A program made the translations under genes and the position numbers. From the IMG/VR virus record IMGVR_UViG_3300047440_000118, positions 1 through 62,483 of that record: a stretch of DNA of 62,483 bases, one strand, 5' to 3'. Of this stretch, positions 1 through 62,483 are shown piece after piece. The DNA is from a virus. The notes beneath the pieces were generated by a model that saw only the letters and a program-made list of their open reading frames with translations, had not been told where the DNA came from and did not search any database. Every line of letters starts with the position of its first letter. Positions within the stretch are counted from its first letter, which is position 1.

Positions 1-1
1 C

Positions 2-343
2 ATAGACGGCCTCCGGCATTACGCGTTCAGCCCCGAGACCGCGTTTCAGCCGCATCCCGCGACCTGGCTCAATCAAGCGCGGTGGGAATACGAACCGGAC
101 ACGGCGCCCGTCACGACGCTGCATGAGCGGGGCGATAGTGGCGCCACCCGCAACGTCCGCGACTTCCAACTCGATTTATTGACACCGCTGGATGAGTTAT
201 TCCCGCATGGCGATGACCCCTTCCAAAACGGATCTGGCCCGCGCGCTCGCCTGGGTCACGCGCCTGGCGCTTTTGACCTCTGGGGGCAGGCAACCCCCAT
301 CGCAGGAACAGCTTGGCCTTTACGCGTTGACGCTGGCGACTGA
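2..343 (+). CDS. Replication protein, C-terminal part (5'-truncated by window edge)
   Basis: The open frame enters from the window edge and stops at 341-343. Its first residues, IDGLRHYAFSPE followed by HPATWLNQARWEYE, match the end of the small-phage replication/helicase-loader family, in which an HPATWLN..RW motif closes the conserved region. The matching N-terminus (FPEQFAAFWRLYPRK) lies at the other end of the window (62367-62483). Both parts are therefore one gene cut by linearisation. The last 50 residues overlap the next gene in another frame and look less conserved, so the true end of the protein is less certain than its identity. Confidence 0.75.
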   Translation: MDGLRHYAFSPETAFQPHPATWLNQARWEYEPDTAPVTTLHERGDSGATRNVRDFQLDLLTPLDELFPHGDDPFQNGSGPRARLGHAPGAFDLWGQATPIAGTAWPLRVDAGD

Positions 344-863
344 GATGCCGGCGCACTGTCTGACCGATGCGAGTCTGAGCGTGATCGCCAACGGGTGCGA
401 ATATTTCCCGGCTTTCAGCGTGTTGAAGACGGGGCTTGAGGGTTGGATCGTCGAGCGCCAGGCCATCGCCGGAGCGCGAGGAATTGAGATGCCCGCCATC
501 GTTCTCGAACGCATCATGGATGGATGCAACGGCCAACCCGGGCCGAAACTCGCGGCATGGTTGAACGGCAAGGGCGTCTGGCCCGACGATCGCGGTGTGT
601 GGCCTGGCAGCGTCAGGGTGACCGCTGAGCGGGTTGAGGCGGTTCGGGACTGGTCTGACCCTGGCAAGATCGCGGCGGCTCTCAGGGGCCTGCGTGGGCA
701 CCCCAGGGAGGCGATGCTCACCGGGATGCTGCACGGTCTCGTGTCGCGGCACGCGCCGGGGAACCTGCACTTGTTCGATGCCGTGCGGTTGCCCGTTCCA
801 GTCGATTTCCCGTCGCCCGATGACGCGATCGTTATCGACGGCGGGCTTTTTGGGGAGGGATGA
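192..863 (+). CDS. Replication-associated (loader-like) hypothetical protein
   Basis: This ORF of 223 codons lies directly after the replication protein. The N-terminal part (about residues 10-75) is helical, with YALTLATEMPAHCLTDASL and an EYFPAF..LKTGLEGWI stretch. That layout is typical of small alphaproteobacterial phage proteins placed between the initiator and the helicase. The first ATG at 192 overlaps the preceding frame by about 150 bases; ATGs at 207 and 213 are alternatives. It ends one base before the next start region. Function is inferred only from position and general resemblance. Confidence 0.6.
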   Translation: MSYSRMAMTPSKTDLARALAWVTRLALLTSGGRQPPSQEQLGLYALTLATEMPAHCLTDASLSVIANGCEYFPAFSVLKTGLEGWIVERQAIAGARGIEMPAIVLERIMDGCNGQPGPKLAAWLNGKGVWPDDRGVWPGSVRVTAERVEAVRDWSDPGKIAAALRGLRGHPREAMLTGMLHGLVSRHAPGNLHLFDAVRLPVPVDFPSPDDAIVIDGGLFGEG

Positions 864-864
864 C

Positions 865-1044
865 ATGGCCGCGCACCTGACGATGGTTTCACGTGACGGG
901 TTTTCGCTGACCGAGGCGCTGGACCTCGCCAAACGCATCGGCCGGGGTGAACTGATCCTCGTTGAGCCGATGGACGATGAGGAAGGCGATGTGACCGTTC
1001 GCGAGCGCGATACGATCGTCGCCGCGCTGCGGGCGTTCGCGTGA
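865..1044 (+). CDS. Small hypothetical protein (59 aa)
   Basis: The gene starts two bases after the preceding stop and its stop overlaps the GTG start of the helicase gene, so it is translationally coupled on both sides. The product is acidic (ILVEPMDDEEGDVTVRERD). Genes like this often precede the SNF2-like helicase in alphaproteobacterial phages. No domain is recognised. Confidence 0.6.
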   Translation: MAAHLTMVSRDGFSLTEALDLAKRIGRGELILVEPMDDEEGDVTVRERDTIVAALRAFA

Positions 1045-3035
1045 GCGACTACGCCGCGTTCCTGGCATCGAAGGCGCCGGCCGACGCGCCGAGCGGCCTG
1101 ACCATCGTGCCGCCCCTGTGTCCCGCCCTCAAGCCGTTCCAGGCGGCGATCACGGCATGGGCTTTGCGCCGAGGACGCGCGGCGATCTTCGCCGGGACCG
1201 GACTCGGAAAGACCCTGATGCAGTTGGAATGGGCGAACAACGTCACGGAACACACCGGCCTTCCCGTGCTGATCCTTTGCCCGTTGGCCGTCGCCGAGCA
1301 GACCGTCGCCGAGGCGGACAAGTGGGGCATCCCTGGCGTGGCCTACGCGGCGGACCAATCGCAAGCGGTGACGCCCATGGTCGTGACGAATTACGAACGC
1401 TTCGAGAAGTTCGACATCTCGCGGTTCGTCGGGATCGTGCTTGACGAGTCGGGCATCATCAAGAGCCACGACGGCGCGACCCGCAAGCTGTTGACCGAGG
1501 CGTGTCGCGATGTGCCGTGGCGGCTGTGCTGCACCGCGACGCCGAGTCCGAACGACTACACCGAGTTGGGTCAGCACTCCGAGTTCCTTGGTGTCATGGA
1601 CGCGAAGGAGATGCTCGCGATGTTCTTCGTCCATGACGGTTCGATCCGCGCGAACGACGCGACACAGGGCAACGACGGATGGCGGATGAAGCGACACGCG
1701 GCGGCTGACTTCTGGCGCTGGCTGGCGTCATGGAGCGTGATGGTTCGCCACCCGCGCGACCTTGGCTTTGACGAACCGGGTTATGACCTCCCGCCGCTCA
1801 ATCTGCATCAGGTCACGGTCGCGGCCGAATACAAACCCACGGCCGGCGAGTTGTTTCCGATGCTGGCATCGACGCTATCGCAACGGATTGGTGTGCGGCG
1901 GGACACGGCGGCTGATCGGATTTCCCATGCTGTAAATATAATTTGTAACCCGGACCACTTTCGTTCTAAATTGCCACCATGCTATCAGACGAAGCAAAGG
2001 AACGACGAAAGGCCGCCGCTCGCGAGCGATACGCCACGGACCCAACCCGCAAACAGGCGGTCAAAGACGCCGCTCTCAAAAGTAGACGAACCGACGCGGG
2101 TAAAACCTACATGCGAGCCTATTACGCCGCTCACAAGATCAATTGGAACAAGAGAACCCAAGAGCAAAGAGATTCTTACAACGCAAAACGCAGGGAAAAA
2201 TACGCCTCTGATCCAGAATTCAGAAAGAAACTCATCGAGCGGGCAAAATCTGTTCCCAGCGGCGCCCCTGAAGAAAAACGAAAACGGCGTCTCAAAGACA
2301 GTTTCGGACTATCAATTGAAGAACATGATTTCATGCTCACCAAACAGGGGTGGGGATGCGGAATCTGTGGGCGAGAACATAGCGATACCACAGGTAGAAG
2401 GTTGGCCGTCGATCACTGCCACCGAACCGGGAACGTCCGAGGTCTTCTCTGCGGTCGGTGCAATAGCGGACTCGGACAATTCGCCGATAGCGAAGAACTC
2501 CTCCGAAAAGCGATCGAATACCTTAATCGTCCACGATCCGGAATCATGGGTAGTTTGGTGCAACCTAAACAGCGAACAAGACGCCCTGGAAAAAAAGTTA
2601 GGTGATAAATGCCTATCGGTGTTTGGCTCGCTACCTTCTCATGAGAAGGTCCGGCGGATTGGCCGATGGATGAATGGGGATAGGCCGATTTTGCTTTCTA
2701 AACCGTCGATTTGCGGCCATGGGTTGAATCTACAAAGATGCCACCGTATGCTTTTCGTTGGTCTGACCGACAGCTTCGAGCAGGTCTATCAGGCCATCCG
2801 GCGCTGCTGGCGCTTCGGTCAGACCCGACCCGTCGAGGTGTATTTCGTCGCGTCCGAACTCGAAGGCAACGTCGTCGCCAACCTGAAACGCAAAGAGGCG
2901 GCGTTTGAGTTGATGCTTGATTCGATGTCAATTCACATGACGGACCTGATGCGCGAGAACGTGATCGGTGGCCGCAACGCGACGGTCATTCAATCGGCGA
3001 ACAAGAGGATGGAACTCCCCGCATGGATCAACTGA
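1041..3035 (+). CDS. SNF2/DEAD-like superfamily 2 helicase, interrupted by an in-frame insert
   Basis: A superfamily 2 ATPase with GTG start. Walker A is AGTGLGKT (residues 51-58), a DEAH-like LDES follows near 134, then TATPSPND near 169, and the C-terminal arginine-finger motif QAIRRCWRFGQTRP lies near 580. The two RecA-like lobes are separated by about 196 codons of Ser/Thr/Pro/Lys-rich, domain-free sequence (residues 305-500). Relatives of this phage helicase are about 450-480 residues and run directly from the first lobe to the WVVWCNLN motif. The extra sequence is a 588-bp insert carrying an endonuclease gene in another frame, yet the helicase frame has no stop in it. The protein either carries a long linker or is non-functional; the sequence cannot decide. 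It probably acts in replication initiation or fork remodelling. Confidence 0.88.
   Translation: MSDYAAFLASKAPADAPSGLTIVPPLCPALKPFQAAITAWALRRGRAAIFAGTGLGKTLMQLEWANNVTEHTGLPVLILCPLAVAEQTVAEADKWGIPGVAYAADQSQAVTPMVVTNYERFEKFDISRFVGIVLDESGIIKSHDGATRKLLTEACRDVPWRLCCTATPSPNDYTELGQHSEFLGVMDAKEMLAMFFVHDGSIRANDATQGNDGWRMKRHAAADFWRWLASWSVMVRHPRDLGFDEPGYDLPPLNLHQVTVAAEYKPTAGELFPMLASTLSQRIGVRRDTAADRISHAVNIICNPDHFRSKLPPCYQTKQRNDERPPLASDTPRTQPANRRSKTPLSKVDEPTRVKPTCEPITPLTRSIGTREPKSKEILTTQNAGKNTPLIQNSERNSSSGQNLFPAAPLKKNENGVSKTVSDYQLKNMISCSPNRGGDAESVGENIAIPQVEGWPSITATEPGTSEVFSAVGAIADSDNSPIAKNSSEKRSNTLIVHDPESWVVWCNLNSEQDALEKKLGDKCLSVFGSLPSHEKVRRIGRWMNGDRPILLSKPSICGHGLNLQRCHRMLFVGLTDSFEQVYQAIRRCWRFGQTRPVEVYFVASELEGNVVANLKRKEAAFELMLDSMSIHMTDLMRENVIGGRNATVIQSANKRMELPAWIN
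1955..2542 (+). mobile_element. 588-bp frame-preserving insert carrying an endonuclease gene
   Basis: The boundary is inferred from a direct repeat CCGGA at 1950-1954 and 2538-2542, exactly 588 bp (196 codons) apart and in the same codon phase of the helicase. The insert is visibly AT-richer than its surroundings. It holds almost nothing except the endonuclease VII-like ORF, which starts 25 bases inside the left edge and borrows its stop codon from the helicase DNA on the right. No group I intron core fits in the 24 bases ahead of the ORF. No intein splice residues (Cys/Ser start, His-Asn end) are present in the helicase frame. Confidence 0.7.
1979..2605 (+). CDS. Recombination endonuclease VII-like HNH homing endonuclease
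   Basis: The 208-residue protein has a basic N-terminal half with RYATDP/KYASDP-type repeats, then a classic endonuclease VII zinc/HNH fold: CGIC at 127-130, LAVDHCH with the catalytic DH at 145-146, and CGRCNSGLGQF with paired cysteines and Asn162. A LLRKAIEYL helix closes the domain. The last 22 residues are read from helicase DNA in the wrong frame, and the stop also lies there. No clear Shine-Dalgarno precedes ATG 1979. Free-standing members of this family act as homing endonucleases in phages. Here the ORF is nested inside the helicase gene, which remains open. Confidence 0.85.
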   Translation: MLSDEAKERRKAAARERYATDPTRKQAVKDAALKSRRTDAGKTYMRAYYAAHKINWNKRTQEQRDSYNAKRREKYASDPEFRKKLIERAKSVPSGAPEEKRKRRLKDSFGLSIEEHDFMLTKQGWGCGICGREHSDTTGRRLAVDHCHRTGNVRGLLCGRCNSGLGQFADSEELLRKAIEYLNRPRSGIMGSLVQPKQRTRRPGKKVR

Positions 3036-4105
3036 CGAACTTAGGCGCGATGCCGCTCATCATGGATCAGGCGTCGGGCGATAACTTCCACATCTGGAAC
3101 GATGATTGCATCGCGGTGATGAAAGGCATCCCAAACGACTCCATTCATATGGCGATATGGTCGCCGCCGTTTTGCTCCCTCTACGTGTTCAGCGACGATC
3201 CGCGCGACGTGTCTAACAACCGGAATGACGCGGTGTTTTTCGATCACTATCGGTTCGTGTTGGCCGAGGTCTTCCGCATCATCAAGCCGGGGCGGCTTAT
3301 CTCGATCCATTGCATGAACCTGCCGACCTCGATCACACGGGACGGCTTCATTGGGATGCGTGATTTTCGCGGCGACAACATCCGGCTTTGTCAGGATGTG
3401 GGGTTCATCTACCACTCCGAGGTCGCTATCCGTAAAGATCCCGTGAGCGCGATGCAGCGCACGAAGGCCATCGGTCTATTGCACAAGCAGGTCGTGAAGG
3501 ACTCCGCGCTGAGCCGGATGGCCATCGCCGATTACATCGTGACGATGCGCAAACCCGGCGAGAACGATAAGCCGATCAGCGGCATCTTCGAGACCTATCA
3601 CGGCGACGACATGACGGACGCCGAACTGACCGCGTATGCCAACGCCAACTATCAGCCGGGCGGCAACCGCTCGCGCGAGGAAAACAAGTCGATCCACATT
3701 TGGCAGCGATATGCCGAGCCGATCTGGACGGACATAAACCAGTCCGACGTTCTCTCCCATCGCGTGGCGCGGGCGGAACACGATGAACGGCACATCAGTC
3801 CGCTCCAACTGACGCCCATTCGCCGCTGTCTGGACCTGTGGACCAATCCCGGAGACGTGGTGTTCTCGCCGTTCGCCGGCATCGGTTCGGTGGGCTACAT
3901 CGCGTTGGAGATGGGCCGGCGGTTCTGTGGCGCGGAGTTGAAGGCGTCTTACTTCCGTCAGGCCGCGTTCAATTTGCGGTTGGCCGAGCGGATGAAGAAC
4001 GACGGCACGCTATTCGATGCCGCTATGATGGCGGATCAATTCGATGAGGCTGACGAACCCGACGAACTTGAAATAGCCGAGGGAGGGCTGTTCGGTGGCG
4101 AGTAA
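3023..4105 (+). CDS. DNA methyltransferase (N4/N6 amino class)
   Basis: The 360-residue protein has the amino-methyltransferase motifs in the permuted order of the beta class: catalytic motif IV SPPF at 47-50 near the N-terminus and the SAM-binding SPFAGIGS near residue 280, followed by GRRFCGAELK. It overlaps the helicase end by 13 bases. SPPF allows either N4-cytosine or N6-adenine as target. The gene probably protects phage DNA from host restriction or mimics host epigenetic marking. No cognate endonuclease is adjacent, so it is an orphan. The recognition sequence cannot be read from the protein. Confidence 0.87.
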   Translation: MDQLTNLGAMPLIMDQASGDNFHIWNDDCIAVMKGIPNDSIHMAIWSPPFCSLYVFSDDPRDVSNNRNDAVFFDHYRFVLAEVFRIIKPGRLISIHCMNLPTSITRDGFIGMRDFRGDNIRLCQDVGFIYHSEVAIRKDPVSAMQRTKAIGLLHKQVVKDSALSRMAIADYIVTMRKPGENDKPISGIFETYHGDDMTDAELTAYANANYQPGGNRSREENKSIHIWQRYAEPIWTDINQSDVLSHRVARAEHDERHISPLQLTPIRRCLDLWTNPGDVVFSPFAGIGSVGYIALEMGRRFCGAELKASYFRQAAFNLRLAERMKNDGTLFDAAMMADQFDEADEPDELEIAEGGLFGGE

Positions 4106-4433
4106 ACTGCATCCCGGCGAGTTCGACTGTTACGCCAAAGCCGAACCCGATGAGCCACTGTTCACGTTGCTCGCACGGGACCAGGACGCCGCGACCGTCG
4201 TCAAGCTATGGGCATTTCTGCGAAAACAGCAGATCGAACTCGGCATCCGTCCCGAGTCCGATCGCGCGCAGGTATCCGAGGCGATGCGTTGCGCGACCGA
4301 GATGGAGATATGGCACCGCGCGCATCGTGTCCGCCAGCAGGTCGCCGAGATCGAGTTTGATGATCGCGGCATTCCGACGACGGGCCAGCACGCACGCAAG
4401 GATCGAAACAGCACAAGCGGGGCGTTGGACTGA
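4095..4433 (+). CDS. Conserved phage hypothetical protein (112 aa)
   Basis: GTG start, overlapping the methyltransferase by 11 bases. The N-terminus (KLHPGEFDCYAKAEPDEP) followed by LFTLLARDQDAATVVKLWAF is a recurring pattern in proteobacterial phage early operons. The C-terminal part is helical and charged. No catalytic motif is visible and function is unknown. Confidence 0.65.
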   Translation: MASKLHPGEFDCYAKAEPDEPLFTLLARDQDAATVVKLWAFLRKQQIELGIRPESDRAQVSEAMRCATEMEIWHRAHRVRQQVAEIEFDDRGIPTTGQHARKDRNSTSGALD

Positions 4434-4618
4434 TGAGCGAATGGCAACCGATCGAAACGGCGCCGATGGATGGTCGCACGGTCCTGGTTTGGGCATCGCC
4501 GTATGACGATTTGCCCGGTTTCCAGACGACCGCCAGGTATCACCCTGACGCGGGATGGTGTGTTGATGAACTGCGTAAGGCGACGCACTGGATGCCGCTA
4601 CCGGAACCGCCGCCGTGA
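4433..4618 (+). CDS. DUF551-like small phage protein
   Basis: This 61-residue protein opens with WQPIETAPMDGRTVLVW and closes with ATHWMPLPEPP, the two ends that define the small DUF551-like family of phage early proteins. Its start overlaps the preceding stop (TGATG arrangement). The molecular role of the family is not established. Confidence 0.8.
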   Translation: MSEWQPIETAPMDGRTVLVWASPYDDLPGFQTTARYHPDAGWCVDELRKATHWMPLPEPPP

Positions 4619-4965
4619 CCCGCCTGCTTGTTTGCGGCGGTCGCGATTACTCTGATTACTGGACCGTGCACGAGGTTCTCGACGGCTTCCACAAGGCCAC
4701 GCCGGTCACATGCCTGATCGAGGGCGGCGCGTTGGGTGCCGATCGGTTCGCCCGCGTTTGGGCGGAGCGCAACGGCGTTCCCGTTCAGACATTCAACGCG
4801 AATTGGGAACGATACGGCAAGCGCGCGGGACCAATGCGGAATTGGGACATGCTCATGGACGGCAAACCCGATCGCGTCATCGCATTCCCTGGAACGTCGG
4901 GGACCGCCAACATGGTCTATCAGGCCAACGTGGCCGGCGTGCCCGTGACGGAGATTATCGAATGA
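4615..4965 (+). CDS. YspA/YpsA-type SLOG domain protein (DUF2493-like)
   Basis: This GTG-started gene encodes 116 residues of Rossmann-like fold: LLVCGGRDYSD at the N-terminus, the GALGADRFARVWAE signature in the middle, and RVIAFPGTSGTANMV near the end. These are hallmarks of the SLOG superfamily YspA group, which are predicted nucleotide-derivative sensors or ligand-binding proteins common in phages. The start overlaps the DUF551-like gene. The ligand is unknown. The presence of a 7-deazaguanine module elsewhere makes a nucleotide ligand attractive, but that is speculation. Confidence 0.8.
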   Translation: MTRLLVCGGRDYSDYWTVHEVLDGFHKATPVTCLIEGGALGADRFARVWAERNGVPVQTFNANWERYGKRAGPMRNWDMLMDGKPDRVIAFPGTSGTANMVYQANVAGVPVTEIIE

Positions 4966-5162
4966 CCCGTGGCGACCGCGTGAAGCTGTCCCCGGTCGGC
5001 GCCGACCGCAACCCCGACCTCGCGGGGCAGATCGGCATCGTTGACCTCGTGGACGGCCCAGCGGTCGCTGTGGAGTTCCCGGACTGTGAACGCATGTGGT
5101 TCAAGATCGAATACGTCGAGCCGGAGGACGCGCCGCCGCCCGCGAGGGGGTTGTTCGGGTGA
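4962..5162 (+). CDS. Small beta-rich hypothetical protein (66 aa)
   Basis: ATGA overlap with the SLOG gene. The first 50 residues (RGDRVKLSPVG.., GQIGIVDLVDGPAVAVEFPD) look like a small SH3/KOW-type beta barrel, a fold common in early phage proteins. The short Pro-rich tail ends in GLFG, a C-terminal pattern also seen in other products of this genome (for example SLFG at 5159-5329). Function unknown. Confidence 0.55.
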   Translation: MTRGDRVKLSPVGADRNPDLAGQIGIVDLVDGPAVAVEFPDCERMWFKIEYVEPEDAPPPARGLFG

Positions 5163-5329
5163 GCGCGTTCCGTTGCGCTTTTTGCGGCAAGCCGGCGAAG
5201 CGGCGCATCGAGTGTGACACCCACGATGATTCTGTCGAAATGTTCCGTTGGTATTGCACAACCATGTGCCAGGCGAACCACGAGACGAACCAGATCAAGC
5301 CGCCGCCCGATAGGAGCCTGTTCGGATGA
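5159..5329 (+). CDS. Small putative zinc-binding protein (56 aa)
   Basis: GTG start overlapping the previous stop and ATGA overlap with the next gene. Cysteines in CAFCGKPAKRRIEC and later YCTTMCQANHE suggest one treble-clef or zinc-ribbon site. It ends with RSLFG. Probably a nucleic-acid or protein-binding accessory factor, but this is inferred only from the cysteine pattern. Confidence 0.55.
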   Translation: MSAFRCAFCGKPAKRRIECDTHDDSVEMFRWYCTTMCQANHETNQIKPPPDRSLFG

Positions 5330-5607
5330 CGGTGAACCTCGACGCCATCTTTGACCTACCGCTCCCCGGTCGCCTCAAGCTGATCCTGATCGACCTCGCG
5401 CGGTTGAGCGACGTGGATGGTTTCGTGCGCGTCAAGACCCGTGACATCGCGCACCACACCCAATGCAACCCCGATAACGTGGCGCACGGTCTCGTGACGA
5501 TGTGCGATCGAGGCTACCTTAAAGCGGACCCGTTCAACCGCAACGGCGTCGTCCGCTCGTGGCGCGTCGATGAGAGGTTCCGCTCGCGCGGGGGTGTCCT
5601 GGGATGA
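5326..5607 (+). CDS. Winged-helix DNA-binding protein (93 aa)
   Basis: The protein reads as a compact winged helix: a first helix with LPLPGRLKLILIDLARLSD, a helix-turn-helix with VKTRDIAHHTQCNPDNVAHGLVTMCDRGYL, and a wing with RSWRVDER. Such proteins regulate or assist replication in phages. It is coupled by ATGA overlaps on both sides. Target unknown. Confidence 0.65.
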   Translation: MTVNLDAIFDLPLPGRLKLILIDLARLSDVDGFVRVKTRDIAHHTQCNPDNVAHGLVTMCDRGYLKADPFNRNGVVRSWRVDERFRSRGGVLG

Positions 5608-5996
5608 CCGTCAAGGGCGCCGTCTGGTATGCCGATGGTCACGTCGCGCAGAGCCATCATCTGCCGTGGACAGCCTCCGAGGACGTGATCCTGGGGCGTG
5701 GCTTCATCGACCGCGACCTCGAAGGCAATGCGTTGCATCGCTGGTGTTCCGCGCACGGTCTGCACCGTTCGGCCGGCGCGATCGACCGGCGGCTGGTGGA
5801 GTTATCGTTCTTCGATTCGAAGGTGCCAGTGAAGCACTACCCGGTCGGGCGCGGCCAGGAACGCGGCACGATGGTCAACGGCGACTTCGCCAAACAGGCC
5901 AGGGCATCCGCCGCCGCCGAACTGCGCAATCAGATCCGGCTCGCGAAACTGGAGGCAGTCGCTGGCGTGCCGCCATTCAAGCCAAAGGACGTTTGA
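5604..5996 (+). CDS. HTH protein with GcrA-like N-terminal motif (130 aa)
   Basis: The segment LPWTASEDVILGRGFIDRD followed by SAGAIDRRLVEL resembles the first helix-turn-helix of GcrA-like and Myb/SANT-like regulators (W-T-x-E/S-x-D...I..R...L). The C-terminal half is helical and charged. It overlaps the full GcrA-like gene by one base, so the two are co-translated. It may be a partner or diverged duplicate of that regulator. Confidence 0.55.
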   Translation: MTVKGAVWYADGHVAQSHHLPWTASEDVILGRGFIDRDLEGNALHRWCSAHGLHRSAGAIDRRLVELSFFDSKVPVKHYPVGRGQERGTMVNGDFAKQARASAAAELRNQIRLAKLEAVAGVPPFKPKDV

Positions 5997-6691
5997 TGCT
6001 CAACCACTGGCAGACGCCCACGATCAATGACCGCATCACCGCGCTGCACGCGGCCGGCGTGTCCTATCGCCAGATGCCCGAGCGCATCTGGTCCGAGTTC
6101 CGCGTGCGCATCACGAAAGGTATGGCTCTGCGCCGCGCCCGCACGCTTGGCATCACGTCGAGCGAAACGACGACGCCACGGCGACCCGCGATCGAGACGA
6201 CCGAACCCGGCGATATCCCCGCCTGGCGCACGCCTGAAGCCGACGCGCTGTTGCGCGTGCATTGGCACGACGGTCGCAGCCAGGCATCCATCGCGCGGCT
6301 TTTCGGCGTAAGCGAAGACGCCATCGATCGGCGGCGCAAGGCGCTTGATTTGCAGCCGCGTCCGAAACCTGAACTCCCGCCCAAGCCAGAGAAGCCATTG
6401 CCCGTGATCGTGCTCGCGCCACCGCCGGTCATCGCCCCGCTACCGCCCGCCGTGGTGGCGCGTGAGCCTGACCCAGGGCCTTGCGACGAGGTGGACCCGT
6501 CAAGAGAGGCGACGGTAGAGTCCACGTCCGTCATGGCGCTCCCCAAGGCCAGGGAATGCGTGTTCCCGATGTGGGCCACGAATGAGCGACCGACGCACGT
6601 CTACTGCTGTGAGCGGGTCTCGGATGGCATCTACTGCGAGGCGCACGCGGGGGTTTGCTTCACACCCAATCCGATCAGGAGACACCGATGA
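5996..6691 (+). CDS. GcrA-like transcriptional regulator
   Basis: This 231-residue protein has a helix-turn-helix around residues 80-120 (WRTPEADALLRVHWHDG..IARLFGVSEDAIDRRRKAL). A long Pro-rich linker follows, and then a C-terminal cysteine/histidine module CVFPMW..THVYCCERVSDGIYCEAHAGVCF. The last module matches the C-terminal region of GcrA, the alphaproteobacterial sigma-70-binding regulator that responds to methylated DNA. The start is ATG 5996, overlapping the previous stop; upstream codons in the same frame are a shadow. It may redirect host transcription. The linker is longer than in chromosomal GcrA. Confidence 0.7.
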   Translation: MLNHWQTPTINDRITALHAAGVSYRQMPERIWSEFRVRITKGMALRRARTLGITSSETTTPRRPAIETTEPGDIPAWRTPEADALLRVHWHDGRSQASIARLFGVSEDAIDRRRKALDLQPRPKPELPPKPEKPLPVIVLAPPPVIAPLPPAVVAREPDPGPCDEVDPSREATVESTSVMALPKARECVFPMWATNERPTHVYCCERVSDGIYCEAHAGVCFTPNPIRRHR

Positions 6692-6843
6692 ACAACCCCT
6701 CCCGCTACCACCCCGACACTCGCCGCCCGGCCTGGTGGCGCCATCCGACCCGATGGGAACGACGTCAGAAAACGGCCCGCGACCTCGTGGCGTCAATCAT
6801 CATCGTGGCCGTGGGGTATCTCGTCGCGTTGGCGGGATGGTGA
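6688..6843 (+). CDS. Small single-pass membrane protein (51 aa)
   Basis: A basic, Trp/Arg-rich N-terminus (RRPAWWRHPTRWERRQK) is followed by one transmembrane segment (LVASIIIVAVGYLVALAGW). ATGA overlap with the GcrA-like gene; it is the last gene of the early operon, directly before a terminator. Topology is probably N-in by the positive-inside rule. It could be a small superinfection or lysis accessory protein, but nothing proves it. Confidence 0.6.
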   Translation: MNNPSRYHPDTRRPAWWRHPTRWERRQKTARDLVASIIIVAVGYLVALAGW

Positions 6844-6858
6844 TGTGGTGAACAGCCA

Positions 6859-6891
6859 AACGCCCCGCCAGGGTTGACCGGGCGAGGCGTT
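6859..6891 (+). terminator. Rho-independent-like terminator of the early operon
   Basis: An 11-12 bp inverted repeat, AACGCCCCGCC (6859-6869) against GGGCGAGGCGTT (6880-6891), with one mismatch and a loop of about 10 bases, followed by a modest T-rich stretch (GGTGTTTCTCTT). It sits 15 bases after the last early gene. Confidence 0.75.
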
Positions 6892-6963
6892 GGTGTTTCT
6901 CTTGCGGGGTCGCGAGGGCGCTTCCAACGCCGTTCGCGGGACCAACGATGAAGCAGGCATGCG

Positions 6964-6991
6964 TTGATCTGGTGTCGAGGCGAATTATACG
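6964..6991 (+). promoter_or_regulatory. Candidate sigma-70-like promoter for the HNH-dpdA-queE operon
   Basis: TTGATC (6964-6969) and TATACG (6986-6991) are separated by 16 bases, downstream of the early terminator. Transcription would start near 6998, giving a leader of about 455 nt before the HNH gene. Based on consensus similarity only. Confidence 0.4.
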
Positions 6992-6997
6992 GGTCGC

Positions 6998-7452
6998 CCG
7001 GATAGAATCAACCCCTCATCGTAAATCCCGCCCCGCGATCGGATACGCGCCGATCAAGCGTGTCCGCCGGGATTTCTGAGCGCGGCCCCCGGATCACCGG
7101 AACAGGCTCCGGCTACGCTTGTAAGGTCAGACGGAGCAAACGGGAGGTAGTAGCCCCGTGATCCGCGAGGCCAGGATCGGGCGCTGTGACAATACCACAA
7201 CCCGAAGGGATATCGTGTCGATCGCCTGGCGCGATTATCCTCCCGCTGCTTGTCGAAAGACGGAAGAACCGATTACGCGGTGACGAGCCGCACGGGTAAC
7301 AGAGCAACCCTACCCGAATATCGAGGCGATTGGCTCGGCTCCAAACCGGCGGCTCCGGGGAGTTCGTTTTCTGAGCACCTTCCTCTCGGATGGGGAAGGT
7401 GTGACCCTCACCACCCAGCCCACCAAAGAGTTCTGGATTTCGAGGTAATTCG
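6998..7452 (+). ncRNA. Long hairpin-rich leader or structured RNA upstream of HNH-dpdA-queE
   Basis: No credible ORF is seen in this stretch. Perfect stems visible by eye include AAATCCCG/CGGGATTT (7023-7030 with 7069-7076 approximately), enclosing GATCGG/CCGATC. Others are GGCTAC/GTAGCC near 7111 and 7150, GAGCCG/CGGCTC (7285-7290, 7336-7341) enclosing CGGGTA/TACCCG (7293-7298, 7311-7316), and CACCTTCC/GGAAGGTG (7376-7383, 7394-7401). The nesting suggests a folded RNA: a leader, a cis-regulator or the remnant of a ribozyme. No known riboswitch or group I core was recognised. Confidence 0.4.
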
Positions 7453-8061
7453 ATGAAGTATGCAACGAAGGTGAAGATGGCAGATAGGTTGCAACGGAGA
7501 ATCGCCAGTTACATGGAAGACGATTTGCTGGTTGGGGTGGCTGACAAGGTGATTGCGAACGAGCCGCTGTCGGCGACTGAGGTTCAGGTTGCGGTAAGCC
7601 ATTCAAAAGCTCTGAGGCGATTGGTGGAGTTCAAGAAGGGCAACACTCCGATGGTCATACGGCAAGCGGTCAGAGCGGTTGAGAAGAAAACTGGCTGTGA
7701 ACCCATGATGATCCCGACGAGAGCAAGCCGGGAACCGAAGAACTTCCGCGCAGACGGCCCCAATTTCTATCTTTCGCCCGCTTGGCGGGATTTAAGATAC
7801 AGGGCGATCGTTAAATCCCAAGGGAAGTGCGAGTGTTGCGGGCGATCTCGCACGGATGGCGTCGTTTTGCATGTTGATCACGTCAAACCGATCAGCAGAT
7901 TCCCGGCATTGAGGTTGACGCTGAGCAACCTTCAGGTGCTTTGCGCTGACTGCAACATGGGTAAGGGCGCGTGGGATCAAACTGATTGGCGCGACCGCGA
8001 AATCGACCCGCGATACGGCGAACTAACACTCGTGGCTAACAATGGGAGAAGTGTCCGCTAA
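7453..8061 (+). CDS. HNH endonuclease
   Basis: A 202-residue protein. Its C-terminal HNH domain has a CECCG zinc knuckle near 126-129, VLHVDHVKPIS with the catalytic His around 143, and LQVLCADCNMGKG with C164, C167 and Asn168. The N-terminal 100 residues are helical and basic and may bind DNA. The gene is AT-richer than its neighbours, which is typical of a mobile endonuclease. Its stop codon overlaps the next ATG (TAATG), so it is translationally coupled to the deazaguanine genes. It may be a homing endonuclease or a restriction-like nuclease against unmodified DNA. Confidence 0.8.
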   Translation: MKYATKVKMADRLQRRIASYMEDDLLVGVADKVIANEPLSATEVQVAVSHSKALRRLVEFKKGNTPMVIRQAVRAVEKKTGCEPMMIPTRASREPKNFRADGPNFYLSPAWRDLRYRAIVKSQGKCECCGRSRTDGVVLHVDHVKPISRFPALRLTLSNLQVLCADCNMGKGAWDQTDWRDREIDPRYGELTLVANNGRSVR

Positions 8062-8231
8062 TGCACGCACGCGAAAAACCGGATATCGAGATCGCGCCCT
8101 TCGACGATTGGGATCATGCCGCGATGCAGCCGCGCTCGCTCGACGTGATCCCTTTGTGTCTTCGGATGTGGTTCGACGAGCTGGAGTTCGCGGTCAGTCC
8201 GTCCGGGTCGGTAGATGGGGACTCCGAATGA
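8061..8231 (+). CDS. Small hypothetical protein between HNH and dpdA (56 aa)
   Basis: It starts inside the HNH stop codon and ends with an ATGA overlap with the transglycosylase gene. The product is acidic (EIAPFDDWDH..WFDELEFAV). No motif is recognised. Its strict coupling in the deazaguanine operon makes an accessory role possible. Confidence 0.6.
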   Translation: MHAREKPDIEIAPFDDWDHAAMQPRSLDVIPLCLRMWFDELEFAVSPSGSVDGDSE

Positions 8232-8854
8232 AATGCTACGCATCTCGAACCGGAACGCGCCGCAACCTGGCGGCGCTTCGTGTGCGAGGGTGGGGATTGT
8301 TGGTTTCTCGCGCCGGAGAGTGGCGAACGGAAGGGTTTGATGACTACGTTTTGGACAATGGTGCATGGGCGGATTTTCAAGCCGGGCGTGAATTTGACGC
8401 GGACGGTTTCGAGCGTTTGATTGATAAACTTGGCGCCGGAGCCGCCTGGATCGTGTTGCCCGATATTGTCGCCGGCGGGTTGTCCTCCTTGGAGTTATCA
8501 CTTCGATGGTCGAACAGGTGCCTTTCGATCTGTCCGTTGGCGCTACTCGCGGTGCAGGATGGCATGACCGAAGACGATATATCGCCTTTCGTGGGCCGCA
8601 GCGTTGGAGTGTTCCTTGGCGGTTCTACCGAATGGAAGATTTCAACGATGGCAGCGTGGGGGGCGTTCTGCCGGCGGCGCGGAATTTACTATCACGTGGC
8701 CCGCGTGAATTCCGTGAAGCGTATGGCGATGGCCGTGGCGGCTGGGGCGGATAGTGTGGATGGATCGAGCGCCTCACGATACGCGGTGTCGACGCCGAAA
8801 CTGACCAACGCCTCGCGGCAGCTTGATATGTGGACGCCGGAGCGATTGGTATGA
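8228..8854 (+). CDS. dpdA: DpdA-family DNA 7-deazaguanine transglycosylase
   Basis: The product (208 aa) belongs to the phage branch of TGT-like proteins that exchange guanine in DNA for a 7-deazaguanine base. Visible signatures are VLDNGAW (41-47), WIVLPDIVAGG (74-84), LLAVQDGM (106-113), GVFLGGSTEWK (127-137), YYHVARVNS (154-162) and ADSVDGSSASR (174-184). The last is the family's most diagnostic block. The real start is ATG 8228; the longer upstream frame is a shadow. It overlaps QueE by ATGA, so substrate synthesis and insertion are co-translated. It is shorter than bacterial DpdA, as usual for phage forms. The exact base inserted depends on the precursor pool. Confidence 0.85.
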   Translation: MKCYASRTGTRRNLAALRVRGWGLLVSRAGEWRTEGFDDYVLDNGAWADFQAGREFDADGFERLIDKLGAGAAWIVLPDIVAGGLSSLELSLRWSNRCLSICPLALLAVQDGMTEDDISPFVGRSVGVFLGGSTEWKISTMAAWGAFCRRRGIYYHVARVNSVKRMAMAVAAGADSVDGSSASRYAVSTPKLTNASRQLDMWTPERLV

Positions 8855-9468
8855 CTTATTCGGTCAAAGAGGTATTTTATACCCTGCAAGGCGAGGGCGC
8901 GAACCTTGGCCGGCCGGCGGTGTTTATCCGCTTTGCCGGGTGCAACCTTTGGTCCGGTCGTGAAGCGGATCGCGCGACAGCGACCTGCCGTTTCTGCGAC
9001 ACGGATTTCGTTGGCGGCACCAAATACGCCACCGCTGGCGAACTCGCGGCGATTGCCGCCGCATTGTGGCCGGTCGGCGAGCACAAGCGGATGGTGGTGC
9101 TGACCGGCGGGGAACCTCTGCTTCAGGTCGACGCGGCGTTACTGGCCGCGCTGAAAGAGGAATGGTTCTACACCGCCGTTGAGACCAATGGCACGCAACC
9201 GCTGCCGGGGCATGTCGATTGGCTCTGCGTGAGTCCGAAAGCGCGCGCGCCGATTGTGCTGCATGACGCGGACGAATTGAAACTCGTCTGGCCGCAGCGT
9301 GGCGCGGAGCCGGAGCGGTTTGATGACTTCGCCGCGGTGTATCGCTGGTTATCGCCGATGGCTGGCCCGCGACGGGGCGTGAACACACGTTCGGCGGCCG
9401 AATACTGCAAAACCCATCCAGCGTGGCGTCTGGCGATCCAGGCGCATAAGTTCTGGCGAGTCAGATAA
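8851..9468 (+). CDS. queE: 7-carboxy-7-deazaguanine synthase, radical SAM
   Basis: The 205-residue protein starts YSVKEVFYTLQGEGANLGRPAVFIRFAGCN. It carries the QueE-type cluster motif C31-X14-C46-X2-C49 and the SAM-binding TGGEPLL at 85-91. QueE converts 6-carboxytetrahydropterin to 7-carboxy-7-deazaguanine, the branch-point of preQ0 and queuosine synthesis. ATG 8851 overlaps the dpdA stop. No queD, queC or folE homologue was found here, so the host must supply the pterin precursor and may process the product further. Confidence 0.93.
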   Translation: MTYSVKEVFYTLQGEGANLGRPAVFIRFAGCNLWSGREADRATATCRFCDTDFVGGTKYATAGELAAIAAALWPVGEHKRMVVLTGGEPLLQVDAALLAALKEEWFYTAVETNGTQPLPGHVDWLCVSPKARAPIVLHDADELKLVWPQRGAEPERFDDFAAVYRWLSPMAGPRRGVNTRSAAEYCKTHPAWRLAIQAHKFWRVR

Positions 9469-9550
9469 TCACCCCACCCACGTCAGTTGGCGGACCTCGA
9501 TGACCAGGCGCGGTCGGGATCAGAGTAGCGTTTCGCGATCAGGCAAACCG
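9469..9550. other. Gap between convergent queE and nuclease; possible gene remnant
   Basis: No terminator hairpin is obvious. On the minus strand a frame reading RPRLVIEVRQLTWVG stops at 9469-9471. It may be the 3' end of the gene into which the nuclease was inserted. The match is too short to be sure. Confidence 0.25.
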
Positions 9551-10477
9551 TCACGATCTGGTTGAGTATTCCCATCCTTCAATCAGCGCGGCAACCTTGG
9601 ATTCGACTTGTTTGTAGGTTTTTTTTTGGATGACGAGCAGCTTGACCGACTTGTGATATATCCCCATCCGTTTGATCTTGGTTTTGCTTCGTCTGTCCAT
9701 CCAACCCTTGACCTCGTGAAAGATTACGGAACCACTAAGTTCAGTCACCCGAAAATCAGGAAGGTAGCTTCTGCTGCCACGCCTTATCTTCTCGAACCAA
9801 AAAGTGACAGGCTCATGTTCCCATCCCGCGATCCGTTCATTCTGTTTCAGCCATTCCAGGTATCGGCCCCAATTGGCCTCCCAACGTGATCTGAAATATA
9901 TTCGCCGGCCGCCAAATTCCCGCCATCCTGCTTTCCAGGACAAACCCTCGCCGTTGTTCAAAATGAGGGTGCCGTAACGTGCCATTTTGGTGGCGTGGGA
10001 TTTCCTGATAGCTTCTGATTTTTCTCGCGCCGACAACTTTCTCCATTCAGTCCTCCGATCCATGGCAAGCCACGGGCGGGTCGCTTCAACATATCGCGGC
10101 AATCCAAGTTTCTTGACCCTCTGGGCGATTGATGGCCTGGTGCGACCAAGTTTACTTGCCAAAGTAGCCACGGTGCCAGATTTGGCTGCTTCAGGATATT
10201 CGGCTGCCAGTGTGGCATCTTCCTCAGTAGTCCATGGTCGGCATATCGTATCTCTGGCGATGCCCAATTTTTGGAGCCTGATGCAAATCGCGTTCGGCGA
10301 AAGGCCAAGACGGTTGCCAATTTTTGTGGTTGATTTGAACTCGTCGTAGGCACTCAAGATTTCTTGATCAGTTGCCTTCTTATTGCCTCCTCTGCCTACC
10401 CATTTACGGGTCGCGGGGGCGCGAGACTCGACCGGTGGCGCCGGCCTGATCGGCGTCGATGCGGACCACCAAGCCAT
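9551..10477 (-). CDS. PD-(D/E)XK nuclease with HTH modules (putative homing endonuclease)
   Basis: Two helix-turn-helix-like segments come first (residues 36-72, and 80-128 with RPWTTEEDATLA..TRPSIAQRVKKLG). The nuclease core follows: FRSRWEANW (E200), SYLPDFRV (D241) and IFHEVKGW (E255, K257). This order matches very-short-patch-repair/EDxHD-like phage nucleases that act in homing. The body of the gene is AT-rich, but the first 30 codons are GC-rich and Pro-rich (SASTPIRPAPPVESRAPAT). This suggests the nuclease was fused onto the start of a resident gene. It converges on queE. Target site unknown. Confidence 0.7.
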   Translation of the reverse strand: MAWWSASTPIRPAPPVESRAPATRKWVGRGGNKKATDQEILSAYDEFKSTTKIGNRLGLSPNAICIRLQKLGIARDTICRPWTTEEDATLAAEYPEAAKSGTVATLASKLGRTRPSIAQRVKKLGLPRYVEATRPWLAMDRRTEWRKLSAREKSEAIRKSHATKMARYGTLILNNGEGLSWKAGWREFGGRRIYFRSRWEANWGRYLEWLKQNERIAGWEHEPVTFWFEKIRRGSRSYLPDFRVTELSGSVIFHEVKGWMDRRSKTKIKRMGIYHKSVKLLVIQKKTYKQVESKVAALIEGWEYSTRS

Positions 10478-10521
10478 CTCTTAAGTAAGCTTTCTGATGG
10501 TATCAGCGGCGACCCATGGCA

Positions 10522-10725
10522 TTAGGATGTCAGAAGCTCGCCGGACACTATCCCCTCGGCGACTTTGACAATTCCCTTAAGCACGTTCTCCGGTTGATTT
10601 GTCGCGGCGGCCACGGTGCCTGCCAGGACGCCGATTATCGTGGCCAGATCCTCAAGATCATTCGCTCTCGCCGCCAAGAGGTTCAGAGCCTCCGTCGTCA
10701 CCTCTTCGAGTTTGTCGGGGCTCAT
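10522..10725 (-). CDS. Small helical hypothetical protein (67 aa)
   Basis: ATG 10725 overlaps the stop of the preceding (upstream) gene. The product is almost entirely helical (EEVTTEALNLLAARANDLEDLATIIGVLAGTVAAA), with a hydrophobic heptad pattern that suggests an oligomeric bundle. No family is recognised. Confidence 0.6.
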   Translation of the reverse strand: MSPDKLEEVTTEALNLLAARANDLEDLATIIGVLAGTVAAATNQPENVLKGIVKVAEGIVSGELLTS

Positions 10726-11429
10726 GCTGGCAACGCCGGCATCGTCGAGAACAGTCCCTCGCCCGGTTCGTCGGCGGGTGGTGGCGGGCTGGACTCTGCC
10801 GGGGGCGGTTCGGGCGCGGCCTCTTTGGACTTGTTTTTCGATCCGGGTTTCCTGCCGCGTTTGCGCTCCGGGATTTTCGTGACCGGCACGCCATCGACGG
10901 TTTCCGTGGCCGGTCGCATCGGTGCCGATTCCCGACCCGGCTTTTCGTCCGCGAGCGTTTCGAAAAACGCCATGCCGTCGCGGCATCCCCGGTCCCAATC
11001 GGCGTATTCGGGTGTTCCGGGCTCGTGCGGGTTGTCCTGCCTGGTCTGTTTGCGATGCACGGCACCGTTGTAGCCGCTATTGTAACGGCGCGCGGCGGCG
11101 AGTTTTTCCGATGCGTCGGCCGATGCGACCGGCGTGCGTGCGGCGCGTTCCATCGTGTTGTCGAAGTCCTCTGGGTTCGCCGATGACCACAGATCGAGCG
11201 CCCGGCGGGAGACCTGCTCGGTGGCGTAGAGGGCGAGCCGTTCCTCGTCGGTCATCTGCGCCTCTTTATATCTGCGGCGCACCTCGGACGGCGAGATGCC
11301 CTGGTTCTCGTAGTTTTGCTGATGGCGGCGGCGTTGGGCATTGGAGCGGTTGACCAGACCGGTATCGGTCTCATAGACCGCGAGGGCCTCGGCCCACAGA
11401 TCAGAGGGAACGTTCGAGAGTTCTTCCAT
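10722..11429 (-). CDS. Protein with ribosome-modulation-factor-like motif (235 aa)
   Basis: Around residues 105-150 the sequence ARRYNSGYNGAVHRKQ..NPHEPGTPEYADWDRGCRDG follows the Y..GY.(A/G)...(10-15)..W..G..DG spacing of RMF-like domains found in many phages. The N-terminal 90 residues are helical and charged. A basic KRGRKPGSKNKSK patch like an AT-hook (near 195) comes before a Pro-rich tail. It overlaps the repressor gene by 29 bases. It may bind ribosomes or DNA; neither is demonstrated. Confidence 0.6.
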   Translation of the reverse strand: MEELSNVPSDLWAEALAVYETDTGLVNRSNAQRRRHQQNYENQGISPSEVRRRYKEAQMTDEERLALYATEQVSRRALDLWSSANPEDFDNTMERAARTPVASADASEKLAAARRYNSGYNGAVHRKQTRQDNPHEPGTPEYADWDRGCRDGMAFFETLADEKPGRESAPMRPATETVDGVPVTKIPERKRGRKPGSKNKSKEAAPEPPPAESSPPPPADEPGEGLFSTMPALPA

Positions 11430-11637
11430 GGCGGACCCTTTTGGGTTTTGCGGGTTTCAGCAGATCATCGAGCGGTATGCCGGTGGCGATCGACACGGCC
11501 ATTGCGCGCGATGTCGGAACGTATCCCTGAGCGCGCCAGACCGAAATTCGGCCCTGGGTGGTGCCGACCATTGCCGCGAGAGCGGTCTGTGTCCGAGCGG
11601 ATATTATGGCCCGCTCAATCCCGGTGATTCGCGCCAT
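11401..11637 (-). CDS. Cro/YdaS-like helix-turn-helix repressor
   Basis: Starting at ATG 11637, the 78-residue protein has a Cro-type HTH: ITGIERAIISARTQTALAAMVGTTQGRISVWRAQGYVPTSRAMAVSIATGI. The GTTQGRISVW recognition helix and the VPTSRAMAVSIATG closing helix are typical of YdaS/Cro proteins. It is divergent from the operon beginning at 11712, with only 74 bases between them, so it probably controls that intergenic region. A basic tail (KRVRHGR) follows. Confidence 0.75.
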   Translation of the reverse strand: MARITGIERAIISARTQTALAAMVGTTQGRISVWRAQGYVPTSRAMAVSIATGIPLDDLLKPAKPKRVRHGRTLERSL

Positions 11638-11667
11638 TTTCCAGGGTTGCGTTGCGTCGGAAAACCG

Positions 11668-11695
11668 GATAATCCCATTGCTCAATTCGCGTCAA
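11668..11695 (-). promoter_or_regulatory. Candidate promoter of the Cro-like repressor operon
   Basis: Read on the minus strand, TTGACG (11690-11695) and ATTATC (11668-11673) are spaced 16 bases. The predicted start lies about 20 bases ahead of the repressor ATG. The region also serves the divergent plus-strand operon. Confidence 0.4.
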
Positions 11696-11711
11696 TGAAT
11701 GACGGGGTTCC

Positions 11712-12032
11712 ATGCCATCTCGTGTATCCGATACACCTTCTCCGGGTCATTATTTGCTCCGGATCGTGCGCGGCGGTCCCTGGGTTGGGGCGGCGATCTG
11801 GCATACCGAAGATGGGTGGTTCGTGATGCTGGACGGGGATCAGGAGGGGCCGTGCGGCGACCCGTGGATGTTGCCAAACATGGAAAAGGTGCATTGGGGC
11901 GGGCGGGCGACGACTCAGGCCGAGGTTGCCTACAGGGTTGGGTTGAAACGATACGCCGCGTTGTATGATCTGTCGCATCCGGCGGCGAACGCGCGGCAGG
12001 CGATCGATCTTGATAGGTATCTGCCCATATGA
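11712..12032 (+). CDS. Hypothetical protein (106 aa), first gene of the 11.7-16 kb operon
   Basis: Residues 1-60 look beta-rich (GPWVGAAIWHTEDGWFVMLDGDQEGPCGDPWM). The end contains EVAYRVGLKRYAALYDLSHPAANARQAIDLDRYLPI. The N-terminal SDTPSPGHYL resembles the start of the next gene (SDTPPPGHNL), which suggests a shared leader or recombination between them. No family is known to me. Confidence 0.6.
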   Translation: MPSRVSDTPSPGHYLLRIVRGGPWVGAAIWHTEDGWFVMLDGDQEGPCGDPWMLPNMEKVHWGGRATTQAEVAYRVGLKRYAALYDLSHPAANARQAIDLDRYLPI

Positions 12033-12805
12033 GCGACACTCCGCCTCCCGGCCACAACCTCCCGAAGCTGCCCGAAATCCTCACCCCGGAAGTTGTCGCC
12101 GCGCTGATCGAAGCCGAGATCGCGCCGCTTAAGGACCGCGCCGCCGATTTGGTGGACGTGTGCAAGCGTTTCGTCGCGGCTTACCCCCAGATCGACAGCG
12201 TGGAGGCGGACGCGAAGGCGACGGAAGTTCTCGCCGTCGTGCAGCGTTTCGCGGGCGCGAAGGGGCGCGTGGAACTCGCCAGGGTGGCGTTCAAGGCGCC
12301 GATTTTGGAAGCGGACAAGGCGATCGGTTCGTTCGCGCGAGGGCCGTTCCTGAAGGTCATCGCACCCGTCATCGCCGCGTCAATGCCGATTGAGCGGGCC
12401 GCGATCAAATTCAAGCAACGGATCGAGGCGGAGGCGCGTGAGGTCGCGCGACAAGAGGCCGCTCGCCGGGCCGAGGAAGCGCGTCTGGCCGAGAAGATGG
12501 CTGAGGCGGGATCTGAACGCTTCTCTTTTGACGATGCCGCTGAGGCTTACGGGAAGGCCGAGGAAGCGCAGGCCATCGCGGACAGCAAGCCGGCGGAACT
12601 GACGCGATCCCATGGCGAGGTCGGCACCACGTCGCTGCGGTATCGGCGCATCGTCACGATCGTTGAGGCGCATCTCGTGCCGCGCGAGTATTGCGTGCCC
12701 GATCTGTCGCTCGTGACCAAAGCGGCCGGCAAACCCGGCACGCCGTTCCCAAACATACCGGGCGTCTCTATCGCGGACACCCCGGACCTAAACGTGAGGA
12801 AATGA
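12029..12805 (+). CDS. Coiled-coil hypothetical protein (258 aa)
   Basis: The protein is helical, with a basic coiled coil at about 125-165 (KQRIEAEAREVARQEAARRAEEARLAEKMAE) and a beta-rich C-terminal domain (TSLRYRRIVTIVEAHLVPREYCVPD). Proteins of this layout commonly sit next to single-strand-annealing recombinases in phages. It overlaps the previous gene (ATGA) and precedes a large conserved gene by one base. Function is not assigned. Confidence 0.65.
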   Translation: MSDTPPPGHNLPKLPEILTPEVVAALIEAEIAPLKDRAADLVDVCKRFVAAYPQIDSVEADAKATEVLAVVQRFAGAKGRVELARVAFKAPILEADKAIGSFARGPFLKVIAPVIAASMPIERAAIKFKQRIEAEAREVARQEAARRAEEARLAEKMAEAGSERFSFDDAAEAYGKAEEAQAIADSKPAELTRSHGEVGTTSLRYRRIVTIVEAHLVPREYCVPDLSLVTKAAGKPGTPFPNIPGVSIADTPDLNVRK

Positions 12806-12806
12806 A

Positions 12807-14834
12807 ATGAGCGAATCCCGCCCATCCGAACCGAAGCGCGCGGACTTTCAGGAAGGCGGTAACGCTCGCAACCCGTTTGCCTCCGACCTTCCCGCGACCC
12901 GTCCCGTGGGCGCCATCGCCAACGCGGAACAACAACGCGCCATCGCCGAGGTGCAGGCTCGGATGATCATCGCGCGGGCCAACCCGAGAGACGCGATGCG
13001 GTGCATGGACCTGATCCTGCGGGACTGCACGCGGCCCTCGCTGGCCGAGGCCGCGCTCTACCAATACTCGCGCGGCGGAACGTCGATCTCCGGGCCGTCC
13101 ATTCGCCTCGCCGAGGCCATCGCGCAGCGATGGGGCAACATCGCCAGCGGCATCAAGGAAATCAGCCGCGCGAACGGCTTTTCCGAGTGCGTGGCTTATG
13201 CGTGGGATTTGGAGACAGGATATTACGATGAGCGGCAATTCCAGATCAAACACTGGCGCGACACCCGATCGGGCGGCTACGCGATCACCGATGAGCGGGA
13301 CATTTACGAATTGCTCGCCAACAACGGCCAACGCCGGAAGCGGGCGGTCCTGTTGACCGTGATCCCCGGCGATGTGGTCGAAGCCGCCGTCGCCCAATGC
13401 GAGGAAACACTCTCCACCAGCGCCGACACATCACCCGAGGCGTTGGGCAGGATAGCCACGGCCTTTGAGCAATTCGGGGTGACGAAAGCGCAAATCGAGA
13501 AGCGGTGCCAATGCCGCCTTGAGGCGATCCGCCCGGCCCAGGTCGTTCAGTTGCGCAAGATATTCGCCAGCCTCAAGGACGGCATGTCGGACGCCAAGGA
13601 CTGGTTCGAGACGCCGAATGGCGCATGGACCGGGGTTGAGGAAACCCACGCGGCGAACAAGCCACCCGCGCAAACCCAACCCGCCGCCGCCGAGACTCGT
13701 GCCGCACCGCGCAAGGCCGCCGCCAAGAAAGCCGCCGCGCCACCGCCGCCCGCAGACGATGAGGTTCCGTTCGGCCGATGGGATGAGTCACCACCGGCCA
13801 CCGAAGCGCCCGCCGGGGGTTCCTCCCCAACGGCGGCTGCGCCCGCGCCGGAGGCCGAGGGTAGTCCCGCACCTACCCAGACCTCCGGCGTCGTGCCGTT
13901 CTCGGCTTGGCTCGTCGATGGTGAGGGCGATCCGATCCCTGATGAGGACGGTGTTCTCGCCGAGTTCACTGACCCATTCGCGTTCGCCCGCGCGTATATG
14001 AATGCACTCGATGCCGCGTTCCCACCCGACCGCGAGGCCATGGTGCGCGCGAACCATGAGTCGATCGTGCAGGCGCAGATGACGCCCGGTGTCGCGGCGA
14101 TACTCGTCCCACAGGCGGAAAGGGCACCACCCCCCGCGAGCGATCCCGCACCCGGCCTCGGTCTCGACATCCCCGCCGATCCGCTCGTGATCCCGAAACC
14201 GGCGAGGATGGTCAAGGCGGACCTCGATGCGTGGAACGCGGCGTTTGAACACGTCCTCTACAGTCTGACGACGATGGACGGCATCAAACAGGCTGTTGAG
14301 CGCAACCAGGCCACCTTCGAAACATTCCCGCCGAAATACCGGGCCACGGCGAAGGGGTTGGTGGATACCGCGCGAAAGTCGCTCACGCCACCGCTGCCGA
14401 AAGGCGTTGCCTACACGACGGACGATCTGGCGCGTGGGCTTTTGCAGGACATCGCGTCATTCGAGACCGGGCAGGATCTGATCGCGTGGGAGGCTTACAC
14501 GAAAGTGCAGATGGAGTTGGACGATCTGCGCGAGAAGGCGCCGGAACTGCACGCGACCGTGACGGCGGCGTTGGAGAAGCGGCGTGCCGAGTTCAATCCG
14601 CCACAAGCCGCGAGCGAGGCCAACGGGAAGACGTCACCCGATGACCTCTATGCCAAACTCTCGGCCCGGTTGGACCAGTGCGCGACCGTCGCGGAAGTCA
14701 CGGGCCTCGGCAACGATCAGCAATACCTCGCGATGGTCAAAGAGATGTATGCGGCGGACAAGAGTTTGTGGACGAAACTGTCTCACGCGGCGAACGAACG
14801 AAAGCGTGTGATCACGGCGTCGTTACCGGGATGA
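12807..14834 (+). CDS. Large conserved phage/plasmid protein, possible recombination factor (675 aa)
   Basis: The N-terminal 250 residues form one conserved block: EVQARMIIARANPRDAMRCMDLIL, YSRGGTSISGPSIRLAEAIAQRWGNIASGIKEISR, YDERQFQIKHWRDTRSGGYAITDERDIYEL, RRKRAVLLTVIPGDVV. This block recurs in phages and plasmids beside annealing or replication genes. It is followed by an Ala/Pro-rich linker and a second, helical region of about 400 residues. I suspect a single-strand-annealing or recombination-mediator role from context only. The RBS GAGGAAATGAA lies just ahead of ATG 12807. Confidence 0.65.
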   Translation: MSESRPSEPKRADFQEGGNARNPFASDLPATRPVGAIANAEQQRAIAEVQARMIIARANPRDAMRCMDLILRDCTRPSLAEAALYQYSRGGTSISGPSIRLAEAIAQRWGNIASGIKEISRANGFSECVAYAWDLETGYYDERQFQIKHWRDTRSGGYAITDERDIYELLANNGQRRKRAVLLTVIPGDVVEAAVAQCEETLSTSADTSPEALGRIATAFEQFGVTKAQIEKRCQCRLEAIRPAQVVQLRKIFASLKDGMSDAKDWFETPNGAWTGVEETHAANKPPAQTQPAAAETRAAPRKAAAKKAAAPPPPADDEVPFGRWDESPPATEAPAGGSSPTAAAPAPEAEGSPAPTQTSGVVPFSAWLVDGEGDPIPDEDGVLAEFTDPFAFARAYMNALDAAFPPDREAMVRANHESIVQAQMTPGVAAILVPQAERAPPPASDPAPGLGLDIPADPLVIPKPARMVKADLDAWNAAFEHVLYSLTTMDGIKQAVERNQATFETFPPKYRATAKGLVDTARKSLTPPLPKGVAYTTDDLARGLLQDIASFETGQDLIAWEAYTKVQMELDDLREKAPELHATVTAALEKRRAEFNPPQAASEANGKTSPDDLYAKLSARLDQCATVAEVTGLGNDQQYLAMVKEMYAADKSLWTKLSHAANERKRVITASLPG

Positions 14835-15157
14835 CATGGAAGCTGAAACGCACCCGCCAATGCGTGAAATGCCCCTGGCGCGTGGGTGTGAACCCGCACG
14901 ATATTCCCAACGGCTACACCGAGGAAAGGCATCGTGCCTTGGACAACACGATCGCGCGAGGTCTCAATCTGGCGGGAACGATGCATGTAATGGCCTGTCA
15001 TGAAACCCAAGACGCTCATTGTATTGGTTGGGTGGTCAATCAGGCGGGACCGGGGAACAACATCGCGCTCCGCATTATGCTCATGACCTGTCAGAACGCC
15101 TCGAAAATCAGACTGCGCGGCGAGCAGCACGAGACATTTGAGGACACATTGCCATGA
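14831..15157 (+). CDS. DUF6283-like protein
   Basis: Starting at ATG 14831, the 108-residue product has the signature CVKCPWRVGVNPHDIPNGY, then TMHVMACHET and DAHCIGWV. The paired cysteines plus a CH motif suggest metal binding. This small family is widespread in phages and actinobacteria with unknown function. Overlaps the preceding stop. Confidence 0.75.
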   Translation: MTWKLKRTRQCVKCPWRVGVNPHDIPNGYTEERHRALDNTIARGLNLAGTMHVMACHETQDAHCIGWVVNQAGPGNNIALRIMLMTCQNASKIRLRGEQHETFEDTLP

Positions 15158-15723
15158 CCGATTACATCGACGCGGCGATCGACGCGTATCTCTTGTCCGA
15201 CCCAGACCGACGATTCCCTGTATTCCGCGACTCCCTTTGTGCCGCCATCGCCGCCGCCGACAAGGCGCGCGGGATCACGTGGCCGGCGGTCGAAGCGGGC
15301 GGAGGCGGAGGCAGTGGTTCCACGACCGTGGGCTTAAAAACTTCCGACAGAAGTCATTTTTGCGATGGGGGTGGCGGCCCCATGCGCCGCCAGAAGACCA
15401 TCGCTGTCCCATACAACTCAAGGTACGGCTGGCCAGGGGCGCCGAGCGGTCCCATGCAGCAACCGGTTACCGCCACCAACCCCGAAGCTGATCCCATGGC
15501 GATGCCCATCGCACACGACAGTGACGGCCCGCGTTTTGGCGGCGACAACGGCGGTCCATTGGTAGCTGATGTAACTGATCCGTTGGAGCGAGAGATACGC
15601 GAGGCATTCGATCATTTTGATAATGTGTTTTTACGCGGCCACGAAAATTGGTTAAACCGGCAGCGAACCGGAAGATTATGCGAAGATATCGTGCGTATAG
15701 TGCAGCGGGCGAGGGAGCCATGA
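15154..15723 (+). CDS. Hypothetical protein with glycine-rich centre (189 aa)
   Basis: The N-terminal 45 residues and the C-terminal 50 (DPLEREIREAFDHFDNVFLRGHENW..) are helical and look coding. The centre, around 15300-15480, is Gly/Pro-rich and low in structure. Around 15310-15375 another frame reads WFHDRGLKNFRQKSFLRWG, which looks more protein-like than the main frame, so an internal frameshift or a nested gene is possible. Function unknown. Confidence 0.5.
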   Translation: MTDYIDAAIDAYLLSDPDRRFPVFRDSLCAAIAAADKARGITWPAVEAGGGGGSGSTTVGLKTSDRSHFCDGGGGPMRRQKTIAVPYNSRYGWPGAPSGPMQQPVTATNPEADPMAMPIAHDSDGPRFGGDNGGPLVADVTDPLEREIREAFDHFDNVFLRGHENWLNRQRTGRLCEDIVRIVQRAREP

Positions 15724-15953
15724 GCGAAGGTCCATTTTATGCTATGCCCATTAGCGATGACGACGAGAACGGTCCGCATCAGATTCACGGTTCCGGCGAT
15801 GTCGCGGTTTCCAAGCACGCCCCGACGACGAGGGACGCGGCTCTCTATCTCGCCGCTCACATGAATCACGCCTGGCGCGAGGGTAAACGAGCAGGAGCGG
15901 AAGAACGTGCACGTCAGATACGGGAACTGATCGGCGCGAGGGTAGCACGATGA
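15720..15953 (+). CDS. Small hypothetical protein (77 aa)
   Basis: ATGA-type coupling on both sides. The C-terminal helix (AALYLAAHMNHAWREGKRAGAEERARQIRELIG) is amphipathic and basic. No domain recognised. Confidence 0.55.
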   Translation: MSEGPFYAMPISDDDENGPHQIHGSGDVAVSKHAPTTRDAALYLAAHMNHAWREGKRAGAEERARQIRELIGARVAR

Positions 15954-16015
15954 CCCTCGCCGAGCGCGCCGCCGCCCTGTCCGCCGCCATCCGCGCGCTG
16001 ATCGAGGCGCCGTGA
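15950..16015 (+). CDS. Micro-ORF (21 aa) closing the operon
   Basis: ATGACC at 15950 overlaps the preceding stop, and the stop at 16013-16015 is six bases before the terminator. The peptide is a short Ala-rich helix (LAERAAALSAAIRALIEAP). It is supported only by coupling and position. Confidence 0.35.
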   Translation: MTLAERAAALSAAIRALIEAP

Positions 16016-16021
16016 ATCAGA

Positions 16022-16044
16022 AGCCCCGCCAACGCGGCGGGGCT
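16022..16044. terminator. Bidirectional terminator between convergent operons
   Basis: A perfect 9-bp stem, AGCCCCGCC (16022-16030) and GGCGGGGCT (16036-16044), with a 5-base loop. It lies between the end of the plus-strand operon and the end of the minus-strand virion operon. Confidence 0.8.
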
Positions 16045-16072
16045 GACGACGATATGAATCGGACTTTCGGAC

Positions 16073-16435
16073 TCAGACGGCGACGGGCTGCGGCGTCTCG
16101 GTCACACCCGCGATATCAAGGCCGATCTGCGCGGCGACGTGTGCCGGGGGCACCATATCGAACGTCTCCGCGTTATCAGAGGTATTCCCCTGGCTGTCGC
16201 TAATCGAGATGCCGACGCCAGTCAGCATGGGATTGGTGGTGTGCAGCCAATTCACGGCGACCTCGGTCTGACCGTTGGCGTTGGTGGCGATCACGGCGTT
16301 GAGGTTCGTCGGGTCAGACGATGTGACGGTGAACACATCGGCCGGATCGACAGGCACGAGTGCGCCGGTCGCGGGATCGGTTTCGGTGATGACGAAATGG
16401 GCGACGACGGACGTTTTCAGCGGATACGCGGCCAT
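16073..16435 (-). CDS. Ig-like/BIG2-like structural or accessory protein (120 aa)
   Basis: From ATG 16435 (RBS AAGGAG) the product reads as one all-beta domain: LKTSVVAHFVITETDPATG..VFTVTSSDPTNLNAVIATNANGQTEVAVNWLH. This alternation is typical of bacterial Ig-like domains on phage virions. The same frame stays open upstream to ATG 16621 (MSEHRHDHANHATVHLEL...), so a 182-residue form or a small separate gene at 16436-16621 is possible. Last gene before the terminator. Confidence 0.6.
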   Translation of the reverse strand: MAAYPLKTSVVAHFVITETDPATGALVPVDPADVFTVTSSDPTNLNAVIATNANGQTEVAVNWLHTTNPMLTGVGISISDSQGNTSDNAETFDMVPPAHVAAQIGLDIAGVTETPQPVAV

Positions 16436-16673
16436 GATGGGTTCTCCTTGGAGATTGGTTAAGGTCGGCTGAAGCAATACCAGTTTCCGCTTGCGCGGAC
16501 GGTGGTCGAACAGTCGTTCGATAAGTCTGCATAGCCTATCGAACAGAAGCGTCAGCCGCTCGCCATCCAGTTCCAGGTGAACGGTCGCGTGATTGGCATG
16601 GTCGTGCCGATGTTCGCTCATATCCGGTAAATGCGCCGCGCGTTCACGGGTTGCAAGGACTGGCGCGGAACGG

Positions 16674-16949
16674 TCATCTCGCCTGGTCTTCAAGCCACTT
16701 CCACACCCGACCGCAGGCGCTGTCCGGATCGGGCCGTTGGTAGTCGTTCATCGCCTCGATGACGCGGAGGAACATCGTGAAGTCCTCGCGGGACGGCTCT
16801 GGTCCATCGAGGCCAATCGCTTTGAGGGCTTCGGCGAATTCGATCTGGTATTTCCGATATTCCGCGCTCGTCAAATGGGTGGCCACCATGTGGTAAGGCG
16901 GGACGGGTGGCAGACGGATCGCGTCGTCGTGCGAGTTCCAAGCGGTCAT
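16674..16949 (-). CDS. Hypothetical protein (91 aa)
   Basis: Soluble and mixed: a Pro-rich start (IRLPPVPPYHM) is followed by helices (LTSAEYRKYQIEFAEALKAIG, REDFTMFLRVIEAMNDY). It overlaps the upstream gene by ATGA and is part of the antirepressor operon. No family recognised. Confidence 0.6.
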   Translation of the reverse strand: MTAWNSHDDAIRLPPVPPYHMVATHLTSAEYRKYQIEFAEALKAIGLDGPEPSREDFTMFLRVIEAMNDYQRPDPDSACGRVWKWLEDQAR

Positions 16950-17188
16950 GCTGATCCCCTCGTGTTTCCAAAATGAAGATGAAGCGTGCCCACCAACTCC
17001 TTAGCCAGTCTCTGGTCTGGCGCCAACGTCACCAGCTTTTCAACGCCGCTCAATGACAGCATCAGTCCATGCTCGGGGTGGTAATTCATTTCGTCCGGTG
17101 TCACCCCGACGCTGAAGCACATAGCCAGTTGGTCGTTCAGCAATTCCCTGGCTTCGCCGGTCGGAGGCTTGAAGTTCTTTGGGTCCAT
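16946..17188 (-). CDS. Hypothetical protein (80 aa)
   Basis: The product begins DPKNFKPPTGEARELLNDQLAMCFSVG and has no catalytic motif. It overlaps the antirepressor stop, so it is co-expressed with it. Function unknown. Confidence 0.6.
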   Translation of the reverse strand: MDPKNFKPPTGEARELLNDQLAMCFSVGVTPDEMNYHPEHGLMLSLSGVEKLVTLAPDQRLAKELVGTLHLHFGNTRGSA

Positions 17189-17799
17189 CAGTGAATCCTC
17201 CCTGGCGCGTCGTCTTTCTCACGCTTTTCGCGTTCACGAATATCCAACTCGTTCTGGTGCCAAGTGGGGAGGATACGCTTCGGGAAGTCCGCGACCTGAA
17301 CAACTTCGGCTATATACCACCAAGCTGTTGCGTGGTTGCCTAAGCGGCCAAGCGTATTGGCTGTTTTCAGCGCGATATCACGTTCGGCGATGGATCGTTC
17401 CAACCACGGCTTTTGTTTGATTGGCGAGGATGCCGCCGGACCATGAGCGAGGCGTTCGCATTCGATGAAATACTCCCTCACCGCGAAGCCTCTTTCGGTG
17501 TTTGCCATCATAGCTATGTGTTTTGCCGAGTCGAGAGTGAGCCAATAAACGGTTGCTGGTCTCCCATTCGACGTGGATTGCGTCCCCTGGCGGGGAGAAA
17601 CCCCCACATCTGACGGCACTTCGAGCCGATAATCCCGGTCAGAAACCAGTCTCAACCGGTCAATTTGCTGCTTGATCCAATCTGTGAACGCCTTTCTGAC
17701 ACCCAAACCGGCGTGCAAATCCCTCGCTTCAACGGCATGAACCTCCACCTTGCCTATCGTGGCTTGGGTAACAGGGATGAATTTCGGCTCGTTCGTCAC
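17188..17799 (-). CDS. AntA/AntB-family antirepressor
   Basis: GTG 17799 is chosen because GAGGAGAGAGG precedes it by 5-6 bases. Residues 12-110 (VEVHAVEARDLHAGLGVRKAFTDWIKQQIDR..GRPATVYWLTLDSAKHIAMMANTERGFAVREYFIECER) match the AntA/AntB antirepressor domain, including the DARxLH-like and Y.LT.D.AKH.AM motifs. The C-terminal 90 residues are a separate helical part. AntA/B proteins relieve phage repressors, so this supports a temperate or regulated life cycle. Confidence 0.85.
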   Translation of the reverse strand: MTNEPKFIPVTQATIGKVEVHAVEARDLHAGLGVRKAFTDWIKQQIDRLRLVSDRDYRLEVPSDVGVSPRQGTQSTSNGRPATVYWLTLDSAKHIAMMANTERGFAVREYFIECERLAHGPAASSPIKQKPWLERSIAERDIALKTANTLGRLGNHATAWWYIAEVVQVADFPKRILPTWHQNELDIREREKREKDDAPGRIH

Positions 17800-17962
17800 G
17801 GCCTCTCTCCTCGGTTGCGGAGCGCCGGTTGCCGGAGTAGCCTGTTCGGGGTAGAGTCCGGTCAGGGTTCCGAAACCAAGCTCCTGGTTTCCGCGATGGG
17901 TTGGGTTCACCGCCCGCCCATCGCCCCGCCACCTTACACAAGCAGAACGCAACGGCAACGCC
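17800..17962. other. Intergenic region upstream of the antirepressor
   Basis: About 160 bases with no convincing ORF. It should hold the antirepressor leader; I see no clear sigma-70 consensus in it. Confidence 0.3.
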
Positions 17963-18139
17963 TCACGCCGAGGACGCTTGTTCCTGTTCGACGCCAGTGA
18001 CCCACATTTCGATCGCCAGGCGCATCGCGGCACTGCGGTCGCACCCCTCGACCTCCATGGCGGCGAGCAGGCGCGCGTTCAGCGAGCGGGATATTTTGGC
18101 GCCGACGAACTGGGTGTTTGATCCGGCGACGTGTCGCAT
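17963..18139 (-). CDS. Small ribbon-helix-helix-like protein (58 aa)
   Basis: Starting at ATG 18139, the sequence TQFVGAKISRSLNARLLAAMEVEGCDRSAAMRLAIEMWV has a short beta strand followed by two helices, the RHH (Arc/MetJ) layout. It lies directly after a membrane-protein gene. It is probably a small repressor. Confidence 0.55.
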   Translation of the reverse strand: MRHVAGSNTQFVGAKISRSLNARLLAAMEVEGCDRSAAMRLAIEMWVTGVEQEQASSA

Positions 18140-18146
18140 CAGCTTC

Positions 18147-18398
18147 TCAAGGCTTTCCCGCCAGGGTCTCGGCGCCTGAAGCGATGCCGGCCTTCTCGCC
18201 CTCGGCGAAGTTGGCTTTGGCCGATGCGTCCAGCAATTGCGACACCCGCGAGTTGATCTCGACATGGATGGCGTGGATCGCGGTTGCATTGCGCCAACTG
18301 TGCATCGCCGCGACAAAACCCGCCCCGGCCGCGACACACGCCGCGAAGGCCGAGAACATATTGATGATGAGTTGGATGATCGCGATGTTGAGGGTCAC
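18147..18398 (-). CDS. Membrane protein, holin-like candidate (83 aa)
   Basis: GTG start overlapping the previous stop. One or two hydrophobic segments occupy the first 35 residues (LNIAIIQLIINMFSAFAACVAAGAGFVAAM), followed by a soluble helical tail. Size and position at the end of the tail-gene run would suit a holin, but there is no endolysin next to it. Confidence 0.5.
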   Translation of the reverse strand: MTLNIAIIQLIINMFSAFAACVAAGAGFVAAMHSWRNATAIHAIHVEINSRVSQLLDASAKANFAEGEKAGIASGAETLAGKP

Positions 18399-18556
18399 AA
18401 CCGACCGGACAGCAGGATCACGACGAGGACGATGAGAACGATCGTGACCAGGCCGCCGCCATAGCCATACGCGGGCCCGTAGGCACCATGCAGGTAATAT
18501 CCGCCTCCGCCACCGAACAGCAGGAGCAGCACGACGACCAGGAGGATCAGGCCCAT
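18395..18556 (-). CDS. Very small two-TM membrane protein, DUF3309-like (53 aa)
   Basis: Two hydrophobic segments (LILLVVVLLLLF and LVTIVLIVLVVILL) flank a Gly/Tyr loop. This is the plan of DUF3309-like proteins that are common in alphaproteobacteria. It lies 18 bases from the secreted Gly-rich gene and overlaps the next gene. Confidence 0.6.
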   Translation of the reverse strand: MGLILLVVVLLLLFGGGGGYYLHGAYGPAYGYGGGLVTIVLIVLVVILLSGRL

Positions 18557-18574
18557 ATCAGGTTGCTCCGGTCA

Positions 18575-19405
18575 TCAGAACCGTGTCCATCGCGTGATAT
18601 CGACGCGCCCGGTGCCGCCCGCGCAACCCGCCGCGTTCGAACCGCCTCCGGTCCCGCCCGCGCCAGGCGCCGCGTTGCCGCTGCACGCCGCATTGGCCGC
18701 AGGGCCGGCCTGAGAGACGCCATAGAGGGAATTGCCGCCGGGACCGCCGCCGCCGGTTACGCCGCCGGCCGAGCGCACGAACGGCAACCCCACGTAAACA
18801 CCGCCGGCGACACCTGATACGCCAGCAGTGTTTCCGCCGCCGGCGCCACCGTTGCCGCCGCAACCCAACGGAGAGCACGTCGCGGCGCCACCGGCAGCAG
18901 CCTGAATCCCACCCGCGCCAGGCCCATTTCCACCGCCAGCGCCACCAGTGCCGCCCACAGCCGTCGCCCCGAGGTTGCCAAACAGCCCAGCGCCAAGCGT
19001 CATCGTCGTCAGAGGTCCGGTCAATCCGGAGATGGTCAGCGGGGCGGGTGTTGATCCACTCGATCCCGCCGCACCCAACGCACCGCCGGCGGGGATCGCG
19101 AATGTCAGCACCTGTCCGGGCGTCACCGGGACGGGGAAATTCATGATACACGCACCACTGCCGGCGCCGCCGCCACCCGCCGTTGATGCGTTGGCTTGCC
19201 CGCCACCTCCGCCGGCGCCTGGGCCGCATCCAGTGATATACACGAGCGTCACGTCGGCCTCGGCCGTATAGGTGCCGTTGGCGACGAACGTCGTCGTGAC
19301 CCATCGGCCAGATCCAGGGTTGGCCACGGTAACGGGGAGTTGCGCGAGAGCAACAGTCCATGAGGCCGCGAGGATCGCGCTCGCGAGAAGGATGCGGCGG
19401 ATCAT
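18575..19405 (-). CDS. Secreted glycine-rich tail-fibre-like protein (276 aa)
   Basis: Signal peptide MIRRILLASAILAASWTVALA with cleavage expected before QLPVT. A short beta region (TTTFVANGTYTAEADVTLVYITGCG) leads to a long Gly/Ala-rich region with GGAGGGG and GNGGAGGG runs. That is a pattern found in receptor-binding glycine-rich tail-tip domains (polyglycine sandwich type). A Sec signal on such a protein is unusual. It overlaps the next secreted gene. Confidence 0.65.
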   Translation of the reverse strand: MIRRILLASAILAASWTVALAQLPVTVANPGSGRWVTTTFVANGTYTAEADVTLVYITGCGPGAGGGGGQANASTAGGGGAGSGACIMNFPVPVTPGQVLTFAIPAGGALGAAGSSGSTPAPLTISGLTGPLTTMTLGAGLFGNLGATAVGGTGGAGGGNGPGAGGIQAAAGGAATCSPLGCGGNGGAGGGNTAGVSGVAGGVYVGLPFVRSAGGVTGGGGPGGNSLYGVSQAGPAANAACSGNAAPGAGGTGGGSNAAGCAGGTGRVDITRWTRF

Positions 19406-19839
19406 TTGAAATACTCCACGTCGATCGTGGATGATGCCGCCACCTGAATGAACCTGAGGTTGGCCAATCCGGTGCCGAGATTGAAGGTCAACGTTGTTCC
19501 GATCGCGAACGGCCCCATGCCGACCGATGTCGTTGGCGCCGTGGCTCCGTCGCTTGTGTAACGAAGCGAGTTTCCTTCTACCGTGACGGTGGCGATGGTC
19601 GCTGTGGCGGGCACCGTGAGCGCCGTCGATGTCGCTATCGCGAGGCCGTATTGCGCGCCGGCCACTGGCGTCAAAGACCGCGTGGTAACGGAAGTAATTG
19701 GCAACGGGTTCGTGGTTGAAAGCGGAATGAAGATCGAACCACCACCACTACTTGTCCCCCCAAGCCAATACAGATCGGCTTCCGCCGCCCATGCCGAACA
19801 GGGAAGGAACAGGACCAAAGCGAGCAGCCAATGTTTCAT
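19402..19839 (-). CDS. Secreted small beta protein (145 aa)
   Basis: Signal peptide MKHWLLALVLFLPCSAWA followed by AEADLYWLGG, then Ser/Thr/Ala-rich beta strands with no enzymatic motif. Start and stop overlap or adjoin the neighbouring secreted and tailspike genes, so it belongs to the same cluster. It is probably an exported adhesin-like or tail-decoration protein. No family known. Confidence 0.6.
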   Translation of the reverse strand: MKHWLLALVLFLPCSAWAAEADLYWLGGTSSGGGSIFIPLSTTNPLPITSVTTRSLTPVAGAQYGLAIATSTALTVPATATIATVTVEGNSLRYTSDGATAPTTSVGMGPFAIGTTLTFNLGTGLANLRFIQVAASSTIDVEYFK

Positions 19840-19855
19840 CGTCCGGTCTCCTGCT

Positions 19856-21619
19856 TCAGGCGGTCACGCCAAACGGCGCGAACAACGAATTGATGACCGC
19901 CGCGCGCTGTATCGCGAGATAGGAGTAGCCAAGTGCGGTCGGATGCGTTTGATCGGAGAAAAGCGCGGTGTCCGTCAGCGTCACGCCGTCTCCCATGATC
20001 GGGTTCATGGCGTAATCGCATAATGCATCAGCGAAAGATGGCCAATTTGTTCTGATGGCGGCGTTTAGCGCGAGGCGGGTTTTGTCTCCCGTCGTTCCAG
20101 TAAGGCCGATCGCGCCATTCGGGATCAGTGTGCATGTTACGGTTTTCACATTCGAACCGAACCTTTTTGCTATCACAAAAAAGGTCGCGAGATCATCCAT
20201 CATCTGTCCGATGGTGCGGCCGGTGTTGATGTCGTTCGTCAGCGCATACAGGAACACGATGAAGTTTCGGATCGCCGGTTTGTATAACCTGTTCATCACC
20301 GGGATTATCTTGGCCAATGCCGCCTGGTTCGCCGATGCCGGGCCAAGGACGTTGCCGCTGCCCGCCATGTTGTATTCACGGGCCGGTATGCTCAACATCG
20401 GAATGCTTTGGTTGATCGAGTTCCGCCCAAGCACCCCAGCCTGTCCGGCGGTGATGCTCTCGCCGAAGTTCACGACGGTATCCATGGTCTGAGGCGCGAT
20501 GTTGAACAGGACCGAGAGCGAACCCCTGATCGCATCGAGTTGTGCCGTCGTCGGGGCCGAGGCGTAGAACAGCATCGCGCCGAGCATGAAGTTGCCGGCG
20601 TTGGCGACGGTCGTGCCGCCGATCGATCCACCAGTGACCGCCACGGCGCCCCGGTTGGTGGTAACGCCTGTCTGAGCGTGGTTGTTGGCGTAGTAAGACG
20701 CGACGTTGGTGTCGCAGTTCCAGACATTCACCGCCGGATCGGCGCGCGATGGAACGTTTGCCGGGCCGCCGCCAGCGGGTAGCCCAAGAGACCCATTGAT
20801 AGACAGCGCCATGGGATATTGCGGCGCACCATTCACGGCGTCGGCGATACACCAGGCGTTGAAGTCCGTGGTCGCGCCCAGCGTCGCCCACATGGAACCT
20901 TGCCCACCGAAATAATTCTGACCGGCGGCGACGATGGTCGCGGTGCGCGGCACGATGGACAGGCCCACCGGCAGGTCGAACCATTTTGATACCAAGGCAG
21001 GCGTCGATCCTTTGGTAATGCTGTCAAGCACCACCACCCGCACGCCGCCGATCGTGTCCACCGCGATGATTGGGCGGTTAGCGGCCACGGTTTGCGTCGC
21101 GTCCAATGCGCCCGTGCCGTGATCGTAAAGAATGTCCACCGTTCCCGGCAGTCCAGCGAGATGCGCGTCAAGGGTCGCCACGTCGAGTTGGCTGATCCCG
21201 TTCTGAACGGCGAATGGAATATCCAATGTGACAACGGAGGAGTTGATGACCCGGATGCAGTTGCCCGCGTACGCCTGGCGCAGCTTCACCGGGCCATAAC
21301 CGGCCGCCGGAGCCAGGATATCCATCGGCAACGCGGCAGCGGTGAGCAGCGGCGTCCACAACGCGAGACCGGCCGTGTTGTTCGCGAGTTGATACAGACG
21401 TTTTGGTGAGCCAGGCGGCGCGAGCCATAAATCGCCGACATTGTAGAGAGACACGTCATCGGTCGGCAGCGGCGAGCGTAGCGCGGCGGGCCGCAAGGTG
21501 TTGAACAGGTTGTTGGCCCCGGTCGCGTTCTCATCTATCGCCGCCGCCATGTTGCCAAGCGCCACGGGCAATTCAGACCTTCCCCAGAGGTCGTGCGCGA
21601 GTTGGGTGGCGGCGGTCAT
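19856..21619 (-). CDS. Tailspike-like protein with SGNH esterase domain (587 aa)
   Basis: Start ATG 21619. The N-terminal half has an arabinofuranosidase-B/concanavalin-like pattern (RQAYAGNCIRVINSS, LDVATLDAHLAG, DILYDHGTGALDATQ). The C-terminal domain is an SGNH hydrolase: NFGESITAG (GES replacing GDS) near 380 and DQTHPTALGY near 560, the Asp-His of the catalytic site. Such proteins deacetylate surface polysaccharide during adsorption. Unlike its neighbours it has no signal peptide, which suits a true virion protein. Confidence 0.72.
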   Translation of the reverse strand: MTAATQLAHDLWGRSELPVALGNMAAAIDENATGANNLFNTLRPAALRSPLPTDDVSLYNVGDLWLAPPGSPKRLYQLANNTAGLALWTPLLTAAALPMDILAPAAGYGPVKLRQAYAGNCIRVINSSVVTLDIPFAVQNGISQLDVATLDAHLAGLPGTVDILYDHGTGALDATQTVAANRPIIAVDTIGGVRVVVLDSITKGSTPALVSKWFDLPVGLSIVPRTATIVAAGQNYFGGQGSMWATLGATTDFNAWCIADAVNGAPQYPMALSINGSLGLPAGGGPANVPSRADPAVNVWNCDTNVASYYANNHAQTGVTTNRGAVAVTGGSIGGTTVANAGNFMLGAMLFYASAPTTAQLDAIRGSLSVLFNIAPQTMDTVVNFGESITAGQAGVLGRNSINQSIPMLSIPAREYNMAGSGNVLGPASANQAALAKIIPVMNRLYKPAIRNFIVFLYALTNDINTGRTIGQMMDDLATFFVIAKRFGSNVKTVTCTLIPNGAIGLTGTTGDKTRLALNAAIRTNWPSFADALCDYAMNPIMGDGVTLTDTALFSDQTHPTALGYSYLAIQRAAVINSLFAPFGVTA

Positions 21620-21906
21620 TTGCTGCGTCTCCGGATGACATCGATCAGCACGCAGAACGCGGCGAACAGGAACACCGTGCCGATCTGCAACTGTGATGGG
21701 TTGTCGAGAACGTGATCGGCGAGCGTCCACACCGCGCCCACCAGGATCAGCGAGAACAGGTCCGAGATGGCCGTCAGGGCGCGCTGTGAGAGGGCGTGCA
21801 GGCCCGCGAGGATCATGCGGGTGCCAGCGGTGGTCGCGGCGTCGGTGGCGGGTGCCGGGTCGTCAGGGACCGCCTCGAAGGTGCGTCGTGGTTGCGTGCC
21901 GCTCAT
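21616..21906 (-). CDS. Two-TM membrane protein, holin candidate (96 aa)
   Basis: ATGA overlaps on both sides within the tailspike cluster. After a soluble 35-residue N-terminus come two membrane segments (LFSLILVGAVWTLADHVL and IGTVFLFAAFCVLIDVI) and a basic RRRSK tail. This is the class II holin plan. No endolysin is adjacent. Confidence 0.5.
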   Translation of the reverse strand: MSGTQPRRTFEAVPDDPAPATDAATTAGTRMILAGLHALSQRALTAISDLFSLILVGAVWTLADHVLDNPSQLQIGTVFLFAAFCVLIDVIRRRSK

Positions 21907-23861
21907 CAGACGCCTCCCTGGCATTGGAACAAGATCTGCGTCCCCGCGAGGTCGGATGCCGAGGTCACGGCCCAGGTATCCGGTGCGGTTTGCGCCGTGG
22001 CGAATGTAACCCCGATACTTGGCGCGAAAAGACACGACGGCAGAGTTTGATTGATCGGCACGACAAGGGAACAACTGTTTACCGGCCCCGGCGCCCCGAC
22101 GTTGATTTGCCCCGACAGCGTGCCCGTCACGGATGCGCCGGTCCCGCATCCAGTCGCGGTGGCGATGGGTGGCCGATCCCAGGAATTGACCTGATAGGCC
22201 GCCGATCCCGCTCCGGTGAGGCTGACGGAGGCCACATCCGAGCCCGACGACGCGTTGGCGACGATGCTTGTCACGGAGGCATACGCGGCGATGATCGCCT
22301 CATGGAACGAGAGGAACAGGTTATCGGAAACGAGCAACCGTGAGATCGCCACGGTTTTTATCCCATGACGATGCGTGGCCGCCCCTGTGTTGCCATAGCC
22401 GAACACCGCGTTTCGCATCACGATCGCGGTGTCGCCGTTGTTGGCGGTCTGATTGACCACGTAATGGTCCACGCCGGTCTCGCCGGTCCCGACCGAGCCG
22501 ACCTTGCCGCCGATCATATACAGAGACGATCCGCTGGCCTTGAAGAAGTCGCCCGTCGCCCCGCCCGCCGTGAACCCATCGAGCGTGAGTTGCGCGCTGT
22601 TGCCCAGGTCGAAGCAGTTTGTCACTATTTCGGTGTGGCCGACGACGCCGCACCCGGCCACCGATCCCCGGAAGACGTTGTTGATGCCCCAGATGCCTCC
22701 GGATGTCGTGTCGATCAGGGTTCCTGTCGCGTCCCATGCCGCCTCCACGATGGAGCCGGTGAACAACGACCCGGAGTCGATCTTGAAAGCGTATCTCCAG
22801 GCAAAAGATTCCGAAGAACTCAGGACGATCGTCACCCCCGGCCCCGTGTCGGCGGCGCCATGGAAGATCGTGTTGAACTGCGCGGCGGTGTTCACCGTGG
22901 CGACGCACGATCCGTAATTGCACAGGTCATACCAAGGGACCGGCGTGAACCGCATGTTGGACAACGCGAACGAATCGCCCGTCTTGCTCAATGTGAACAG
23001 GTCATGGACGGCATACATCGTGGAGTCGGAGACCTTGATGTCCACCCACGATGTCGGCGCGTTCTGCCTGAACCCGTCATAGCCGTTGATGATGTTGAAG
23101 TTGTTGACGTAGGCGTGGCCGCACTGATTGGTGCCGTCATCTGTCACCAGTGGAGGGTAGGCCGTCGTTCCGCTGGTCTGATTGGGCCAATAAGCGTTCA
23201 TACCCTGAAGCGACCAGCCGAGGTGACAAACGAACGGCTTGACCGTCGTGGATGTCAGCAGCAGCGTCGTGCCACCGGGCACATTGGTCCCGGATGACGC
23301 GGGCACACCCGCCCCGAATATGGCGCAATTGCGCAGATCGCTGGTGGCGGTGCCAGTGAGGAGTATCTTCCCGGCTGGAAGCAAGAGTTGCAGTCCGCCG
23401 GCCGCGCACGCGTCGATCGCCGCCTTGAGCGCCACGTCATCGGAGGTCACGCCATCGGCTTTGACGCCATACGTGGTGGCGGCGATCCACGGCACGTTGA
23501 TCGGCTGGCCGGGAATGATCGGCAGCGGTATGGCGATCCCGTTCACCGAGATGGTGAATGGCAGGCTGGGACCGCTCAATGTCGTGGATGTGAGAAACGA
23601 TCCGGTTGGCGTGGCTCCGATGCACAGTTGCGACACCGCGCCCGTCTTGCTGTTCTGCGCGCAGATCGAGCGTTGGTTGTTGTTCGCGACACCGATCCCG
23701 CCCGTGATCTGCGGCGTCGATGGCGTGCCGCCGTCCTGAATCACGCCGTCGGCTGTCCAGACAGGAACGTGCCCTGGCGTGACGGTCCCGGATTGGCGCA
23801 CGGACTGCGCCGACGCAAGCGCGGGGAGAAGCGACAGTATGAGGGCGGCGATGAATCTCAC
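21906..23861 (-). CDS. Secreted beta-helix tailspike-like protein (651 aa)
   Basis: Signal peptide MRFIAALILSLLPALASA, then QSVRQSGTVTPGHVPVWTADGVIQDGGTP. The latter head module is shared with the gene at 25836-26243, which lacks the signal. From about 155 the sequence YGVKADGVTSDDVALKAAIDACAAGGLQLLLPAGK is the classic start of a pectate-lyase-like right-handed beta helix, as in tailspike depolymerases. It probably degrades or binds surface polysaccharide. An export signal on such a protein is odd. Confidence 0.7.
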   Translation of the reverse strand: MRFIAALILSLLPALASAQSVRQSGTVTPGHVPVWTADGVIQDGGTPSTPQITGGIGVANNNQRSICAQNSKTGAVSQLCIGATPTGSFLTSTTLSGPSLPFTISVNGIAIPLPIIPGQPINVPWIAATTYGVKADGVTSDDVALKAAIDACAAGGLQLLLPAGKILLTGTATSDLRNCAIFGAGVPASSGTNVPGGTTLLLTSTTVKPFVCHLGWSLQGMNAYWPNQTSGTTAYPPLVTDDGTNQCGHAYVNNFNIINGYDGFRQNAPTSWVDIKVSDSTMYAVHDLFTLSKTGDSFALSNMRFTPVPWYDLCNYGSCVATVNTAAQFNTIFHGAADTGPGVTIVLSSSESFAWRYAFKIDSGSLFTGSIVEAAWDATGTLIDTTSGGIWGINNVFRGSVAGCGVVGHTEIVTNCFDLGNSAQLTLDGFTAGGATGDFFKASGSSLYMIGGKVGSVGTGETGVDHYVVNQTANNGDTAIVMRNAVFGYGNTGAATHRHGIKTVAISRLLVSDNLFLSFHEAIIAAYASVTSIVANASSGSDVASVSLTGAGSAAYQVNSWDRPPIATATGCGTGASVTGTLSGQINVGAPGPVNSCSLVVPINQTLPSCLFAPSIGVTFATAQTAPDTWAVTSASDLAGTQILFQCQGGV

Positions 23862-24064
23862 TTCGGCGTCTCCGGTTGTTTCGCCGCGTCCGCCTTCAGC
23901 TTCGCCAGTTCGGCCTCAAGCTGATTGATCCTGCCGCGCAACTGCACCTTGCCGCCCACGCAATCCATGATCTCGGCGCCGAGCGCGGCGGTATCAGGTG
24001 GTGGCGCCTGCGCGAGCGCGGCCGGGGCCAACAGACACGCGACGAGCGTGAGGCGGATCAACAT
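23858..24064 (-). CDS. Secreted coiled-coil peptide (68 aa)
   Basis: Signal peptide MLIRLTLVACLLAPAALA, then a short Pro-rich stretch and a coiled coil (CVGGKVQLRGRINQLEAELAKLKADAAKQ). It overlaps both neighbouring secreted genes. A LVAC lipobox is also possible, which would make it an outer-membrane spanin-like lipoprotein, but the AxA cleavage site reads better. Confidence 0.6.
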   Translation of the reverse strand: MLIRLTLVACLLAPAALAQAPPPDTAALGAEIMDCVGGKVQLRGRINQLEAELAKLKADAAKQPETPK

Positions 24065-25839
24065 CCCGCCCCCACGTTGTCAACGATCGTTACCGGGGTC
24101 GCGCTCGTTCCGGCCCGCGCGACGATCTTGCATGAACCCGCGTTGGTGCCGGCCTCGGCGGTCAGTTTCAGGAACCCCGCGCCCACGGCGGAATTCGGAT
24201 CGGTGATTTTCGTCATCCCAACTTCGCCGCCACTCGTCACGAAAAGCCCCGTGGCGATCGGCCCAAGTTTCGCGATGCCGCCGCCGGTCGATGTCAGGGC
24301 GACGTTCGCGGCACTTCCCCCGTTGGTTATCTGCAACCAGTTTCCGGTCGAGATGTAGTTGAGGTTAAAGAACGACGCGAGCGCCGTCGCGGAATCGGTG
24401 AACCGAACAATCTCGGCGCCTGATGTCGGCTGAAAGAAACTGAGATTGCCCGACGCCCACTTCACCGAAACCGGGGAAATCGAGCCGGCCAGGATCATGT
24501 TTCCCGTGTCGCCGACTTTGAGGACGTCGCTTCCGCTGACCCGGTAGGTCAAACTGGTGGCGGTCGTATCGTAACGCATCGTGCGGAGGTTCTGCGTGAT
24601 CGCCGTGCCGCCGCCGCTGAAATCAACCGGCATGTTGGGCGCTAGGCGCACCCCGGCGGCGGTCGCGCCCGTGAGTGTCGCCCATGACAGATCGACCGGC
24701 GCATCGTAAAACGGCCCCAGCGCAAATATGCCCGCCCCCATTTGCGCGTCGGCGTGCGATGACAGGTCAATCCCTCGCGATACCTGCATCGCGATCGTCG
24801 TTCCGAACGCCCATGTCACACCGCCATCCGTCACCGTTCCTGGCGCGACCGGCCATGTCGGTTGCACCCCGGATGACGTGCCGGGGGTTTGCACCACGTA
24901 AGTAAAACCGTTCGCGACGGTCGGCTGCACCACGGCGCCGGCCGCATAGGCGTGCCCCGCCTGCCACACCGGAGGCAGATATGCGCTCGCAGTCAGATGC
25001 AGGAACGCCCGACCGCCCTGGGACGGATCGTGTACCGTTGAGGCAGTTTCCGGCCCGTTGGCCTGGATACCGCTTTCGAAGCCGACTTCGGACGCATTCG
25101 CGACCACGCCGCTACTGTCAACGGTCTGGCCGAAAAATTGCCATGTGGCACCAGCGCCGGTTCGGAAGATCGATCCAGCGACCGCGACGTCTTGATTGTT
25201 GTTCCCGCCGGTCGAGGCGGCGTTCACGATGGAATTGATGCCCCAACTATATTGCGTGTTGCCCGGGCGCGGATTGGTGTTGATTGCCAGCGTGGCCGCG
25301 ACTCCGCCGAGTGGCGCGGCGGTCCAGGTGTTGGTGGCATCGAGGCGTAGCAGCGGACCGGTCACGGCCGATGTGCTTTGCCGCGTCAAAAACCGCCCGC
25401 CGCCGAACGCGGTCTCAACGACGTCGCCCGCGCCTATCCCCAGCACCGGCGATATTCCATCCGGGAAAGTCGTTCCGTCCAAATGCCACAGCACGGTGGA
25501 TGGTCCCGCCGTGGGGTTCACTGTTTTCAACAGTTTGCCATCGGGCAAATAGATGGTTTGGTCTTTGGTCGCCGCGCCACGAGCCGCCTGAAGCGCGGCG
25601 TTATCGTTGGTGGTGCCATCGAGCGCCGCACCGAAGTCCTTGACGTTGAGAACATCGGCCGCCCGATCAGCGAGCGTGCGCGCGGTCGTGCTTCCCGTCG
25701 CCGTGATGCTACCCGAGAGCGTGTTGGCCGCGACCGCGTTGAACGATGGTGACGGGCAATCCGCGAGGTTGGCGGGGCAGGATGCGAACGCGGGCGCGGA
25801 GAGTAGCGCGAGAAGCGAGGCGCCAACGATTATTCTCAT
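24058..25839 (-). CDS. Secreted tailspike-like protein (593 aa)
   Basis: Signal peptide MRIIVGASLLALLSAPAFA. Around 60-110 the sequence DVLNVKDFGAALDGTTNDNAALQAARGAA..IYLPDGK is the N-terminal cap of a pectate-lyase/beta-helix tailspike. The rest is beta-rich with Gly and Ser/Thr, and includes a HAYAAGAVVQPTVANGFTYVVQTPGTSSG segment like a carbohydrate-binding module. It overlaps the flanking genes. Domain order matches a depolymerase or adhesin; the signal peptide suggests export. Confidence 0.7.
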   Translation of the reverse strand: MRIIVGASLLALLSAPAFASCPANLADCPSPSFNAVAANTLSGSITATGSTTARTLADRAADVLNVKDFGAALDGTTNDNAALQAARGAATKDQTIYLPDGKLLKTVNPTAGPSTVLWHLDGTTFPDGISPVLGIGAGDVVETAFGGGRFLTRQSTSAVTGPLLRLDATNTWTAAPLGGVAATLAINTNPRPGNTQYSWGINSIVNAASTGGNNNQDVAVAGSIFRTGAGATWQFFGQTVDSSGVVANASEVGFESGIQANGPETASTVHDPSQGGRAFLHLTASAYLPPVWQAGHAYAAGAVVQPTVANGFTYVVQTPGTSSGVQPTWPVAPGTVTDGGVTWAFGTTIAMQVSRGIDLSSHADAQMGAGIFALGPFYDAPVDLSWATLTGATAAGVRLAPNMPVDFSGGGTAITQNLRTMRYDTTATSLTYRVSGSDVLKVGDTGNMILAGSISPVSVKWASGNLSFFQPTSGAEIVRFTDSATALASFFNLNYISTGNWLQITNGGSAANVALTSTGGGIAKLGPIATGLFVTSGGEVGMTKITDPNSAVGAGFLKLTAEAGTNAGSCKIVARAGTSATPVTIVDNVGAGC

Positions 25840-26243
25840 GTGATGCTGACCACGCCGCCGTTGTTCCAGAGCGTTCCGGAAGGCAGGCCGGCGGAACTCG
25901 TTGGAAGGGTGTTCCCGCCGGAGACCAGGAAGAACGCCGATGGAAATGGGTAAGTCGTTCCGTTCACGATGAAGTTCAGCGACAACGCCGCGCCTCCGTT
26001 GAACGCCTCCAGGGTGATATTGGCCGCCGTGGGGGTGATGCCGATGCTGATGGTGGAATGCGCGACGGCGGTTGTCCCATTGGCGACCGCGATGGCCGTT
26101 CCGTTCGACGAAATGACGCCGAACCCGCCAGATGCCTTGGGGTTGTCCGGCGTGCCCGCGTCCTCAAGAACGCCGTCCGTCGTCCAGACAGCGAGGTGCC
26201 CCGGCGTGACGGTGGACGACTGGATGACCGGGGGGTTCGCCAT
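25836..26243 (-). CDS. Tail-fibre head-module protein (135 aa)
   Basis: The start reads ANPPVIQSSTVTPGHLAVWTTDGVLEDAGTP and is homologous to the beginning of the 651-residue protein downstream. In that protein a signal peptide replaces the first residues. The rest is beta-rich with no catalytic motif. It is probably a tail or head-fibre component and the cytosolic counterpart of the secreted paralogue. Confidence 0.6.
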   Translation of the reverse strand: MANPPVIQSSTVTPGHLAVWTTDGVLEDAGTPDNPKASGGFGVISSNGTAIAVANGTTAVAHSTISIGITPTAANITLEAFNGGAALSLNFIVNGTTYPFPSAFFLVSGGNTLPTSSAGLPSGTLWNNGGVVSIT

Positions 26244-26247
26244 GGTG

Positions 26248-26385
26248 TTATTTGCCACCCTTGCCCTTCGGCTTGTGCGCTGGCCTGGTGTGCCGCGTTT
26301 CCATCTTCTCATCGCGCGGCATCGACGGTGACGCGGCGGCGAAACGTGCTGACTTCGGGGGTGGAGGCGGCGGTTTCTTGGGCAT
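26248..26385 (-). CDS. Small basic Pro/Lys-rich protein (45 aa)
   Basis: Lies between two virion genes with 2-5 base gaps. Sequence PKKPPPPPPKSARFAAA...RPAHKPKGKGGK. Strongly basic and low complexity, so it may bind DNA or be a small virion component. Supported by tight packing only. Confidence 0.45.
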   Translation of the reverse strand: MPKKPPPPPPKSARFAAASPSMPRDEKMETRHTRPAHKPKGKGGK

Positions 26386-26387
26386 GG

Positions 26388-26663
26388 TCAGTTGTCCCTT
26401 GAGAGTGTTTCGGCGGTTCCGTTGAGGCTTTTCTTCAGCGCGGCGAACGATCCGGTGACATCGGGCGGCTCTTTGCCCTTGGCTTTGCTTGACGCGAGAT
26501 ACCACGTCGAGACGGCCTTGAAGACATCGACGGGATCGAGGCGGGGTTCGGGCTTCTCGCCATCGACGGGCGGCCAGAACGGGCGGGGTTGCGGATCAAG
26601 CGCGCTGTCGAGCAGCTTTTCGGCGAGTTTCGTCAGCTTCGTTTCGATCACGGGCGGTCTCAT
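26388..26663 (-). CDS. Hypothetical virion-operon protein (91 aa)
   Basis: Starts at ATG 26663, overlapping the stop of the 720-residue protein. Helical, with a central WPPVDGEKPEPRLDPVDVFKAVSTWYL. Coexpressed with the internal virion proteins. No family known. Confidence 0.6.
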   Translation of the reverse strand: MRPPVIETKLTKLAEKLLDSALDPQPRPFWPPVDGEKPEPRLDPVDVFKAVSTWYLASSKAKGKEPPDVTGSFAALKKSLNGTAETLSRDN

Positions 26664-28822
26664 GGCGGGCCGCCGAGTTGATCGAGAGTCTGTTGCGTGC
26701 CGCGCTGGATCGTCAGTTGACCGGGGCGGATATTCGACTGTCCCAACATGCGACCGGCGACGGTGTGACCGGGGAGGCGATTCGTCGCGACTCCTTCCGC
26801 CGGGATCGCGGTCGGGTCCATCAGGATATCCGCGATTTTCTTGTTCAGCACCGGATCGGGACGCAAAGCGAAAGCCCGCACCGATCGCCAAGCGGATAAC
26901 AAACTGGCGAGATAGTTCCCATGGGCCGCATGACCCATTGAGTGGGCGCCTCTGATCCCCGCTTCGAGTGTGTGGTTCACATCCTCCGATAGGCGATTCG
27001 CCGTCTGAGAATTGCCCATCGTGTTCAGCTTGGTCTCGAACATCCGTCGTTCGGTATCGACGCGCTGGATGAAGTCCATGGCCGCCTCCGGTGTCGGAAA
27101 CACCGCTTTCATGCGCTCTTTCATAAATGGGGTATTGAGCAACGTCTTGGCTTCGTCGCCCTTCACCGAAAGGTTGCCGATTTTCTCGCGCAGGCGGTTC
27201 GCCACACCGATCCTCATGAACTCCTTCTCGGGTTCGCTCATCGCCTTGACCACATCGGCGAGGTCTTCCGGGTTGGCGAACTTCTCGAAGTTCTTGCCGG
27301 TGTTCAGCGCGTCGTCCGCCGCCGCCTCGCCGGCCCATGTGGAACGGGCCTTCTTATACATCGGGTTGATTTCGTCCACGTCCTGAAGGAATTGCTCGCG
27401 GACCAGATAGATTTCCCGGCCGCGTTGCGTCAGCGAACCATCGGCCTGGCGTTCGGACTGTATGATGTGATCCATGCCGCGCTTCACGGCGTCGAGCGTC
27501 TTCATGTTGGGCGTCTTACCGACGATCGGGTTGCCCAGCTCGTCGGCGCCGATGATCGTGTATTCGGTCGGGTCGATCGTCGTGCGTTTGGCGAGACCTT
27601 CCAGACGTTGCGATTCCATGCCGCGCCTGATCCCGGCCCGCACGATCGGGTCTTCAAGCACGGTCTGGATGTAGGGCGTCCACACCGCGCCGGGCTTGTT
27701 CATCTCGGCGTCGGCCTGACTTTGCCGCAGGATGTCGTGAACCTGCGTCTTCTGGCCTTCTGCCTGATCGAGCGCCCGTTCAGCGCGACGAACGGCCATC
27801 TCGGCATCCCGGACTTCCTCGCGGGCGGCACTCTCGGAATAGACGTTGCCGCCGGTCTGCGTCAGTTTCGCGCGCGCGGCGGTGAGTTGGTTGTTGGCGT
27901 GGTTCAGATCGTTCGACGCTTCCTGGGATGCCTTCGCCGCTTTGTTCCACGCGCCGGTTATCTGGTGTTCGAGCGGCGCGATGCTGCCGCCTTCATACGC
28001 CGCGTCATACAGCGGTTGCGAGATAAGTTGCTGGTTCTGCTTGATCCCGGCATGGGTCTGTTTCGTAGTCGGACTGGTGCCGAGACCTTGCGCGATATCG
28101 GCCTGAGACCGTGGATAGGCTCCCTCATCCCGTTCGGTCAGGGTTTTCGTGACTGCCTGCTTGGCCTCGCCGGGTTGGCGGGCCATCGTGCCAAGCAAGC
28201 CGCGCGTGTTCTCGCCAACGTCCGCGAGCATAAGCGGTTTACCGCTCTCACGCCCGACGCGAAGTTCTTCGGCGACCTCGGCCGGCGTCGATCCTTGCGC
28301 CTTCATGTCTTGCGCGAGGCGCTTCGTGACCATGCGGGTTGCCTTGTCGGGGGCCGACGCCCCGACGCCGCCAGCGACCCCTCCAGCGCCCGGCAGATCA
28401 CCCGCGCCGAACCCCATCAGAGTTGAGAACGCGCCGAACTCGTCAGGGTCCAGACCCTTGATGGTTTCAGGCCTCAAAGGGCCGTGCATCCGGTCGTAAA
28501 GCTTCTTCGCGCCGCGCCCGATCGATCCGGCGATTTCCGGCACGATGACCTCGCCAACGCCCGCGATGGTCGCGATCGGCTCCGGAAGCATGTTGGAGAA
28601 GCGCACCATGGGATGTTCTTCGTCCCACGTCTTCGGCTTCCCGGCCGGCTTCGTCGGAGCGGGTTTGTTGGGAACATCCCATCCCGTGTAATCGGCCTTG
28701 GTCGGTTGCGGCGGCGGCTCAAGCGGCATCCCGCCCGACGTGTTGGCGTTTGCCAGTGGCGCTGATTGCCACGCTGGCGTCGCGTCACTGACGACCGGGG
28801 CGTCTTCCCATGCGTTCGCCAT
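26660..28822 (-). CDS. Internal virion/ejection protein (720 aa)
   Basis: After a Pro-rich N-terminus (residues 1-65) the protein is almost entirely helical. It has long charged coiled coils (NDLNHANNQLTAARAKLTQTGG, REEVRDAEMAVRRAERALDQAEGQKTQVHDIL). A hydrophobic patch (MLPEPIATIAGVGEVIVPEIAGSIG) lies near 75-100 and could insert into membrane. Position next to the 1067-residue transglycosylase-bearing protein matches the ejection-protein pairs of podoviruses. It overlaps that gene by one base. Confidence 0.65.
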   Translation of the reverse strand: MANAWEDAPVVSDATPAWQSAPLANANTSGGMPLEPPPQPTKADYTGWDVPNKPAPTKPAGKPKTWDEEHPMVRFSNMLPEPIATIAGVGEVIVPEIAGSIGRGAKKLYDRMHGPLRPETIKGLDPDEFGAFSTLMGFGAGDLPGAGGVAGGVGASAPDKATRMVTKRLAQDMKAQGSTPAEVAEELRVGRESGKPLMLADVGENTRGLLGTMARQPGEAKQAVTKTLTERDEGAYPRSQADIAQGLGTSPTTKQTHAGIKQNQQLISQPLYDAAYEGGSIAPLEHQITGAWNKAAKASQEASNDLNHANNQLTAARAKLTQTGGNVYSESAAREEVRDAEMAVRRAERALDQAEGQKTQVHDILRQSQADAEMNKPGAVWTPYIQTVLEDPIVRAGIRRGMESQRLEGLAKRTTIDPTEYTIIGADELGNPIVGKTPNMKTLDAVKRGMDHIIQSERQADGSLTQRGREIYLVREQFLQDVDEINPMYKKARSTWAGEAAADDALNTGKNFEKFANPEDLADVVKAMSEPEKEFMRIGVANRLREKIGNLSVKGDEAKTLLNTPFMKERMKAVFPTPEAAMDFIQRVDTERRMFETKLNTMGNSQTANRLSEDVNHTLEAGIRGAHSMGHAAHGNYLASLLSAWRSVRAFALRPDPVLNKKIADILMDPTAIPAEGVATNRLPGHTVAGRMLGQSNIRPGQLTIQRGTQQTLDQLGGPP

Positions 28823-31800
28823 CAGGGCTTGCGCCTGGTCTGCCCATCAGGGCCGATGAACTGTGTGCCTGACGGAAGCGCGTTAAACTCCGCGTCGTTG
28901 CTCACACGGGGAACTGTTGGGCCTGACGGCGGCGGCGTTTGTCCCTCCGGTGTCCCAGCGCCGATCGCGCCGCCGAACCCTTGCCGGAACTCCTGGCGAA
29001 CGCCGGTCACGGCCTTTTGGCCGAAGGTGATTTCGGTCATGATCTGCTTCACGGTCGCATCGAACTGGCCTTCGCTCCATGCTATGTCCAGAATGGATTT
29101 CGCCGCCGCCTTATCGCTATCCGTCAGGACGCCAGTCGGGTTCAGGAACTTGGCGTAGACGTAGATCATCGAATTTACCGCCTGGCCGAACAGCACGACC
29201 TCGGGACTGCCGGTGCGCCGTTCGGCGGAAAGCAGGATCGAGTTGAGATCGGGATACTCGGTCCGATCGACGGCCTTTGACCGCTGCACGGCGAGTGGGG
29301 CGAACTGCTCGACTTCCTTCGCGGCGACTTCCATGTTCGCGCTTCGCACGCCGAGCGTCCGTTCCCCCGCCATCGTGCCAGCGAACTCCGCGATCCGGAC
29401 GGCGAGTTCGCGTCCCGAGATACCCTGTTCCTTCGCCCGCATCACGAGATGGTTGGTGACTTTGGTGATGTTGGCCGATGACCGGGCCATGCCGACGGTC
29501 GCGCGCTCATCGCCCGCGAGAACCCGATCAGCGGTGAAGTCCGCGTTTTCGTCCGAGATCACTTCGTTCGCCGCCGACCGTCGCGCGTCAACGCGAAGTT
29601 TCGCCATCTTCTGTTGATCTTCTGTGCTGTCGGTTGGGCCGCGATGCTCCTGTTCGGTGAATGTGGACTCTGCCAGGATTTCCGCGTCACGCTCCTTCGA
29701 TGCGGCGGCGGTCGGCGCCTTGACCAGACGCGCGGCCATCGCGGATTCGATCGCTTTGTCGTGCCGTTCGCGTTCTTCCTGGCGGCGAAGTTCTCGCTCA
29801 TTCGCCGATATCGACCTGTCGGAATCGAGCGCGAGTTTGCGGGTCTGATAGTCCTCGTGAATGTCCGAGACGCGGTTCCCAAGGGTCAAGCGGCCCTCGC
29901 CGAGACCTTCCGTGGCGCGGTTGTGTCTTTCCGTTTCGGCGCGTTGTGCTTCCGCCTTCTGTTGCGATGACAACTGCGCGTTGGCGGCGATTTCATCGCG
30001 GCGCTTGTTGTGCGTGGCGGTCAGTTCGTCGCGGCGGGATGCGTTGCGGTCCCGCGAGGCGATCTGCTTGTCGGCGGTTGTTTCGCGCGACGTGATGCCG
30101 CCCCATCCGCGCTTGTCCTGAAGATCGTGCCATCGGTGGTCTTCCTCGGCCTTCAGGCGGTCTCTTTCCGTCGTCGTGATCAGTCGGTCGGCGGAGATCT
30201 GTTCGAGGTGTTCATTGTGCCGAGCGGCTTCCTTCTGTCGGTCGTCGGTGAGTTGCATCGCCTGGATTTTCAGGTCCGCTTGTTGAGCGTGCCAGTCGGC
30301 GGCGGCCTTGAGGCGATCTTGCGCGATCTGCGCTGCGCTCTTGGTCTTGTCCTGATTCAGAGTCTTCCAGTCGGCGTCGTGCGCCTCCTTGCGCTCCTCC
30401 TCGCGGTCCTTTCGGTCCTGATCGCGGTTTTTGCGGGTCGCCACACCCGGCGCGTCTTCCTTGAACGCAACGATGAAATCCTGGATTTCCTGCGCGGTCG
30501 CCTTCGGGTTCTCGTCCATGAAGCGGCGAAGCGCGATGGCTTGCGCGTTGTCGCTTTTCCCCGCACCGCGAGGATACCCGCCCATCGACGCCCGCTTCTC
30601 GGATTCGATGTCGCCAAGGATCGTTTGCACAACGTCGTTCGCGCGCTTCACACCGGCTTCGGCTTCAGCGATCTTGGCCGGATCGCCTTCGGCTTGCGCG
30701 ACCTGTAGCTGTTCCCTGGCCGCGTCTCGGGTGCCGTTCGCGGCACGCAACTTGAACTCGCGATCGGCGCCGGCCCGCGCTCTCTCAACCTCGATGTGGG
30801 CTTTATCCGCCAGATCGAGTTTGTGTTGAAATTCCAGCGGGTTCATCCGCCACGCCTGCATCTGCGCCTCGTAGTCGTCACCCATCGCCAATGCACGTTG
30901 GAGCAACGCATTTCCAAGGTTGGCATCCTTGGTCATCATCTCCATGGCGTCTTTGATATCGTCGGAATACTGCTTGTGCGCGTCGAGCGCGTAGGTCGTG
31001 TTGTCCTTCCACGCCTTGTAGCTCTGCTGATATTTCGTCCAGTCCTTCTCGCGCGCTCCGTCGATGATACCCGCCATGCCGTTCATCATCGCGATAGCGG
31101 GGGTTTTTGACAGGCCCGCCGCGAGGGCCACGAATATGCTCGCCACGCCGCCGAACGCCTGCAAGGGATCGTTGTCGGGTTGCGGTGGTGGCGGTTCGGG
31201 ATGAAACGGCTTGTAGTCCCTCGCCAAGGCGCGGATGCGATCACGATCCTCGTTCGAAGTCTTCATCAGGTCGTTGAGCATCGTCTCGGCGCGCTGATGG
31301 TTCTGCTGGATGCGATACCAGGCCTCGGGATCTCCACCGGAAGGGGGTTGTCCGCCCGCGCCACCTCGCCGGCCGGGATAGGGGTTGGCGAGGAACTGGC
31401 CAACCGTGAGGTTCGCCACATCCTCATTGCCTCGGCTCATCACGTCCGGCGCGACCCGAGACAGCGGCGTGTTGGGATCGGTTTGGTTCGCCTTCAGCGC
31501 GGCGATGGCACCACCCCCGCCAAGTCGGTGCGCCGCCGCTATGGTCAGGGGCGTGACCGGGACTCCCGCCGCCTGCATCTGTTTGGCGTTGTCATGCGCG
31601 TTCTCGGCGCCAACCACTTCGCTGTAGTTTCGACCCTGGGAATCCTTCGTCCTGACGAGCGCCCATATCTCGGCATTGGTCTTCCCGGCCGCTTCGTTTG
31701 GATGCCACTTTTTGAACGTCGAAACGAACGTCGATTCGATGACCTGATCGAGGCCGCTCGCTGACGAATACGGGTTCTTCGCGTTCGGATCGCCGTGCGC

Positions 31801-32025
31801 CCCTTCGCCGGGCGAGATGATCGCGTGCGCCTGCTGAAACAGAGGATCGCTGTCCCAGGGGTTCGCGGGCGCCTCTGGCGTGGTCGTGGTGGGCCGTTGA
31901 CGAACCGGCACGGCCAACGCGGCGGCGGTCTGGCGAAGGCCTTCAGGCGCGTCCCACGTTCCGCTATCGACGTAGAGATCGCGCGCGACGGCCTTCGGGT
32001 CCGGTGCTTCGAGGGTTTCGCTCAC
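28822..32025 (-). CDS. Large internal virion protein with lytic-transglycosylase-like N-terminus (1067 aa)
   Basis: Residues 60-215 (DPLFQQAHAIISPGEGAHGDPNAKNPYSSASGLDQVI..) look like a transglycosylase/lysozyme-like domain, with a conserved Glu early and the NPYSSASG motif. The remainder is a very long, highly charged coiled coil (for example REEERKEAHDADWKTLNQDK). In podoviruses such proteins are ejected to form a periplasmic conduit and open peptidoglycan. This is the only murein-degrading domain I recognised in the genome. Confidence 0.7.
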   Translation of the reverse strand: MSETLEAPDPKAVARDLYVDSGTWDAPEGLRQTAAALAVPVRQRPTTTTPEAPANPWDSDPLFQQAHAIISPGEGAHGDPNAKNPYSSASGLDQVIESTFVSTFKKWHPNEAAGKTNAEIWALVRTKDSQGRNYSEVVGAENAHDNAKQMQAAGVPVTPLTIAAAHRLGGGGAIAALKANQTDPNTPLSRVAPDVMSRGNEDVANLTVGQFLANPYPGRRGGAGGQPPSGGDPEAWYRIQQNHQRAETMLNDLMKTSNEDRDRIRALARDYKPFHPEPPPPQPDNDPLQAFGGVASIFVALAAGLSKTPAIAMMNGMAGIIDGAREKDWTKYQQSYKAWKDNTTYALDAHKQYSDDIKDAMEMMTKDANLGNALLQRALAMGDDYEAQMQAWRMNPLEFQHKLDLADKAHIEVERARAGADREFKLRAANGTRDAAREQLQVAQAEGDPAKIAEAEAGVKRANDVVQTILGDIESEKRASMGGYPRGAGKSDNAQAIALRRFMDENPKATAQEIQDFIVAFKEDAPGVATRKNRDQDRKDREEERKEAHDADWKTLNQDKTKSAAQIAQDRLKAAADWHAQQADLKIQAMQLTDDRQKEAARHNEHLEQISADRLITTTERDRLKAEEDHRWHDLQDKRGWGGITSRETTADKQIASRDRNASRRDELTATHNKRRDEIAANAQLSSQQKAEAQRAETERHNRATEGLGEGRLTLGNRVSDIHEDYQTRKLALDSDRSISANERELRRQEERERHDKAIESAMAARLVKAPTAAASKERDAEILAESTFTEQEHRGPTDSTEDQQKMAKLRVDARRSAANEVISDENADFTADRVLAGDERATVGMARSSANITKVTNHLVMRAKEQGISGRELAVRIAEFAGTMAGERTLGVRSANMEVAAKEVEQFAPLAVQRSKAVDRTEYPDLNSILLSAERRTGSPEVVLFGQAVNSMIYVYAKFLNPTGVLTDSDKAAAKSILDIAWSEGQFDATVKQIMTEITFGQKAVTGVRQEFRQGFGGAIGAGTPEGQTPPPSGPTVPRVSNDAEFNALPSGTQFIGPDGQTRRKP

Positions 32026-33659
32026 GCGGCGGCATCCGCTGTCACGGTGCGCGTGTTTGTCAGGCTACCGCCCGACAGCGCGCGGCCGAGATTGCCGATC
32101 GCGGTGTTCACCTGGTTGTTCTGCGCGATGTTGGCGTTGACCAGCGCGCTTGTGGTTTGCGCCGAACCGCCGATGAGCGAGGCGCCGGTCTGTAGGAGCG
32201 TGTTGGATTGGCCGATGAGCGAGTTGTAGAGGTTGCCGGCCAACGTCTCGAAACCCTGGCCCTGTTGCAGCAACGCGAGCGCGATTTGGGTGCCCTGACT
32301 GACGCCGCGCTGCTTCGCCGAGTTGATGTCCTGCGTTTCCGAGGACGATCCCGACATACCGCGCGCCGCGTAGTCGCCGCGTATCTTGGCGATGGCGGCC
32401 TGCGTCGCCTGATCCACCTGTGTCTGAACGCCGGGCGGGAGGGTGCCGTTGTTGATGTAGTCGGTGAGCGTTGTGCCCTGCCGCGCGGCGGTCCCGGCGA
32501 GGTCGGTGGCACCGAGTGCCGGGGCGGTTCGGGCGGCGTTGCCCGCGTCGATGAGGCTCTGGCCCGATTGGCGTTGCTGTTCGGAGATACCCTGAAGCTG
32601 ACTGATGCCGGGAACCTGATTCGGCGCGGCGAGCGATTTCAGCAGCGACCCGCCCGTAAGCGCGATCCCGGCGGCTTGCAGGGGGTTGTTCTCAACGAAG
32701 CTGCCGACCTTACCGGCGGCGGTATCGAGACCGCCACCAATTCGTTGAAGCAGGCTTCGCGGTTCGCCCGGTGGCAACCCGACGTCGGCGACCTCGGCTT
32801 GCACGGAGGGATCGCTTCCCGGCGTGAACGTCGATCCTTGCTGCTGAGCGATCCCGGCGGCGTCTGACTGAGAGATGTCTGGCGATACACCCGCCACCGT
32901 GGATGTCCCGCTATCGGTCGTGCCCGTGAACACGCTGCCAGGCGTGCCTTGTGTGGCCTGAGTGAAGTCCAGGGACTGCCCGCCGCCACCCGCCAACGCC
33001 TCTGGAGGGGTGAACGCGGGCGCGCCCACCGTGGCGCCGGGAACCGCCCCGCCAGCCCCACCGATATCGGCCAACACCGCTGGCGCACCGCTCGCACCCG
33101 ACACGCCACCGCCCAACGCGGGCACATCGAACGTCCCGGCGTCGATCGCACCGCCGCCGCCCGGTGAGCCGAACGTGGCGGGCGTCAGGGAGTCGGAGAA
33201 TGTCGCTCCGGTGCCGCCAAAACCACCGCTGCCGGAGAACTCGCCGAGTGCGCCGAACGCCCCTGCCGTGGCACCGCCCGTCAACGCACCCGTGAACGGA
33301 TCGCTTCCCGTGATGCCCGCGTTGATCGCCCCGGTGCCGGCGCCGATCAGCGCATCCGATCCGATGGCGCCGAGGCCCGTTTGCTCCGCCACCAAACCAC
33401 TGGCGCCACCCAAGCCACCAAGCGCCCCGCCGGATATGCCGCCGGTTAAAGCGCCCAACCCAGGGTCACCGCCAAAAATAGCAGCCTCCCCCGCGCCAAG
33501 CCCGGCGCCGATCCCCGCGCCGACGATGCCACTACCAACCGCCGCGCCGACGCCAAGTTCCGCCCCGACAAAAGCCCCGGCGGCGGCGACTTCGGCGCCG
33601 ACAAAAGCCACAGCGGTAACAACGGCATCGACGGCGAAACCGACCACGGCGAACGGCAT
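32022..33659 (-). CDS. Internal virion/DNA-ejection protein (545 aa)
   Basis: The N-terminal 120 residues are Gly/Ala/Val-rich and hydrophobic (VVGFAVDAVVTAVAFVGAEVAAAG..), suggesting membrane interaction. A low-complexity Gly/Thr region follows. The C-terminal half is helical and Gln-rich (KIRGDYAARGMSGSSSETQDINSAKQRGVSQGTQIALALLQQGQ), resembling ejection proteins of P22-like and related short-tailed phages. It overlaps the cupin gene and the 1067-residue protein. Confidence 0.65.
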   Translation of the reverse strand: MPFAVVGFAVDAVVTAVAFVGAEVAAAGAFVGAELGVGAAVGSGIVGAGIGAGLGAGEAAIFGGDPGLGALTGGISGGALGGLGGASGLVAEQTGLGAIGSDALIGAGTGAINAGITGSDPFTGALTGGATAGAFGALGEFSGSGGFGGTGATFSDSLTPATFGSPGGGGAIDAGTFDVPALGGGVSGASGAPAVLADIGGAGGAVPGATVGAPAFTPPEALAGGGGQSLDFTQATQGTPGSVFTGTTDSGTSTVAGVSPDISQSDAAGIAQQQGSTFTPGSDPSVQAEVADVGLPPGEPRSLLQRIGGGLDTAAGKVGSFVENNPLQAAGIALTGGSLLKSLAAPNQVPGISQLQGISEQQRQSGQSLIDAGNAARTAPALGATDLAGTAARQGTTLTDYINNGTLPPGVQTQVDQATQAAIAKIRGDYAARGMSGSSSETQDINSAKQRGVSQGTQIALALLQQGQGFETLAGNLYNSLIGQSNTLLQTGASLIGGSAQTTSALVNANIAQNNQVNTAIGNLGRALSGGSLTNTRTVTADAAA

Positions 33660-34003
33660 CACACTGTCTCCAAAATAACGTCGTCCACCTTGTCCGCGTC
33701 GTCGCAATCGGTCGGATGGACGCAGAACCATACCGTGCGCGTCACCGCGATCAGCGTGTGTTCGCACCCGGCGGCCACCGTCACGACGGCGGGACCGGTC
33801 AACGTCTCGGACACGCCGTTCGCGGACCACCGCACGGTGCCGCTCGCGAGAATGCTCAGATGATCATAAGCATGAGAGTGCGAGACCAGAACGTATCCTG
33901 GCGGAATGTCGAGTTGTTTGGCGTAGACGCCGTGACCGAAGTCCTGGCCGACGAAGTGATGGCGAACGTGGCCGGCCGGAAATCCCTCTTTGAACGACTT
34001 CAT
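33659..34003 (-). CDS. Cupin-domain protein (114 aa)
   Basis: A single cupin fold: YVLVSHSHAYDHLSILASGTVRW supplies the HxH..(E/D)..G-type motif 1, and CEHTLIAV supplies the motif-2 histidine, so metal binding is likely. ATGA overlap with the hydroxylase gene upstream and one-base overlap with the ejection protein. Its pairing with a 2-oxoglutarate oxygenase suggests a joint modification role. Confidence 0.75.
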   Translation of the reverse strand: MKSFKEGFPAGHVRHHFVGQDFGHGVYAKQLDIPPGYVLVSHSHAYDHLSILASGTVRWSANGVSETLTGPAVVTVAAGCEHTLIAVTRTVWFCVHPTDCDDADKVDDVILETV

Positions 34004-34551
34004 TCGGACCTCATCGTGACGATCATCGCGATGCGTTCGTCATCGCCGCGATTTTCAACAGAATGCGTGACGCCGTTATCGAACAGCCACGCCTCGCCGG
34101 GCCGCATGGTCACGGTTTCGTCCATGCAATGGTTCAGACAACGCTCGTTGGCCTTGATGATCACGTAGACCTTGCGGTTCAGGAACTCGGGGTGCCAGCC
34201 GCGATCGACGTGGGGGAATATCTCGCACCCGGCCGGAATGCGCGTGAGTAGGATGCCGCCGAGGTAGACAGCATCCACCAGCGACATGACCCGGAACACG
34301 ATGGGTCGCAGCGCCGGCAACTCGTCCCACGCGGGCCAGAACGCGGCGAAGTGCGGCTCGCCATAAGTTTCCGGCGTCGATAGTTCGGAACGGGGGCGAA
34401 ACCGCAGCCAGATGTCGGATGACTGGCGATGCGGCGAGTTCGATGCCGTCGTGCGCTGCGGGTCACGGTCCCAAAGATCGGGGCGGCGCTCAAGCTGCGT
34501 CAACGCCAGATCCGTTGGAAATATCTCATTGAGGCGGCGGAAATACTTCAT
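34000..34551 (-). CDS. Aspartyl/asparaginyl beta-hydroxylase-like 2OG-Fe(II) oxygenase
   Basis: Starting at ATG 34551, the 183-residue product has IFPHVDRGWH (metal-binding HxD near 116), RKVYVIIKANERC, then MRPGEAWLFDNGVTHSVENRGDDERIAMIVTM with the distal His near 161. This is the layout of the aspartyl/asparaginyl beta-hydroxylase family. The gene sits among virion genes and overlaps a cupin gene. The substrate could be a virion or host protein side chain; nothing in the sequence decides. Confidence 0.8.
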   Translation of the reverse strand: MKYFRRLNEIFPTDLALTQLERRPDLWDRDPQRTTASNSPHRQSSDIWLRFRPRSELSTPETYGEPHFAAFWPAWDELPALRPIVFRVMSLVDAVYLGGILLTRIPAGCEIFPHVDRGWHPEFLNRKVYVIIKANERCLNHCMDETVTMRPGEAWLFDNGVTHSVENRGDDERIAMIVTMRSE

Positions 34552-34895
34552 GCGCCGGGCGGTCCCGCTTGTGGTGGTGCCGCGCCCTGACCGCCGGGAG
34601 GCGGTTGCCCCGCGCCCGGTTGCCCCTGCTGGCCTTTCGGCAGGGCGGCGACGAGTGCCGTGATGCCTTGCCGCAACTGCGCGGCGGCCTGCTCCACAGC
34701 CTGCGGATTGACGCCTGGGATGCGCTTGCACGCCTCCACCAACTGCCCACACGCGACCGCCGCCTGCTGTGCCATCTGGGTCAGCGGATGCTGTCTGGGA
34801 TCGCTCTGGCCGCCCTGGCCGCCTCCCGGAGCGGGTTGACCAGGAGGCCCACCCATCTGCCCAAGCATCGCCGGAGCGCCTCGCATGCCCGACAT
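34548..34895 (-). CDS. Pro/Gly/Gln-rich protein (115 aa)
   Basis: Low-complexity ends (GGPPGQPAPGGGQGGQ and GAGQPPPGGQGAAPP) flank a helical centre (LTQMAQQAAVACGQLVEACKRIPGVNPQAVEQAAAQLRQGITALVAAL). Same design as the protein at 43341-43790, so the two may be related small virion components. Confidence 0.6.
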   Translation of the reverse strand: MSGMRGAPAMLGQMGGPPGQPAPGGGQGGQSDPRQHPLTQMAQQAAVACGQLVEACKRIPGVNPQAVEQAAAQLRQGITALVAALPKGQQGQPGAGQPPPGGQGAAPPQAGPPGA

Positions 34896-35426
34896 TCACG
34901 CCTCCTTGCCTGGCTGAAGGTCGGCGTGCCAGGCCCAAACCTCATGCTTGGTGATCTTGCCGATGCGCGCCCGAATGAACGATCGGTCGCAGTCGATGTG
35001 CGACGAAAGCCGCATCACCGTCATCCCGGCCCGCTTCATCCAGGCGAGCATCTGGAAATGCAGTTCCGCGATTTCCTCGGCGTCGGCCTCGCCGTTCTTG
35101 CCGAGCGCGAACCACACCCAACCGTAAGGCGCCCCGGTCATGTTTTCCTGCACGGCGCGGATGGCGGCGATGGCGTTGGCGCTGCGGACGACGTATTCTT
35201 CGTTGCTCACGCAGGCGTGTTGCAGGCGCGTCCGAAGTCCGATGAACGTCGAGTTCGGATAGATGTCCATCAGTCGCGGGATCAGCCATTGTTCCGTATC
35301 CGCGATGTCCGGCTGAAACGCGCGGCTGGTCGGAACTGGCGCTACCTCGCTGAATACCCGCGTGCCGAAGACGTGCGGCTTCTCGACGGGGGTTTCGCTG
35401 GTGATGGGTTCATTCGTTTCACTCAT
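34896..35426 (-). CDS. Hypothetical virion-operon protein (176 aa)
   Basis: Start ATG 35426, overlapping the upstream stop. Mixed helical protein with STRLQHACVSNEEYVVRSANAIAAIRAVQENM-like segments and GEADAEEIAELHFQMLAWMKRAGMTVMRLSSHIDCDRSFIRARIGKITKHEVWAWHADL. No catalytic motif. Genes in this spot commonly encode small head or tail accessory proteins. Confidence 0.6.
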   Translation of the reverse strand: MSETNEPITSETPVEKPHVFGTRVFSEVAPVPTSRAFQPDIADTEQWLIPRLMDIYPNSTFIGLRTRLQHACVSNEEYVVRSANAIAAIRAVQENMTGAPYGWVWFALGKNGEADAEEIAELHFQMLAWMKRAGMTVMRLSSHIDCDRSFIRARIGKITKHEVWAWHADLQPGKEA

Positions 35427-35773
35427 GCCGATATTCCCAATTTGTCGGACTCCTGGCGGGTCAACTGCGCGTGTGCCTGGAACCACCCTATACGCTGATT
35501 TTCGTCCTCCCAATCGACCTCTTGCAGATTTTGCGAGGCGATGCCGAGGATCGCGTCCAGGTCGTTGTGCATGATCTGGTGATCCGAGAGGAACTGGTCG
35601 ATCGCGTCGGACGAGATCGGATCGAGGATGTATTCGGCCAGGATAATGTTGAACTGGCGCTCGATCTCGACGTTGCAGGAGCGGTGCCACATCATATGCA
35701 TCCGCGACCACATCGCGAGTTGCGCGTCGTCGCCTGGCAGGTTGAAAATGTCCACGACGCTCATGGCGGTCAT
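35423..35773 (-). CDS. Hypothetical virion-operon protein (116 aa)
   Basis: Helical and acidic. It contains VVDIFNLPGDDAQLAMWSRMHMMWHR, a motif I associate with a conserved protein next to tail genes in related short-tailed phages. Either ATG 35773 or 35764 can start it. Overlaps both neighbours. Confidence 0.6.
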   Translation of the reverse strand: MTAMSVVDIFNLPGDDAQLAMWSRMHMMWHRSCNVEIERQFNIILAEYILDPISSDAIDQFLSDHQIMHNDLDAILGIASQNLQEVDWEDENQRIGWFQAHAQLTRQESDKLGISA

Positions 35774-36504
35774 CCATACATCGAGACAGCGGCGGGACTG
35801 ATGCTTGTGACCAGGCCGATGAACTCGCGCGAGGCACCCGCGAGGATGGTCACCGGCCCGATCATCGTCACGTTGGCACCCGCCAGCACGGTTTGCGTCT
35901 GTCCGGTGGAATTAAAGATCCGGATGCGGAACGTCGAGAACGGGAACGGCGAGACCATCGATGCCAGCATCGCCGCCGCCGTGTCGGTTGTGTCGCTGAA
36001 CGGAGCGCCGGGCGCACCCGTGCGAGCGAGAAGGAACAGTCCGGTGGAAATATCCAGCGAGAGCGTGGTGCCGACGTTCGATCCCAACGCGCCCGCTCTC
36101 CCGGCGGCGAACGGGGCGGCGACGGAATGGATCAGGTGGAAGCCACCCGCGCCACCCGCGAGCGCCGAGTCGTATCCGAGCAGCACGTAATTGCCCGCGA
36201 TCATCTCGCCGCCGATGAGCGGTGACGGCCCGCCCGTGGCGTCCTGGAACACCGCGAGCGCGGCGAGGCCTCCGACCTGTGCCGTCACGGCGCCCGTGTT
36301 GCTGGCGGCGGCGATACCGCCGAACAGCCGGTTGTTGGCGTAGGCGCTGACCGTCGGGGTGTTGACGGCGGGCGTAAGGACGATGGCGTTGGTCCCCGCG
36401 ATCAGGCACGGGATCGCGCCGAGCGCGCCCACGGCGGCGAAGTTGTCATCGAGTTGCTGGCCGGTCGATAACGTCTGCGCGGCGAATTGAGTGGGCAACG
36501 TCAT
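35770..36504 (-). CDS. Beta-rich virion protein (244 aa)
   Basis: Starts at ATG 36504, two bases after the tail-hub stop. Ala/Thr/Gly-rich alternating strands (TNAIVLTPAVNTPTVSAYANNRLFGG, FRIRIFNSTGQTQTVLAGANVTMIGPVTI) suggest a fibre or collar protein. No enzymatic signature. Confidence 0.6.
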   Translation of the reverse strand: MTLPTQFAAQTLSTGQQLDDNFAAVGALGAIPCLIAGTNAIVLTPAVNTPTVSAYANNRLFGGIAAASNTGAVTAQVGGLAALAVFQDATGGPSPLIGGEMIAGNYVLLGYDSALAGGAGGFHLIHSVAAPFAAGRAGALGSNVGTTLSLDISTGLFLLARTGAPGAPFSDTTDTAAAMLASMVSPFPFSTFRIRIFNSTGQTQTVLAGANVTMIGPVTILAGASREFIGLVTSISPAAVSMYG

Positions 36505-36506
36505 GG

Positions 36507-38603
36507 TCAGTATCTCCCGATGACCGGCACGGGGAGCGCCGACAGTGACAGCAAGCCGAGATCGGCCGCCGTGGTTGATACCGTGATGCCGATCAACGCG
36601 CCGCGCTGCGCCACTGATTGCGGCGGGAACACCACGATACTGTTTCCCGTCGAGCGCCACGTCATCGGTGCCAGCACGTTATTCACCCACACCATCGTCG
36701 CGCCCACGTTGTTCACCCAGGTCATGAACGGCGTCGGTGGCGTCACGTCGATGGGTGAATCGCCATACTCGCTGTCAATACTTATGTGCAACGTCACCCC
36801 GGCCGCCGCGTGATACTCGATCACGCCCCACAAACGCGAGACAGCGTTCTCGAACACCTCGCCGCGCGGCATGGACCAGAACTTCGATCGCATGACCTTG
36901 GTGAACGCCTGAGACGGCACCTGGAACAGCGGATAAATCGCGTTGCCATCGGTGCCATAAGCGGTCAGCACCGAATCAATCTCCTGATGCTGCACGTAGA
37001 TCAGATCGATGCCTTGCTGCGTCGAACACCAGCGTTTTTCGTCCCAGATGAACAGCTTATTGACCTGTTGACCGGAAAACGAGTCGATCACCGGGAGCAA
37101 CAGCGCCCATATGCGCCGCCCGAACACGATGGCCTTGGTGGCGGATGGGACTTTGCCCGCGAAGTTGGGCACGCTGCCGTAAATCCCATCCAGATCGCCG
37201 CTGATCTTCCCGGTTCGCCCGCCATACGACACATGCGCGCCCCAGGCGTTGGCGAAGACGATGTTGCTGCCCATGACATCGACGGTGCCGGGCCAAACGG
37301 TGCCGGTTTCCGGGTCCGAGTTCTGGATGGTGAACGTCGTGGTCGGGGGCGCACCCGTCGTCTGCACATTGGCGATGTATTGGATCGAGGAATCGCCGAA
37401 CAAATAGAGGTAGCCGTTGGTGGCGAGTAAGGCGGTGAATTTGGCCCGCAATGACGAGTCGTTCGATGTGAGGTTGCCGCCGCCGTCCGACGTCGCGAAA
37501 TCCACCACGGAACCTGGCGCCGAGAACTCCAGCACGTCACCGTTCACGATCCATACGTGGCCGGAATAGACCTCGACGGAGGTGCCGCTGATGCCGGTCG
37601 GGACCACGCCGCCGCTGACCGTCGTGTTGATCGAGAACCCCGTGCCGCGTCCGGGTTGCGCCCCACCCGTCGCGGTGGCGAGACCTGACTGTGATATGTA
37701 GGCCGTGCCGGGCGCCGTGAGCGTGTAGGTCGCGACCGGCGAGTTGACCGTCAGATCGACCGTGAAGCCCACGCCCACGCCGGGCTGCGCCCCTCCGGTG
37801 GCCGTGGCGATGCCGGCACCGCTATGATAGCCGGTGCCGAAGTTGAGGATCGTGATGCGAATGACCTGGCCGGCGAGTGCCCCGGTGACGATGTAGGTGG
37901 CGTCCCCATTGCCGGTCGTGATCGTCCCGGTATCGTTGAGGACATACCCGGCGCCGCCGGCATTGATCGCGGCGATGGCGATCGGAGCGCCGCCGACGCT
38001 GGTCACGATGTAGGTCGCATCTCCCGTGCCGCCCGTGACGATGCCGGTGTCCCCTACCTCGTAGCCGGAGCCGCCAACCGACAGCGTTGACGACGCGATC
38101 GGGCCGGGGCCGTCGAGACCGGGGATCACCTGGCCTGGCGAGAAGAACGTCGTGCCGTCCCAGATGAAATAACCGTTGGGTTGTTGCGACACGATCAAAA
38201 TGAATTGCGAGCCGTATTGGTTGATGCCAACCGTCGTCACGGATGGGTTCTGGATTTTTCCGGGGAGGGCGATCAGTCCGCTCACAAGGGTCGCGGTGTT
38301 GACGGAAACCACGCTGCCGTCGTTCAGGAAGACGATGCAATAGGGCGTCTGGCCGATGTTGGCGAAGCCGTAGAAGACGATGTGCAATCCGGCCGGAGCG
38401 ACGTAGATCGGCACGCCATGATCGAAGATGATCCGTGCGTTATCGGCGCCGGCCGGGAAAAACCCGTCCATGATCGCGCATTGCGTGTCCTGGATGCCGA
38501 GGCGAGAGGCTTGCGTATTCAGGCCGCTGAACCCGGCGAACACGATTGGACCACCGGACTCGCCGCCTTGCTCCTGTTGGGGTTGCTGCCGACGCCCGCT
38601 CAT
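36507..38603 (-). CDS. Tail hub/nozzle-like protein with inserted GxGY repeats (698 aa)
   Basis: The flanking parts (residues 1-165 and 340-698) are beta-propeller-like, with repeated strands (GYFIWDGTTFF, GHVWIVNGDVLEFSAPG, KLFIWDEKRWCS), as in short-tail nozzle or stabilisation proteins. Between them, residues 171-330 hold four imperfect repeats of about 40 residues beginning GxGY (GSGYEVGDTG, GAGYVLNDTG, GTGYHSGAG, GTAYISQSG). Two contain an identical DATYIVT and two share ATATGGAQPG. It lies next to the connector genes, consistent with the distal tail. Confidence 0.72.
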   Translation of the reverse strand: MSGRRQQPQQEQGGESGGPIVFAGFSGLNTQASRLGIQDTQCAIMDGFFPAGADNARIIFDHGVPIYVAPAGLHIVFYGFANIGQTPYCIVFLNDGSVVSVNTATLVSGLIALPGKIQNPSVTTVGINQYGSQFILIVSQQPNGYFIWDGTTFFSPGQVIPGLDGPGPIASSTLSVGGSGYEVGDTGIVTGGTGDATYIVTSVGGAPIAIAAINAGGAGYVLNDTGTITTGNGDATYIVTGALAGQVIRITILNFGTGYHSGAGIATATGGAQPGVGVGFTVDLTVNSPVATYTLTAPGTAYISQSGLATATGGAQPGRGTGFSINTTVSGGVVPTGISGTSVEVYSGHVWIVNGDVLEFSAPGSVVDFATSDGGGNLTSNDSSLRAKFTALLATNGYLYLFGDSSIQYIANVQTTGAPPTTTFTIQNSDPETGTVWPGTVDVMGSNIVFANAWGAHVSYGGRTGKISGDLDGIYGSVPNFAGKVPSATKAIVFGRRIWALLLPVIDSFSGQQVNKLFIWDEKRWCSTQQGIDLIYVQHQEIDSVLTAYGTDGNAIYPLFQVPSQAFTKVMRSKFWSMPRGEVFENAVSRLWGVIEYHAAAGVTLHISIDSEYGDSPIDVTPPTPFMTWVNNVGATMVWVNNVLAPMTWRSTGNSIVVFPPQSVAQRGALIGITVSTTAADLGLLSLSALPVPVIGRY
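37614..38093 (-). repeat. Tandem GxGY-module repeats inside the tail-hub gene
   Basis: Four coding repeats of about 120 bases: pairs 1-2 share DATYIVT and pairs 3-4 share ATATGGAQPG. They make a duplicated insert in an otherwise conserved protein. Confidence 0.7.
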
Positions 38604-39529
38604 GGGCGGCCGTAGAAGGTTACGACACGGCCCGGCTGCGCGTAGGCACCGAATCGGGTCATCCGCTGGTCAAACAACTGCTCCATGAGGCGCGCGTTGT
38701 TGAACGACTGGATTTCCAGGAAGGCGTTGCGGGCCGCCCAATACGGAATCGCATCGGTCCATGGCTCCGGTATCGCCTCCACGCTGTTGTTCGTGAGCAA
38801 ATCCTGGGGCAGGCACGAACAGTCCCACTCCATGAGGTAGTCCTGGGACGGCGGCGGGAAGAAATAGAACGATCCGCCCGTTCCTCGCCCGAACTGCGCG
38901 CCGAACACCGGGACGTATTGGTAGGAACCGCCCGCGTAGTTGCGAATGAGCGCCTGGTATTGGCTGAACGAATAGACGGCGATGGAGAATCGATAATTCG
39001 AAAACAAAACTGACACGGAACGAACCGTGTAAACGCTACCCACGCCGGGGAACGGCGAGAGATCGAGGTCGGCGAAGTCGTAAACTTCTTTCCCGCGATG
39101 CAGCACGTTCAACCCCGGAACGATCGGATCGGCGGCCGCGCCCGTTCCGGTCGGGTCGTGAATGGTGATCTGGGGTTGGAAATACCCGTGACCGCCGTAG
39201 TCGATGAACACGCTGTCGATCACGCCCGCCGTCTGTGTCGCCGAGCCAATCGCCTGATCGCCGTTGGGGAACGCCCCCGCCCCGGATGGCATGTCAGGCG
39301 GCGAGATCGTCACTGTCGGCGCCGTGTAGCCGGTGCCGCCATTGGTGATGTTCGCCGCCGAGATTGAGCCGCTGATCGGTGTCAGAACGCGGACGCACTG
39401 GCTCCGCATCGCCACTTCGCGGCGGGCATCGTTGATGTCCGAAATCAGATCTTGAGGGTCCACCAACTGCTGGCGCGTATCGTGAATGAGGCGCTGGGTG
39501 CGTTGGAGATAATCGAACAGCGTCGCCAT
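38600..39529 (-). CDS. Head-tail connector/tail tubular A-like protein with GxGY insert (309 aa)
   Basis: N-terminus TLFDYLQRTQRLIHDTRQQLVDPQDLISDINDARREVAMRSQCVRVL is the helical core of the short-tail adaptor. C-terminus EPWTDAIPYWAARNAFLEIQSFNNARLMEQLFDQRMTRFGAYAQP matches the same family. In the middle, TNGGTGYTAPTVTISPP and GGHGYFQPQITI are GxGY modules. The neighbour at 39529-40260 is a paralogue without the insert, so the pair arose by duplication. Confidence 0.75.
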   Translation of the reverse strand: MATLFDYLQRTQRLIHDTRQQLVDPQDLISDINDARREVAMRSQCVRVLTPISGSISAANITNGGTGYTAPTVTISPPDMPSGAGAFPNGDQAIGSATQTAGVIDSVFIDYGGHGYFQPQITIHDPTGTGAAADPIVPGLNVLHRGKEVYDFADLDLSPFPGVGSVYTVRSVSVLFSNYRFSIAVYSFSQYQALIRNYAGGSYQYVPVFGAQFGRGTGGSFYFFPPPSQDYLMEWDCSCLPQDLLTNNSVEAIPEPWTDAIPYWAARNAFLEIQSFNNARLMEQLFDQRMTRFGAYAQPGRVVTFYGRP

Positions 39530-40260
39530 CAACCACCACCTTGCCGCGCGGGCGAGGCGCTGATGCCAAGCTGGTTGGGTAACGTCGGCGAAGGAACCTG
39601 GGAATAGATGAACGGCGCGACTTCCGGGGTGGCGAACTGCCGCGCCCGTTGCGCGAACGCCTCGTAGCGTTTCAGCATCTCGTCGGCCTGTTGCGTCCGC
39701 AACCCCGTTTGAGAACCAAGCAGCGCGAGGTAGGCCGCGAAGTAGGGCACGGCCGATTGCCACAGCGGCGGGATCGCCTCGGGCGTGGCGTCGTCGGTGA
39801 GCGGCACAGGCAGACACGCCATGTCCGTTCTGATCGTGTAATCGAGATCTGGCAGGTTGAAATAGAGCGTGCCGTTCGCGCCTTGCCCGAACTGCGACCA
39901 CAATCTCGGCGGGCCGCTTTGGGGCACCACGTCGTTCAACTCAAACAGAGAATACCACTCGAACGGACGCGCCCGCATCCACACCTGGCCGCCCGCGAGA
40001 ACATACCAGGCCGTGTTGATGGCGATCGGCCCGGCGACACCCGTCGCGCCGCCAAGCGTGATCGCGGAGAACGCATACGGCCCCCGGTTCCCCGCCGTGA
40101 TGGCGAGCGCGCCCATGACGCGGATCGACTTCGATTCACCCGCGACCTGGTTGCGCGCCTCGTTCAGATACGCGGTGAGATCAGCGGGCGAGTAAAGCGG
40201 CGTCGGCGACTGCGGCGTTTGCAGCAACCTCTGGGTGGAGGCCAGATAGGAAGTCAGCAT
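39529..40260 (-). CDS. Head-tail connector/tail tubular A-like protein (243 aa)
   Basis: N-terminus LTSYLASTQRLLQTPQ..YSPADLTAYLNEARNQVAGESKSIRVM and C-terminus PPLWQSAVPYFAAYLALLGSQTGLRTQQADEMLKRYEAFAQRARQ align with the following gene, which has the same plan. It forms the adaptor ring beneath the portal in short-tailed phages. One-base overlap with its paralogue. Confidence 0.75.
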   Translation of the reverse strand: MLTSYLASTQRLLQTPQSPTPLYSPADLTAYLNEARNQVAGESKSIRVMGALAITAGNRGPYAFSAITLGGATGVAGPIAINTAWYVLAGGQVWMRARPFEWYSLFELNDVVPQSGPPRLWSQFGQGANGTLYFNLPDLDYTIRTDMACLPVPLTDDATPEAIPPLWQSAVPYFAAYLALLGSQTGLRTQQADEMLKRYEAFAQRARQFATPEVAPFIYSQVPSPTLPNQLGISASPARQGGG

Positions 40261-40300
40261 CCGGCCCTCCCTTCATGCTCATGCCCTCGTTCGCGTGTCG

Positions 40301-41455
40301 TTACAAAGGCTGGAGGATCACGGAATCGATTCCCGCGCCGGTGGTGAACACCACGCTCGCCGCCGTGGTCGGGATCGGCCCGCCCGAGGCGAAGGCCGCC
40401 GTGGGGTTGGACAGGAACAGGCCCGGATCGTTCAGCGTGACGGCGGTGATCGTGCCGCCGGCGTTGGTGGTGCCGACACCTTCGGCCGGTCGGATGCGCA
40501 GCGTGGTCAGATCGGCCGTGGGGTTGAGCGAGGCCGGAGTAGGCGTCGAATAGCCGCCCGCGCTCATGATCTTCGCGAACGCCGTCGCCGTGCCCCACGC
40601 CACGCCACCAGCGGCGATCGAGGTGGCGGTGATCGTGCGCAGCACTTGCGGCGTGATGGTGGCACCCGTTCCGGCACCGCCCGCCGCCGTCAGCGTCAAA
40701 GCGGAAAGTGTCGCGAGCGGAGCGCCGTTGTTGGTGCAGAGCGCCGCGGTGATGGCGTCCGCCGTCGCCGCGACCTTGACCAGCGTCACCGTCGCGTTGG
40801 TGATCGCGCCAAGATTGGGGTCCGCCGGATTCGGCACGATGATCGCACCTTGCGGCGCGGTCGGCGCCACGGTGTAACCCGCGCCGAGATTGGTCAGCGT
40901 GACACCCGTCACTGACGTTCCGGTCAGCGTGCAATACCCGGTCGCCGGGACGCCACCCACGCCGTTCGAGACCTTCGCGGGCGGGCCGGGGATCAGCAAC
41001 AGCGGCGGCATGGTGTAGCCGGCACCGGCCGCGTTGATCGTCGAGACCGAAAGCTGCCCGCCGACGATCGGCTGCCACGTCGATCCGCCGACGTTCGCGG
41101 TGATCGCGGCGGTGGACTGGGTGAACCCGGAGCCTCCACCCGCCACGACAGCGGCGATCGGGCATCCCGTCATATTGGCGATGCGGAAATCGAGACCGTT
41201 CGAGGACGCCTGGATGTGACCCTGCCGCTCCGTCGAGAACGCGCGCCAACAACCCATGACGGGATCGAAATACTGCCACACCGAATAAGTGCCGAGATCG
41301 AAGAAATACATATTCGATCCTGTCGGCAGCGGAATGGTCGAGCCGCCGGGAAACGCGATGCGCGCGGTCGGCACGTCCACCGGGGCGTTGAACACCTCGG
41401 AGGGATAGAGAAATGCCGGGATCGGAAGACCGGCGCCGCCGATGACGTTTGCCAT
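40301..41455 (-). CDS. Virion protein with GxGY repeats next to the capsid gene (384 aa)
   Basis: Start ATG 41455, 13 bases after the capsid stop. Residues 1-90 form a beta domain (YMFFDLGTYSVWQYFDPVMGCWRAFSTERQGH-like). Then GxGF/Y modules occur at AGGGSGFTQSTAAI, AAGAGYTMPPLLL and NLGAGYTVAPTAP. Size and position suggest a capsid decoration or head-fibre protein. The repeats match those in the connector and tail hub. Confidence 0.65.
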   Translation of the reverse strand: MANVIGGAGLPIPAFLYPSEVFNAPVDVPTARIAFPGGSTIPLPTGSNMYFFDLGTYSVWQYFDPVMGCWRAFSTERQGHIQASSNGLDFRIANMTGCPIAAVVAGGGSGFTQSTAAITANVGGSTWQPIVGGQLSVSTINAAGAGYTMPPLLLIPGPPAKVSNGVGGVPATGYCTLTGTSVTGVTLTNLGAGYTVAPTAPQGAIIVPNPADPNLGAITNATVTLVKVAATADAITAALCTNNGAPLATLSALTLTAAGGAGTGATITPQVLRTITATSIAAGGVAWGTATAFAKIMSAGGYSTPTPASLNPTADLTTLRIRPAEGVGTTNAGGTITAVTLNDPGLFLSNPTAAFASGGPIPTTAASVVFTTGAGIDSVILQPL

Positions 41456-41468
41456 GTTCTCGTTTCCC

Positions 41469-42530
41469 TCAGAAGTAACCAGGTCCGCCGAAGCCCGTGA
41501 CCCAGGCCCCGGAAGATGATTTCGCACTGATAACATTGTATCCGAGTACGACGATGCCCTGTTGGCCGATCTGCCCGAGCGGCACCAGCGAGTGGAAGCC
41601 CGACCAGTCCATCGCGGCGTCCTCGCTGATGTAGAATGTCGTGTATTTGCAGTTGATGAAGAACATGTTGCCGACCGGGCAGAAGTGGTCGGCGAAGATC
41701 GGCACACCGGCGATGTTGATGTTCGGGAACGATGAGCGGATGTCGGTATCAAGGTTGTAGTTGCCGTTGGGTTGGATGCGGACCTGTTCGACGCCGATGA
41801 TGTCGTTGTTCAGGACAGCGTAGTCGGCCGGGTTCATGATACCCGCCGTTGGCGCCTCGCCGCCCGCCGAATCGGTGATCTTGGCGATCAGCGTGGACAT
41901 CGCCTTGCGGTTCCACCCGAGCGTGGCCGTGGTGAAATTGGTGTTCCACGACGACGGGTTGCCCGCGTTGATGAGTTGGCCCTTGAACGCCGAGTTGCCC
42001 GCCGCCAACCGGTTGATGCCGCCGTAAGTGGGCAGGTTCGTTCCGTCATCGAAGGCGTCCGCGAGCGAGTTGGGGAACTGCGGCGTGTTGCCGCTTGACG
42101 AGAGATACAGCAGCCGCGCGACGTTCTGCCGTGTCGTGGCGTAAACGTCGTTCATGCGGGCCTTGAGCAGGCTGATGACGGTATCGGTCGCCTGAAGCAC
42201 CACCTCGCCGAATGGCAACGGCACCGGAACAACCCAGAACGCGAGGTTCCACTGTCCGTTCTGAATCGCGGGGATCGGGACGGGCGCATTGAAGCCGCCG
42301 CCGTAATTGGTGAACTGCCCCTGGACCATGTTCTGGCCCTGCATCGGGATCGTCACCTGATTGAGGCCGCCAGCGGCGCGCTGCGCGTTGCCCCACAAGA
42401 AGAACAGCCCCGGCGAGGCGAAGTAGATTTGCACGAACAACTTTCGCACGAAGGCGCGCTGCACGACCGCCGATAACTCGTTGAACGCCGGCCCGGCGGC
42501 CGGGGCGACTCCTAAGCCGGCGAGAGCCAT
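41469..42530 (-). CDS. Major capsid protein (353 aa)
   Basis: The protein follows the scaffold gene by 12 bases and has HK97-like organisation. It has an N-terminal helical arm (FNELSAVVQRAFVRKLFVQIYFASPGLFFLW), VTIPMQGQNMVQGQFTNYGGGF, a P-loop-like region PVPLPFGEVVLQATDTVISLL, and a C-terminal segment with GVPIFADHFCPVGNMFFINCKYTTFYISEDAAMDW typical of capsid proteins. Location after scaffold and before connectors supports the call. No signal of fusion or truncation. Confidence 0.85.
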   Translation of the reverse strand: MALAGLGVAPAAGPAFNELSAVVQRAFVRKLFVQIYFASPGLFFLWGNAQRAAGGLNQVTIPMQGQNMVQGQFTNYGGGFNAPVPIPAIQNGQWNLAFWVVPVPLPFGEVVLQATDTVISLLKARMNDVYATTRQNVARLLYLSSSGNTPQFPNSLADAFDDGTNLPTYGGINRLAAGNSAFKGQLINAGNPSSWNTNFTTATLGWNRKAMSTLIAKITDSAGGEAPTAGIMNPADYAVLNNDIIGVEQVRIQPNGNYNLDTDIRSSFPNINIAGVPIFADHFCPVGNMFFINCKYTTFYISEDAAMDWSGFHSLVPLGQIGQQGIVVLGYNVISAKSSSGAWVTGFGGPGYF

Positions 42531-42542
42531 CTATCTGTTCCC

Positions 42543-43139
42543 TTAACGGTTGGCGCGGGCGTCGGCGAGTGCCGCGCGAATTTCACGGTCCACAAGGCTC
42601 TCATCGACGAGGCCACCGGGACCGCCGGACTTCATCAGATCCTGAACGTAGGTGTCTTCCTTGTCGGCGTTGCCGCCACCGAACAGACCGAACATCCCGC
42701 CGCTCGTGGTGGACGCGGGCGGTGCCGGGTTGCGGGCCTGCCAGGCATCGGCGGCGATGGACAGATCCGCGATGCCGTTTTCCTCGGCGAACGTCTTCAC
42801 GGCCTCGATGCCGGCCGCGCGCCAACCGGCCGAACGCAACTGCGCGGCCTGGCCTTCCCACTTGGCGTTGAACTTTTCCATCGTCTCGCGTTCGGCGGCG
42901 AGACGGTCACGTTCGGCGAGTTCGGCCCGCAGCTTGTTCAACTCGCCGTGAACCTGCGTCACCGCTTCATTGATCGGGGCCGCCTGGTCGATTTCGGGGA
43001 TCGAGACGTTGGGGTTCACCACCTTGCGCGCCTGCAACAGCATTTTGCGCGAGACGGGGTTGTTCATCATCTGCTGGACGACGGAAGTCACCCCGGCGGC
43101 GGCGTTGTAGTCGGCTTCCTCAACCTCGATCCGTGGCAT
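42543..43139 (-). CDS. Scaffolding protein (198 aa)
   Basis: A charged coiled coil (INEAVTQVHGELNKLRAELAERDRLAAERETMEKFNAKWEGQAAQL) with a Gly-rich linker (GGMFGLFGGGNA) and a helical C-terminus (LVDESLVDREIRAALADARANR) that would bind capsid. Size and location immediately upstream of the capsid gene fit a scaffold. Confidence 0.7.
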   Translation of the reverse strand: MPRIEVEEADYNAAAGVTSVVQQMMNNPVSRKMLLQARKVVNPNVSIPEIDQAAPINEAVTQVHGELNKLRAELAERDRLAAERETMEKFNAKWEGQAAQLRSAGWRAAGIEAVKTFAEENGIADLSIAADAWQARNPAPPASTTSGGMFGLFGGGNADKEDTYVQDLMKSGGPGGLVDESLVDREIRAALADARANR

Positions 43140-43146
43140 GGTGCGA

Positions 43147-43329
43147 TCAGCCTCCGCGCCCGTTGCCCGCGACGTGAGTCACGTTCATATCGGTCGCCTT
43201 GTTGGCATCGGGGATGTGCGACTTGCGCCCGCCGATGTCGTTCTGTTCCATGTCGACGCGCACGATCTGGCCGTCGTTTTTCGGAACCTTGCTGGTCGGG
43301 TCTTGAAAAATCGAGCCGCTGACTGCCAT
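43147..43329 (-). CDS. Small hypothetical virion-operon protein (60 aa)
   Basis: The product (SGSIFQDPTSKVPKNDGQIVRVDMEQNDIGGRKSHIPD..) is soluble and charged, with no family known to me. It lies 7 bases from the scaffold start and 11 from the Pro-rich gene. The reading is supported by packing. Confidence 0.55.
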   Translation of the reverse strand: MAVSGSIFQDPTSKVPKNDGQIVRVDMEQNDIGGRKSHIPDANKATDMNVTHVAGNGRGG

Positions 43330-43340
43330 TTTCTGAACTC

Positions 43341-43790
43341 CTACGCCCCAGGGGGCGGCATGGGGGGTTTCGGGGCGGCACCACCGGGCGGCATTCCACC
43401 AGGAGGCGCACCACCTCCGGCGGCACCCATGGCGGCTTGATGCGGCGCCATTTGACTTTGCTTCATCGCCATGCCCTTGAGGGCATCGGACGGCGGCGCA
43501 CCAGCGGGAACGTGCTTGCCGAGAAGCTTGATCGCGGAGGCGAGGTCTTGCCCAAACGGAGTCGATCCGCCGACCTTTGACAGCGCCATCGCCATCGCAT
43601 CAACGAGAGCGCCCGCGATCTTTTGCCCTTGCGCAACGAGGCCGAGATTTTGACTCGGCTGCGTCATCGGACTGCTGCCGATCGGTGGCGCACCACCACC
43701 GGGCGGACTGCCGGGCGAAGGACCGCCACCCCCCGGAGGGGGAGGTGAAGCACCCCCAGCGCCGGGGGGTGGTGGCATTGAACCGGACAA
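43341..43790 (-). CDS. Pro/Gly-rich protein between portal and scaffold blocks (149 aa)
   Basis: Low-complexity PPPPGAGGASPPPPGGGG start and PPGGMPPGGAAPKPPMPP end flank a helical core (QNLGLVAQGQKIAGALVDAMAMALSKVGG). Proteins like this accompany portal/scaffold genes in related short-tailed phages and may be minor head proteins. It is immediately downstream of the three micropeptide genes. Confidence 0.6.
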   Translation of the reverse strand: MSGSMPPPPGAGGASPPPPGGGGPSPGSPPGGGAPPIGSSPMTQPSQNLGLVAQGQKIAGALVDAMAMALSKVGGSTPFGQDLASAIKLLGKHVPAGAPPSDALKGMAMKQSQMAPHQAAMGAAGGGAPPGGMPPGGAAPKPPMPPPGA

Positions 43791-43796
43791 AGCGCC

Positions 43797-43838
43797 TCAG
43801 CGCCGTCCGTGCTTACGCCGTCTGTGACGAATGTTCAT
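43797..43838 (-). CDS. Arginine-rich micropeptide 3 (13 aa)
   Basis: ATG 43838 with AGGAG six bases upstream (ATG 43844 is an alternative but too close to AGGAG). Peptide MNIRHRRRKHGRR. Shares the RRRK-x-GRR core with the two preceding micro-ORFs. It follows the TGACAGGAG end of micropeptide 2, so it is coupled. Likely RNA- or DNA-binding by charge; function unknown. Confidence 0.6.
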   Translation of the reverse strand: MNIRHRRRKHGRR

Positions 43839-43850
43839 TTTCATCTCCTG

Positions 43851-43892
43851 TCAGTAACGCCTGCCTTTGCGGCGGCGATTACGGTTGCTCAT
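43851..43892 (-). CDS. Arginine-rich micropeptide 2 (13 aa)
   Basis: ATG 43892 preceded by AAGGAGACCCTC, an excellent ribosome binding site. Peptide MSNRNRRRKGRRY, stop TGA at 43851. Too short for gene finders, but the core RRRKGRR repeats in both neighbours. A GGAGG-CTC-CCTCC hairpin lies just upstream of its RBS. Confidence 0.65.
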   Translation of the reverse strand: MSNRNRRRKGRRY

Positions 43893-43921
43893 GAGGGTCT
43901 CCTTGGAGGGAGCCTCCGGAA

Positions 43922-43978
43922 TTACTTCCGGCGGCCCTTACGGCGGCGCGCGCGAGCGGCCTTATCGGTCGGGATCAT
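43922..43978 (-). CDS. Arginine-rich micropeptide 1 (18 aa)
   Basis: ATG 43978 preceded by AAGGAGAGAACG. Peptide MIPTDKAARARRRKGRRK, stop TAA. First of the tandem set, with the same RRRKGRR core as micropeptide 2. Lies between the plus-strand regulator gene at 44109 and the capsid block. Confidence 0.65.
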   Translation of the reverse strand: MIPTDKAARARRRKGRRK

Positions 43979-44108
43979 CGTTCTCTCCTTTGCCCCCGCG
44001 AGATGCAGGTGACGGGGAGACCGTGCGAACCCAGGATAAAAAATAGCAACTGGTTGAAATTGTGCGGAAAACCGTCTAACACCATGCAACCGCATGATAG
44101 GGTGCCGC

Positions 44109-44297
44109 ATGGAAGCGTCGATGTCCCGAAGGATAGGATCAAAAGAGGTCTGCGACCGGCTACAGAAGTCATACGACTGGTTGAGAAAGACCAGAAAAGT
44201 GCCGGGGGCGGGACCGCCTTGCTACCGGATCGGCGGACGCTACCAATACCCCGTGAACGAATTCGAGGTTTGGCTTGAAAAGCAAAGATTCGAGTAG
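44109..44297 (+). CDS. Helix-turn-helix (excisionase/AlpA-like) protein on the opposite strand
   Basis: The 62-residue product (RRIGSKEVCDRLQKSYDWLRKTRKVPGAGPPCYRIGGRYQYPVNEFEVWLEKQ) has the MerR/excisionase-type HTH: a first helix, a turn and the RIGGRYQYPVNEFEVWL wing. It is the only plus-strand gene within the minus-strand virion block. ATG 44109 or 44121 could start it. It could be an excisionase acting with the serine recombinase, or a late switch regulator. Confidence 0.7.
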   Translation: MEASMSRRIGSKEVCDRLQKSYDWLRKTRKVPGAGPPCYRIGGRYQYPVNEFEVWLEKQRFE

Positions 44298-44304
44298 TTT
44301 TCGG

Positions 44305-45036
44305 TCACATTTCCTCGGCTTCGACCTTAATCCCCGACTCCGCGAGGCGTTTCGCGGGCGCGCACAGAATGTTTTGCGGGTCCATCTTAAAAAACGAGTA
44401 ATTCAGCCCGTCAAAACACGATTTCAGCGCCAAAACGTCGCTCAAAAAGAACTCGCACCAAACCCACGGCTGAAATTCAACCAAACAGCGCCTCGCGCCG
44501 GTCAAAACCTCGAATTCATGGCCCTCAACGTCGATTTTCAGCAGATCGAGGCGACCGAATTGCTGTGAGTCCAACGTCGCGACCTCGACGCGATCCATCG
44601 ACGGATATGTTTCGTCACGAAACGAGACCAGACCGAAGTCCTGCGGCTTTGAGTAGTCGATCGCGGGCATTTTCTTCATCTCGAAGCAGTTCCCGAGGCC
44701 GTGATGGTGCGGGATCAGGTTCGGGAGGTCATTCAACAACGCCGTGCCGCACAGCGCCTGGTAGAATGGCTTTTGAATCTCGAAACTGTGAACGACGCCG
44801 TCCCTCGCTTTGACCGCCCTCGCCAGCGGCACGCTGATCAACCCATGGCTCGCGCCCGCGTCCACGATCACGCAACCGTCCGGCAGCGTCGAGGCCATGC
44901 CCACGAGTGCGGCGATCTCGGACTCAATATGAGTCCGGCCGGTTTTGACGATGTGATCCGCGACGAAGCTGCAAAACCGATTGACGATGAACCGGCCGTG
45001 AACGCTGTCCAACACGATCCAGGGCGAGACGGTCAT
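44305..45036 (-). CDS. FkbM-family methyltransferase (243 aa)
   Basis: The SAM-binding fold shows VDAGASHGLISVPLARA (58-74) and the diagnostic LLKIDVEGHEFEVLTGA (165-181), as in FkbM sugar/small-molecule O-methyltransferases. It sits directly downstream of the portal gene, overlapping none, and converges on the HTH gene. Possible target: a virion or host surface sugar. It is a non-typical passenger in a head-gene operon. Confidence 0.85.
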   Translation of the reverse strand: MTVSPWIVLDSVHGRFIVNRFCSFVADHIVKTGRTHIESEIAALVGMASTLPDGCVIVDAGASHGLISVPLARAVKARDGVVHSFEIQKPFYQALCGTALLNDLPNLIPHHHGLGNCFEMKKMPAIDYSKPQDFGLVSFRDETYPSMDRVEVATLDSQQFGRLDLLKIDVEGHEFEVLTGARRCLVEFQPWVWCEFFLSDVLALKSCFDGLNYSFFKMDPQNILCAPAKRLAESGIKVEAEEM

Positions 45037-45039
45037 TCG

Positions 45040-46812
45040 CTACCGCTTTCTCGCCCCCGTTATGCCTTTTTCCATCGCGTGAGCGTAACCTTCCGGATCA
45101 ACGCGCTTCAATTCCTCCATCTGCTGTTTCTGAGCGGCTTGTTTGGCGTGATAGCGTTGCAGGATTTTTTCTTTGTGCTGCAACGGGAGGTCTTCGATCA
45201 GCGTGTCGCCCTCGACGATGCCAAGTTTGAAAGCGCCAATCAGCAAACTTTGATGTTCGTCACTAAATATCGGGCTGCTTGTGTGGCCGTCGACCGTGAC
45301 TCGCCGGTCGTCCGGAATATCCGTCAGGAGGAAGCCTGTTTCCTCCATTTTCTCCGGGTCTGTCCAAAACTTTCTGCCGTCCTTCGCCTGCATCAAACTC
45401 AGGCGCAGATCGGCGGCCTTCGCGCACTGTCTTTCAATCAACAAGCTGTCATCTTTTAGTCGACTGCTCGCGACTTTCATCAATGGGTTGGCTTGCACGC
45501 CCGATCGAACACCGGATTCGCCTTTCCCGGACAACATATTGTCGAAGCCGCTGATTGAGTCGATGATCCCGATCAGTTTATCAATGATTTGCAGCGTTTC
45601 CGGCGGGATTTTCGGCGTGAGATCGTTGATGTTGCCGCCCGGCCCGAGATTGACCCATCCCGACGCCTTCATTGAGGCGTAAGTTTCATCGGTCAGACCA
45701 TCGCCGGTCACCGCGAGGATTTTATCGACCTGTAGGCCGTAGAGCGTGCGCAGATCGGCCATCGTTTGGCTCAAAAAATCTTGCGGCGCCATAACGTCCG
45801 TCAGTTCCGAGCGTCCCCAGATATTCCCGTGCTGTTGATTGGCCTGGATGAGCGTGTAGGGGTGCAAGCCGCTGTCCTGGCCCTGGATCAGCAGGTTGCC
45901 GATCTTGAAGACCGGCGCGATGAGGATATCCGGTTCGATAATTTGGATCGTTGAGTAATCGGAACCATGCCAAACCCAGATTTCATGGAACGTCACCGAT
46001 GGCGCCGACGGGTCGGGACGCGCGCCGTCATAAGCGCCTGTCTGACTGAGAGAGACGACGCCGCCGGGGATCGGCTTGGACAGTGACTCGAACTGAAGCG
46101 GCGAGGACGATAGCACCGGATGGTTGAACGACTGTTCTCCCGCTCCTGGCCCGGCAGCGTTGGCTTTGATCCGCGCGAACAACTCCTTGGCGTCCGGTCT
46201 CTGCCAGATGCGGCGCCAGACTTCGGGCAGCGTGATCGTCGAGGTCTCCACCATCGCCGGCTGTTCGTCGAGGTCGTCGAGGTCGGGGCGGTAGACACCG
46301 AACTGCCACGGCATGATGAGACCGGAGCGGTATTCCGGCAGGCGGTTCTCGCCGGAGACGACCGGCCATTGCTTGAGGATCGACGCGCCGTATTTCAACG
46401 ACTCGAACACGCCTTGAGCGAACTGCACGTCGGTATTGGTGCGTTCCCATGAGCGGCTGAGAAGCCGGGAGACGACGCGGGATTGCAGCGATACCTTGGC
46501 GTCGTAGTCGCCTTCAAAGTCGAGCGCGAAACGAATGTCCGTTGGTGAATACAGCATCGCCGCGCGACGATCGAGCAACGCGAACATGAGGTTGCACATC
46601 GATCGGGTTGTATTGAACCGCCCCGCCTCAACGAAGTCGGCATACGCGCGATATGTCGCCTGGCGCTGTCCGACGTTCGAGCGGCAGATCTCGATCAGTT
46701 CATTGGCGATGCGGATGATGCCTTTGTCGTCGTCGGGCAGACCCCACAGCGCCTCGGGAGGCGAGTAGGCGCCACGGGTTTTGAAGCGGACGACTTCGGC
46801 GGAACTGGCCAT
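45040..46812 (-). CDS. Portal protein (590 aa)
   Basis: The N-terminal clip/stem region is helical (IIRIANELIEICRSNVGQRQATYRAYADFVEAGRFNTTRSMCNLMFALLD). Later VGVYRPDLDDLDEQPAMVE-like beta wing segments and SELTDVMAPQDFLSQTMADLRTLYGLQVDKILAV are followed by the helical crown (HKEKILQRYHAKQAAQKQQMEEL). Length, position next to the terminase and the phage head context support portal. A perfect hairpin lies just upstream of its start. Confidence 0.85.
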   Translation of the reverse strand: MASSAEVVRFKTRGAYSPPEALWGLPDDDKGIIRIANELIEICRSNVGQRQATYRAYADFVEAGRFNTTRSMCNLMFALLDRRAAMLYSPTDIRFALDFEGDYDAKVSLQSRVVSRLLSRSWERTNTDVQFAQGVFESLKYGASILKQWPVVSGENRLPEYRSGLIMPWQFGVYRPDLDDLDEQPAMVETSTITLPEVWRRIWQRPDAKELFARIKANAAGPGAGEQSFNHPVLSSSPLQFESLSKPIPGGVVSLSQTGAYDGARPDPSAPSVTFHEIWVWHGSDYSTIQIIEPDILIAPVFKIGNLLIQGQDSGLHPYTLIQANQQHGNIWGRSELTDVMAPQDFLSQTMADLRTLYGLQVDKILAVTGDGLTDETYASMKASGWVNLGPGGNINDLTPKIPPETLQIIDKLIGIIDSISGFDNMLSGKGESGVRSGVQANPLMKVASSRLKDDSLLIERQCAKAADLRLSLMQAKDGRKFWTDPEKMEETGFLLTDIPDDRRVTVDGHTSSPIFSDEHQSLLIGAFKLGIVEGDTLIEDLPLQHKEKILQRYHAKQAAQKQQMEELKRVDPEGYAHAMEKGITGARKR

Positions 46813-46819
46813 GGGGCTT

Positions 46820-46849
46820 CCCTTGAAGGAGCGGGGTGGTCTTCAAGGG
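46820..46849 (-). promoter_or_regulatory. Perfect hairpin overlapping the portal ribosome binding site
   Basis: CCCTTGAAG (46820-46828) and CTTCAAGGG (46841-46849) form a 9-bp perfect stem with a 12-base loop. In the minus-strand RNA it ends 8 bases before the portal ATG, and its 3' arm contains the CAAGGG part of the likely Shine-Dalgarno sequence. Confidence 0.5.
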
Positions 46850-46900
46850 CGGCGTTGGGCCGTTCATTTTCTTGTTGGGGATTGGCGTAGCACGGTTTGG

Positions 46901-47536
46901 TCAACCGCGCTTGCGGTATCCTGGCATCTGGGTTTCGTTGGCCGGACGATCCACGGTCACGGTCGGGTTCGCCATCGGCATCCTCGGGCCTTCTGTGCCG
47001 GCCGCGATGAAGCGCGAGGCGTTGCGTCCATGAGAGGCCCTCAGGTTCGTCATCGCGTTCAAGCCCGCGTTGGCGTGGTGCCCGGCGAGGAAGCTCTGTT
47101 GCAGCCCGGCCGCCATGGCGGACCCGTCCACCCCACCTGAACCGCCGACGAAGCCAAGCTGACCGGCGGGTGCGGCGGCGATCTGGCGCGTGATGGCGTT
47201 ATCGACCGGCATCTCGGTCGTATCGCCCTCGCGGACGTTATCGCGCATGTTCGTCATCTTGATGACGGAGGCTTCCTCGGCGGAGAGGCCGTGAACCTGT
47301 TGGGCGATCTGCGAGCGGAACTCGGCGCCGTCCTCCATCTGCCGGTAGAGGTCGTCGGTGTTCTTGCCGATCGTCTTGGCGATGTGCGGCATCACCAAAG
47401 CGGGTTCCATGGTCTCGGCCGCCGCGACGCAACCGGCGTAGGGGCAGGCGGTGACGGGATCGGCCGCGATCGAGGGATGATGGTCATACTCGAACACGCG
47501 GGCGCACTCGGGGCAACGGTAACGCTTGCGGATCAT
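46901..47536 (-). CDS. Zinc-ribbon protein downstream of terminase (211 aa)
   Basis: Start ATG 47536, overlapping the terminase stop (ATG 47548 is an alternative). An N-terminal CPECARVFEYDHHPS...CPYAGC treble-clef/zinc ribbon is followed by helices (AKTIGKNTDDLYRQMEDGAEFRSQIAQQVHGLSAEEASVIKMTNM) and a low-complexity C-terminus. Homologues with this order lie between terminase and portal in related phages. Possibly a packaging accessory. Confidence 0.65.
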   Translation of the reverse strand: MIRKRYRCPECARVFEYDHHPSIAADPVTACPYAGCVAAAETMEPALVMPHIAKTIGKNTDDLYRQMEDGAEFRSQIAQQVHGLSAEEASVIKMTNMRDNVREGDTTEMPVDNAITRQIAAAPAGQLGFVGGSGGVDGSAMAAGLQQSFLAGHHANAGLNAMTNLRASHGRNASRFIAAGTEGPRMPMANPTVTVDRPANETQMPGYRKRG

Positions 47537-49422
47537 CTTGAACCCCATCTCCGTTGCCGCATCGCCGCGCGCTGTGCCGCCAACCGGGCGGCGTTCTTGC
47601 CGGCGAGGAAGGTGTTCAACTGATTGTCGTTGTAGAGCTTGATCTGGTCAACGATGGAGACACGCCGCCGGGCGAGGTCGGCGTCACGGGTTCTTCGCAT
47701 CTGCAACAGAGGCCGCCGCGCCCGTTCCTCCCAACAGCGAACCGCCAGCGCCAGCGCCATCACGCGATCGTCCTTGCCCGCGCCCTCGGCGGCGATGTCG
47801 TCCCCCTCGCGAGCAATGGCGCGCATCTCCTCCAACGTCGAGAACGAACGAATCCGCAGCAAGCCGGATGAGGTCACGTCGCGGAGGCGTTCGAGAATGG
47901 CGACCTTTAGTTGCGATTGCGTCTTAAACTGGAACATCTGCCCCGGATGCTGGCTGTCCGAGCGGGTGTAGAGGTAGTTGCGCACGTTGGCATGGATCGA
48001 CAGCAACCCGCGATCGGCGAGGCGGTTGCCGAAGTAGCCGGTGGCGATCTTCATCTTCAACTGTTGCAACTCCCGCCACGTCGCCTCGCCGGGACCGTTG
48101 ATCTCGACGATGCGGTAGACCTGTGAGGAATGCCCGGCATACCATCCCTCGATCGCCGCCTGCACCCAGGCGAGTTGTTGCGTGTTGATCAGCGGCCAGG
48201 CGTATTCGGCGACCTGATCCAAGCCGTCCGAGAAGCAGCGCAGAACCTGGATCGCCGAGCGGTCGGAGCGTTCGGAGTGGCCGTAGGCCGGGTCGCACGC
48301 CACCACATAGATCGAGTCCTCGACGGGCGGTTCCCAGACCTTCAACTGCCCATGCCGCCAGTGCCTGGTCTCATCGACGGTCAGATCGGCGAAGTCGAAG
48401 CCGGGATAAAAGGCGTAAGCGGTGAACTTGTTCGAGGCGTTGGTGTTCGTCTGCGTCGTTAGCACCTCGGATTGAAAGAACGTGGCGCCGCTCTGCTGCC
48501 AGGCTTGTTCTTCCGTCCACGGTTGGTTCTGAATCCGCGTCGGATCGTTGGACCGATCTTCATTGTCCGCGTCCGACCCGCGCATTTCCTTTCTGATCCA
48601 CGCGAGTTGTTCCGGCGTGATCTCGTGACCGTAAAGCGCCTTCACCTGTTTGATGTTGTCGCGTTCTTCATCGGTCAGGGGTTCGGCGGTGTAGCGCGCG
48701 AAGTCGGGATCGTCGCGTTCGATGACCTGTCCCTGGTGCGCCCACCAGCCGATGAACACGCAGATGCAGTCTGGGTCTTCTTTGCCTTCCTCCCAGATGT
48801 CATGCCACAAATTATATCCGCGCGCCGTGCTCTCATCGATGAAAAGTCGGTTCGGATTGACCCGTGAGAGGGTGTGGCGGAAGTTCTCCAACGCCTCGGG
48901 ATCGCCATAACCGCACAACTCGCTGCGGTGGACCATCGTGATGCCGGAACCGGACCCGAGACCGCCGCTGGCCTTGGTTTTGCCGACGCCGGCCGACAGC
49001 AGGTTGATGCGCGAACCGCCGGCAAGCGTCAGTGAGTAGCGATTGTCGCGAACCTTGCGCGGGAACTCGTATTCGGCCGGGAATTTCTGCAACATATCGA
49101 TGAGTTCAAGCCGCGCCTCGTCCAAATGCGCCGTGGTATCGAACAAAAGCGCCGATGTTAACTCGAAAATCCCATTCCAGTAGAGGGATGTTGCCCGCAC
49201 GATCGTCGAGACGCCAAGCTGGCGGGACTTGAGGAATTTGAACGAGTGTATATCGCGTCCCAACCCCTCGAAAACCGTTTCGATGACGATTTTTTGCGAG
49301 TTGAGCAGGTTTTCGCCGAGGATAATATATCCTTGGTCTTTGCTCTTAACCCACGTCCGATTGAGATGGGCGTAAAACGCCTGTTTATGGCGTTCGGCGA
49401 ACTCTGGTGTCCATCCGGCCAC
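47533..49422 (-). CDS. terL: Terminase large subunit (629 aa)
   Basis: The ATPase has Walker A-like KSRQLGVST (65-73) and Walker B-like NRLFIDEST near 198. The C-terminal RNase H-like nuclease has YVVACDPAYGHSERSDRSAIQVL with the first catalytic Asp, VEINGPGEAT, and KDDRVMALALAV with the last Asp. This is a P22/Mu-like large terminase. A small subunit was not identified with certainty; one of the two small genes upstream may serve. Confidence 0.92.
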   Translation of the reverse strand: MAGWTPEFAERHKQAFYAHLNRTWVKSKDQGYIILGENLLNSQKIVIETVFEGLGRDIHSFKFLKSRQLGVSTIVRATSLYWNGIFELTSALLFDTTAHLDEARLELIDMLQKFPAEYEFPRKVRDNRYSLTLAGGSRINLLSAGVGKTKASGGLGSGSGITMVHRSELCGYGDPEALENFRHTLSRVNPNRLFIDESTARGYNLWHDIWEEGKEDPDCICVFIGWWAHQGQVIERDDPDFARYTAEPLTDEERDNIKQVKALYGHEITPEQLAWIRKEMRGSDADNEDRSNDPTRIQNQPWTEEQAWQQSGATFFQSEVLTTQTNTNASNKFTAYAFYPGFDFADLTVDETRHWRHGQLKVWEPPVEDSIYVVACDPAYGHSERSDRSAIQVLRCFSDGLDQVAEYAWPLINTQQLAWVQAAIEGWYAGHSSQVYRIVEINGPGEATWRELQQLKMKIATGYFGNRLADRGLLSIHANVRNYLYTRSDSQHPGQMFQFKTQSQLKVAILERLRDVTSSGLLRIRSFSTLEEMRAIAREGDDIAAEGAGKDDRVMALALAVRCWEERARRPLLQMRRTRDADLARRRVSIVDQIKLYNDNQLNTFLAGKNAARLAAQRAAMRQRRWGSR

Positions 49423-49425
49423 GAT

Positions 49426-49707
49426 TCACATCATCCGCATCGGCGGGGAATACAAGATTACCATCTTATAGTCCTTATCAGGACACGGAAACAGCGCGAT
49501 GACGTTACCCTCAAGCATGGCGAACGATGTTGGCGTTCCACGCAATGAATACGGTGGCTGCTTTTTTTCTCTGACTTCCACCCATTCGGCGGGAGAGATA
49601 TTGTGAACTTCAACCTCATATGAAGTTCCCGGAATCCTGATGTAGCATCGATGGATTGTGCCAACGTCCTTCACGGTATAGGTGTCCTTGCCCGGTTCAA
49701 GGATCAT
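49426..49707 (-). CDS. Hypothetical protein before terminase (93 aa)
   Basis: Beta-rich (DTYTVKDVGTIHRCYIRIPGTSYEVEVHNISPAEWVEVRE, YKMVILYSPP), three bases from the terminase start. No HTH, so not an obvious terminase small subunit. Co-transcribed with packaging genes. Confidence 0.6.
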   Translation of the reverse strand: MILEPGKDTYTVKDVGTIHRCYIRIPGTSYEVEVHNISPAEWVEVREKKQPPYSLRGTPTSFAMLEGNVIALFPCPDKDYKMVILYSPPMRMM

Positions 49708-49979
49708 CGCCTTCCCCCGAACCCCGCCATCGGTCCATTGCGTGACTCTTCATCGGCCAGCGCGTCGAGCGCCATCTTGGCCTTTGTTGAAACGAGGCTC
49801 CAAAAGACGGCAGGCGATGCCTCCGGATCGAGGATCAGCAGCGTGACCGGCTCGCTTTCACCGGGCGGCACCAACGCGAAGCAGCCGGCGAACCCGTTGG
49901 CGGCGTTCAGCGTGACCTTGGCGGACAGGTCATCGAGGGTGCGCGCGGCCTGCGAGGCGCGAGATGTGGTCTCACTCAT
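49704..49979 (-). CDS. Hypothetical protein (91 aa)
   Basis: Starts at ATG 49979 inside the KTSC gene end. Mixed structure (TLDDLSAKVTLNAANGFAGCFALVPPGESEPVTLLILDPE, FWSLVSTKAKMALDALADEESR). No family recognised. Confidence 0.6.
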   Translation of the reverse strand: MSETTSRASQAARTLDDLSAKVTLNAANGFAGCFALVPPGESEPVTLLILDPEASPAVFWSLVSTKAKMALDALADEESRNGPMAGFGGRR

Positions 49980-50193
49980 CGGCCACATACCGATGGCTAT
50001 ACTGACCCACGATGTTCTCCCTGACAAACGTCCCAACGCTCCACGACTTCGCGGCCTTCTCGGCGACGTCGGCCGGAACGCCCGCGTAGCTGCTGAATCT
50101 GCCACTTTTCCATTTTACATATAAGGTTCCATCGGAAAACCCCAGAGAGTCCACGTTGCTGCTGGTAACCTGAATCATGTCAGGGATTGGCAT
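49972..50193 (-). CDS. KTSC-domain protein (73 aa)
   Basis: Motif VTSSNVDSLGFSDGTLYVKWKSGRFSSYAGVPADVAEKAAKSWSVGTFVRENIVGQYSH is the KTSC domain: strands, a Y.GVP turn and a helix with the S.GTF..ENI end (S-x-G in place of K-T-S-C-like residues). It is found as small stand-alone proteins beside phage and secretion-system genes. It overlaps the HNH gene by 14 bases. Confidence 0.8.
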   Translation of the reverse strand: MPIPDMIQVTSSNVDSLGFSDGTLYVKWKSGRFSSYAGVPADVAEKAAKSWSVGTFVRENIVGQYSHRYVADE

Positions 50194-50752
50194 GTTGATC
50201 TCCGTGGAGTTTGGCTTTGCGCTTCAAATAAGCCCTCTGTTCCGTTAATCTGACGCGATCCTTGTTTCTGATCCTCCAAATCTTCATGCGCTCAGTGGCG
50301 GCGCTTCGATTTTTCTCCCTGTTTTCGTGCTGATATGCCAAATGACACGTCTTGCATTTCCTTCCGCGCTTTGTGAAATAGATATTGTCAGGGGTATATT
50401 CGTGACCTTTGGGGCAGAAGGTTTTACTGGCGTTTAGCCACGGTCCACCATCAGGTTGAAAGCCGTTTTCCATCGGGGTGCAAAGCACCAAATGATCCGG
50501 GTTCACGCACTTCTTATTGCGACAAACTCGATGGTCGATCTGCATTCCCTCCGGGATCGGGCCGACGTGCATCTTATAGGACAGGCGGTGGGCAAGGATA
50601 TTTTTGTTGTTGACCCTAAGACTGCCATATCCCTGGCCGATCTTGTATCCCTTACCTTGGATCGATCCGATCCAATTCCAGCATCCGCTAATGGGGTTCA
50701 TTTCCACAAACCGCCAAAACCGTTCCTCTGGCGTTCCATGCTTGCCGGTCAT
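50180..50752 (-). CDS. HNH endonuclease, HNH_3/phage type (190 aa)
   Basis: GCWNWIGSIQGKGYKIGQGYGSLRV, AHRLSYKMHVGPIPEGMQIDHRVCRNKKCVNPDHLVLCTPMEN and FCPKGHEYTPDNIYFTKRGRKCKTC give a typical HNH_3 domain with catalytic His74 and an added zinc knuckle. The basic C-terminus (KDRVRLTEQRAYLKRKAKLHG) probably binds DNA. AT-richer than its neighbours, so it looks like a mobile insertion between the KTSC and glycosyltransferase genes. Confidence 0.85.
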   Translation of the reverse strand: MTGKHGTPEERFWRFVEMNPISGCWNWIGSIQGKGYKIGQGYGSLRVNNKNILAHRLSYKMHVGPIPEGMQIDHRVCRNKKCVNPDHLVLCTPMENGFQPDGGPWLNASKTFCPKGHEYTPDNIYFTKRGRKCKTCHLAYQHENREKNRSAATERMKIWRIRNKDRVRLTEQRAYLKRKAKLHGDQHANP

Positions 50753-50764
50753 CTCAGATCCATG

Positions 50765-52192
50765 TCAGGAAGTGCCATCGACCACCCTCCTCAGTTCCTC
50801 AACCATAGCCGCGAAAACGGGCTTCCACGAAAGATCATCGCCTTGCCGCCAGATGCGCGTGTTCGCATACCACAGCGGCGTCTCTCCCGTCGTGCCGATG
50901 CGCCAATCACGGCCACGTTTCGACGCGGCCACCCAACACGGCAGATCGAGCGCGCCCGCGAGGTGAGCGACAAAGCTTTCTATGGTCACGACTAAATCCA
51001 TCCGGCGAAGTATGCCGGCGGTGTCGGATGCGTCACGAATGTAAGGACTGAGGTCCACCATCATCGCCGCGCAACAGGCGTCGTGCATCTCCTTCGCTCG
51101 CGGCCCGACCTGCACGGACCACAGCCGCACCCTCGGCACCTCAAGCAGCGGAAGGAACTCCGTCACCGGAATGGAGCGGTGCTTGTCGATCTCGTTGGCC
51201 GGCGCGCCGGCCCAGGCGATGGCGATGTTGAACGTGCCGGGTTCGAACTCAAGCCGCGAGCCGACCGTGCCACCGGCGAACGCCTCGGCATCGAGACCGT
51301 CGAACCGCCTGATCTGATCGTCGCTCAAGCCGAGTGCGACCGGCAACGACATAATCGGGCACCAGGCATCGGCGCGAGGAAGCGCGGCATCGTGCATCAC
51401 CACCTCGACATTCGCGTATGACGCGAGTGCACCACGCATTATCACAAGCAATTCAGGCGGCATCATCACGATGACCCGATCGGCGATATCGGCGGCGTCC
51501 GGAATGAAGCGGGCGAACGAGAGGCTATCTCCGAGTCCTTGATCCGGCACGATCATCAGAGTCCCCACCTTGCCGCCGTCCCATCGTGGATACGGCATGT
51601 TGGCGAACTTCTGGAGTCGATAAGGGAAACGCGCCTCAAATAGCTTGAGTCCCTCGGCATACCGCCCATCGAACAGCAGCGCGAACGCGAGCCCCATCTC
51701 GGTCAGCACATCGGGGAACAACTCGAAGCCGCGCCGGGCATTCTCCACAACCCCGCGCTGCAACCCCTGATGCGATTGAATGAGCGAGAGGTTGGTGAAC
51801 GCGAAAGCCACCCCCTGAGTCCCGCCAAGCGCCTCGGTGCCCACCCGCTCCCACAACCGGATCGCCTCATCGGTCACCCGAAACGCCTCGTCATACCGGC
51901 CATCGTTCATCAGCGAATGGCCAAGGTTCACCAGAAACTTGTGCCGCAGCGCGACGTTCAGATCGCCAGGCCCGTCGCCCTCGGTGCAGCGAAGTCCGGC
52001 CTTGCACGCGGCGATGGCGGCCGGTTCGTTGCCCATGTCGCGGGCCTGGATGGCGAGCAACAGCCACGCGTCGGCGCACCCCGGATCGGCGGTGACGGCG
52101 GCGACTGTCGAACGATACGCCATGACCGGATCAGCGGCCTTGATCGTGACCGCGTGGTTGTGAAACGCGAGCGCGGTGCCGCGATCAGCCAT
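50765..52192 (-). CDS. TPR-glycosyltransferase (GT9-like) protein (475 aa)
   Basis: Start ATG 52192. N-terminal TPR-like helices (residues 20-190: AAVTADPGCADAWLLLAIQARDMGNEPAAIAACKAGL...). C-terminal heptosyltransferase-like half: MIVPDQGLGDSLSFARF, NIAIAWAGAPANEIDKHRSIPVTEFLPLL, LWSVQVGPRAKE, SDTAGILRRMDLVVTIESFVAHLAGALDLPCWVAASKRGRDWRIG. Such fusions transfer sugars to proteins or glycans. In a phage it could modify virion proteins or host surface. AT/GC use is like the genome. Confidence 0.75.
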   Translation of the reverse strand: MADRGTALAFHNHAVTIKAADPVMAYRSTVAAVTADPGCADAWLLLAIQARDMGNEPAAIAACKAGLRCTEGDGPGDLNVALRHKFLVNLGHSLMNDGRYDEAFRVTDEAIRLWERVGTEALGGTQGVAFAFTNLSLIQSHQGLQRGVVENARRGFELFPDVLTEMGLAFALLFDGRYAEGLKLFEARFPYRLQKFANMPYPRWDGGKVGTLMIVPDQGLGDSLSFARFIPDAADIADRVIVMMPPELLVIMRGALASYANVEVVMHDAALPRADAWCPIMSLPVALGLSDDQIRRFDGLDAEAFAGGTVGSRLEFEPGTFNIAIAWAGAPANEIDKHRSIPVTEFLPLLEVPRVRLWSVQVGPRAKEMHDACCAAMMVDLSPYIRDASDTAGILRRMDLVVTIESFVAHLAGALDLPCWVAASKRGRDWRIGTTGETPLWYANTRIWRQGDDLSWKPVFAAMVEELRRVVDGTS

Positions 52193-52301
52193 GTCCGATC
52201 CCACTTCCCCACATCAACAAGGTCGCACCAAAGCACAGCGCCGCGAACACCAGAGAGAAAACCGCGATCAGGGCAAGCAACGTCATGTAGTAATCAGCCA
52301 T
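52185..52301 (-). CDS. Small two-TM membrane peptide (38 aa)
   Basis: ATG 52301 to stop 52185: ADYYMTLLALIAVFSLVFAALCFGATLLMWGSGIGHG, one or two membrane segments. It overlaps the neighbours on both sides, so it is coupled in the packaging operon. Could be a small holin or antiholin; unproven. Confidence 0.5.
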   Translation of the reverse strand: MADYYMTLLALIAVFSLVFAALCFGATLLMWGSGIGHG

Positions 52302-52566
52302 CCGAACCACCGATTGTTTCGGGTTGGGAACTTGGGGTCTCAGAGGCTGCTAAGCGTCCCTGAGCAGGGTCATCGGCCGTTAGCGGCCTCACAGACGCCG
52401 GTCGCGACGCACCCGAAACATACGGATGGCGGTCTGTGCAGATGGTGATGGAGAACTGCCGCGCGCCAGATGTGCCGATGGCGGGGGAACGGCGGTGAAT
52501 CCACTCTCGCGTCGAAGCGCGGAACGATGCCGGGTTTCCGGCCAGACAATGAACGCAACTCATCAA
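52294..52566 (-). CDS. Hypothetical protein (90 aa)
   Basis: ATGATGA overlap with the upstream stop. SCVHCLAGNPASF..SICTDRHPYV shows paired Cys and His, perhaps metal-binding, but the C-terminal half looks like non-coding composition. Alternatives in other frames are no better. Confidence 0.4.
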   Translation of the reverse strand: MMSCVHCLAGNPASFRASTREWIHRRSPAIGTSGARQFSITICTDRHPYVSGASRPASVRPLTADDPAQGRLAASETPSSQPETIGGSDG

Positions 52567-52862
52567 CCGACTCCGTCCACAAGATCAATGGCTTGTGCGT
52601 GGCCCGCGATCGCCTGTTCTCTCGTGCTGTAGCGTTGCTGAAACTCGTCGTGAACGCCTCCGAAGATCATGGTCTCGAACAACATCGGCGGCCCGCCACC
52701 AAAGGCGTGATCCAAACCAAGGAACACGGTGGATACCCGCACGGCACCGATCGTGTCGTTCGCGACCGTTCTATCCGCCGTCTCGAACCATTTACCCCAT
52801 CGAAGAAGATTTTCCTCCGGAACGGGATTTCCATTGGCGTCCAGGATGTATTTCTCGCTCAT
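52563..52862 (-). CDS. Conserved phage hypothetical protein (99 aa)
   Basis: Start ATG 52862 in ATGA overlap. VRVSTVFLGLDHAFGGGPPMLFETMIFGG and RYSTREQAIAGHAQAI are strongly conserved in many phages where this small protein occurs. Function unknown. Confidence 0.75.
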   Translation of the reverse strand: MSEKYILDANGNPVPEENLLRWGKWFETADRTVANDTIGAVRVSTVFLGLDHAFGGGPPMLFETMIFGGVHDEFQQRYSTREQAIAGHAQAIDLVDGVG

Positions 52863-53305
52863 CGCAATCCATGCTCCCGACGCAAGCGCGCCACTTCCTC
52901 GGGTTTGTCGGTCAGATCGCCCGCCTCCTTCACGCCGACCATGATCGCGGGCGGCATCCGGTGCCCATCGCGGGTATCGCGCCACATATGCAGAACATAA
53001 GGGTGATTGGAGATGTAGGTGCTTTCGGGCGGGTGGAACTGCACGACCGTTTCCTCCGGCTCCCAGAACAGCGACTTAACGAAACACATCTCCGGCCAGT
53101 TCGGGCAACGGTTCGGTAGCGAGACGGAGACATGCTCGAACCCGTCCGTCTCGGGTTCATCGGCACCAGACGCCATGATCCGCAGGGGCGCACCGTTCGG
53201 CCCGGTGACCTCGAACGCGCCATAAGGCCCATACGAATCATCGGAGCCATAACGGCCTTCACGTATCCGGCCGGCGGACAGCTTCGGATGCAACACCGCC
53301 CTCAT
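52859..53305 (-). CDS. Conserved hypothetical protein (148 aa)
   Basis: Start ATG 53305. The central SVSLPNRCPNWPEMCFVKSLFWEPEETVVQFHPPESTYISNHPYVLHMWR is the DUF7694-like core, common in phages (W..PEE.V.Q.HPP.S.Y...HP..LH.W). Overlaps its neighbours, so it is part of the same polycistron. Role unknown. Confidence 0.75.
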   Translation of the reverse strand: MRAVLHPKLSAGRIREGRYGSDDSYGPYGAFEVTGPNGAPLRIMASGADEPETDGFEHVSVSLPNRCPNWPEMCFVKSLFWEPEETVVQFHPPESTYISNHPYVLHMWRDTRDGHRMPPAIMVGVKEAGDLTDKPEEVARLRREHGLR

Positions 53306-53490
53306 CGCTTGCCCTCCCGCGCGCACTCGTTCGGATCGTATTTGGAACGGAACAGCTTCAGGAGCCACAAACCACGGGCATCGCCCATTGTCGGGCGCTG
53401 ATCGTGGAGTTTCTTCGCCCGCCGCGCCTCCAACGTCAGCCGACGCGATCGACGGGCGGGGTCAACCCCCGACACGACGGCGATCCCCAC
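53302..53490 (-). CDS. Small hypothetical protein (62 aa)
   Basis: Basic helical protein (RRSRRLTLEARRAKKLHDQRPTMGDARGLWLLKLFRSKYDPNECAREGKR). ATGA overlap with the next gene and 29-base overlap with the coiled-coil gene upstream. No family recognised. Confidence 0.5.
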   Translation of the reverse strand: MGIAVVSGVDPARRSRRLTLEARRAKKLHDQRPTMGDARGLWLLKLFRSKYDPNECAREGKR

Positions 53491-53902
53491 CGAAGTCGCG
53501 GAACGGGTTGTGAGAGGGACATTCCACGTGGATCTGTGCCGCCGTCAACTGCTTCTCCAGATCATCAATCATCGCATCGCGATCCTTGAGAAGCTCATTC
53601 GCTTCCTCGGCGGTCAGTCGGATCGCGACCTCACGTTCAAGATCAGCGATGTAGGCACCCGTCGCCAGCATCGCCGTCTTGCACACCGCGAGTTCGGTCA
53701 CCGCCGCGCGCCGCTCGAGGCAGCGTTCGTCGATCAGCCGGTCACGACCGACGACCATATCGAACAACCGCTTGTTCAAGGCGATCAAGGTATCACGCTC
53801 GCGGCGGGCCTCGTTCAGCGCCTCGATCGGCACCCATTGCAGAACGACCGGATGGTCGGACCCGGACGCGGTATCGAACGTGCAAATCACCTTGTCGCCC
53901 AT
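53462..53902 (-). CDS. Coiled-coil protein (146 aa)
   Basis: ATG 53902 is preferred because GGAGC precedes it. Two coiled coils (EALNEARRERDTLIALNKRLFDMVVGRDRL and IADLEREVAIRLTAEEANELLKDRDAMIDDLEKQLTA). A Gly/Arg-rich tail follows. Probably a structural or regulatory scaffold; no family. Confidence 0.6.
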   Translation of the reverse strand: MGDKVICTFDTASGSDHPVVLQWVPIEALNEARRERDTLIALNKRLFDMVVGRDRLIDERCLERRAAVTELAVCKTAMLATGAYIADLEREVAIRLTAEEANELLKDRDAMIDDLEKQLTAAQIHVECPSHNPFRDFGGDRRRVGG

Positions 53903-53928
53903 GGCTTGCTCCACACATTATATATATG

Positions 53929-54151
53929 TCACTCAGCGGGATCGCCGCGCAGGAAGGTGTCGAAGTCTCGCGCCCATCCCAGAACATCCGAAACCTTCCA
54001 CGGCCCATTGCGCGACGCGACGGGATGAGTTTGACCGCCAACTCCAACGCGATGCGACGCGGGTGTTCACCTCGGGACGGGCGTCAAACATCGCGATCTT
54101 GGCTTGCTGCTCCCAGGTCAGCGGGCCTCCCATCTGACCAATGTCGCTCAT
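53929..54151 (-). pseudogene. Small gene apparently broken by two frameshifts
   Basis: Frame 1 from ATG 54151 gives SDIGQMGGPLTWEQQAKIAMFDARPEVNTR. Frame 2 then gives RRIALELAVKLIPSRRAMG, and frame 3 gives GPWKVSDVLGWARDFDTFLRGDPAE before a stop at 53929. Each segment looks coding in its own frame, and together they resemble one protein of about 72 residues. In frame 1 alone the end (53933) is Arg/Ser-rich and unlikely to be real. Confidence 0.5.
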
Positions 54152-54411
54152 GCCGCCGGCTTCGGATCATCAGCCGACCGAGCGGCGGATGAAAGCGGAG
54201 AAACAACGGGCTTCACCGGAGCGGCGATCGAAGGCGTGGCCGGAGGAACCGGTTTCGTTGCCTCATCGTGGCGCGGCGAATCGCTGCGCGGATCCACCAC
54301 CTTCGCCAACTCGGCGCGCAAAGCGGCGATCTCGGCGGTGAAGTGGGCGAAGATCGCCTCGAACGGCTCAGGGGAGCCATGCCAGGGACGCCGACCGGAG
54401 GATTGCGACAT
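54148..54411 (-). CDS. Hypothetical protein (87 aa)
   Basis: ATG 54411 follows AAGGAG on the minus strand. Helix EPFEAIFAHFTAEIAALRAELAKV then a Pro/Ser-rich C-terminal tail. ATGA overlap with the frameshifted gene. No family. Confidence 0.55.
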   Translation of the reverse strand: MSQSSGRRPWHGSPEPFEAIFAHFTAEIAALRAELAKVVDPRSDSPRHDEATKPVPPATPSIAAPVKPVVSPLSSAARSADDPKPAA

Positions 54412-54588
54412 TTTCCATAACTCCTTGACCAGAAAACGGAACGTGACAGGATTATCCGGTTTTGGCGAGAGGCAACCGCCAGACCGACTCATTTCGTGAC
54501 CGTGCGACATTTACTCAGGTAATTAGACCGAGAAGGCGAACGAAATATATGCAAAGTTCCGCTTAAACACTCAAAAAATGCGATGGGG

Positions 54589-55518
54589 CTAGACACGATT
54601 GCCGCCGGAACGATCCACTTCCCTCGCGCGCGGCAACCGACGCGGAGATGGAACCGACCCAGACCTATCCAGCAAGTGGCGGACGGAAGAAGCGTGCCAC
54701 CTGGTTCCGCCACGAGGCGTCCTCTCCCCCATCTTCTCCAACATCGCCGCGATTTCCGTGAACGTCCTGTCTGGTCCGCTCAACAACATCCCTCGAACCA
54801 ACCCAACCAACCGCTCCGAATTGGACGCGGGCATCGCCCGACCCAACAACAACTCCGACGCCAACCCCTCCCGAACCAACAACCTCACCGAACGTCGCAA
54901 CCGCTCAACCGACCATCCCCCACCATCCTCATTCAACGCCCGAGCCACGTCACCCCACGTCGTCGTTGGACGCAGTCTCTGGACGGTCGGTAGCCACGCC
55001 TTGCTCCCATCAACAACTCGCCCGGTCAACGTCGCCGACCGAGACGCCTGGACCTTGGCGATCTCGTCGGCATCACGCGAGCGCAAGCCGGGATTGCCTC
55101 CGACTCGACCTTGAGACCGAGCAACCCGCAACCCGACCCGAGTCCGCTCAGCAATCAAAGAACGCTCCAACTGAGCCACGGCGCCCAACACCTGCAACGT
55201 GAACATCCCTTGCGCCGTGCTGGTGTCCACTGGATCACGCAAGCTGCGAAAGAAACACCCGCGCTTGCGTAAGTCCTCGATCACAGCCAGCAAATGAACA
55301 ACCGACCTCGCCAACCGATCCAACCGAACCACGACCAATGTTTCCCCACGAACCATCCCCTTCAACAACTTCGCCAACACCGGACGACCGGCATCGCCGC
55401 CACTCGCCTTCTCCTCCAGGATCACGACACACCCAGCCGCCCGCAAATCCTCAACCTGACCATCCATCTCCTGATCAACGGTCGAAACCCGAGCATACCC
55501 TATGAAACGTCCCGCCAT
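54589..55518 (-). CDS. Serine recombinase (resolvase/invertase type, 309 aa)
   Basis: Start ATG 55518 gives AGRFIGYARVSTVDQ with catalytic Ser12, then VVVRLDRLARSVVHLL, and the LERSLIAERTRVGLRVAR helix that enters DNA. The C-terminal 150 residues are an extended DNA-binding region (KAWLPTVQRLRPTTTWGDVARALNEDG..). This is larger than a basic Tn3 resolvase but smaller than a phage integrase. It may resolve circular multimers or catalyse site-specific integration. It is monocistronic, with its own promoter. Confidence 0.85.
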   Translation of the reverse strand: MAGRFIGYARVSTVDQEMDGQVEDLRAAGCVVILEEKASGGDAGRPVLAKLLKGMVRGETLVVVRLDRLARSVVHLLAVIEDLRKRGCFFRSLRDPVDTSTAQGMFTLQVLGAVAQLERSLIAERTRVGLRVARSQGRVGGNPGLRSRDADEIAKVQASRSATLTGRVVDGSKAWLPTVQRLRPTTTWGDVARALNEDGGGWSVERLRRSVRLLVREGLASELLLGRAMPASNSERLVGLVRGMLLSGPDRTFTEIAAMLEKMGERTPRGGTRWHASSVRHLLDRSGSVPSPRRLPRAREVDRSGGNRV

Positions 55519-55562
55519 CCTCGTTGCTCCCAACTCAACACAAAACGTCCGTTTGGAGGTCC

Positions 55563-55590
55563 ATCATAGATTGTCGGTTTCGGGATGCAA
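55563..55590 (-). promoter_or_regulatory. Good sigma-70-like promoter for the serine recombinase
   Basis: On the minus strand TTGCAT (55585-55590) and TATGAT (55563-55568) are 16 bases apart. Predicted start is about 40 bases before the recombinase ATG. Closest promoter consensus found in the window. Confidence 0.6.
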
Positions 55591-55916
55591 CAGAGAACCG
55601 GGAAATTCTGGATTTTCTTTGGGGGAAGAAAGGGTGTGCGTGCCACGGTTCCAGCCCATCGCCGTCCCGGTGCCGCGCGGCCGAGCCGCGAGCCTGCCGC
55701 GAGGCGGGTTCGGGGCGCAGGCATAGGAAAGCGGTGGAAGTCCGAGAGATACAGTTCAATACACGACATCAATCGCCCGATTTATATCGCGTCCAATACT
55801 CAAGCCGTTGATATTGCTCACTCAACCGCGTGGCCTGTGAGGCGAGGTCGAATAGACTCGCCAGATCGACGCAGACGCGCCAAATACCGGGTATGAGGGC
55901 GTCCGCCAGAGCCGAG
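55591..55916. other. Divergent intergenic region of the recombinase
   Basis: About 325 bases with no convincing gene. It contains GC-rich inverted stretches near 55670-55715 (CGAGCCGCGAGCCTGCCGCGAGG) that could be recombinase sites. The plus-strand gene at 55917 starts after it. Confidence 0.35.
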
Positions 55917-56363
55917 ATGACTGCCGACGATGCTGGCGCACACATCGCGCATCGCATTTACCAGCGCGTAGAACGAATGCCCGCGCGAAAACGTATGGTG
56001 GCGGCTACCGATTTATCCAACCGGCCAAAACCTCGCGCCACGCTGTGCCGGCGTGCGATGTCATGGTGTTTGCCATGGTCGATATTCTCGTATCCGGGCC
56101 ACTTGCGAGGGATACGAGCAATTCTCGGGCATGAGGTGCCAAATTCGACCGCGCATTGGTGGAAGGATCGCGATCGATTGCCGGTTTGGGCGGCTGAGCG
56201 ATTGCTCTGGTATATTGGTGCCAGGTGCGCTGTTGGATTGACGTTGTGTAACGAGCTTCGCGCTTACATCGCGGCGCGGGAAGCGGAACCGCCATCAAAG
56301 ACGGGCGCGCACCTGAAAGGCTGGGGTGGTCGCAAGCGGCCTCGGCCTGAGTTACCGGAGTAG
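55917..56363 (+). CDS. Hypothetical protein, possible DNA-binding (148 aa)
   Basis: Several in-frame starts exist (55830, 55893, 55917, 55977, 55995). Helical with Trp-rich patches (RRAMSWCLPWSIFSYPGHLRGIRAILGHEVPNSTAHWWKDRDRLPVWAAERLLWYIGAR). It ends in a basic tail. No family found; location next to a repeat array and an RHH gene suggests regulation. Confidence 0.5.
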   Translation: MTADDAGAHIAHRIYQRVERMPARKRMVAATDLSNRPKPRATLCRRAMSWCLPWSIFSYPGHLRGIRAILGHEVPNSTAHWWKDRDRLPVWAAERLLWYIGARCAVGLTLCNELRAYIAAREAEPPSKTGAHLKGWGGRKRPRPELPE

Positions 56364-56516
56364 CGGGTTCATGGTCGCGTCTATACAGGTGCGAGCCTCA
56401 GCCGGCATGTCCGTCTGTGCTGTGTCGCGGTTCCGTTCGCGGCTTACGGTGCTCGCGCATTTTCAACGCGCTGCGCTCCGTTCCGTTATCGTCTATACGT
56501 TTGGCGTTGTGCTTAG

Positions 56517-56886
56517 CGCATATACGAGATCGAATGTCGATAGCGTATAGTCAGAGTCGCGTCATCTCACGCCAACATGAAACGACGCGATGACATGAAC
56601 CATCAGCCGAACAACGGTTGATCGAACGGGTTTTCATCGGTTGCCGCGCGTTGCTCCGATTCGCGTCTGCGCTCGATGTCCTCAAGCAGTATATGCGTGA
56701 GCGTTTCGCCCGTTTTCCGCGACATTTCGCGCGCATATACGAGCGTGTCGTTCGGCACGCGAATGGCGATTTGCGTTGTGTGTTTGGTTCGGTTTCGATT
56801 GCTCATGATGAGCGCATATACCAATGGATCGCGCTAAAGCGTGTATGCGTTTATCGCATGGCGTGTATGCGCTATTGTGCATATAC
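56517..56886. repeat. Array of 9-bp repeats, consensus CGCATATAC, both orientations
   Basis: Copies at 56517-56525 (+), 56689-56697 (-), 56732-56740 (+), 56813-56821 (+), 56841-56849 (-, CGCATACAC), 56863-56871 (-, CGCATACAC) and 56878-56886 (+, TGCATATAC). Four lie within 75 bases just upstream of the RHH gene start. Likely operators or iterons. Confidence 0.7.
56603..56806 (-). CDS. Ribbon-helix-helix (CopG/Arc-like) regulator (67 aa)
   Basis: Start ATG 56806. HTTQIAIRVPNDTLVYAREMSRKTGETLTHILLEDIERRRE follows the RHH order (short strand IAIRVP, then two helices). The tail is acidic and ends PFDQPLFG. Its upstream region holds four 9-bp repeats, so autoregulation is likely. Could be CopG-like (copy control), ParG/omega-like (partition) or an antitoxin; no toxin or ParA is adjacent. 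Confidence 0.75.
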   Translation of the reverse strand: MSNRNRTKHTTQIAIRVPNDTLVYAREMSRKTGETLTHILLEDIERRRESEQRAATDENPFDQPLFG

Positions 56887-56958
56887 GATTAACCGGTTTT
56901 CTGCGCATTCTCTCTTTACCGGACGCGATGAGGCGACGGGGGATGCGGGAGACGCGGG

Positions 56959-57105
56959 ATGGATTTTCTTTCTGACGCTGATTATCTGCGCTCATGCGCG
57001 CGGCTTGGGATCACGCCATCATCCGACGACTACGACGAATATCGCGCCGAGATATGGCAGGCGGTCGAGGACGATCGCGAAGACGGCGATGGAGACGCGA
57101 GATGA
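56959..57105 (+). CDS. Small acidic protein (48 aa)
   Basis: ATG 56959 with GGAGACGCGGG upstream. DFLSDADYLRSCARLGITPSSDDYDEYRAEIWQAVEDDREDGDGDAR, ATGA overlap with the next gene. Very acidic; first of the accessory operon. Confidence 0.5.
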   Translation: MDFLSDADYLRSCARLGITPSSDDYDEYRAEIWQAVEDDREDGDGDAR

Positions 57106-57599
57106 GCATCATTGAAAAGGGCGGACGGCGTTATCGCGTCGAGATCGTTTCTGACAACGATCAAGAACCGCCCTGGAAACAGAATGACGGCGAAGGCATC
57201 GTGTCCGAATGGACCACGCGGGCGAAGCGTCCGGGCGAGCGTATCATCGCCTCTGATCGTCGGTCGCATCGGTATTTCGACTTCGCGGCCACGGTTCGCA
57301 AGGCGCGCGATGAGAGTTGGGACGCTGAGCCATACGGCACCGGAACGGCTGGCGAGCGTGCTGCTCGGGCGACTGAGGTTAATTTCCGCCGGCTGAAAGC
57401 GTGGTGCGATGGCGACTGGTGCTATGTCGGAGTCGTCGTGACGCCGCTGTGCGCCTGCTGCGGTTCGCCCATGAAGGCGAAGGCCGAGTCGTTGTGGGGC
57501 GTTGAAAGCGACGACGCCGATTATCTGGAAACGGTCGCGATGGAGCTGATTGAGCAGATCGCGCCATCGGACGAAACCGAGGACTGCGAGGCGTCCTGA
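57102..57599 (+). CDS. Conserved plasmid/phage hypothetical protein (165 aa)
   Basis: RRYRVEIVSDNDQEPPWKQNDGEGIVSEWTTRAKRPGERIIASDRRSHRYFDFAATVRKARDESW is a motif widespread in plasmid and phage accessory regions (P.EWT....P.......SDRRS...YD....). Later a Cys-rich LCACCGSPMKAK may bind zinc. Function not known. Confidence 0.7.
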   Translation: MSIIEKGGRRYRVEIVSDNDQEPPWKQNDGEGIVSEWTTRAKRPGERIIASDRRSHRYFDFAATVRKARDESWDAEPYGTGTAGERAARATEVNFRRLKAWCDGDWCYVGVVVTPLCACCGSPMKAKAESLWGVESDDADYLETVAMELIEQIAPSDETEDCEAS

Positions 57600-57701
57600 C
57601 CCCTTTACGGTATCCCGCCCGGCCGGTTCGGGCGTGATGCGGCAAGCGAGTCTGGCTTGATCCTGTCGCGGATGGTCGCGGCGGTAGTGGGAGACACAGA
57701 G

Positions 57702-57950
57702 ATGGCACGCAAACTCTACACGACAAAAGACAAGGCGATGAACGCCACGCTGGCATCACAAGTGGCTGGCGTTCGCGGCGCGATATTCGAGACGGCGGAG
57801 CAATCTCCGATGCCAAACAGGTTCGATGCTGTTCCTCATCCGGACCGTCCCGCGATGATCATCACCGATATTGTGACGGGGAAAGCCGCGATCGTTCCGT
57901 TGTTCGCTTATCGCGCGGCGAGGGACGTTCTGTTCGCTCTGTTTTCCTGA
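57702..57950 (+). CDS. Hypothetical protein (82 aa)
   Basis: Start ATG 57702 with GGGAGACACAGAG upstream, the RBS design common to this operon. Mixed strands and helix. No family. Confidence 0.5.
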   Translation: MARKLYTTKDKAMNATLASQVAGVRGAIFETAEQSPMPNRFDAVPHPDRPAMIITDIVTGKAAIVPLFAYRAARDVLFALFS

Positions 57951-58020
57951 CCCTTCCTCCGTGTCTGCCGGGCCACGGTCCGGCTTTCATGGGCGAATGG
58001 TTCGCCTTGGGAGACTGACG

Positions 58021-58113
58021 ATGTGTAAATATTGCGGTGCGGCGAAGGGTGAATACTGCGGGATGGCGCCGGCCAAGATCTATCGTGGCGGCGAATGCCC
58101 GAAGGCGAAGTGA
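58021..58113 (+). CDS. Tiny Cys-rich zinc-knuckle-like peptide (30 aa)
   Basis: ATG 58021 with GGGAGACTGACG upstream. CKYCGAAKGEYCG..GGECPKAK carries four cysteines, consistent with a single zinc site. Below usual gene-finder length. Confidence 0.5.
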   Translation: MCKYCGAAKGEYCGMAPAKIYRGGECPKAK

Positions 58114-58147
58114 CACTGAGCGAATGGTCGCTCTGAGCGGGAGACGC

Positions 58148-58369
58148 ATGATGGCGATGATTTACACGGTCACGGTGACGGATTGGACGCAGCCGCGAGG
58201 CTATCGCAATTCCGGCCGTGGCTGGCGGGTCCGGTGTTTCGCGATGCCGGACGACGACTGGAACGCTTTGTCGCAGACGGTTTCCGAGGCGTATTACCGC
58301 ACGGAAGCCAAGGCGCGGCGGGAAGCGGCGGATCTGGCGAAGGTCTGGAACGCCACGCTTTCGAACTGA
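58148..58369 (+). CDS. Small hypothetical protein (73 aa)
   Basis: ATG 58148 after GGGAGACGC. YTVTVTDWTQPRGYRNSGRGWRVRCFAMPDDDWNALSQTV.. Beta-rich start, helical end. No family. Confidence 0.5.
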   Translation: MMAMIYTVTVTDWTQPRGYRNSGRGWRVRCFAMPDDDWNALSQTVSEAYYRTEAKARREAADLAKVWNATLSN

Positions 58370-58414
58370 CACATCAACGCCCGCGCTGTCGCGGGCAAGC
58401 GGAGGGGTCGCGGC

Positions 58415-58630
58415 ATGATGAGCCGAGCGGTTACGTCCCTGATTTGGATTTTGCGCGCGGAGATGGACAGGTCACTTGAACGCCTGCCTTGCCTGCCTCG
58501 TGACAAAGCGCGTCAGGAGCTTGGCGACCTGATGGCCGCACGCGAATTGATCGTCGATTTGGGCGGTTACGGCGAGACGCTGGATTCCATCGGCGTTGAT
58601 CTGGAGCTCGCGCATATCGAGTCCGCCTGA
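58415..58630 (+). CDS. Small helical hypothetical protein (71 aa)
   Basis: ATGATG at 58415. Helical: ILRAEMDRSLERLPCLPRDKARQELGDLMAARELIVDL. No family known. Confidence 0.5.
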   Translation: MMSRAVTSLIWILRAEMDRSLERLPCLPRDKARQELGDLMAARELIVDLGGYGETLDSIGVDLELAHIESA

Positions 58631-58680
58631 CTTTGTTTCAACCGGCGGCGTTTCGGCGCCGCCATCGCGGGAGACGTGAA

Positions 58681-59034
58681 ATGAAAACCATCGAATTGCC
58701 GGCCGCCCTTTGGGCGAAGGTGCGCGACATCGCGTTGGGCGAGTTGAACGCGCACGATCACGACGACGATCCCGAGTTCTTCGATGACGGGCCGGGATGG
58801 TGGACGACTGACGATCAAGTGCGCCTCAACGCGCTTTGTGGCGGCGTCCCGGTCGGGCTTGTCACCGTGAGCGTGACGTTTCCAGACGATTTGTGGCCGA
58901 TCTTCGAGGCGTGTTTCGAGGTTGGCCTTGATGACGGTTCAACTCTTACCGATGCCGAATACGAGTCGGTTTATGCCGGATTCGGAGAGACGTTGAGCGT
59001 CGGTCAGGTCGCCTATCGGAGTGTCCTGGTATGA
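58681..59034 (+). CDS. Hypothetical protein (117 aa)
   Basis: ATG 58681 preceded by GGGAGACGTGAA. Acidic, with DDDPEFFDDGPGWWTTDDQVRLNALCGGVPVGLVTVSVTFPDDLWPIFEACFE. No family recognised. Confidence 0.55.
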   Translation: MKTIELPAALWAKVRDIALGELNAHDHDDDPEFFDDGPGWWTTDDQVRLNALCGGVPVGLVTVSVTFPDDLWPIFEACFEVGLDDGSTLTDAEYESVYAGFGETLSVGQVAYRSVLV

Positions 59035-59303
59035 GACGCGTTCTGTGTCTGACGCTGGCCTTGTCCGGTTGCGCCTCTCCCGAGAACCGCGAGGCTCTTG
59101 AGATGTATCGCGCCGGCTGCGCGAGCGGCGACCGGGGTTCCTGCATGATGGTCCCGGTGCAGCAGGACGCGAATGAGCGCGAGGCGTCCGACAATGCCGT
59201 GAAAGTGGCGATCGGCCTGATGCTGTTGCCGCTCGTGATCCTGGCCGCGAGCAAGGGGCATGTGCATGGCGGGCGCTTCGGGCATCTCGCGCGGTTCCGA
59301 TGA
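59031..59303 (+). CDS. Small lipoprotein/membrane protein (90 aa)
   Basis: MRRVLCLTLALSGCASPENREAL has a lipobox LSGC. A C-terminal membrane-like segment (VAIGLMLLPLVILAAS) follows. ATGA coupled on both sides. Could be a superinfection-exclusion or outer-membrane protein; unproven. Confidence 0.6.
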   Translation: MRRVLCLTLALSGCASPENREALEMYRAGCASGDRGSCMMVPVQQDANEREASDNAVKVAIGLMLLPLVILAASKGHVHGGRFGHLARFR

Positions 59304-59524
59304 GCGACCGTAACGCCCGCCTCCGGGACGCTCTGAACGCCTTGTGCTGGTCGGGTTCGGCATTGGGCCACGCCACCGGCAACAGAGCCTCCACGGGCCG
59401 CAGGTGGGCCAATGGGACGCGGGATGCGCCCGACGCGGTGCTGATCTGGATCGAGGATCTGGCCCGCTATCACGACGCGCATCCGCCTCCGGAACCGCCC
59501 GCGCCGGAGAGTTTGGACACGTAA
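59300..59524 (+). CDS. Small HTH phage regulator (74 aa)
   Basis: SALGHATGNRASTGRRWANGTRDAPDAVLIWIEDLARYHD resembles the helix-turn-helix common to small alphaproteobacterial phage regulators (V..W..G....P.....WL..LA). Pro-rich tail. Coupled to the lipoprotein. Confidence 0.6.
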   Translation: MSDRNARLRDALNALCWSGSALGHATGNRASTGRRWANGTRDAPDAVLIWIEDLARYHDAHPPPEPPAPESLDT

Positions 59525-59594
59525 CGGAATAACCCACCGGAGGGGACGACCTTCCGGCCCGCGCCTCGGGGTCACAGTGGGCATAGGACAGACG

Positions 59595-60041
59595 ATGAAC
59601 CACCCGAACAGAAGCTCCATTAACGCTCAGGAAGCCGGCGCTTTCGTGACGCACTGCATGATGGACGGGCTTTCAACCGCCGAAGCGCTCCAGCGGCTCT
59701 CTCGCACAACGTGGGACGATCTGCTGGAGGATCTGGCATTTGGGCGGAAGCGGCACACCGCGACCATTCGCCGCCTGGCGAAACCGGGTGTCCTGGAAAT
59801 CGATGCTCGGAACGCTCGCAACGCCGCTTATCGGAACGAGCTGGAAGTAGATAAGGCACACTGGATCGCGTTGTCTGACGCGCACAAAACGGTGATCCGT
59901 TTGGCTGTGGCGGATGCTGGCGGGAAGAATTCCAACAAAGCCGCTCGCAATGTCGCGACGGCGCTCGGCATCTCGATCCACGCCAATAGCATCGACACGC
60001 TGCGGCAACTGATCGACCCGCGCCAGCCGTGGAACGTTTAA
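59595..60041 (+). CDS. Hypothetical protein (148 aa)
   Basis: ATG 59595; mostly helical, with DDLLEDLAFGRKRHTATIRRLAKPGVLEI and a C-terminal NKAARNVATALGISIHANSIDTLRQLIDPRQPWNV. No catalytic motif; possible DNA-binding. Confidence 0.5.
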   Translation: MNHPNRSSINAQEAGAFVTHCMMDGLSTAEALQRLSRTTWDDLLEDLAFGRKRHTATIRRLAKPGVLEIDARNARNAAYRNELEVDKAHWIALSDAHKTVIRLAVADAGGKNSNKAARNVATALGISIHANSIDTLRQLIDPRQPWNV

Positions 60042-60085
60042 CCTCCACCGCCCGCCGGGTGCGCTCGGCGGAGCGAACGAGAGAG

Positions 60086-60445
60086 ATGAAGATGGAAATA
60101 ACTCCGCGCGAGAAGCTACTATTGAGTTCCCTACGGGACGCACACGACGTCATGAACGCGATCCGGGCGAGAGACGGAACCGCTTATCACCGCGATGACG
60201 GGATGCCATATCTCACTCAAGAGACATGGAACGACCTGACTGAAGAAATCAGCGACGCTATCGAGGCTATTTCAGGCGAGCCACCAAAACCATGGCCTTT
60301 TGTTTGGGAACTGAATGAAGCGGACAGCGCCGCGTTTGTGGCGGCATTGCTCAACGCTCCCGAACCGAATGCGGCCATCAAAGCAGCGGCCACACGATAT
60401 AAAGCCGTCCTCGCGTCCCTCAAGGAAGATCCAGACGCGGCATGA
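60086..60445 (+). CDS. Hypothetical protein with DUF1778-like C-terminal segment (119 aa)
   Basis: Start ATG 60086 (or 60092). The end FVWELNEADSAAFVAALLNAPEPNAAIKAAATRYKAV resembles the C-terminal half of TacA-type antitoxins (F.L....AF..AL..PP.PN..L). The N-terminal half (ITPREKLLLSSLRDAHDVMNAIRA) is unrelated. No toxin gene is adjacent. Confidence 0.55.
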   Translation: MKMEITPREKLLLSSLRDAHDVMNAIRARDGTAYHRDDGMPYLTQETWNDLTEEISDAIEAISGEPPKPWPFVWELNEADSAAFVAALLNAPEPNAAIKAAATRYKAVLASLKEDPDAA

Positions 60446-60522
60446 CCACCGCCGCCCGCTACGCCGCCGCCCTGGCCAGTCTTGGGCGGTCGCCAATCAT
60501 CAACAAGGGAAATGACACATGA
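60442..60522 (+). CDS. Micro-ORF (26 aa)
   Basis: ATGA coupled at both ends (60442 and 60519). TTAARYAAALASLGRSPIINKGNDT. Supported only by coupling. Confidence 0.3.
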   Translation: MTTAARYAAALASLGRSPIINKGNDT

Positions 60523-60734
60523 CACGCCTCGCACTCGCCTTAACGTTGGCCATGGTCTCGGGACCGGCGCTCGCCCAATCAGTCACATGCAGCACTGTCC
60601 TTGGGCAAACGACATGTTCCATCACGACCGCGATCGGCGGGCTGAACGACACCTACATCCCAGCCCCCCCACGGTATGACGGCACGCCTCAAAGATGGGC
60701 CATCCCTTTCGACAAGACGACGGCATGCCCATGA
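60519..60734 (+). CDS. Secreted small protein (71 aa)
   Basis: Signal peptide MTRLALALTLAMVSGPALA, then QSVTCSTVLGQTTCSITTAIGG with two cysteines that could form a disulfide. No known family. Confidence 0.55.
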   Translation: MTRLALALTLAMVSGPALAQSVTCSTVLGQTTCSITTAIGGLNDTYIPAPPRYDGTPQRWAIPFDKTTACP

Positions 60735-60958
60735 GCGCCGCCCGTGAAATCCCCGTCCGCCTCGACGACGGGGCCTACGTCGTCACGACCTGGAATGACG
60801 GGATCGCGCGGCGGGTTGACCGGATCGCGCGTCGTTCCGGTCGGGTGCCACTGTGGGACGGCGGAGGTCGGGCGATTGGTCTGGCGCGCGAGGTCTTGCG
60901 GGTGGCCGGCTTCTCCGACCGCGGCATCGTCGAGAAGGAGTGGATCGTTGACCCATGA
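60731..60958 (+). CDS. Small protein, paralogue of the next gene (75 aa)
   Basis: AREIPVRLDDGAYVVTTWNDGIARRVDRIARRSG is clearly related to the start of the next gene. Its C-terminal half (IGLAREVLRVAGFSDRGIVEKEWIVDP) also aligns. Tandem duplication; function unknown. Confidence 0.6.
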   Translation: MSAAREIPVRLDDGAYVVTTWNDGIARRVDRIARRSGRVPLWDGGGRAIGLAREVLRVAGFSDRGIVEKEWIVDP

Positions 60959-61398
60959 CAAAACAGGAAATCCCGGTCCATCTCAATAACGGGAGCTACG
61001 TCGTCACGCTGTCCGATGATGGCCGCGCGAAGGCGCTTTATCGGGTCCATCGAAGTGGAATTCGGGAATTGAGGTGGCTCTCCCCATACTGGCCAGCGGA
61101 TGGAGTATTGGAAGTCCTGAATGTCGCCGGCTTCACACGGATGGAAGACCCATATCGTGCGGAATCGTATCAACCGGACGCCACAGATCAAGATGGGTCG
61201 GTTATAACGAAACAGGAAATACACGCGACGTTGCAAGAATTGTTTGAAAAGGCACTCACGTTGAAGGACGGAATCCATCTACTCAGTAGCGATACGGTCT
61301 TCGCCATTGGAGAGGCGACGGGCGCGATCAGCAAGGCGAAGGCGTTGGTTGGACGCGACATCGACCAGGAGCGCGCCCGTGCCCGAACCGCTCCCTGA
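60955..61398 (+). CDS. Hypothetical protein, fused paralogue (147 aa)
   Basis: TKQEIPVHLNNGSYVVTLSDDGRAKALYRVHRSG matches the previous gene over about 60 residues; a second helical domain (TKQEIHATLQELFEKALTLKDGIHLLSSD) follows. ATGA coupled. No family. Confidence 0.6.
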   Translation: MTKQEIPVHLNNGSYVVTLSDDGRAKALYRVHRSGIRELRWLSPYWPADGVLEVLNVAGFTRMEDPYRAESYQPDATDQDGSVITKQEIHATLQELFEKALTLKDGIHLLSSDTVFAIGEATGAISKAKALVGRDIDQERARARTAP

Positions 61399-61570
61399 CT
61401 CCGTGTTGCTCGCGGATTTCGCGCGCATCCTGTCGATGGGGCATACCAAGGTCGAAGAGTCGGATCGGCTCATCTTCGTCGTGGCGGCCGAGCTGATGGA
61501 CTTCCTCGCGAACAATGGCGACCGCCTGCTTGAACTCGCGATGATGGGGCTCGTGGCGGACGCCAACTGA
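61379..61570 (+). CDS. Small hypothetical protein (63 aa)
   Basis: GTG 61379; helical acidic protein (DSVLLADFARILSMGHTKVEESDRLIFVVAAELMDFLANNGDRLLELAMMGLVA). 20-base overlap with the previous gene. Last gene of the accessory operon. Confidence 0.5.
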   Translation: MPEPLPDSVLLADFARILSMGHTKVEESDRLIFVVAAELMDFLANNGDRLLELAMMGLVADAN

Positions 61571-61578
61571 AAGATGCG

Positions 61579-61654
61579 GAGAGGCGGGGGAGCAACTGAT
61601 CCGCCCCTCCAGTTTATGGGAAACGTATGTCCCCGGTCGGTTGAGGCCGGGGAC
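61579..61654. terminator. Convergent terminator pair
   Basis: Hairpin GGAG-AGGCGG with CCGCCCCTCC (about 61579-61611) and a perfect 8-bp stem GTCCCCGG/CCGGGGAC (61629-61636, 61647-61654). Placed between the plus operon and the minus-strand regulator at 61684. Confidence 0.7.
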
Positions 61655-61683
61655 ACGCATGACGCGCCGGATATTGGGTGGCG

Positions 61684-61989
61684 TCAACCGTCGGGTTGAT
61701 AGGCGCTGCCGTCGAGGCACGTTCCCGCCGTGAGCGCGGTCCAACTTATGGGATGGCCGGCGGGGAGTGGATCGCGCCATGGGATCATTGGCTGATCGGG
61801 CATCTGGACCTCTTTGCGCCTCGGGCCGGTCTTGGAATCGATCGCGATACCGAGCGCGTCCATGCGATCCCGCGCGCACCATCTGGACACACCAACCGCC
61901 CTGGCGATGGCCTCGTGCGGCGCTCCGGCACCAGCCATCCGGCGGATCGTCGCGTCCTGATCGGGCCTCCATTCGATTTTCGCTGGCAT
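61684..61989 (-). CDS. GcrA-like HTH regulator, short form (101 aa)
   Basis: KIEWRPDQDATIRRMAGAGAPHEAIARAVGVSRWCARDRMDALGI is the HTH of GcrA-like/Myb-type phage regulators. The end DPLPAGHPISWTALTAGTCLDGSAYQPDG is a conserved tail seen in many alphaproteobacterial prophage regulators. Third protein of this type in the genome. Divergent from the replication genes, so it may control the intergenic region at 61990-62301. Confidence 0.72.
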   Translation of the reverse strand: MPAKIEWRPDQDATIRRMAGAGAPHEAIARAVGVSRWCARDRMDALGIAIDSKTGPRRKEVQMPDQPMIPWRDPLPAGHPISWTALTAGTCLDGSAYQPDG

Positions 61990-62301
61990 CTGTCCACCCC
62001 GTGAGGTTGTGGATTATCCGGTGGATGGAATTTTTATTCAAGCCGGAAACAGCAATCCAATCAAATGTCTTGACGCGAATATCCGGTTGTGCATGACCTC
62101 GGGTGGTCGATTCGGCTCTTGACGGGCCGCGAGACGTAAGCGCAGTTTCGGACATAGGCGGTGGGGCGAGGTTTCCAGACCCCGCCCACTTAGAGCCTTT
62201 GACCGTGTTGGGGCACGGTCTCGACGAACCGTTGGGCCGTATTTAATTCGGTTTCCGGCGAGTCGCAAGCGTGCCCCGAAATAATATCGAGGAGACACGC
62301 C
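61990..62301. other. Control region between the GcrA-like gene and replication genes
   Basis: 312 bases without a gene. Contains two TTGACG hexamers (near 62069 and 62119), a palindrome GACCGTG/CACGGTC (62201-62207, 62214-62220), a GC-rich hairpin (near 62161-62190) and an AT-rich TATTTAATT (near 62239). It probably holds the early promoter and a regulator site, possibly the replication origin. Confidence 0.4.
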
Positions 62302-62370
62302 ATGCCGGATCAGCCCGTCAATCGCAACGTCATGGTTACATTTGGGTTCCGTCCGGCCGCTCATCGGTGA
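62302..62370 (+). CDS. Leader peptide or micro-ORF ahead of the replication gene (22 aa)
   Basis: ATG 62302 with strong RBS GAGGAGACACGCC; its TGA overlaps the GTG of the replication gene. PDQPVNRNVMVTFGFRPAAHR. Could couple translation, or be the true start if a frameshift exists. Confidence 0.4.
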   Translation: MPDQPVNRNVMVTFGFRPAAHR

Positions 62371-62483
62371 ACGGGGACATCTCGCCATCATTGGCGTTCC
62401 CCGAGCAATTCGCCGCGTTCTGGCGGCTGTATCCCCGAAAAACGGTCAAGAAGATGGCCCGTATCGCCTGGTCAAGGGCCGTT
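62367..62483 (+). CDS. Replication protein, N-terminal part (truncated by window edge)
   Basis: GTG start. LAFPEQFAAFWRLYPRKTVKKMARIAWSRAV is the conserved start of the phage replication/helicase-loader family (F.FW..YP.K..K..A..AW..A). 39 codons reach the edge in frame. The C-terminal part is at 2-343; between the two pieces a few codons appear to be missing, and direct end-to-end joining shifts the frame. Confidence 0.75.
   Translation, partial: MNGDISPSLAFPEQFAAFWRLYPRKTVKKMARIAWSRAV

Follow-up and report, generated by a model that had tools for sequence, protein, structure and literature searches.

An endonuclease VII-like gene nested out of frame within a viral SNF2-like helicase gene whose reading frame stays open

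The window analyzed here, a stretch of 62,483 nucleotides of viral DNA (IMG/VR record IMGVR_UViG_3300047440_000118, positions 1 to 62,483), harbors a helicase gene within which a second gene is nested (Table 1). The helicase, which has Pfam matches to Helicase_C and an SNF2-related domain, is interrupted between its two RecA lobes by an insert encoding an Endonuclease VII-like nuclease on the same strand. The ORF coordinates and the Pfam result agree on this out-of-frame nuclease, which had been proposed in an earlier note made from the sequence alone. The note had also stated that the nuclease takes its stop codon from helicase DNA, and the TGA at 2603-2605 does lie within lobe 2, which is overlapped by the final 68 nt of the nuclease gene, stop included. 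The helicase frame is open across all 196 inserted codons, again as claimed, while the third frame contains 14 stops over the nuclease; the virus can therefore probably still make the helicase. A single copy of the nuclease is present in the contig of this virus. An N6/N4 DNA methylase gene (window 3023-4105) overlaps the end of the helicase, and the helicase-methylase gene order is common to the window, the Gordonia phages discussed below and locus L007.

Table 1. Coordinates of the nested locus in the window, with putative and proposed features marked as such
Feature	Position	Strand	Remarks
Helicase ORF, whole	1041-3035	+	664 aa; host gene of the nested nuclease
Helicase lobe 1 (SNF2-like RecA lobe), up to insert	1041..1949	+	Pfam SNF2-rel_dom and DEAD; confident AF2 model
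Putative left gene-conversion tract	1911..1949	+	Helicase residues 291-303; identity drops from 0.87-0.98 to 0.36-0.55
-35-like box TTGTAA of proposed nuclease promoter	1943..1948	+	18-nt spacer to the -10-like box
Insert	1950..2537	+	588 bp; helicase frame has 0 stops in 196 codons; ends approximate to within some codons
-10-like box TAAATT within conserved leader	1967..1972	+	6 nt (GCCACC) before the nuclease ATG
Endonuclease VII-like nuclease	1979..2605	+	208 aa; offset 2 relative to the helicase; PF02945 E=3.9e-23
Helicase lobe 2 and stop	2538..3035	+	Pfam Helicase_C E=1.8e-8; AF2 model confident to about residue 620
Putative right gene-conversion tract	2538..2768	+	First ~77 lobe 2 codons; identity 0.40-0.54; insert-associated haplotype

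When the insert is removed from the sequence, an in-frame helicase of 468 aa remains, and its entire length can be aligned with uninterrupted homologues, referred to here as empty helicases, from which the insert is missing. This alignment bears out an insertion between the RecA lobes, although the exact 196-codon boundaries that had been predicted are uncertain by some codons. The CCGGA direct repeat that flanks the insert was previously taken to mark its ends. The insert itself is confirmed, but a 5-bp repeat is too short to serve as a boundary marker; because of this, and because the flanks appear to have been rewritten by gene conversion, the exact ends remain uncertain. No longer repeat spanning the insert ends was found at the window locus, and interpretation of CCGGA as a target-site duplication was rejected on the same grounds. 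In the AlphaFold2 model of the window helicase both lobes are confident and pLDDT is below 50 over residues 320-498, consistent with the insert being read in the helicase frame as a predicted disordered loop or linker.

The nuclease scores 81.6 bits against PF02945 (Endonuclease_7), for which the curated cut-off is 23.6. PHROG endonuclease VII families match it with values of up to 5e-32, and in a profile search of the PDB it matches Hpy99I (3.8e-14) and T4 endonuclease VII (8.8e-9). Its structure model has a pLDDT of 83; a Foldseek search of this model against the PDB gave no significant match, the best being Hpy99I at E=0.14. The zinc-binding CxxC pairs and the DHCH...N catalytic region are both present, as in Hpy99I and the T4 endonuclease VII/PF02945 family, and residues C127, C130, D145, H146, H148, C158, C161 and N162 are invariant in 22 members. 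Unlike T4 endonuclease VII, which resolves branched DNA, and Hpy99I, the members described here add a basic N-terminal region and sit within another gene.

The helicase and the nuclease were used as queries in IMG/VR, GTDB genomes and cultured phages. At least 40 nested helicase loci were collected in this way, and frequencies within the collection are not an estimate of prevalence. The 40 loci comprise 35 with the offset of the window, three with the nuclease in the other offset (L311, L378 and L386), in which the frame kept open is that other frame, and two with stops in the host frame (L015 and L275). Two insertion sites are represented: site A lies between the lobes, as in the window, and site B falls within lobe 2, immediately preceding the 'RVLISKP' motif. 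Among cultured phages, a nuclease nested in the helicase is found in the Gordonia phages Malisha and Squiddly, where the locus is annotated as 'DNA helicase' alone and the nuclease is unannotated. Members from bacterial genomes are found in Rhizobium sp. 16-449-1b (L188) and a Sphingobium MAG (L189).

Several loci depart from the common arrangement. L174 (3529-4363; 31% GC) has a stop-free insert and one in-frame stop in lobe 2 (FSF*GLYQ), which may reflect mutation, an error in sequencing or recoding of the stop. L358 (2495-3046) is the sole member with a stop in the nuclease frame; its helicase frame is still open, and it represents a decayed nuclease inside a still-readable host. In L274 (2318-3193) the helicase is broken right after Walker A and fused in frame to a nuclease, after which comes a second nuclease copy. 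L270, L277 and L370 were not counted as nested, the nuclease lying downstream of a complete helicase, and L203, L211, L249, L076 and L291 were rejected as having long open frames beside the nuclease without a convincing interrupted host gene.

In L015 and L275 the helicase is split at the same site, and an open host frame is consequently not obligatory. Homologous inserts with helicase-frame stops had been named beforehand as an observation that would count against dual coding; they make up these two of the 40 loci, and the other 38 have none. Together with T4 topoisomerase gene 39/60, which was split by a homing endonuclease (PMC5009743), the two loci lend some weight to the idea that the helicase is split in practice, with lobe 1, the nuclease and lobe 2 made separately and the open frame unused. 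We regard this as quite unlikely for the group as a whole, since a split gene does not need the uninterrupted host frame of the 38 loci, and the paired CxC motifs that straddle the insert at site B (see below) also argue against it.

Endonucleases commonly ride group I introns, and both the interruption of a conserved gene and the patchy distribution of the insert could suggest a self-splicing or otherwise spliced RNA element carrying the nuclease. However, Rfam gave no match at the gathering threshold over the window or in five related loci, and relaxing the threshold to E up to 5 for the insert region gave one implausible microRNA match that lies outside the insert. The insert has no unusual RNA fold (z-score 0.15), only 29 nt of it precede the nuclease start, and a spliced element has no need of a stop-free host frame. 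The intron was rejected on the Rfam and folding results and must be considered very unlikely. An intein was rejected as well, the helicase having no splicing-domain motifs: no intein model matched the window helicase, while terminase large-subunit (TerL) loci were matched in the same search. The earlier statement that the insert is neither an intron nor an intein is supported by these results.

The same note estimated that an open run of 196 codons would arise about once in 12,000 under uniform codon use. This figure is overstated, because the uniform-codon null is the wrong one. When the nuclease protein is held fixed and its synonymous codons are varied, the probability of a stop-free helicase frame at the window locus is 0.013 with the nuclease's own codons or 0.0005 with helicase codon usage, so that the evidence for selection from this single locus is suggestive, not compelling. 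The window nuclease is rich in Lys, Arg and Glu, and at offset 2 stops arise only where a codon with T in the middle and A or G in the third position is followed by A or G. In free-standing nuclease relatives the offset of the window is indeed the stop-poorer one, with 879 stops against 1,624 in the other offset, and several nested members individually have P >0.3 for a stop-free host frame. Each of these results favors the view that the open frame is a by-product of the composition of a hydrophilic nuclease, a stop-poor offset and in-phase ends, with no selection for read-through.

The comparison across the 40 loci rejects chance as a full explanation. The host frame is stop-free in 38 divergent loci, including AT-rich members (29–34% GC); over these 38 loci together, 68 stops are expected with each nuclease's own codons shuffled and 109 with helicase codon usage. 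The corresponding joint probabilities, 1e-43 and 1e-56, treat the loci as independent although they are related through the nuclease; we therefore rely on the contrast with free-standing relatives and with the third frame. Among 45 free-standing relatives that align over 130 codons or more, none lacks stops, and at the nested loci 336 stops occur in the 6,647 codons of the third frame. The three members that keep the other frame open, and the co-occurrence of CxC pairs on both sides of the insert, are further evidence against chance openness, an account to which we would give very little credence. Maintenance of the dual coding by selection, as suggested from the window, is thus supported by the 38 open loci and the lack of open free-standing relatives, although the single-locus statistics were insufficient for it.

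Constraint on both frames, an analysis suggested with the original observation, was examined in relatives. The nuclease frame diverges as a normal protein does (codon position 3 > 1 > 2), while the host frame is kept mainly stop-free. When nested loci are compared with a free-standing control matched for nuclease identity, amino acid identity in the host frame is 0.30 for the former and 0.25 for the latter; the next bin gives 0.41 and 0.33. Beyond stop avoidance, this is only a slight excess over the control, indicating that the host frame is open with little sequence constraint. Comparison of the sequences supports the conclusion that selection holds the helicase frame open and barely constrains its amino acids.

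A more specific feature of the host frame is found at site B, where CxC motifs occur on both sides of the insert in 11 of 15 loci, on neither side in four and on a single side in none, a count inflated by the relatedness of the loci. Such pairs are absent from 70 empty helicases and from 18 site-A loci, and the background is 4 in 744 windows. Because the downstream CxC shares DNA with C-terminal codons of the nuclease, and the upstream CxC in some loci with the -35 region, constraint at the nucleotide level may account for part of the conservation; the upstream CxC and the -35 box do not coincide in L038 and L191. We hypothesize that the CxC pairs form a metal site holding the base of the loop. 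A metal site of this kind, like the open host frame, might also be expected if the insert were a functional helicase domain, for example in DNA binding, and the nuclease frame a relic, but this can be dismissed as extremely improbable given the protein-like constraint on the nuclease frame, its interruption by a stop in one member only (L358), the almost unconstrained amino acids of the host frame and their predicted disorder.

The element looks mobile, to judge from its patchy occurrence on the helicase tree, its two gene sites and the apparent conversion tract in the window. On a tree of helicase lobe 1 with 108 rows, the inserted and empty states require at least 19 changes, at least nine of which are forced by starred branches, and L008-L011, the loci most closely related to the window, lack the insert. 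Identity of lobe 1 to the four nearest uninterrupted relatives is 66–77% over residues 1-100 and 87–98% over residues 201-290, before the drop at the left tract. Past the right tract, identity to the four nearest empty relatives recovers to 0.78-0.95. GC3 of the right tract is 0.51, compared to 0.81 and 0.80 outside it. Such flanks are what gene conversion by a divergent donor sequence would be expected to leave behind. The lobe 2 haplotype downstream of the insert is found in 18 of 18 helicases with an insert at site A and in one of 70 empty helicases. That single exception, L111 (2501-3901), may have lost its insert or may be a donor-type allele.

No Shine-Dalgarno sequence is evident upstream of the nuclease ATG in the window. 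Instead, a leader with the consensus GTGCTAAACTGGCA lies ahead of the nuclease start in 23 of the 35 members, occurring at both sites and in a phase that hardly varies; the other 12 lack it. The leader resembles an extended -10 element (TGnTAAACT), and 15 of the 23 leader-bearing members have TTG at a spacer of 16–18 nt, where 1.6 would be expected; in L038 and L191 the box is TTGACA and the spacer 17 nt. The distance from leader to start is 2 nt in a short form or about 23 nt in a long form, and several loci with the long form have GGAG-like sequences. The consensus and the spacing fit a promoter that would yield a leaderless or short-leader transcript.

The reading that we consider probable, with good confidence, is that the insert is an endonuclease VII-family homing gene located in the linker of the helicase, where the host frame would be read through without splicing, the nuclease made from the second frame, and the element spread by homing with co-conversion. 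The host would be a phage helicase of the SNF2-like type, entered by the homing gene at the flexible stretch that joins its two RecA lobes. Ribosomes reading through the insert, as the open frame implies they could, would produce a helicase with a disordered loop of roughly 196 residues. The nuclease would be expressed from the other frame, probably by its own sigma70-type promoter, with transcription starting at or just before the start codon. It would presumably cut insert-free helicase alleles, which would then acquire the insert together with adjoining helicase DNA during repair. From then on a single DNA would be under purifying selection for two products, the nuclease being constrained as a protein and the helicase frame being kept clear of stops.

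Nested nucleases of this type are also found in other host genes. Terminase large-subunit inteins at L213, L241, L325 and L345 contain an Endonuclease VII-type nuclease out of frame, as do the terminase inteins of Mycobacterium phages Phlyer (L428) and AlanGrant (L429) and Gordonia phage Affeca (L427). The three phages have 0 host-frame stops each, the nuclease is confirmed by Pfam in Phlyer and Affeca, and the annotation gives the intein or terminase alone. A preprint by Gosselin et al. (bioRxiv 2025.01.02.630785), reportedly on inteins of actinobacteriophages that have a 'non-canonical architecture', may already cover these terminase examples. Two weaker, single cases are L040 (2013-3230), in which an Endonuclease VII-type ORF, nested within a frame free of stops, precedes a dGTP_diPhyd_N domain and has a near-repeat on each side (STGGQKGTK / TTGGLKQVK), and L374, in which the nuclease is nested in a DUF6582-containing ORF. 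It is possible that frame-nested endonuclease VII genes form a widespread selfish class in several unrelated phage genes (the SNF2-like helicase at two sites, terminase inteins and possibly a capsid-region gene and the dGTP_diPhyd_N gene), with their own leaderless promoter, selected for host frames free of stops and, at one of the two helicase sites, with the loop held closed at its base by a Cys4 metal staple; we consider the case for this broader proposal evenly balanced.

A homing element that occupies an important gene normally depends on an intron or intein for its removal. The comparative statistics point to overprinting combined with host-frame read-through as an alternative to both that has been used repeatedly, and its occurrence in about 40 distantly related phages suggests that selfish genes widely reside in this manner inside an important gene without breaking it. 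The loci offer a natural experiment on overlapping genes, in which one frame is normally constrained and the other appears to be selected mainly to lack stops. They also suggest an expression route for the hidden nuclease, from its own promoter with a leaderless or short-leader transcript. Direct tests could be made in the cultured phages Malisha, Squiddly and Affeca (Gordonia) and Phlyer and AlanGrant (Mycobacterium). Current annotation, as in Malisha and Squiddly, overlooks the nested gene.

Ordinary inteins carry their endonuclease in frame. The TerL inteins of B3/B4 mycobacteriophages, by comparison, have nested homing endonucleases (PMC5050341) and resemble the window in being mobile inserts in a conserved phage gene, with the host frame read through and an out-of-frame nuclease of the endonuclease VII type; the helicase insert differs in having no splicing domain. 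In T4 gene 39/60, as in the window, a nuclease was inserted in a conserved gene, but there the homing endonuclease insertion left the gene in pieces (PMC5009743), whereas the window retains a single ORF. L015 and L275 belong to the split type.

The closest precedents were published in 2025 by Arsenault, Gosselin and Gogarten, and the claim in the earlier note that no described homing element uses dual-frame coding is outdated. In that report (PMC11855218), the ShiLan domain of mycobacteriophage ShiLan gp65 is an out-of-frame endonuclease with an open host frame, for which leaderless initiation is proposed, and Pacc40 gp60 contains a hidden HNH-like out-of-frame insert whose host frame is also open. 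The kind of element is thus known. Pacc40 gp60 belongs to the same helicase family as the window gene (35% identity) and likewise has an out-of-frame nuclease, but the nuclease is a different one and lies at a third site, in lobe 1 just before the GYDLPPL motif. The Pacc40 insert (L431, 3102-7127) is flanked by ICRCLC ... QCPC, similar to the CxC motifs of site B, although nuclease and site differ. Elements of the endonuclease VII form, insertion at the two helicase sites, a demonstration of selection, a conversion tract and a promoter-like leader are absent from the papers examined; for ShiLan in particular, the text examined does not report host-frame selection, a promoter or a conversion tract. 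With about 40 helicase examples, two published curiosities become a testable class. According to the same report, the ShiLan domain shares with the window an offset of 2, the lack of a detected intron or intein, a disjunct distribution and the lack of an obvious ribosome site, while its host is a DNA methylase and it is reported from mycobacteriophages (PMC11855218). Its nuclease, which we found to be HNH_3 (PF13392) on re-reading the genome, is not homologous to the PF02945 nuclease of the window. The window insert therefore has the ShiLan-type architecture and is a separate element.
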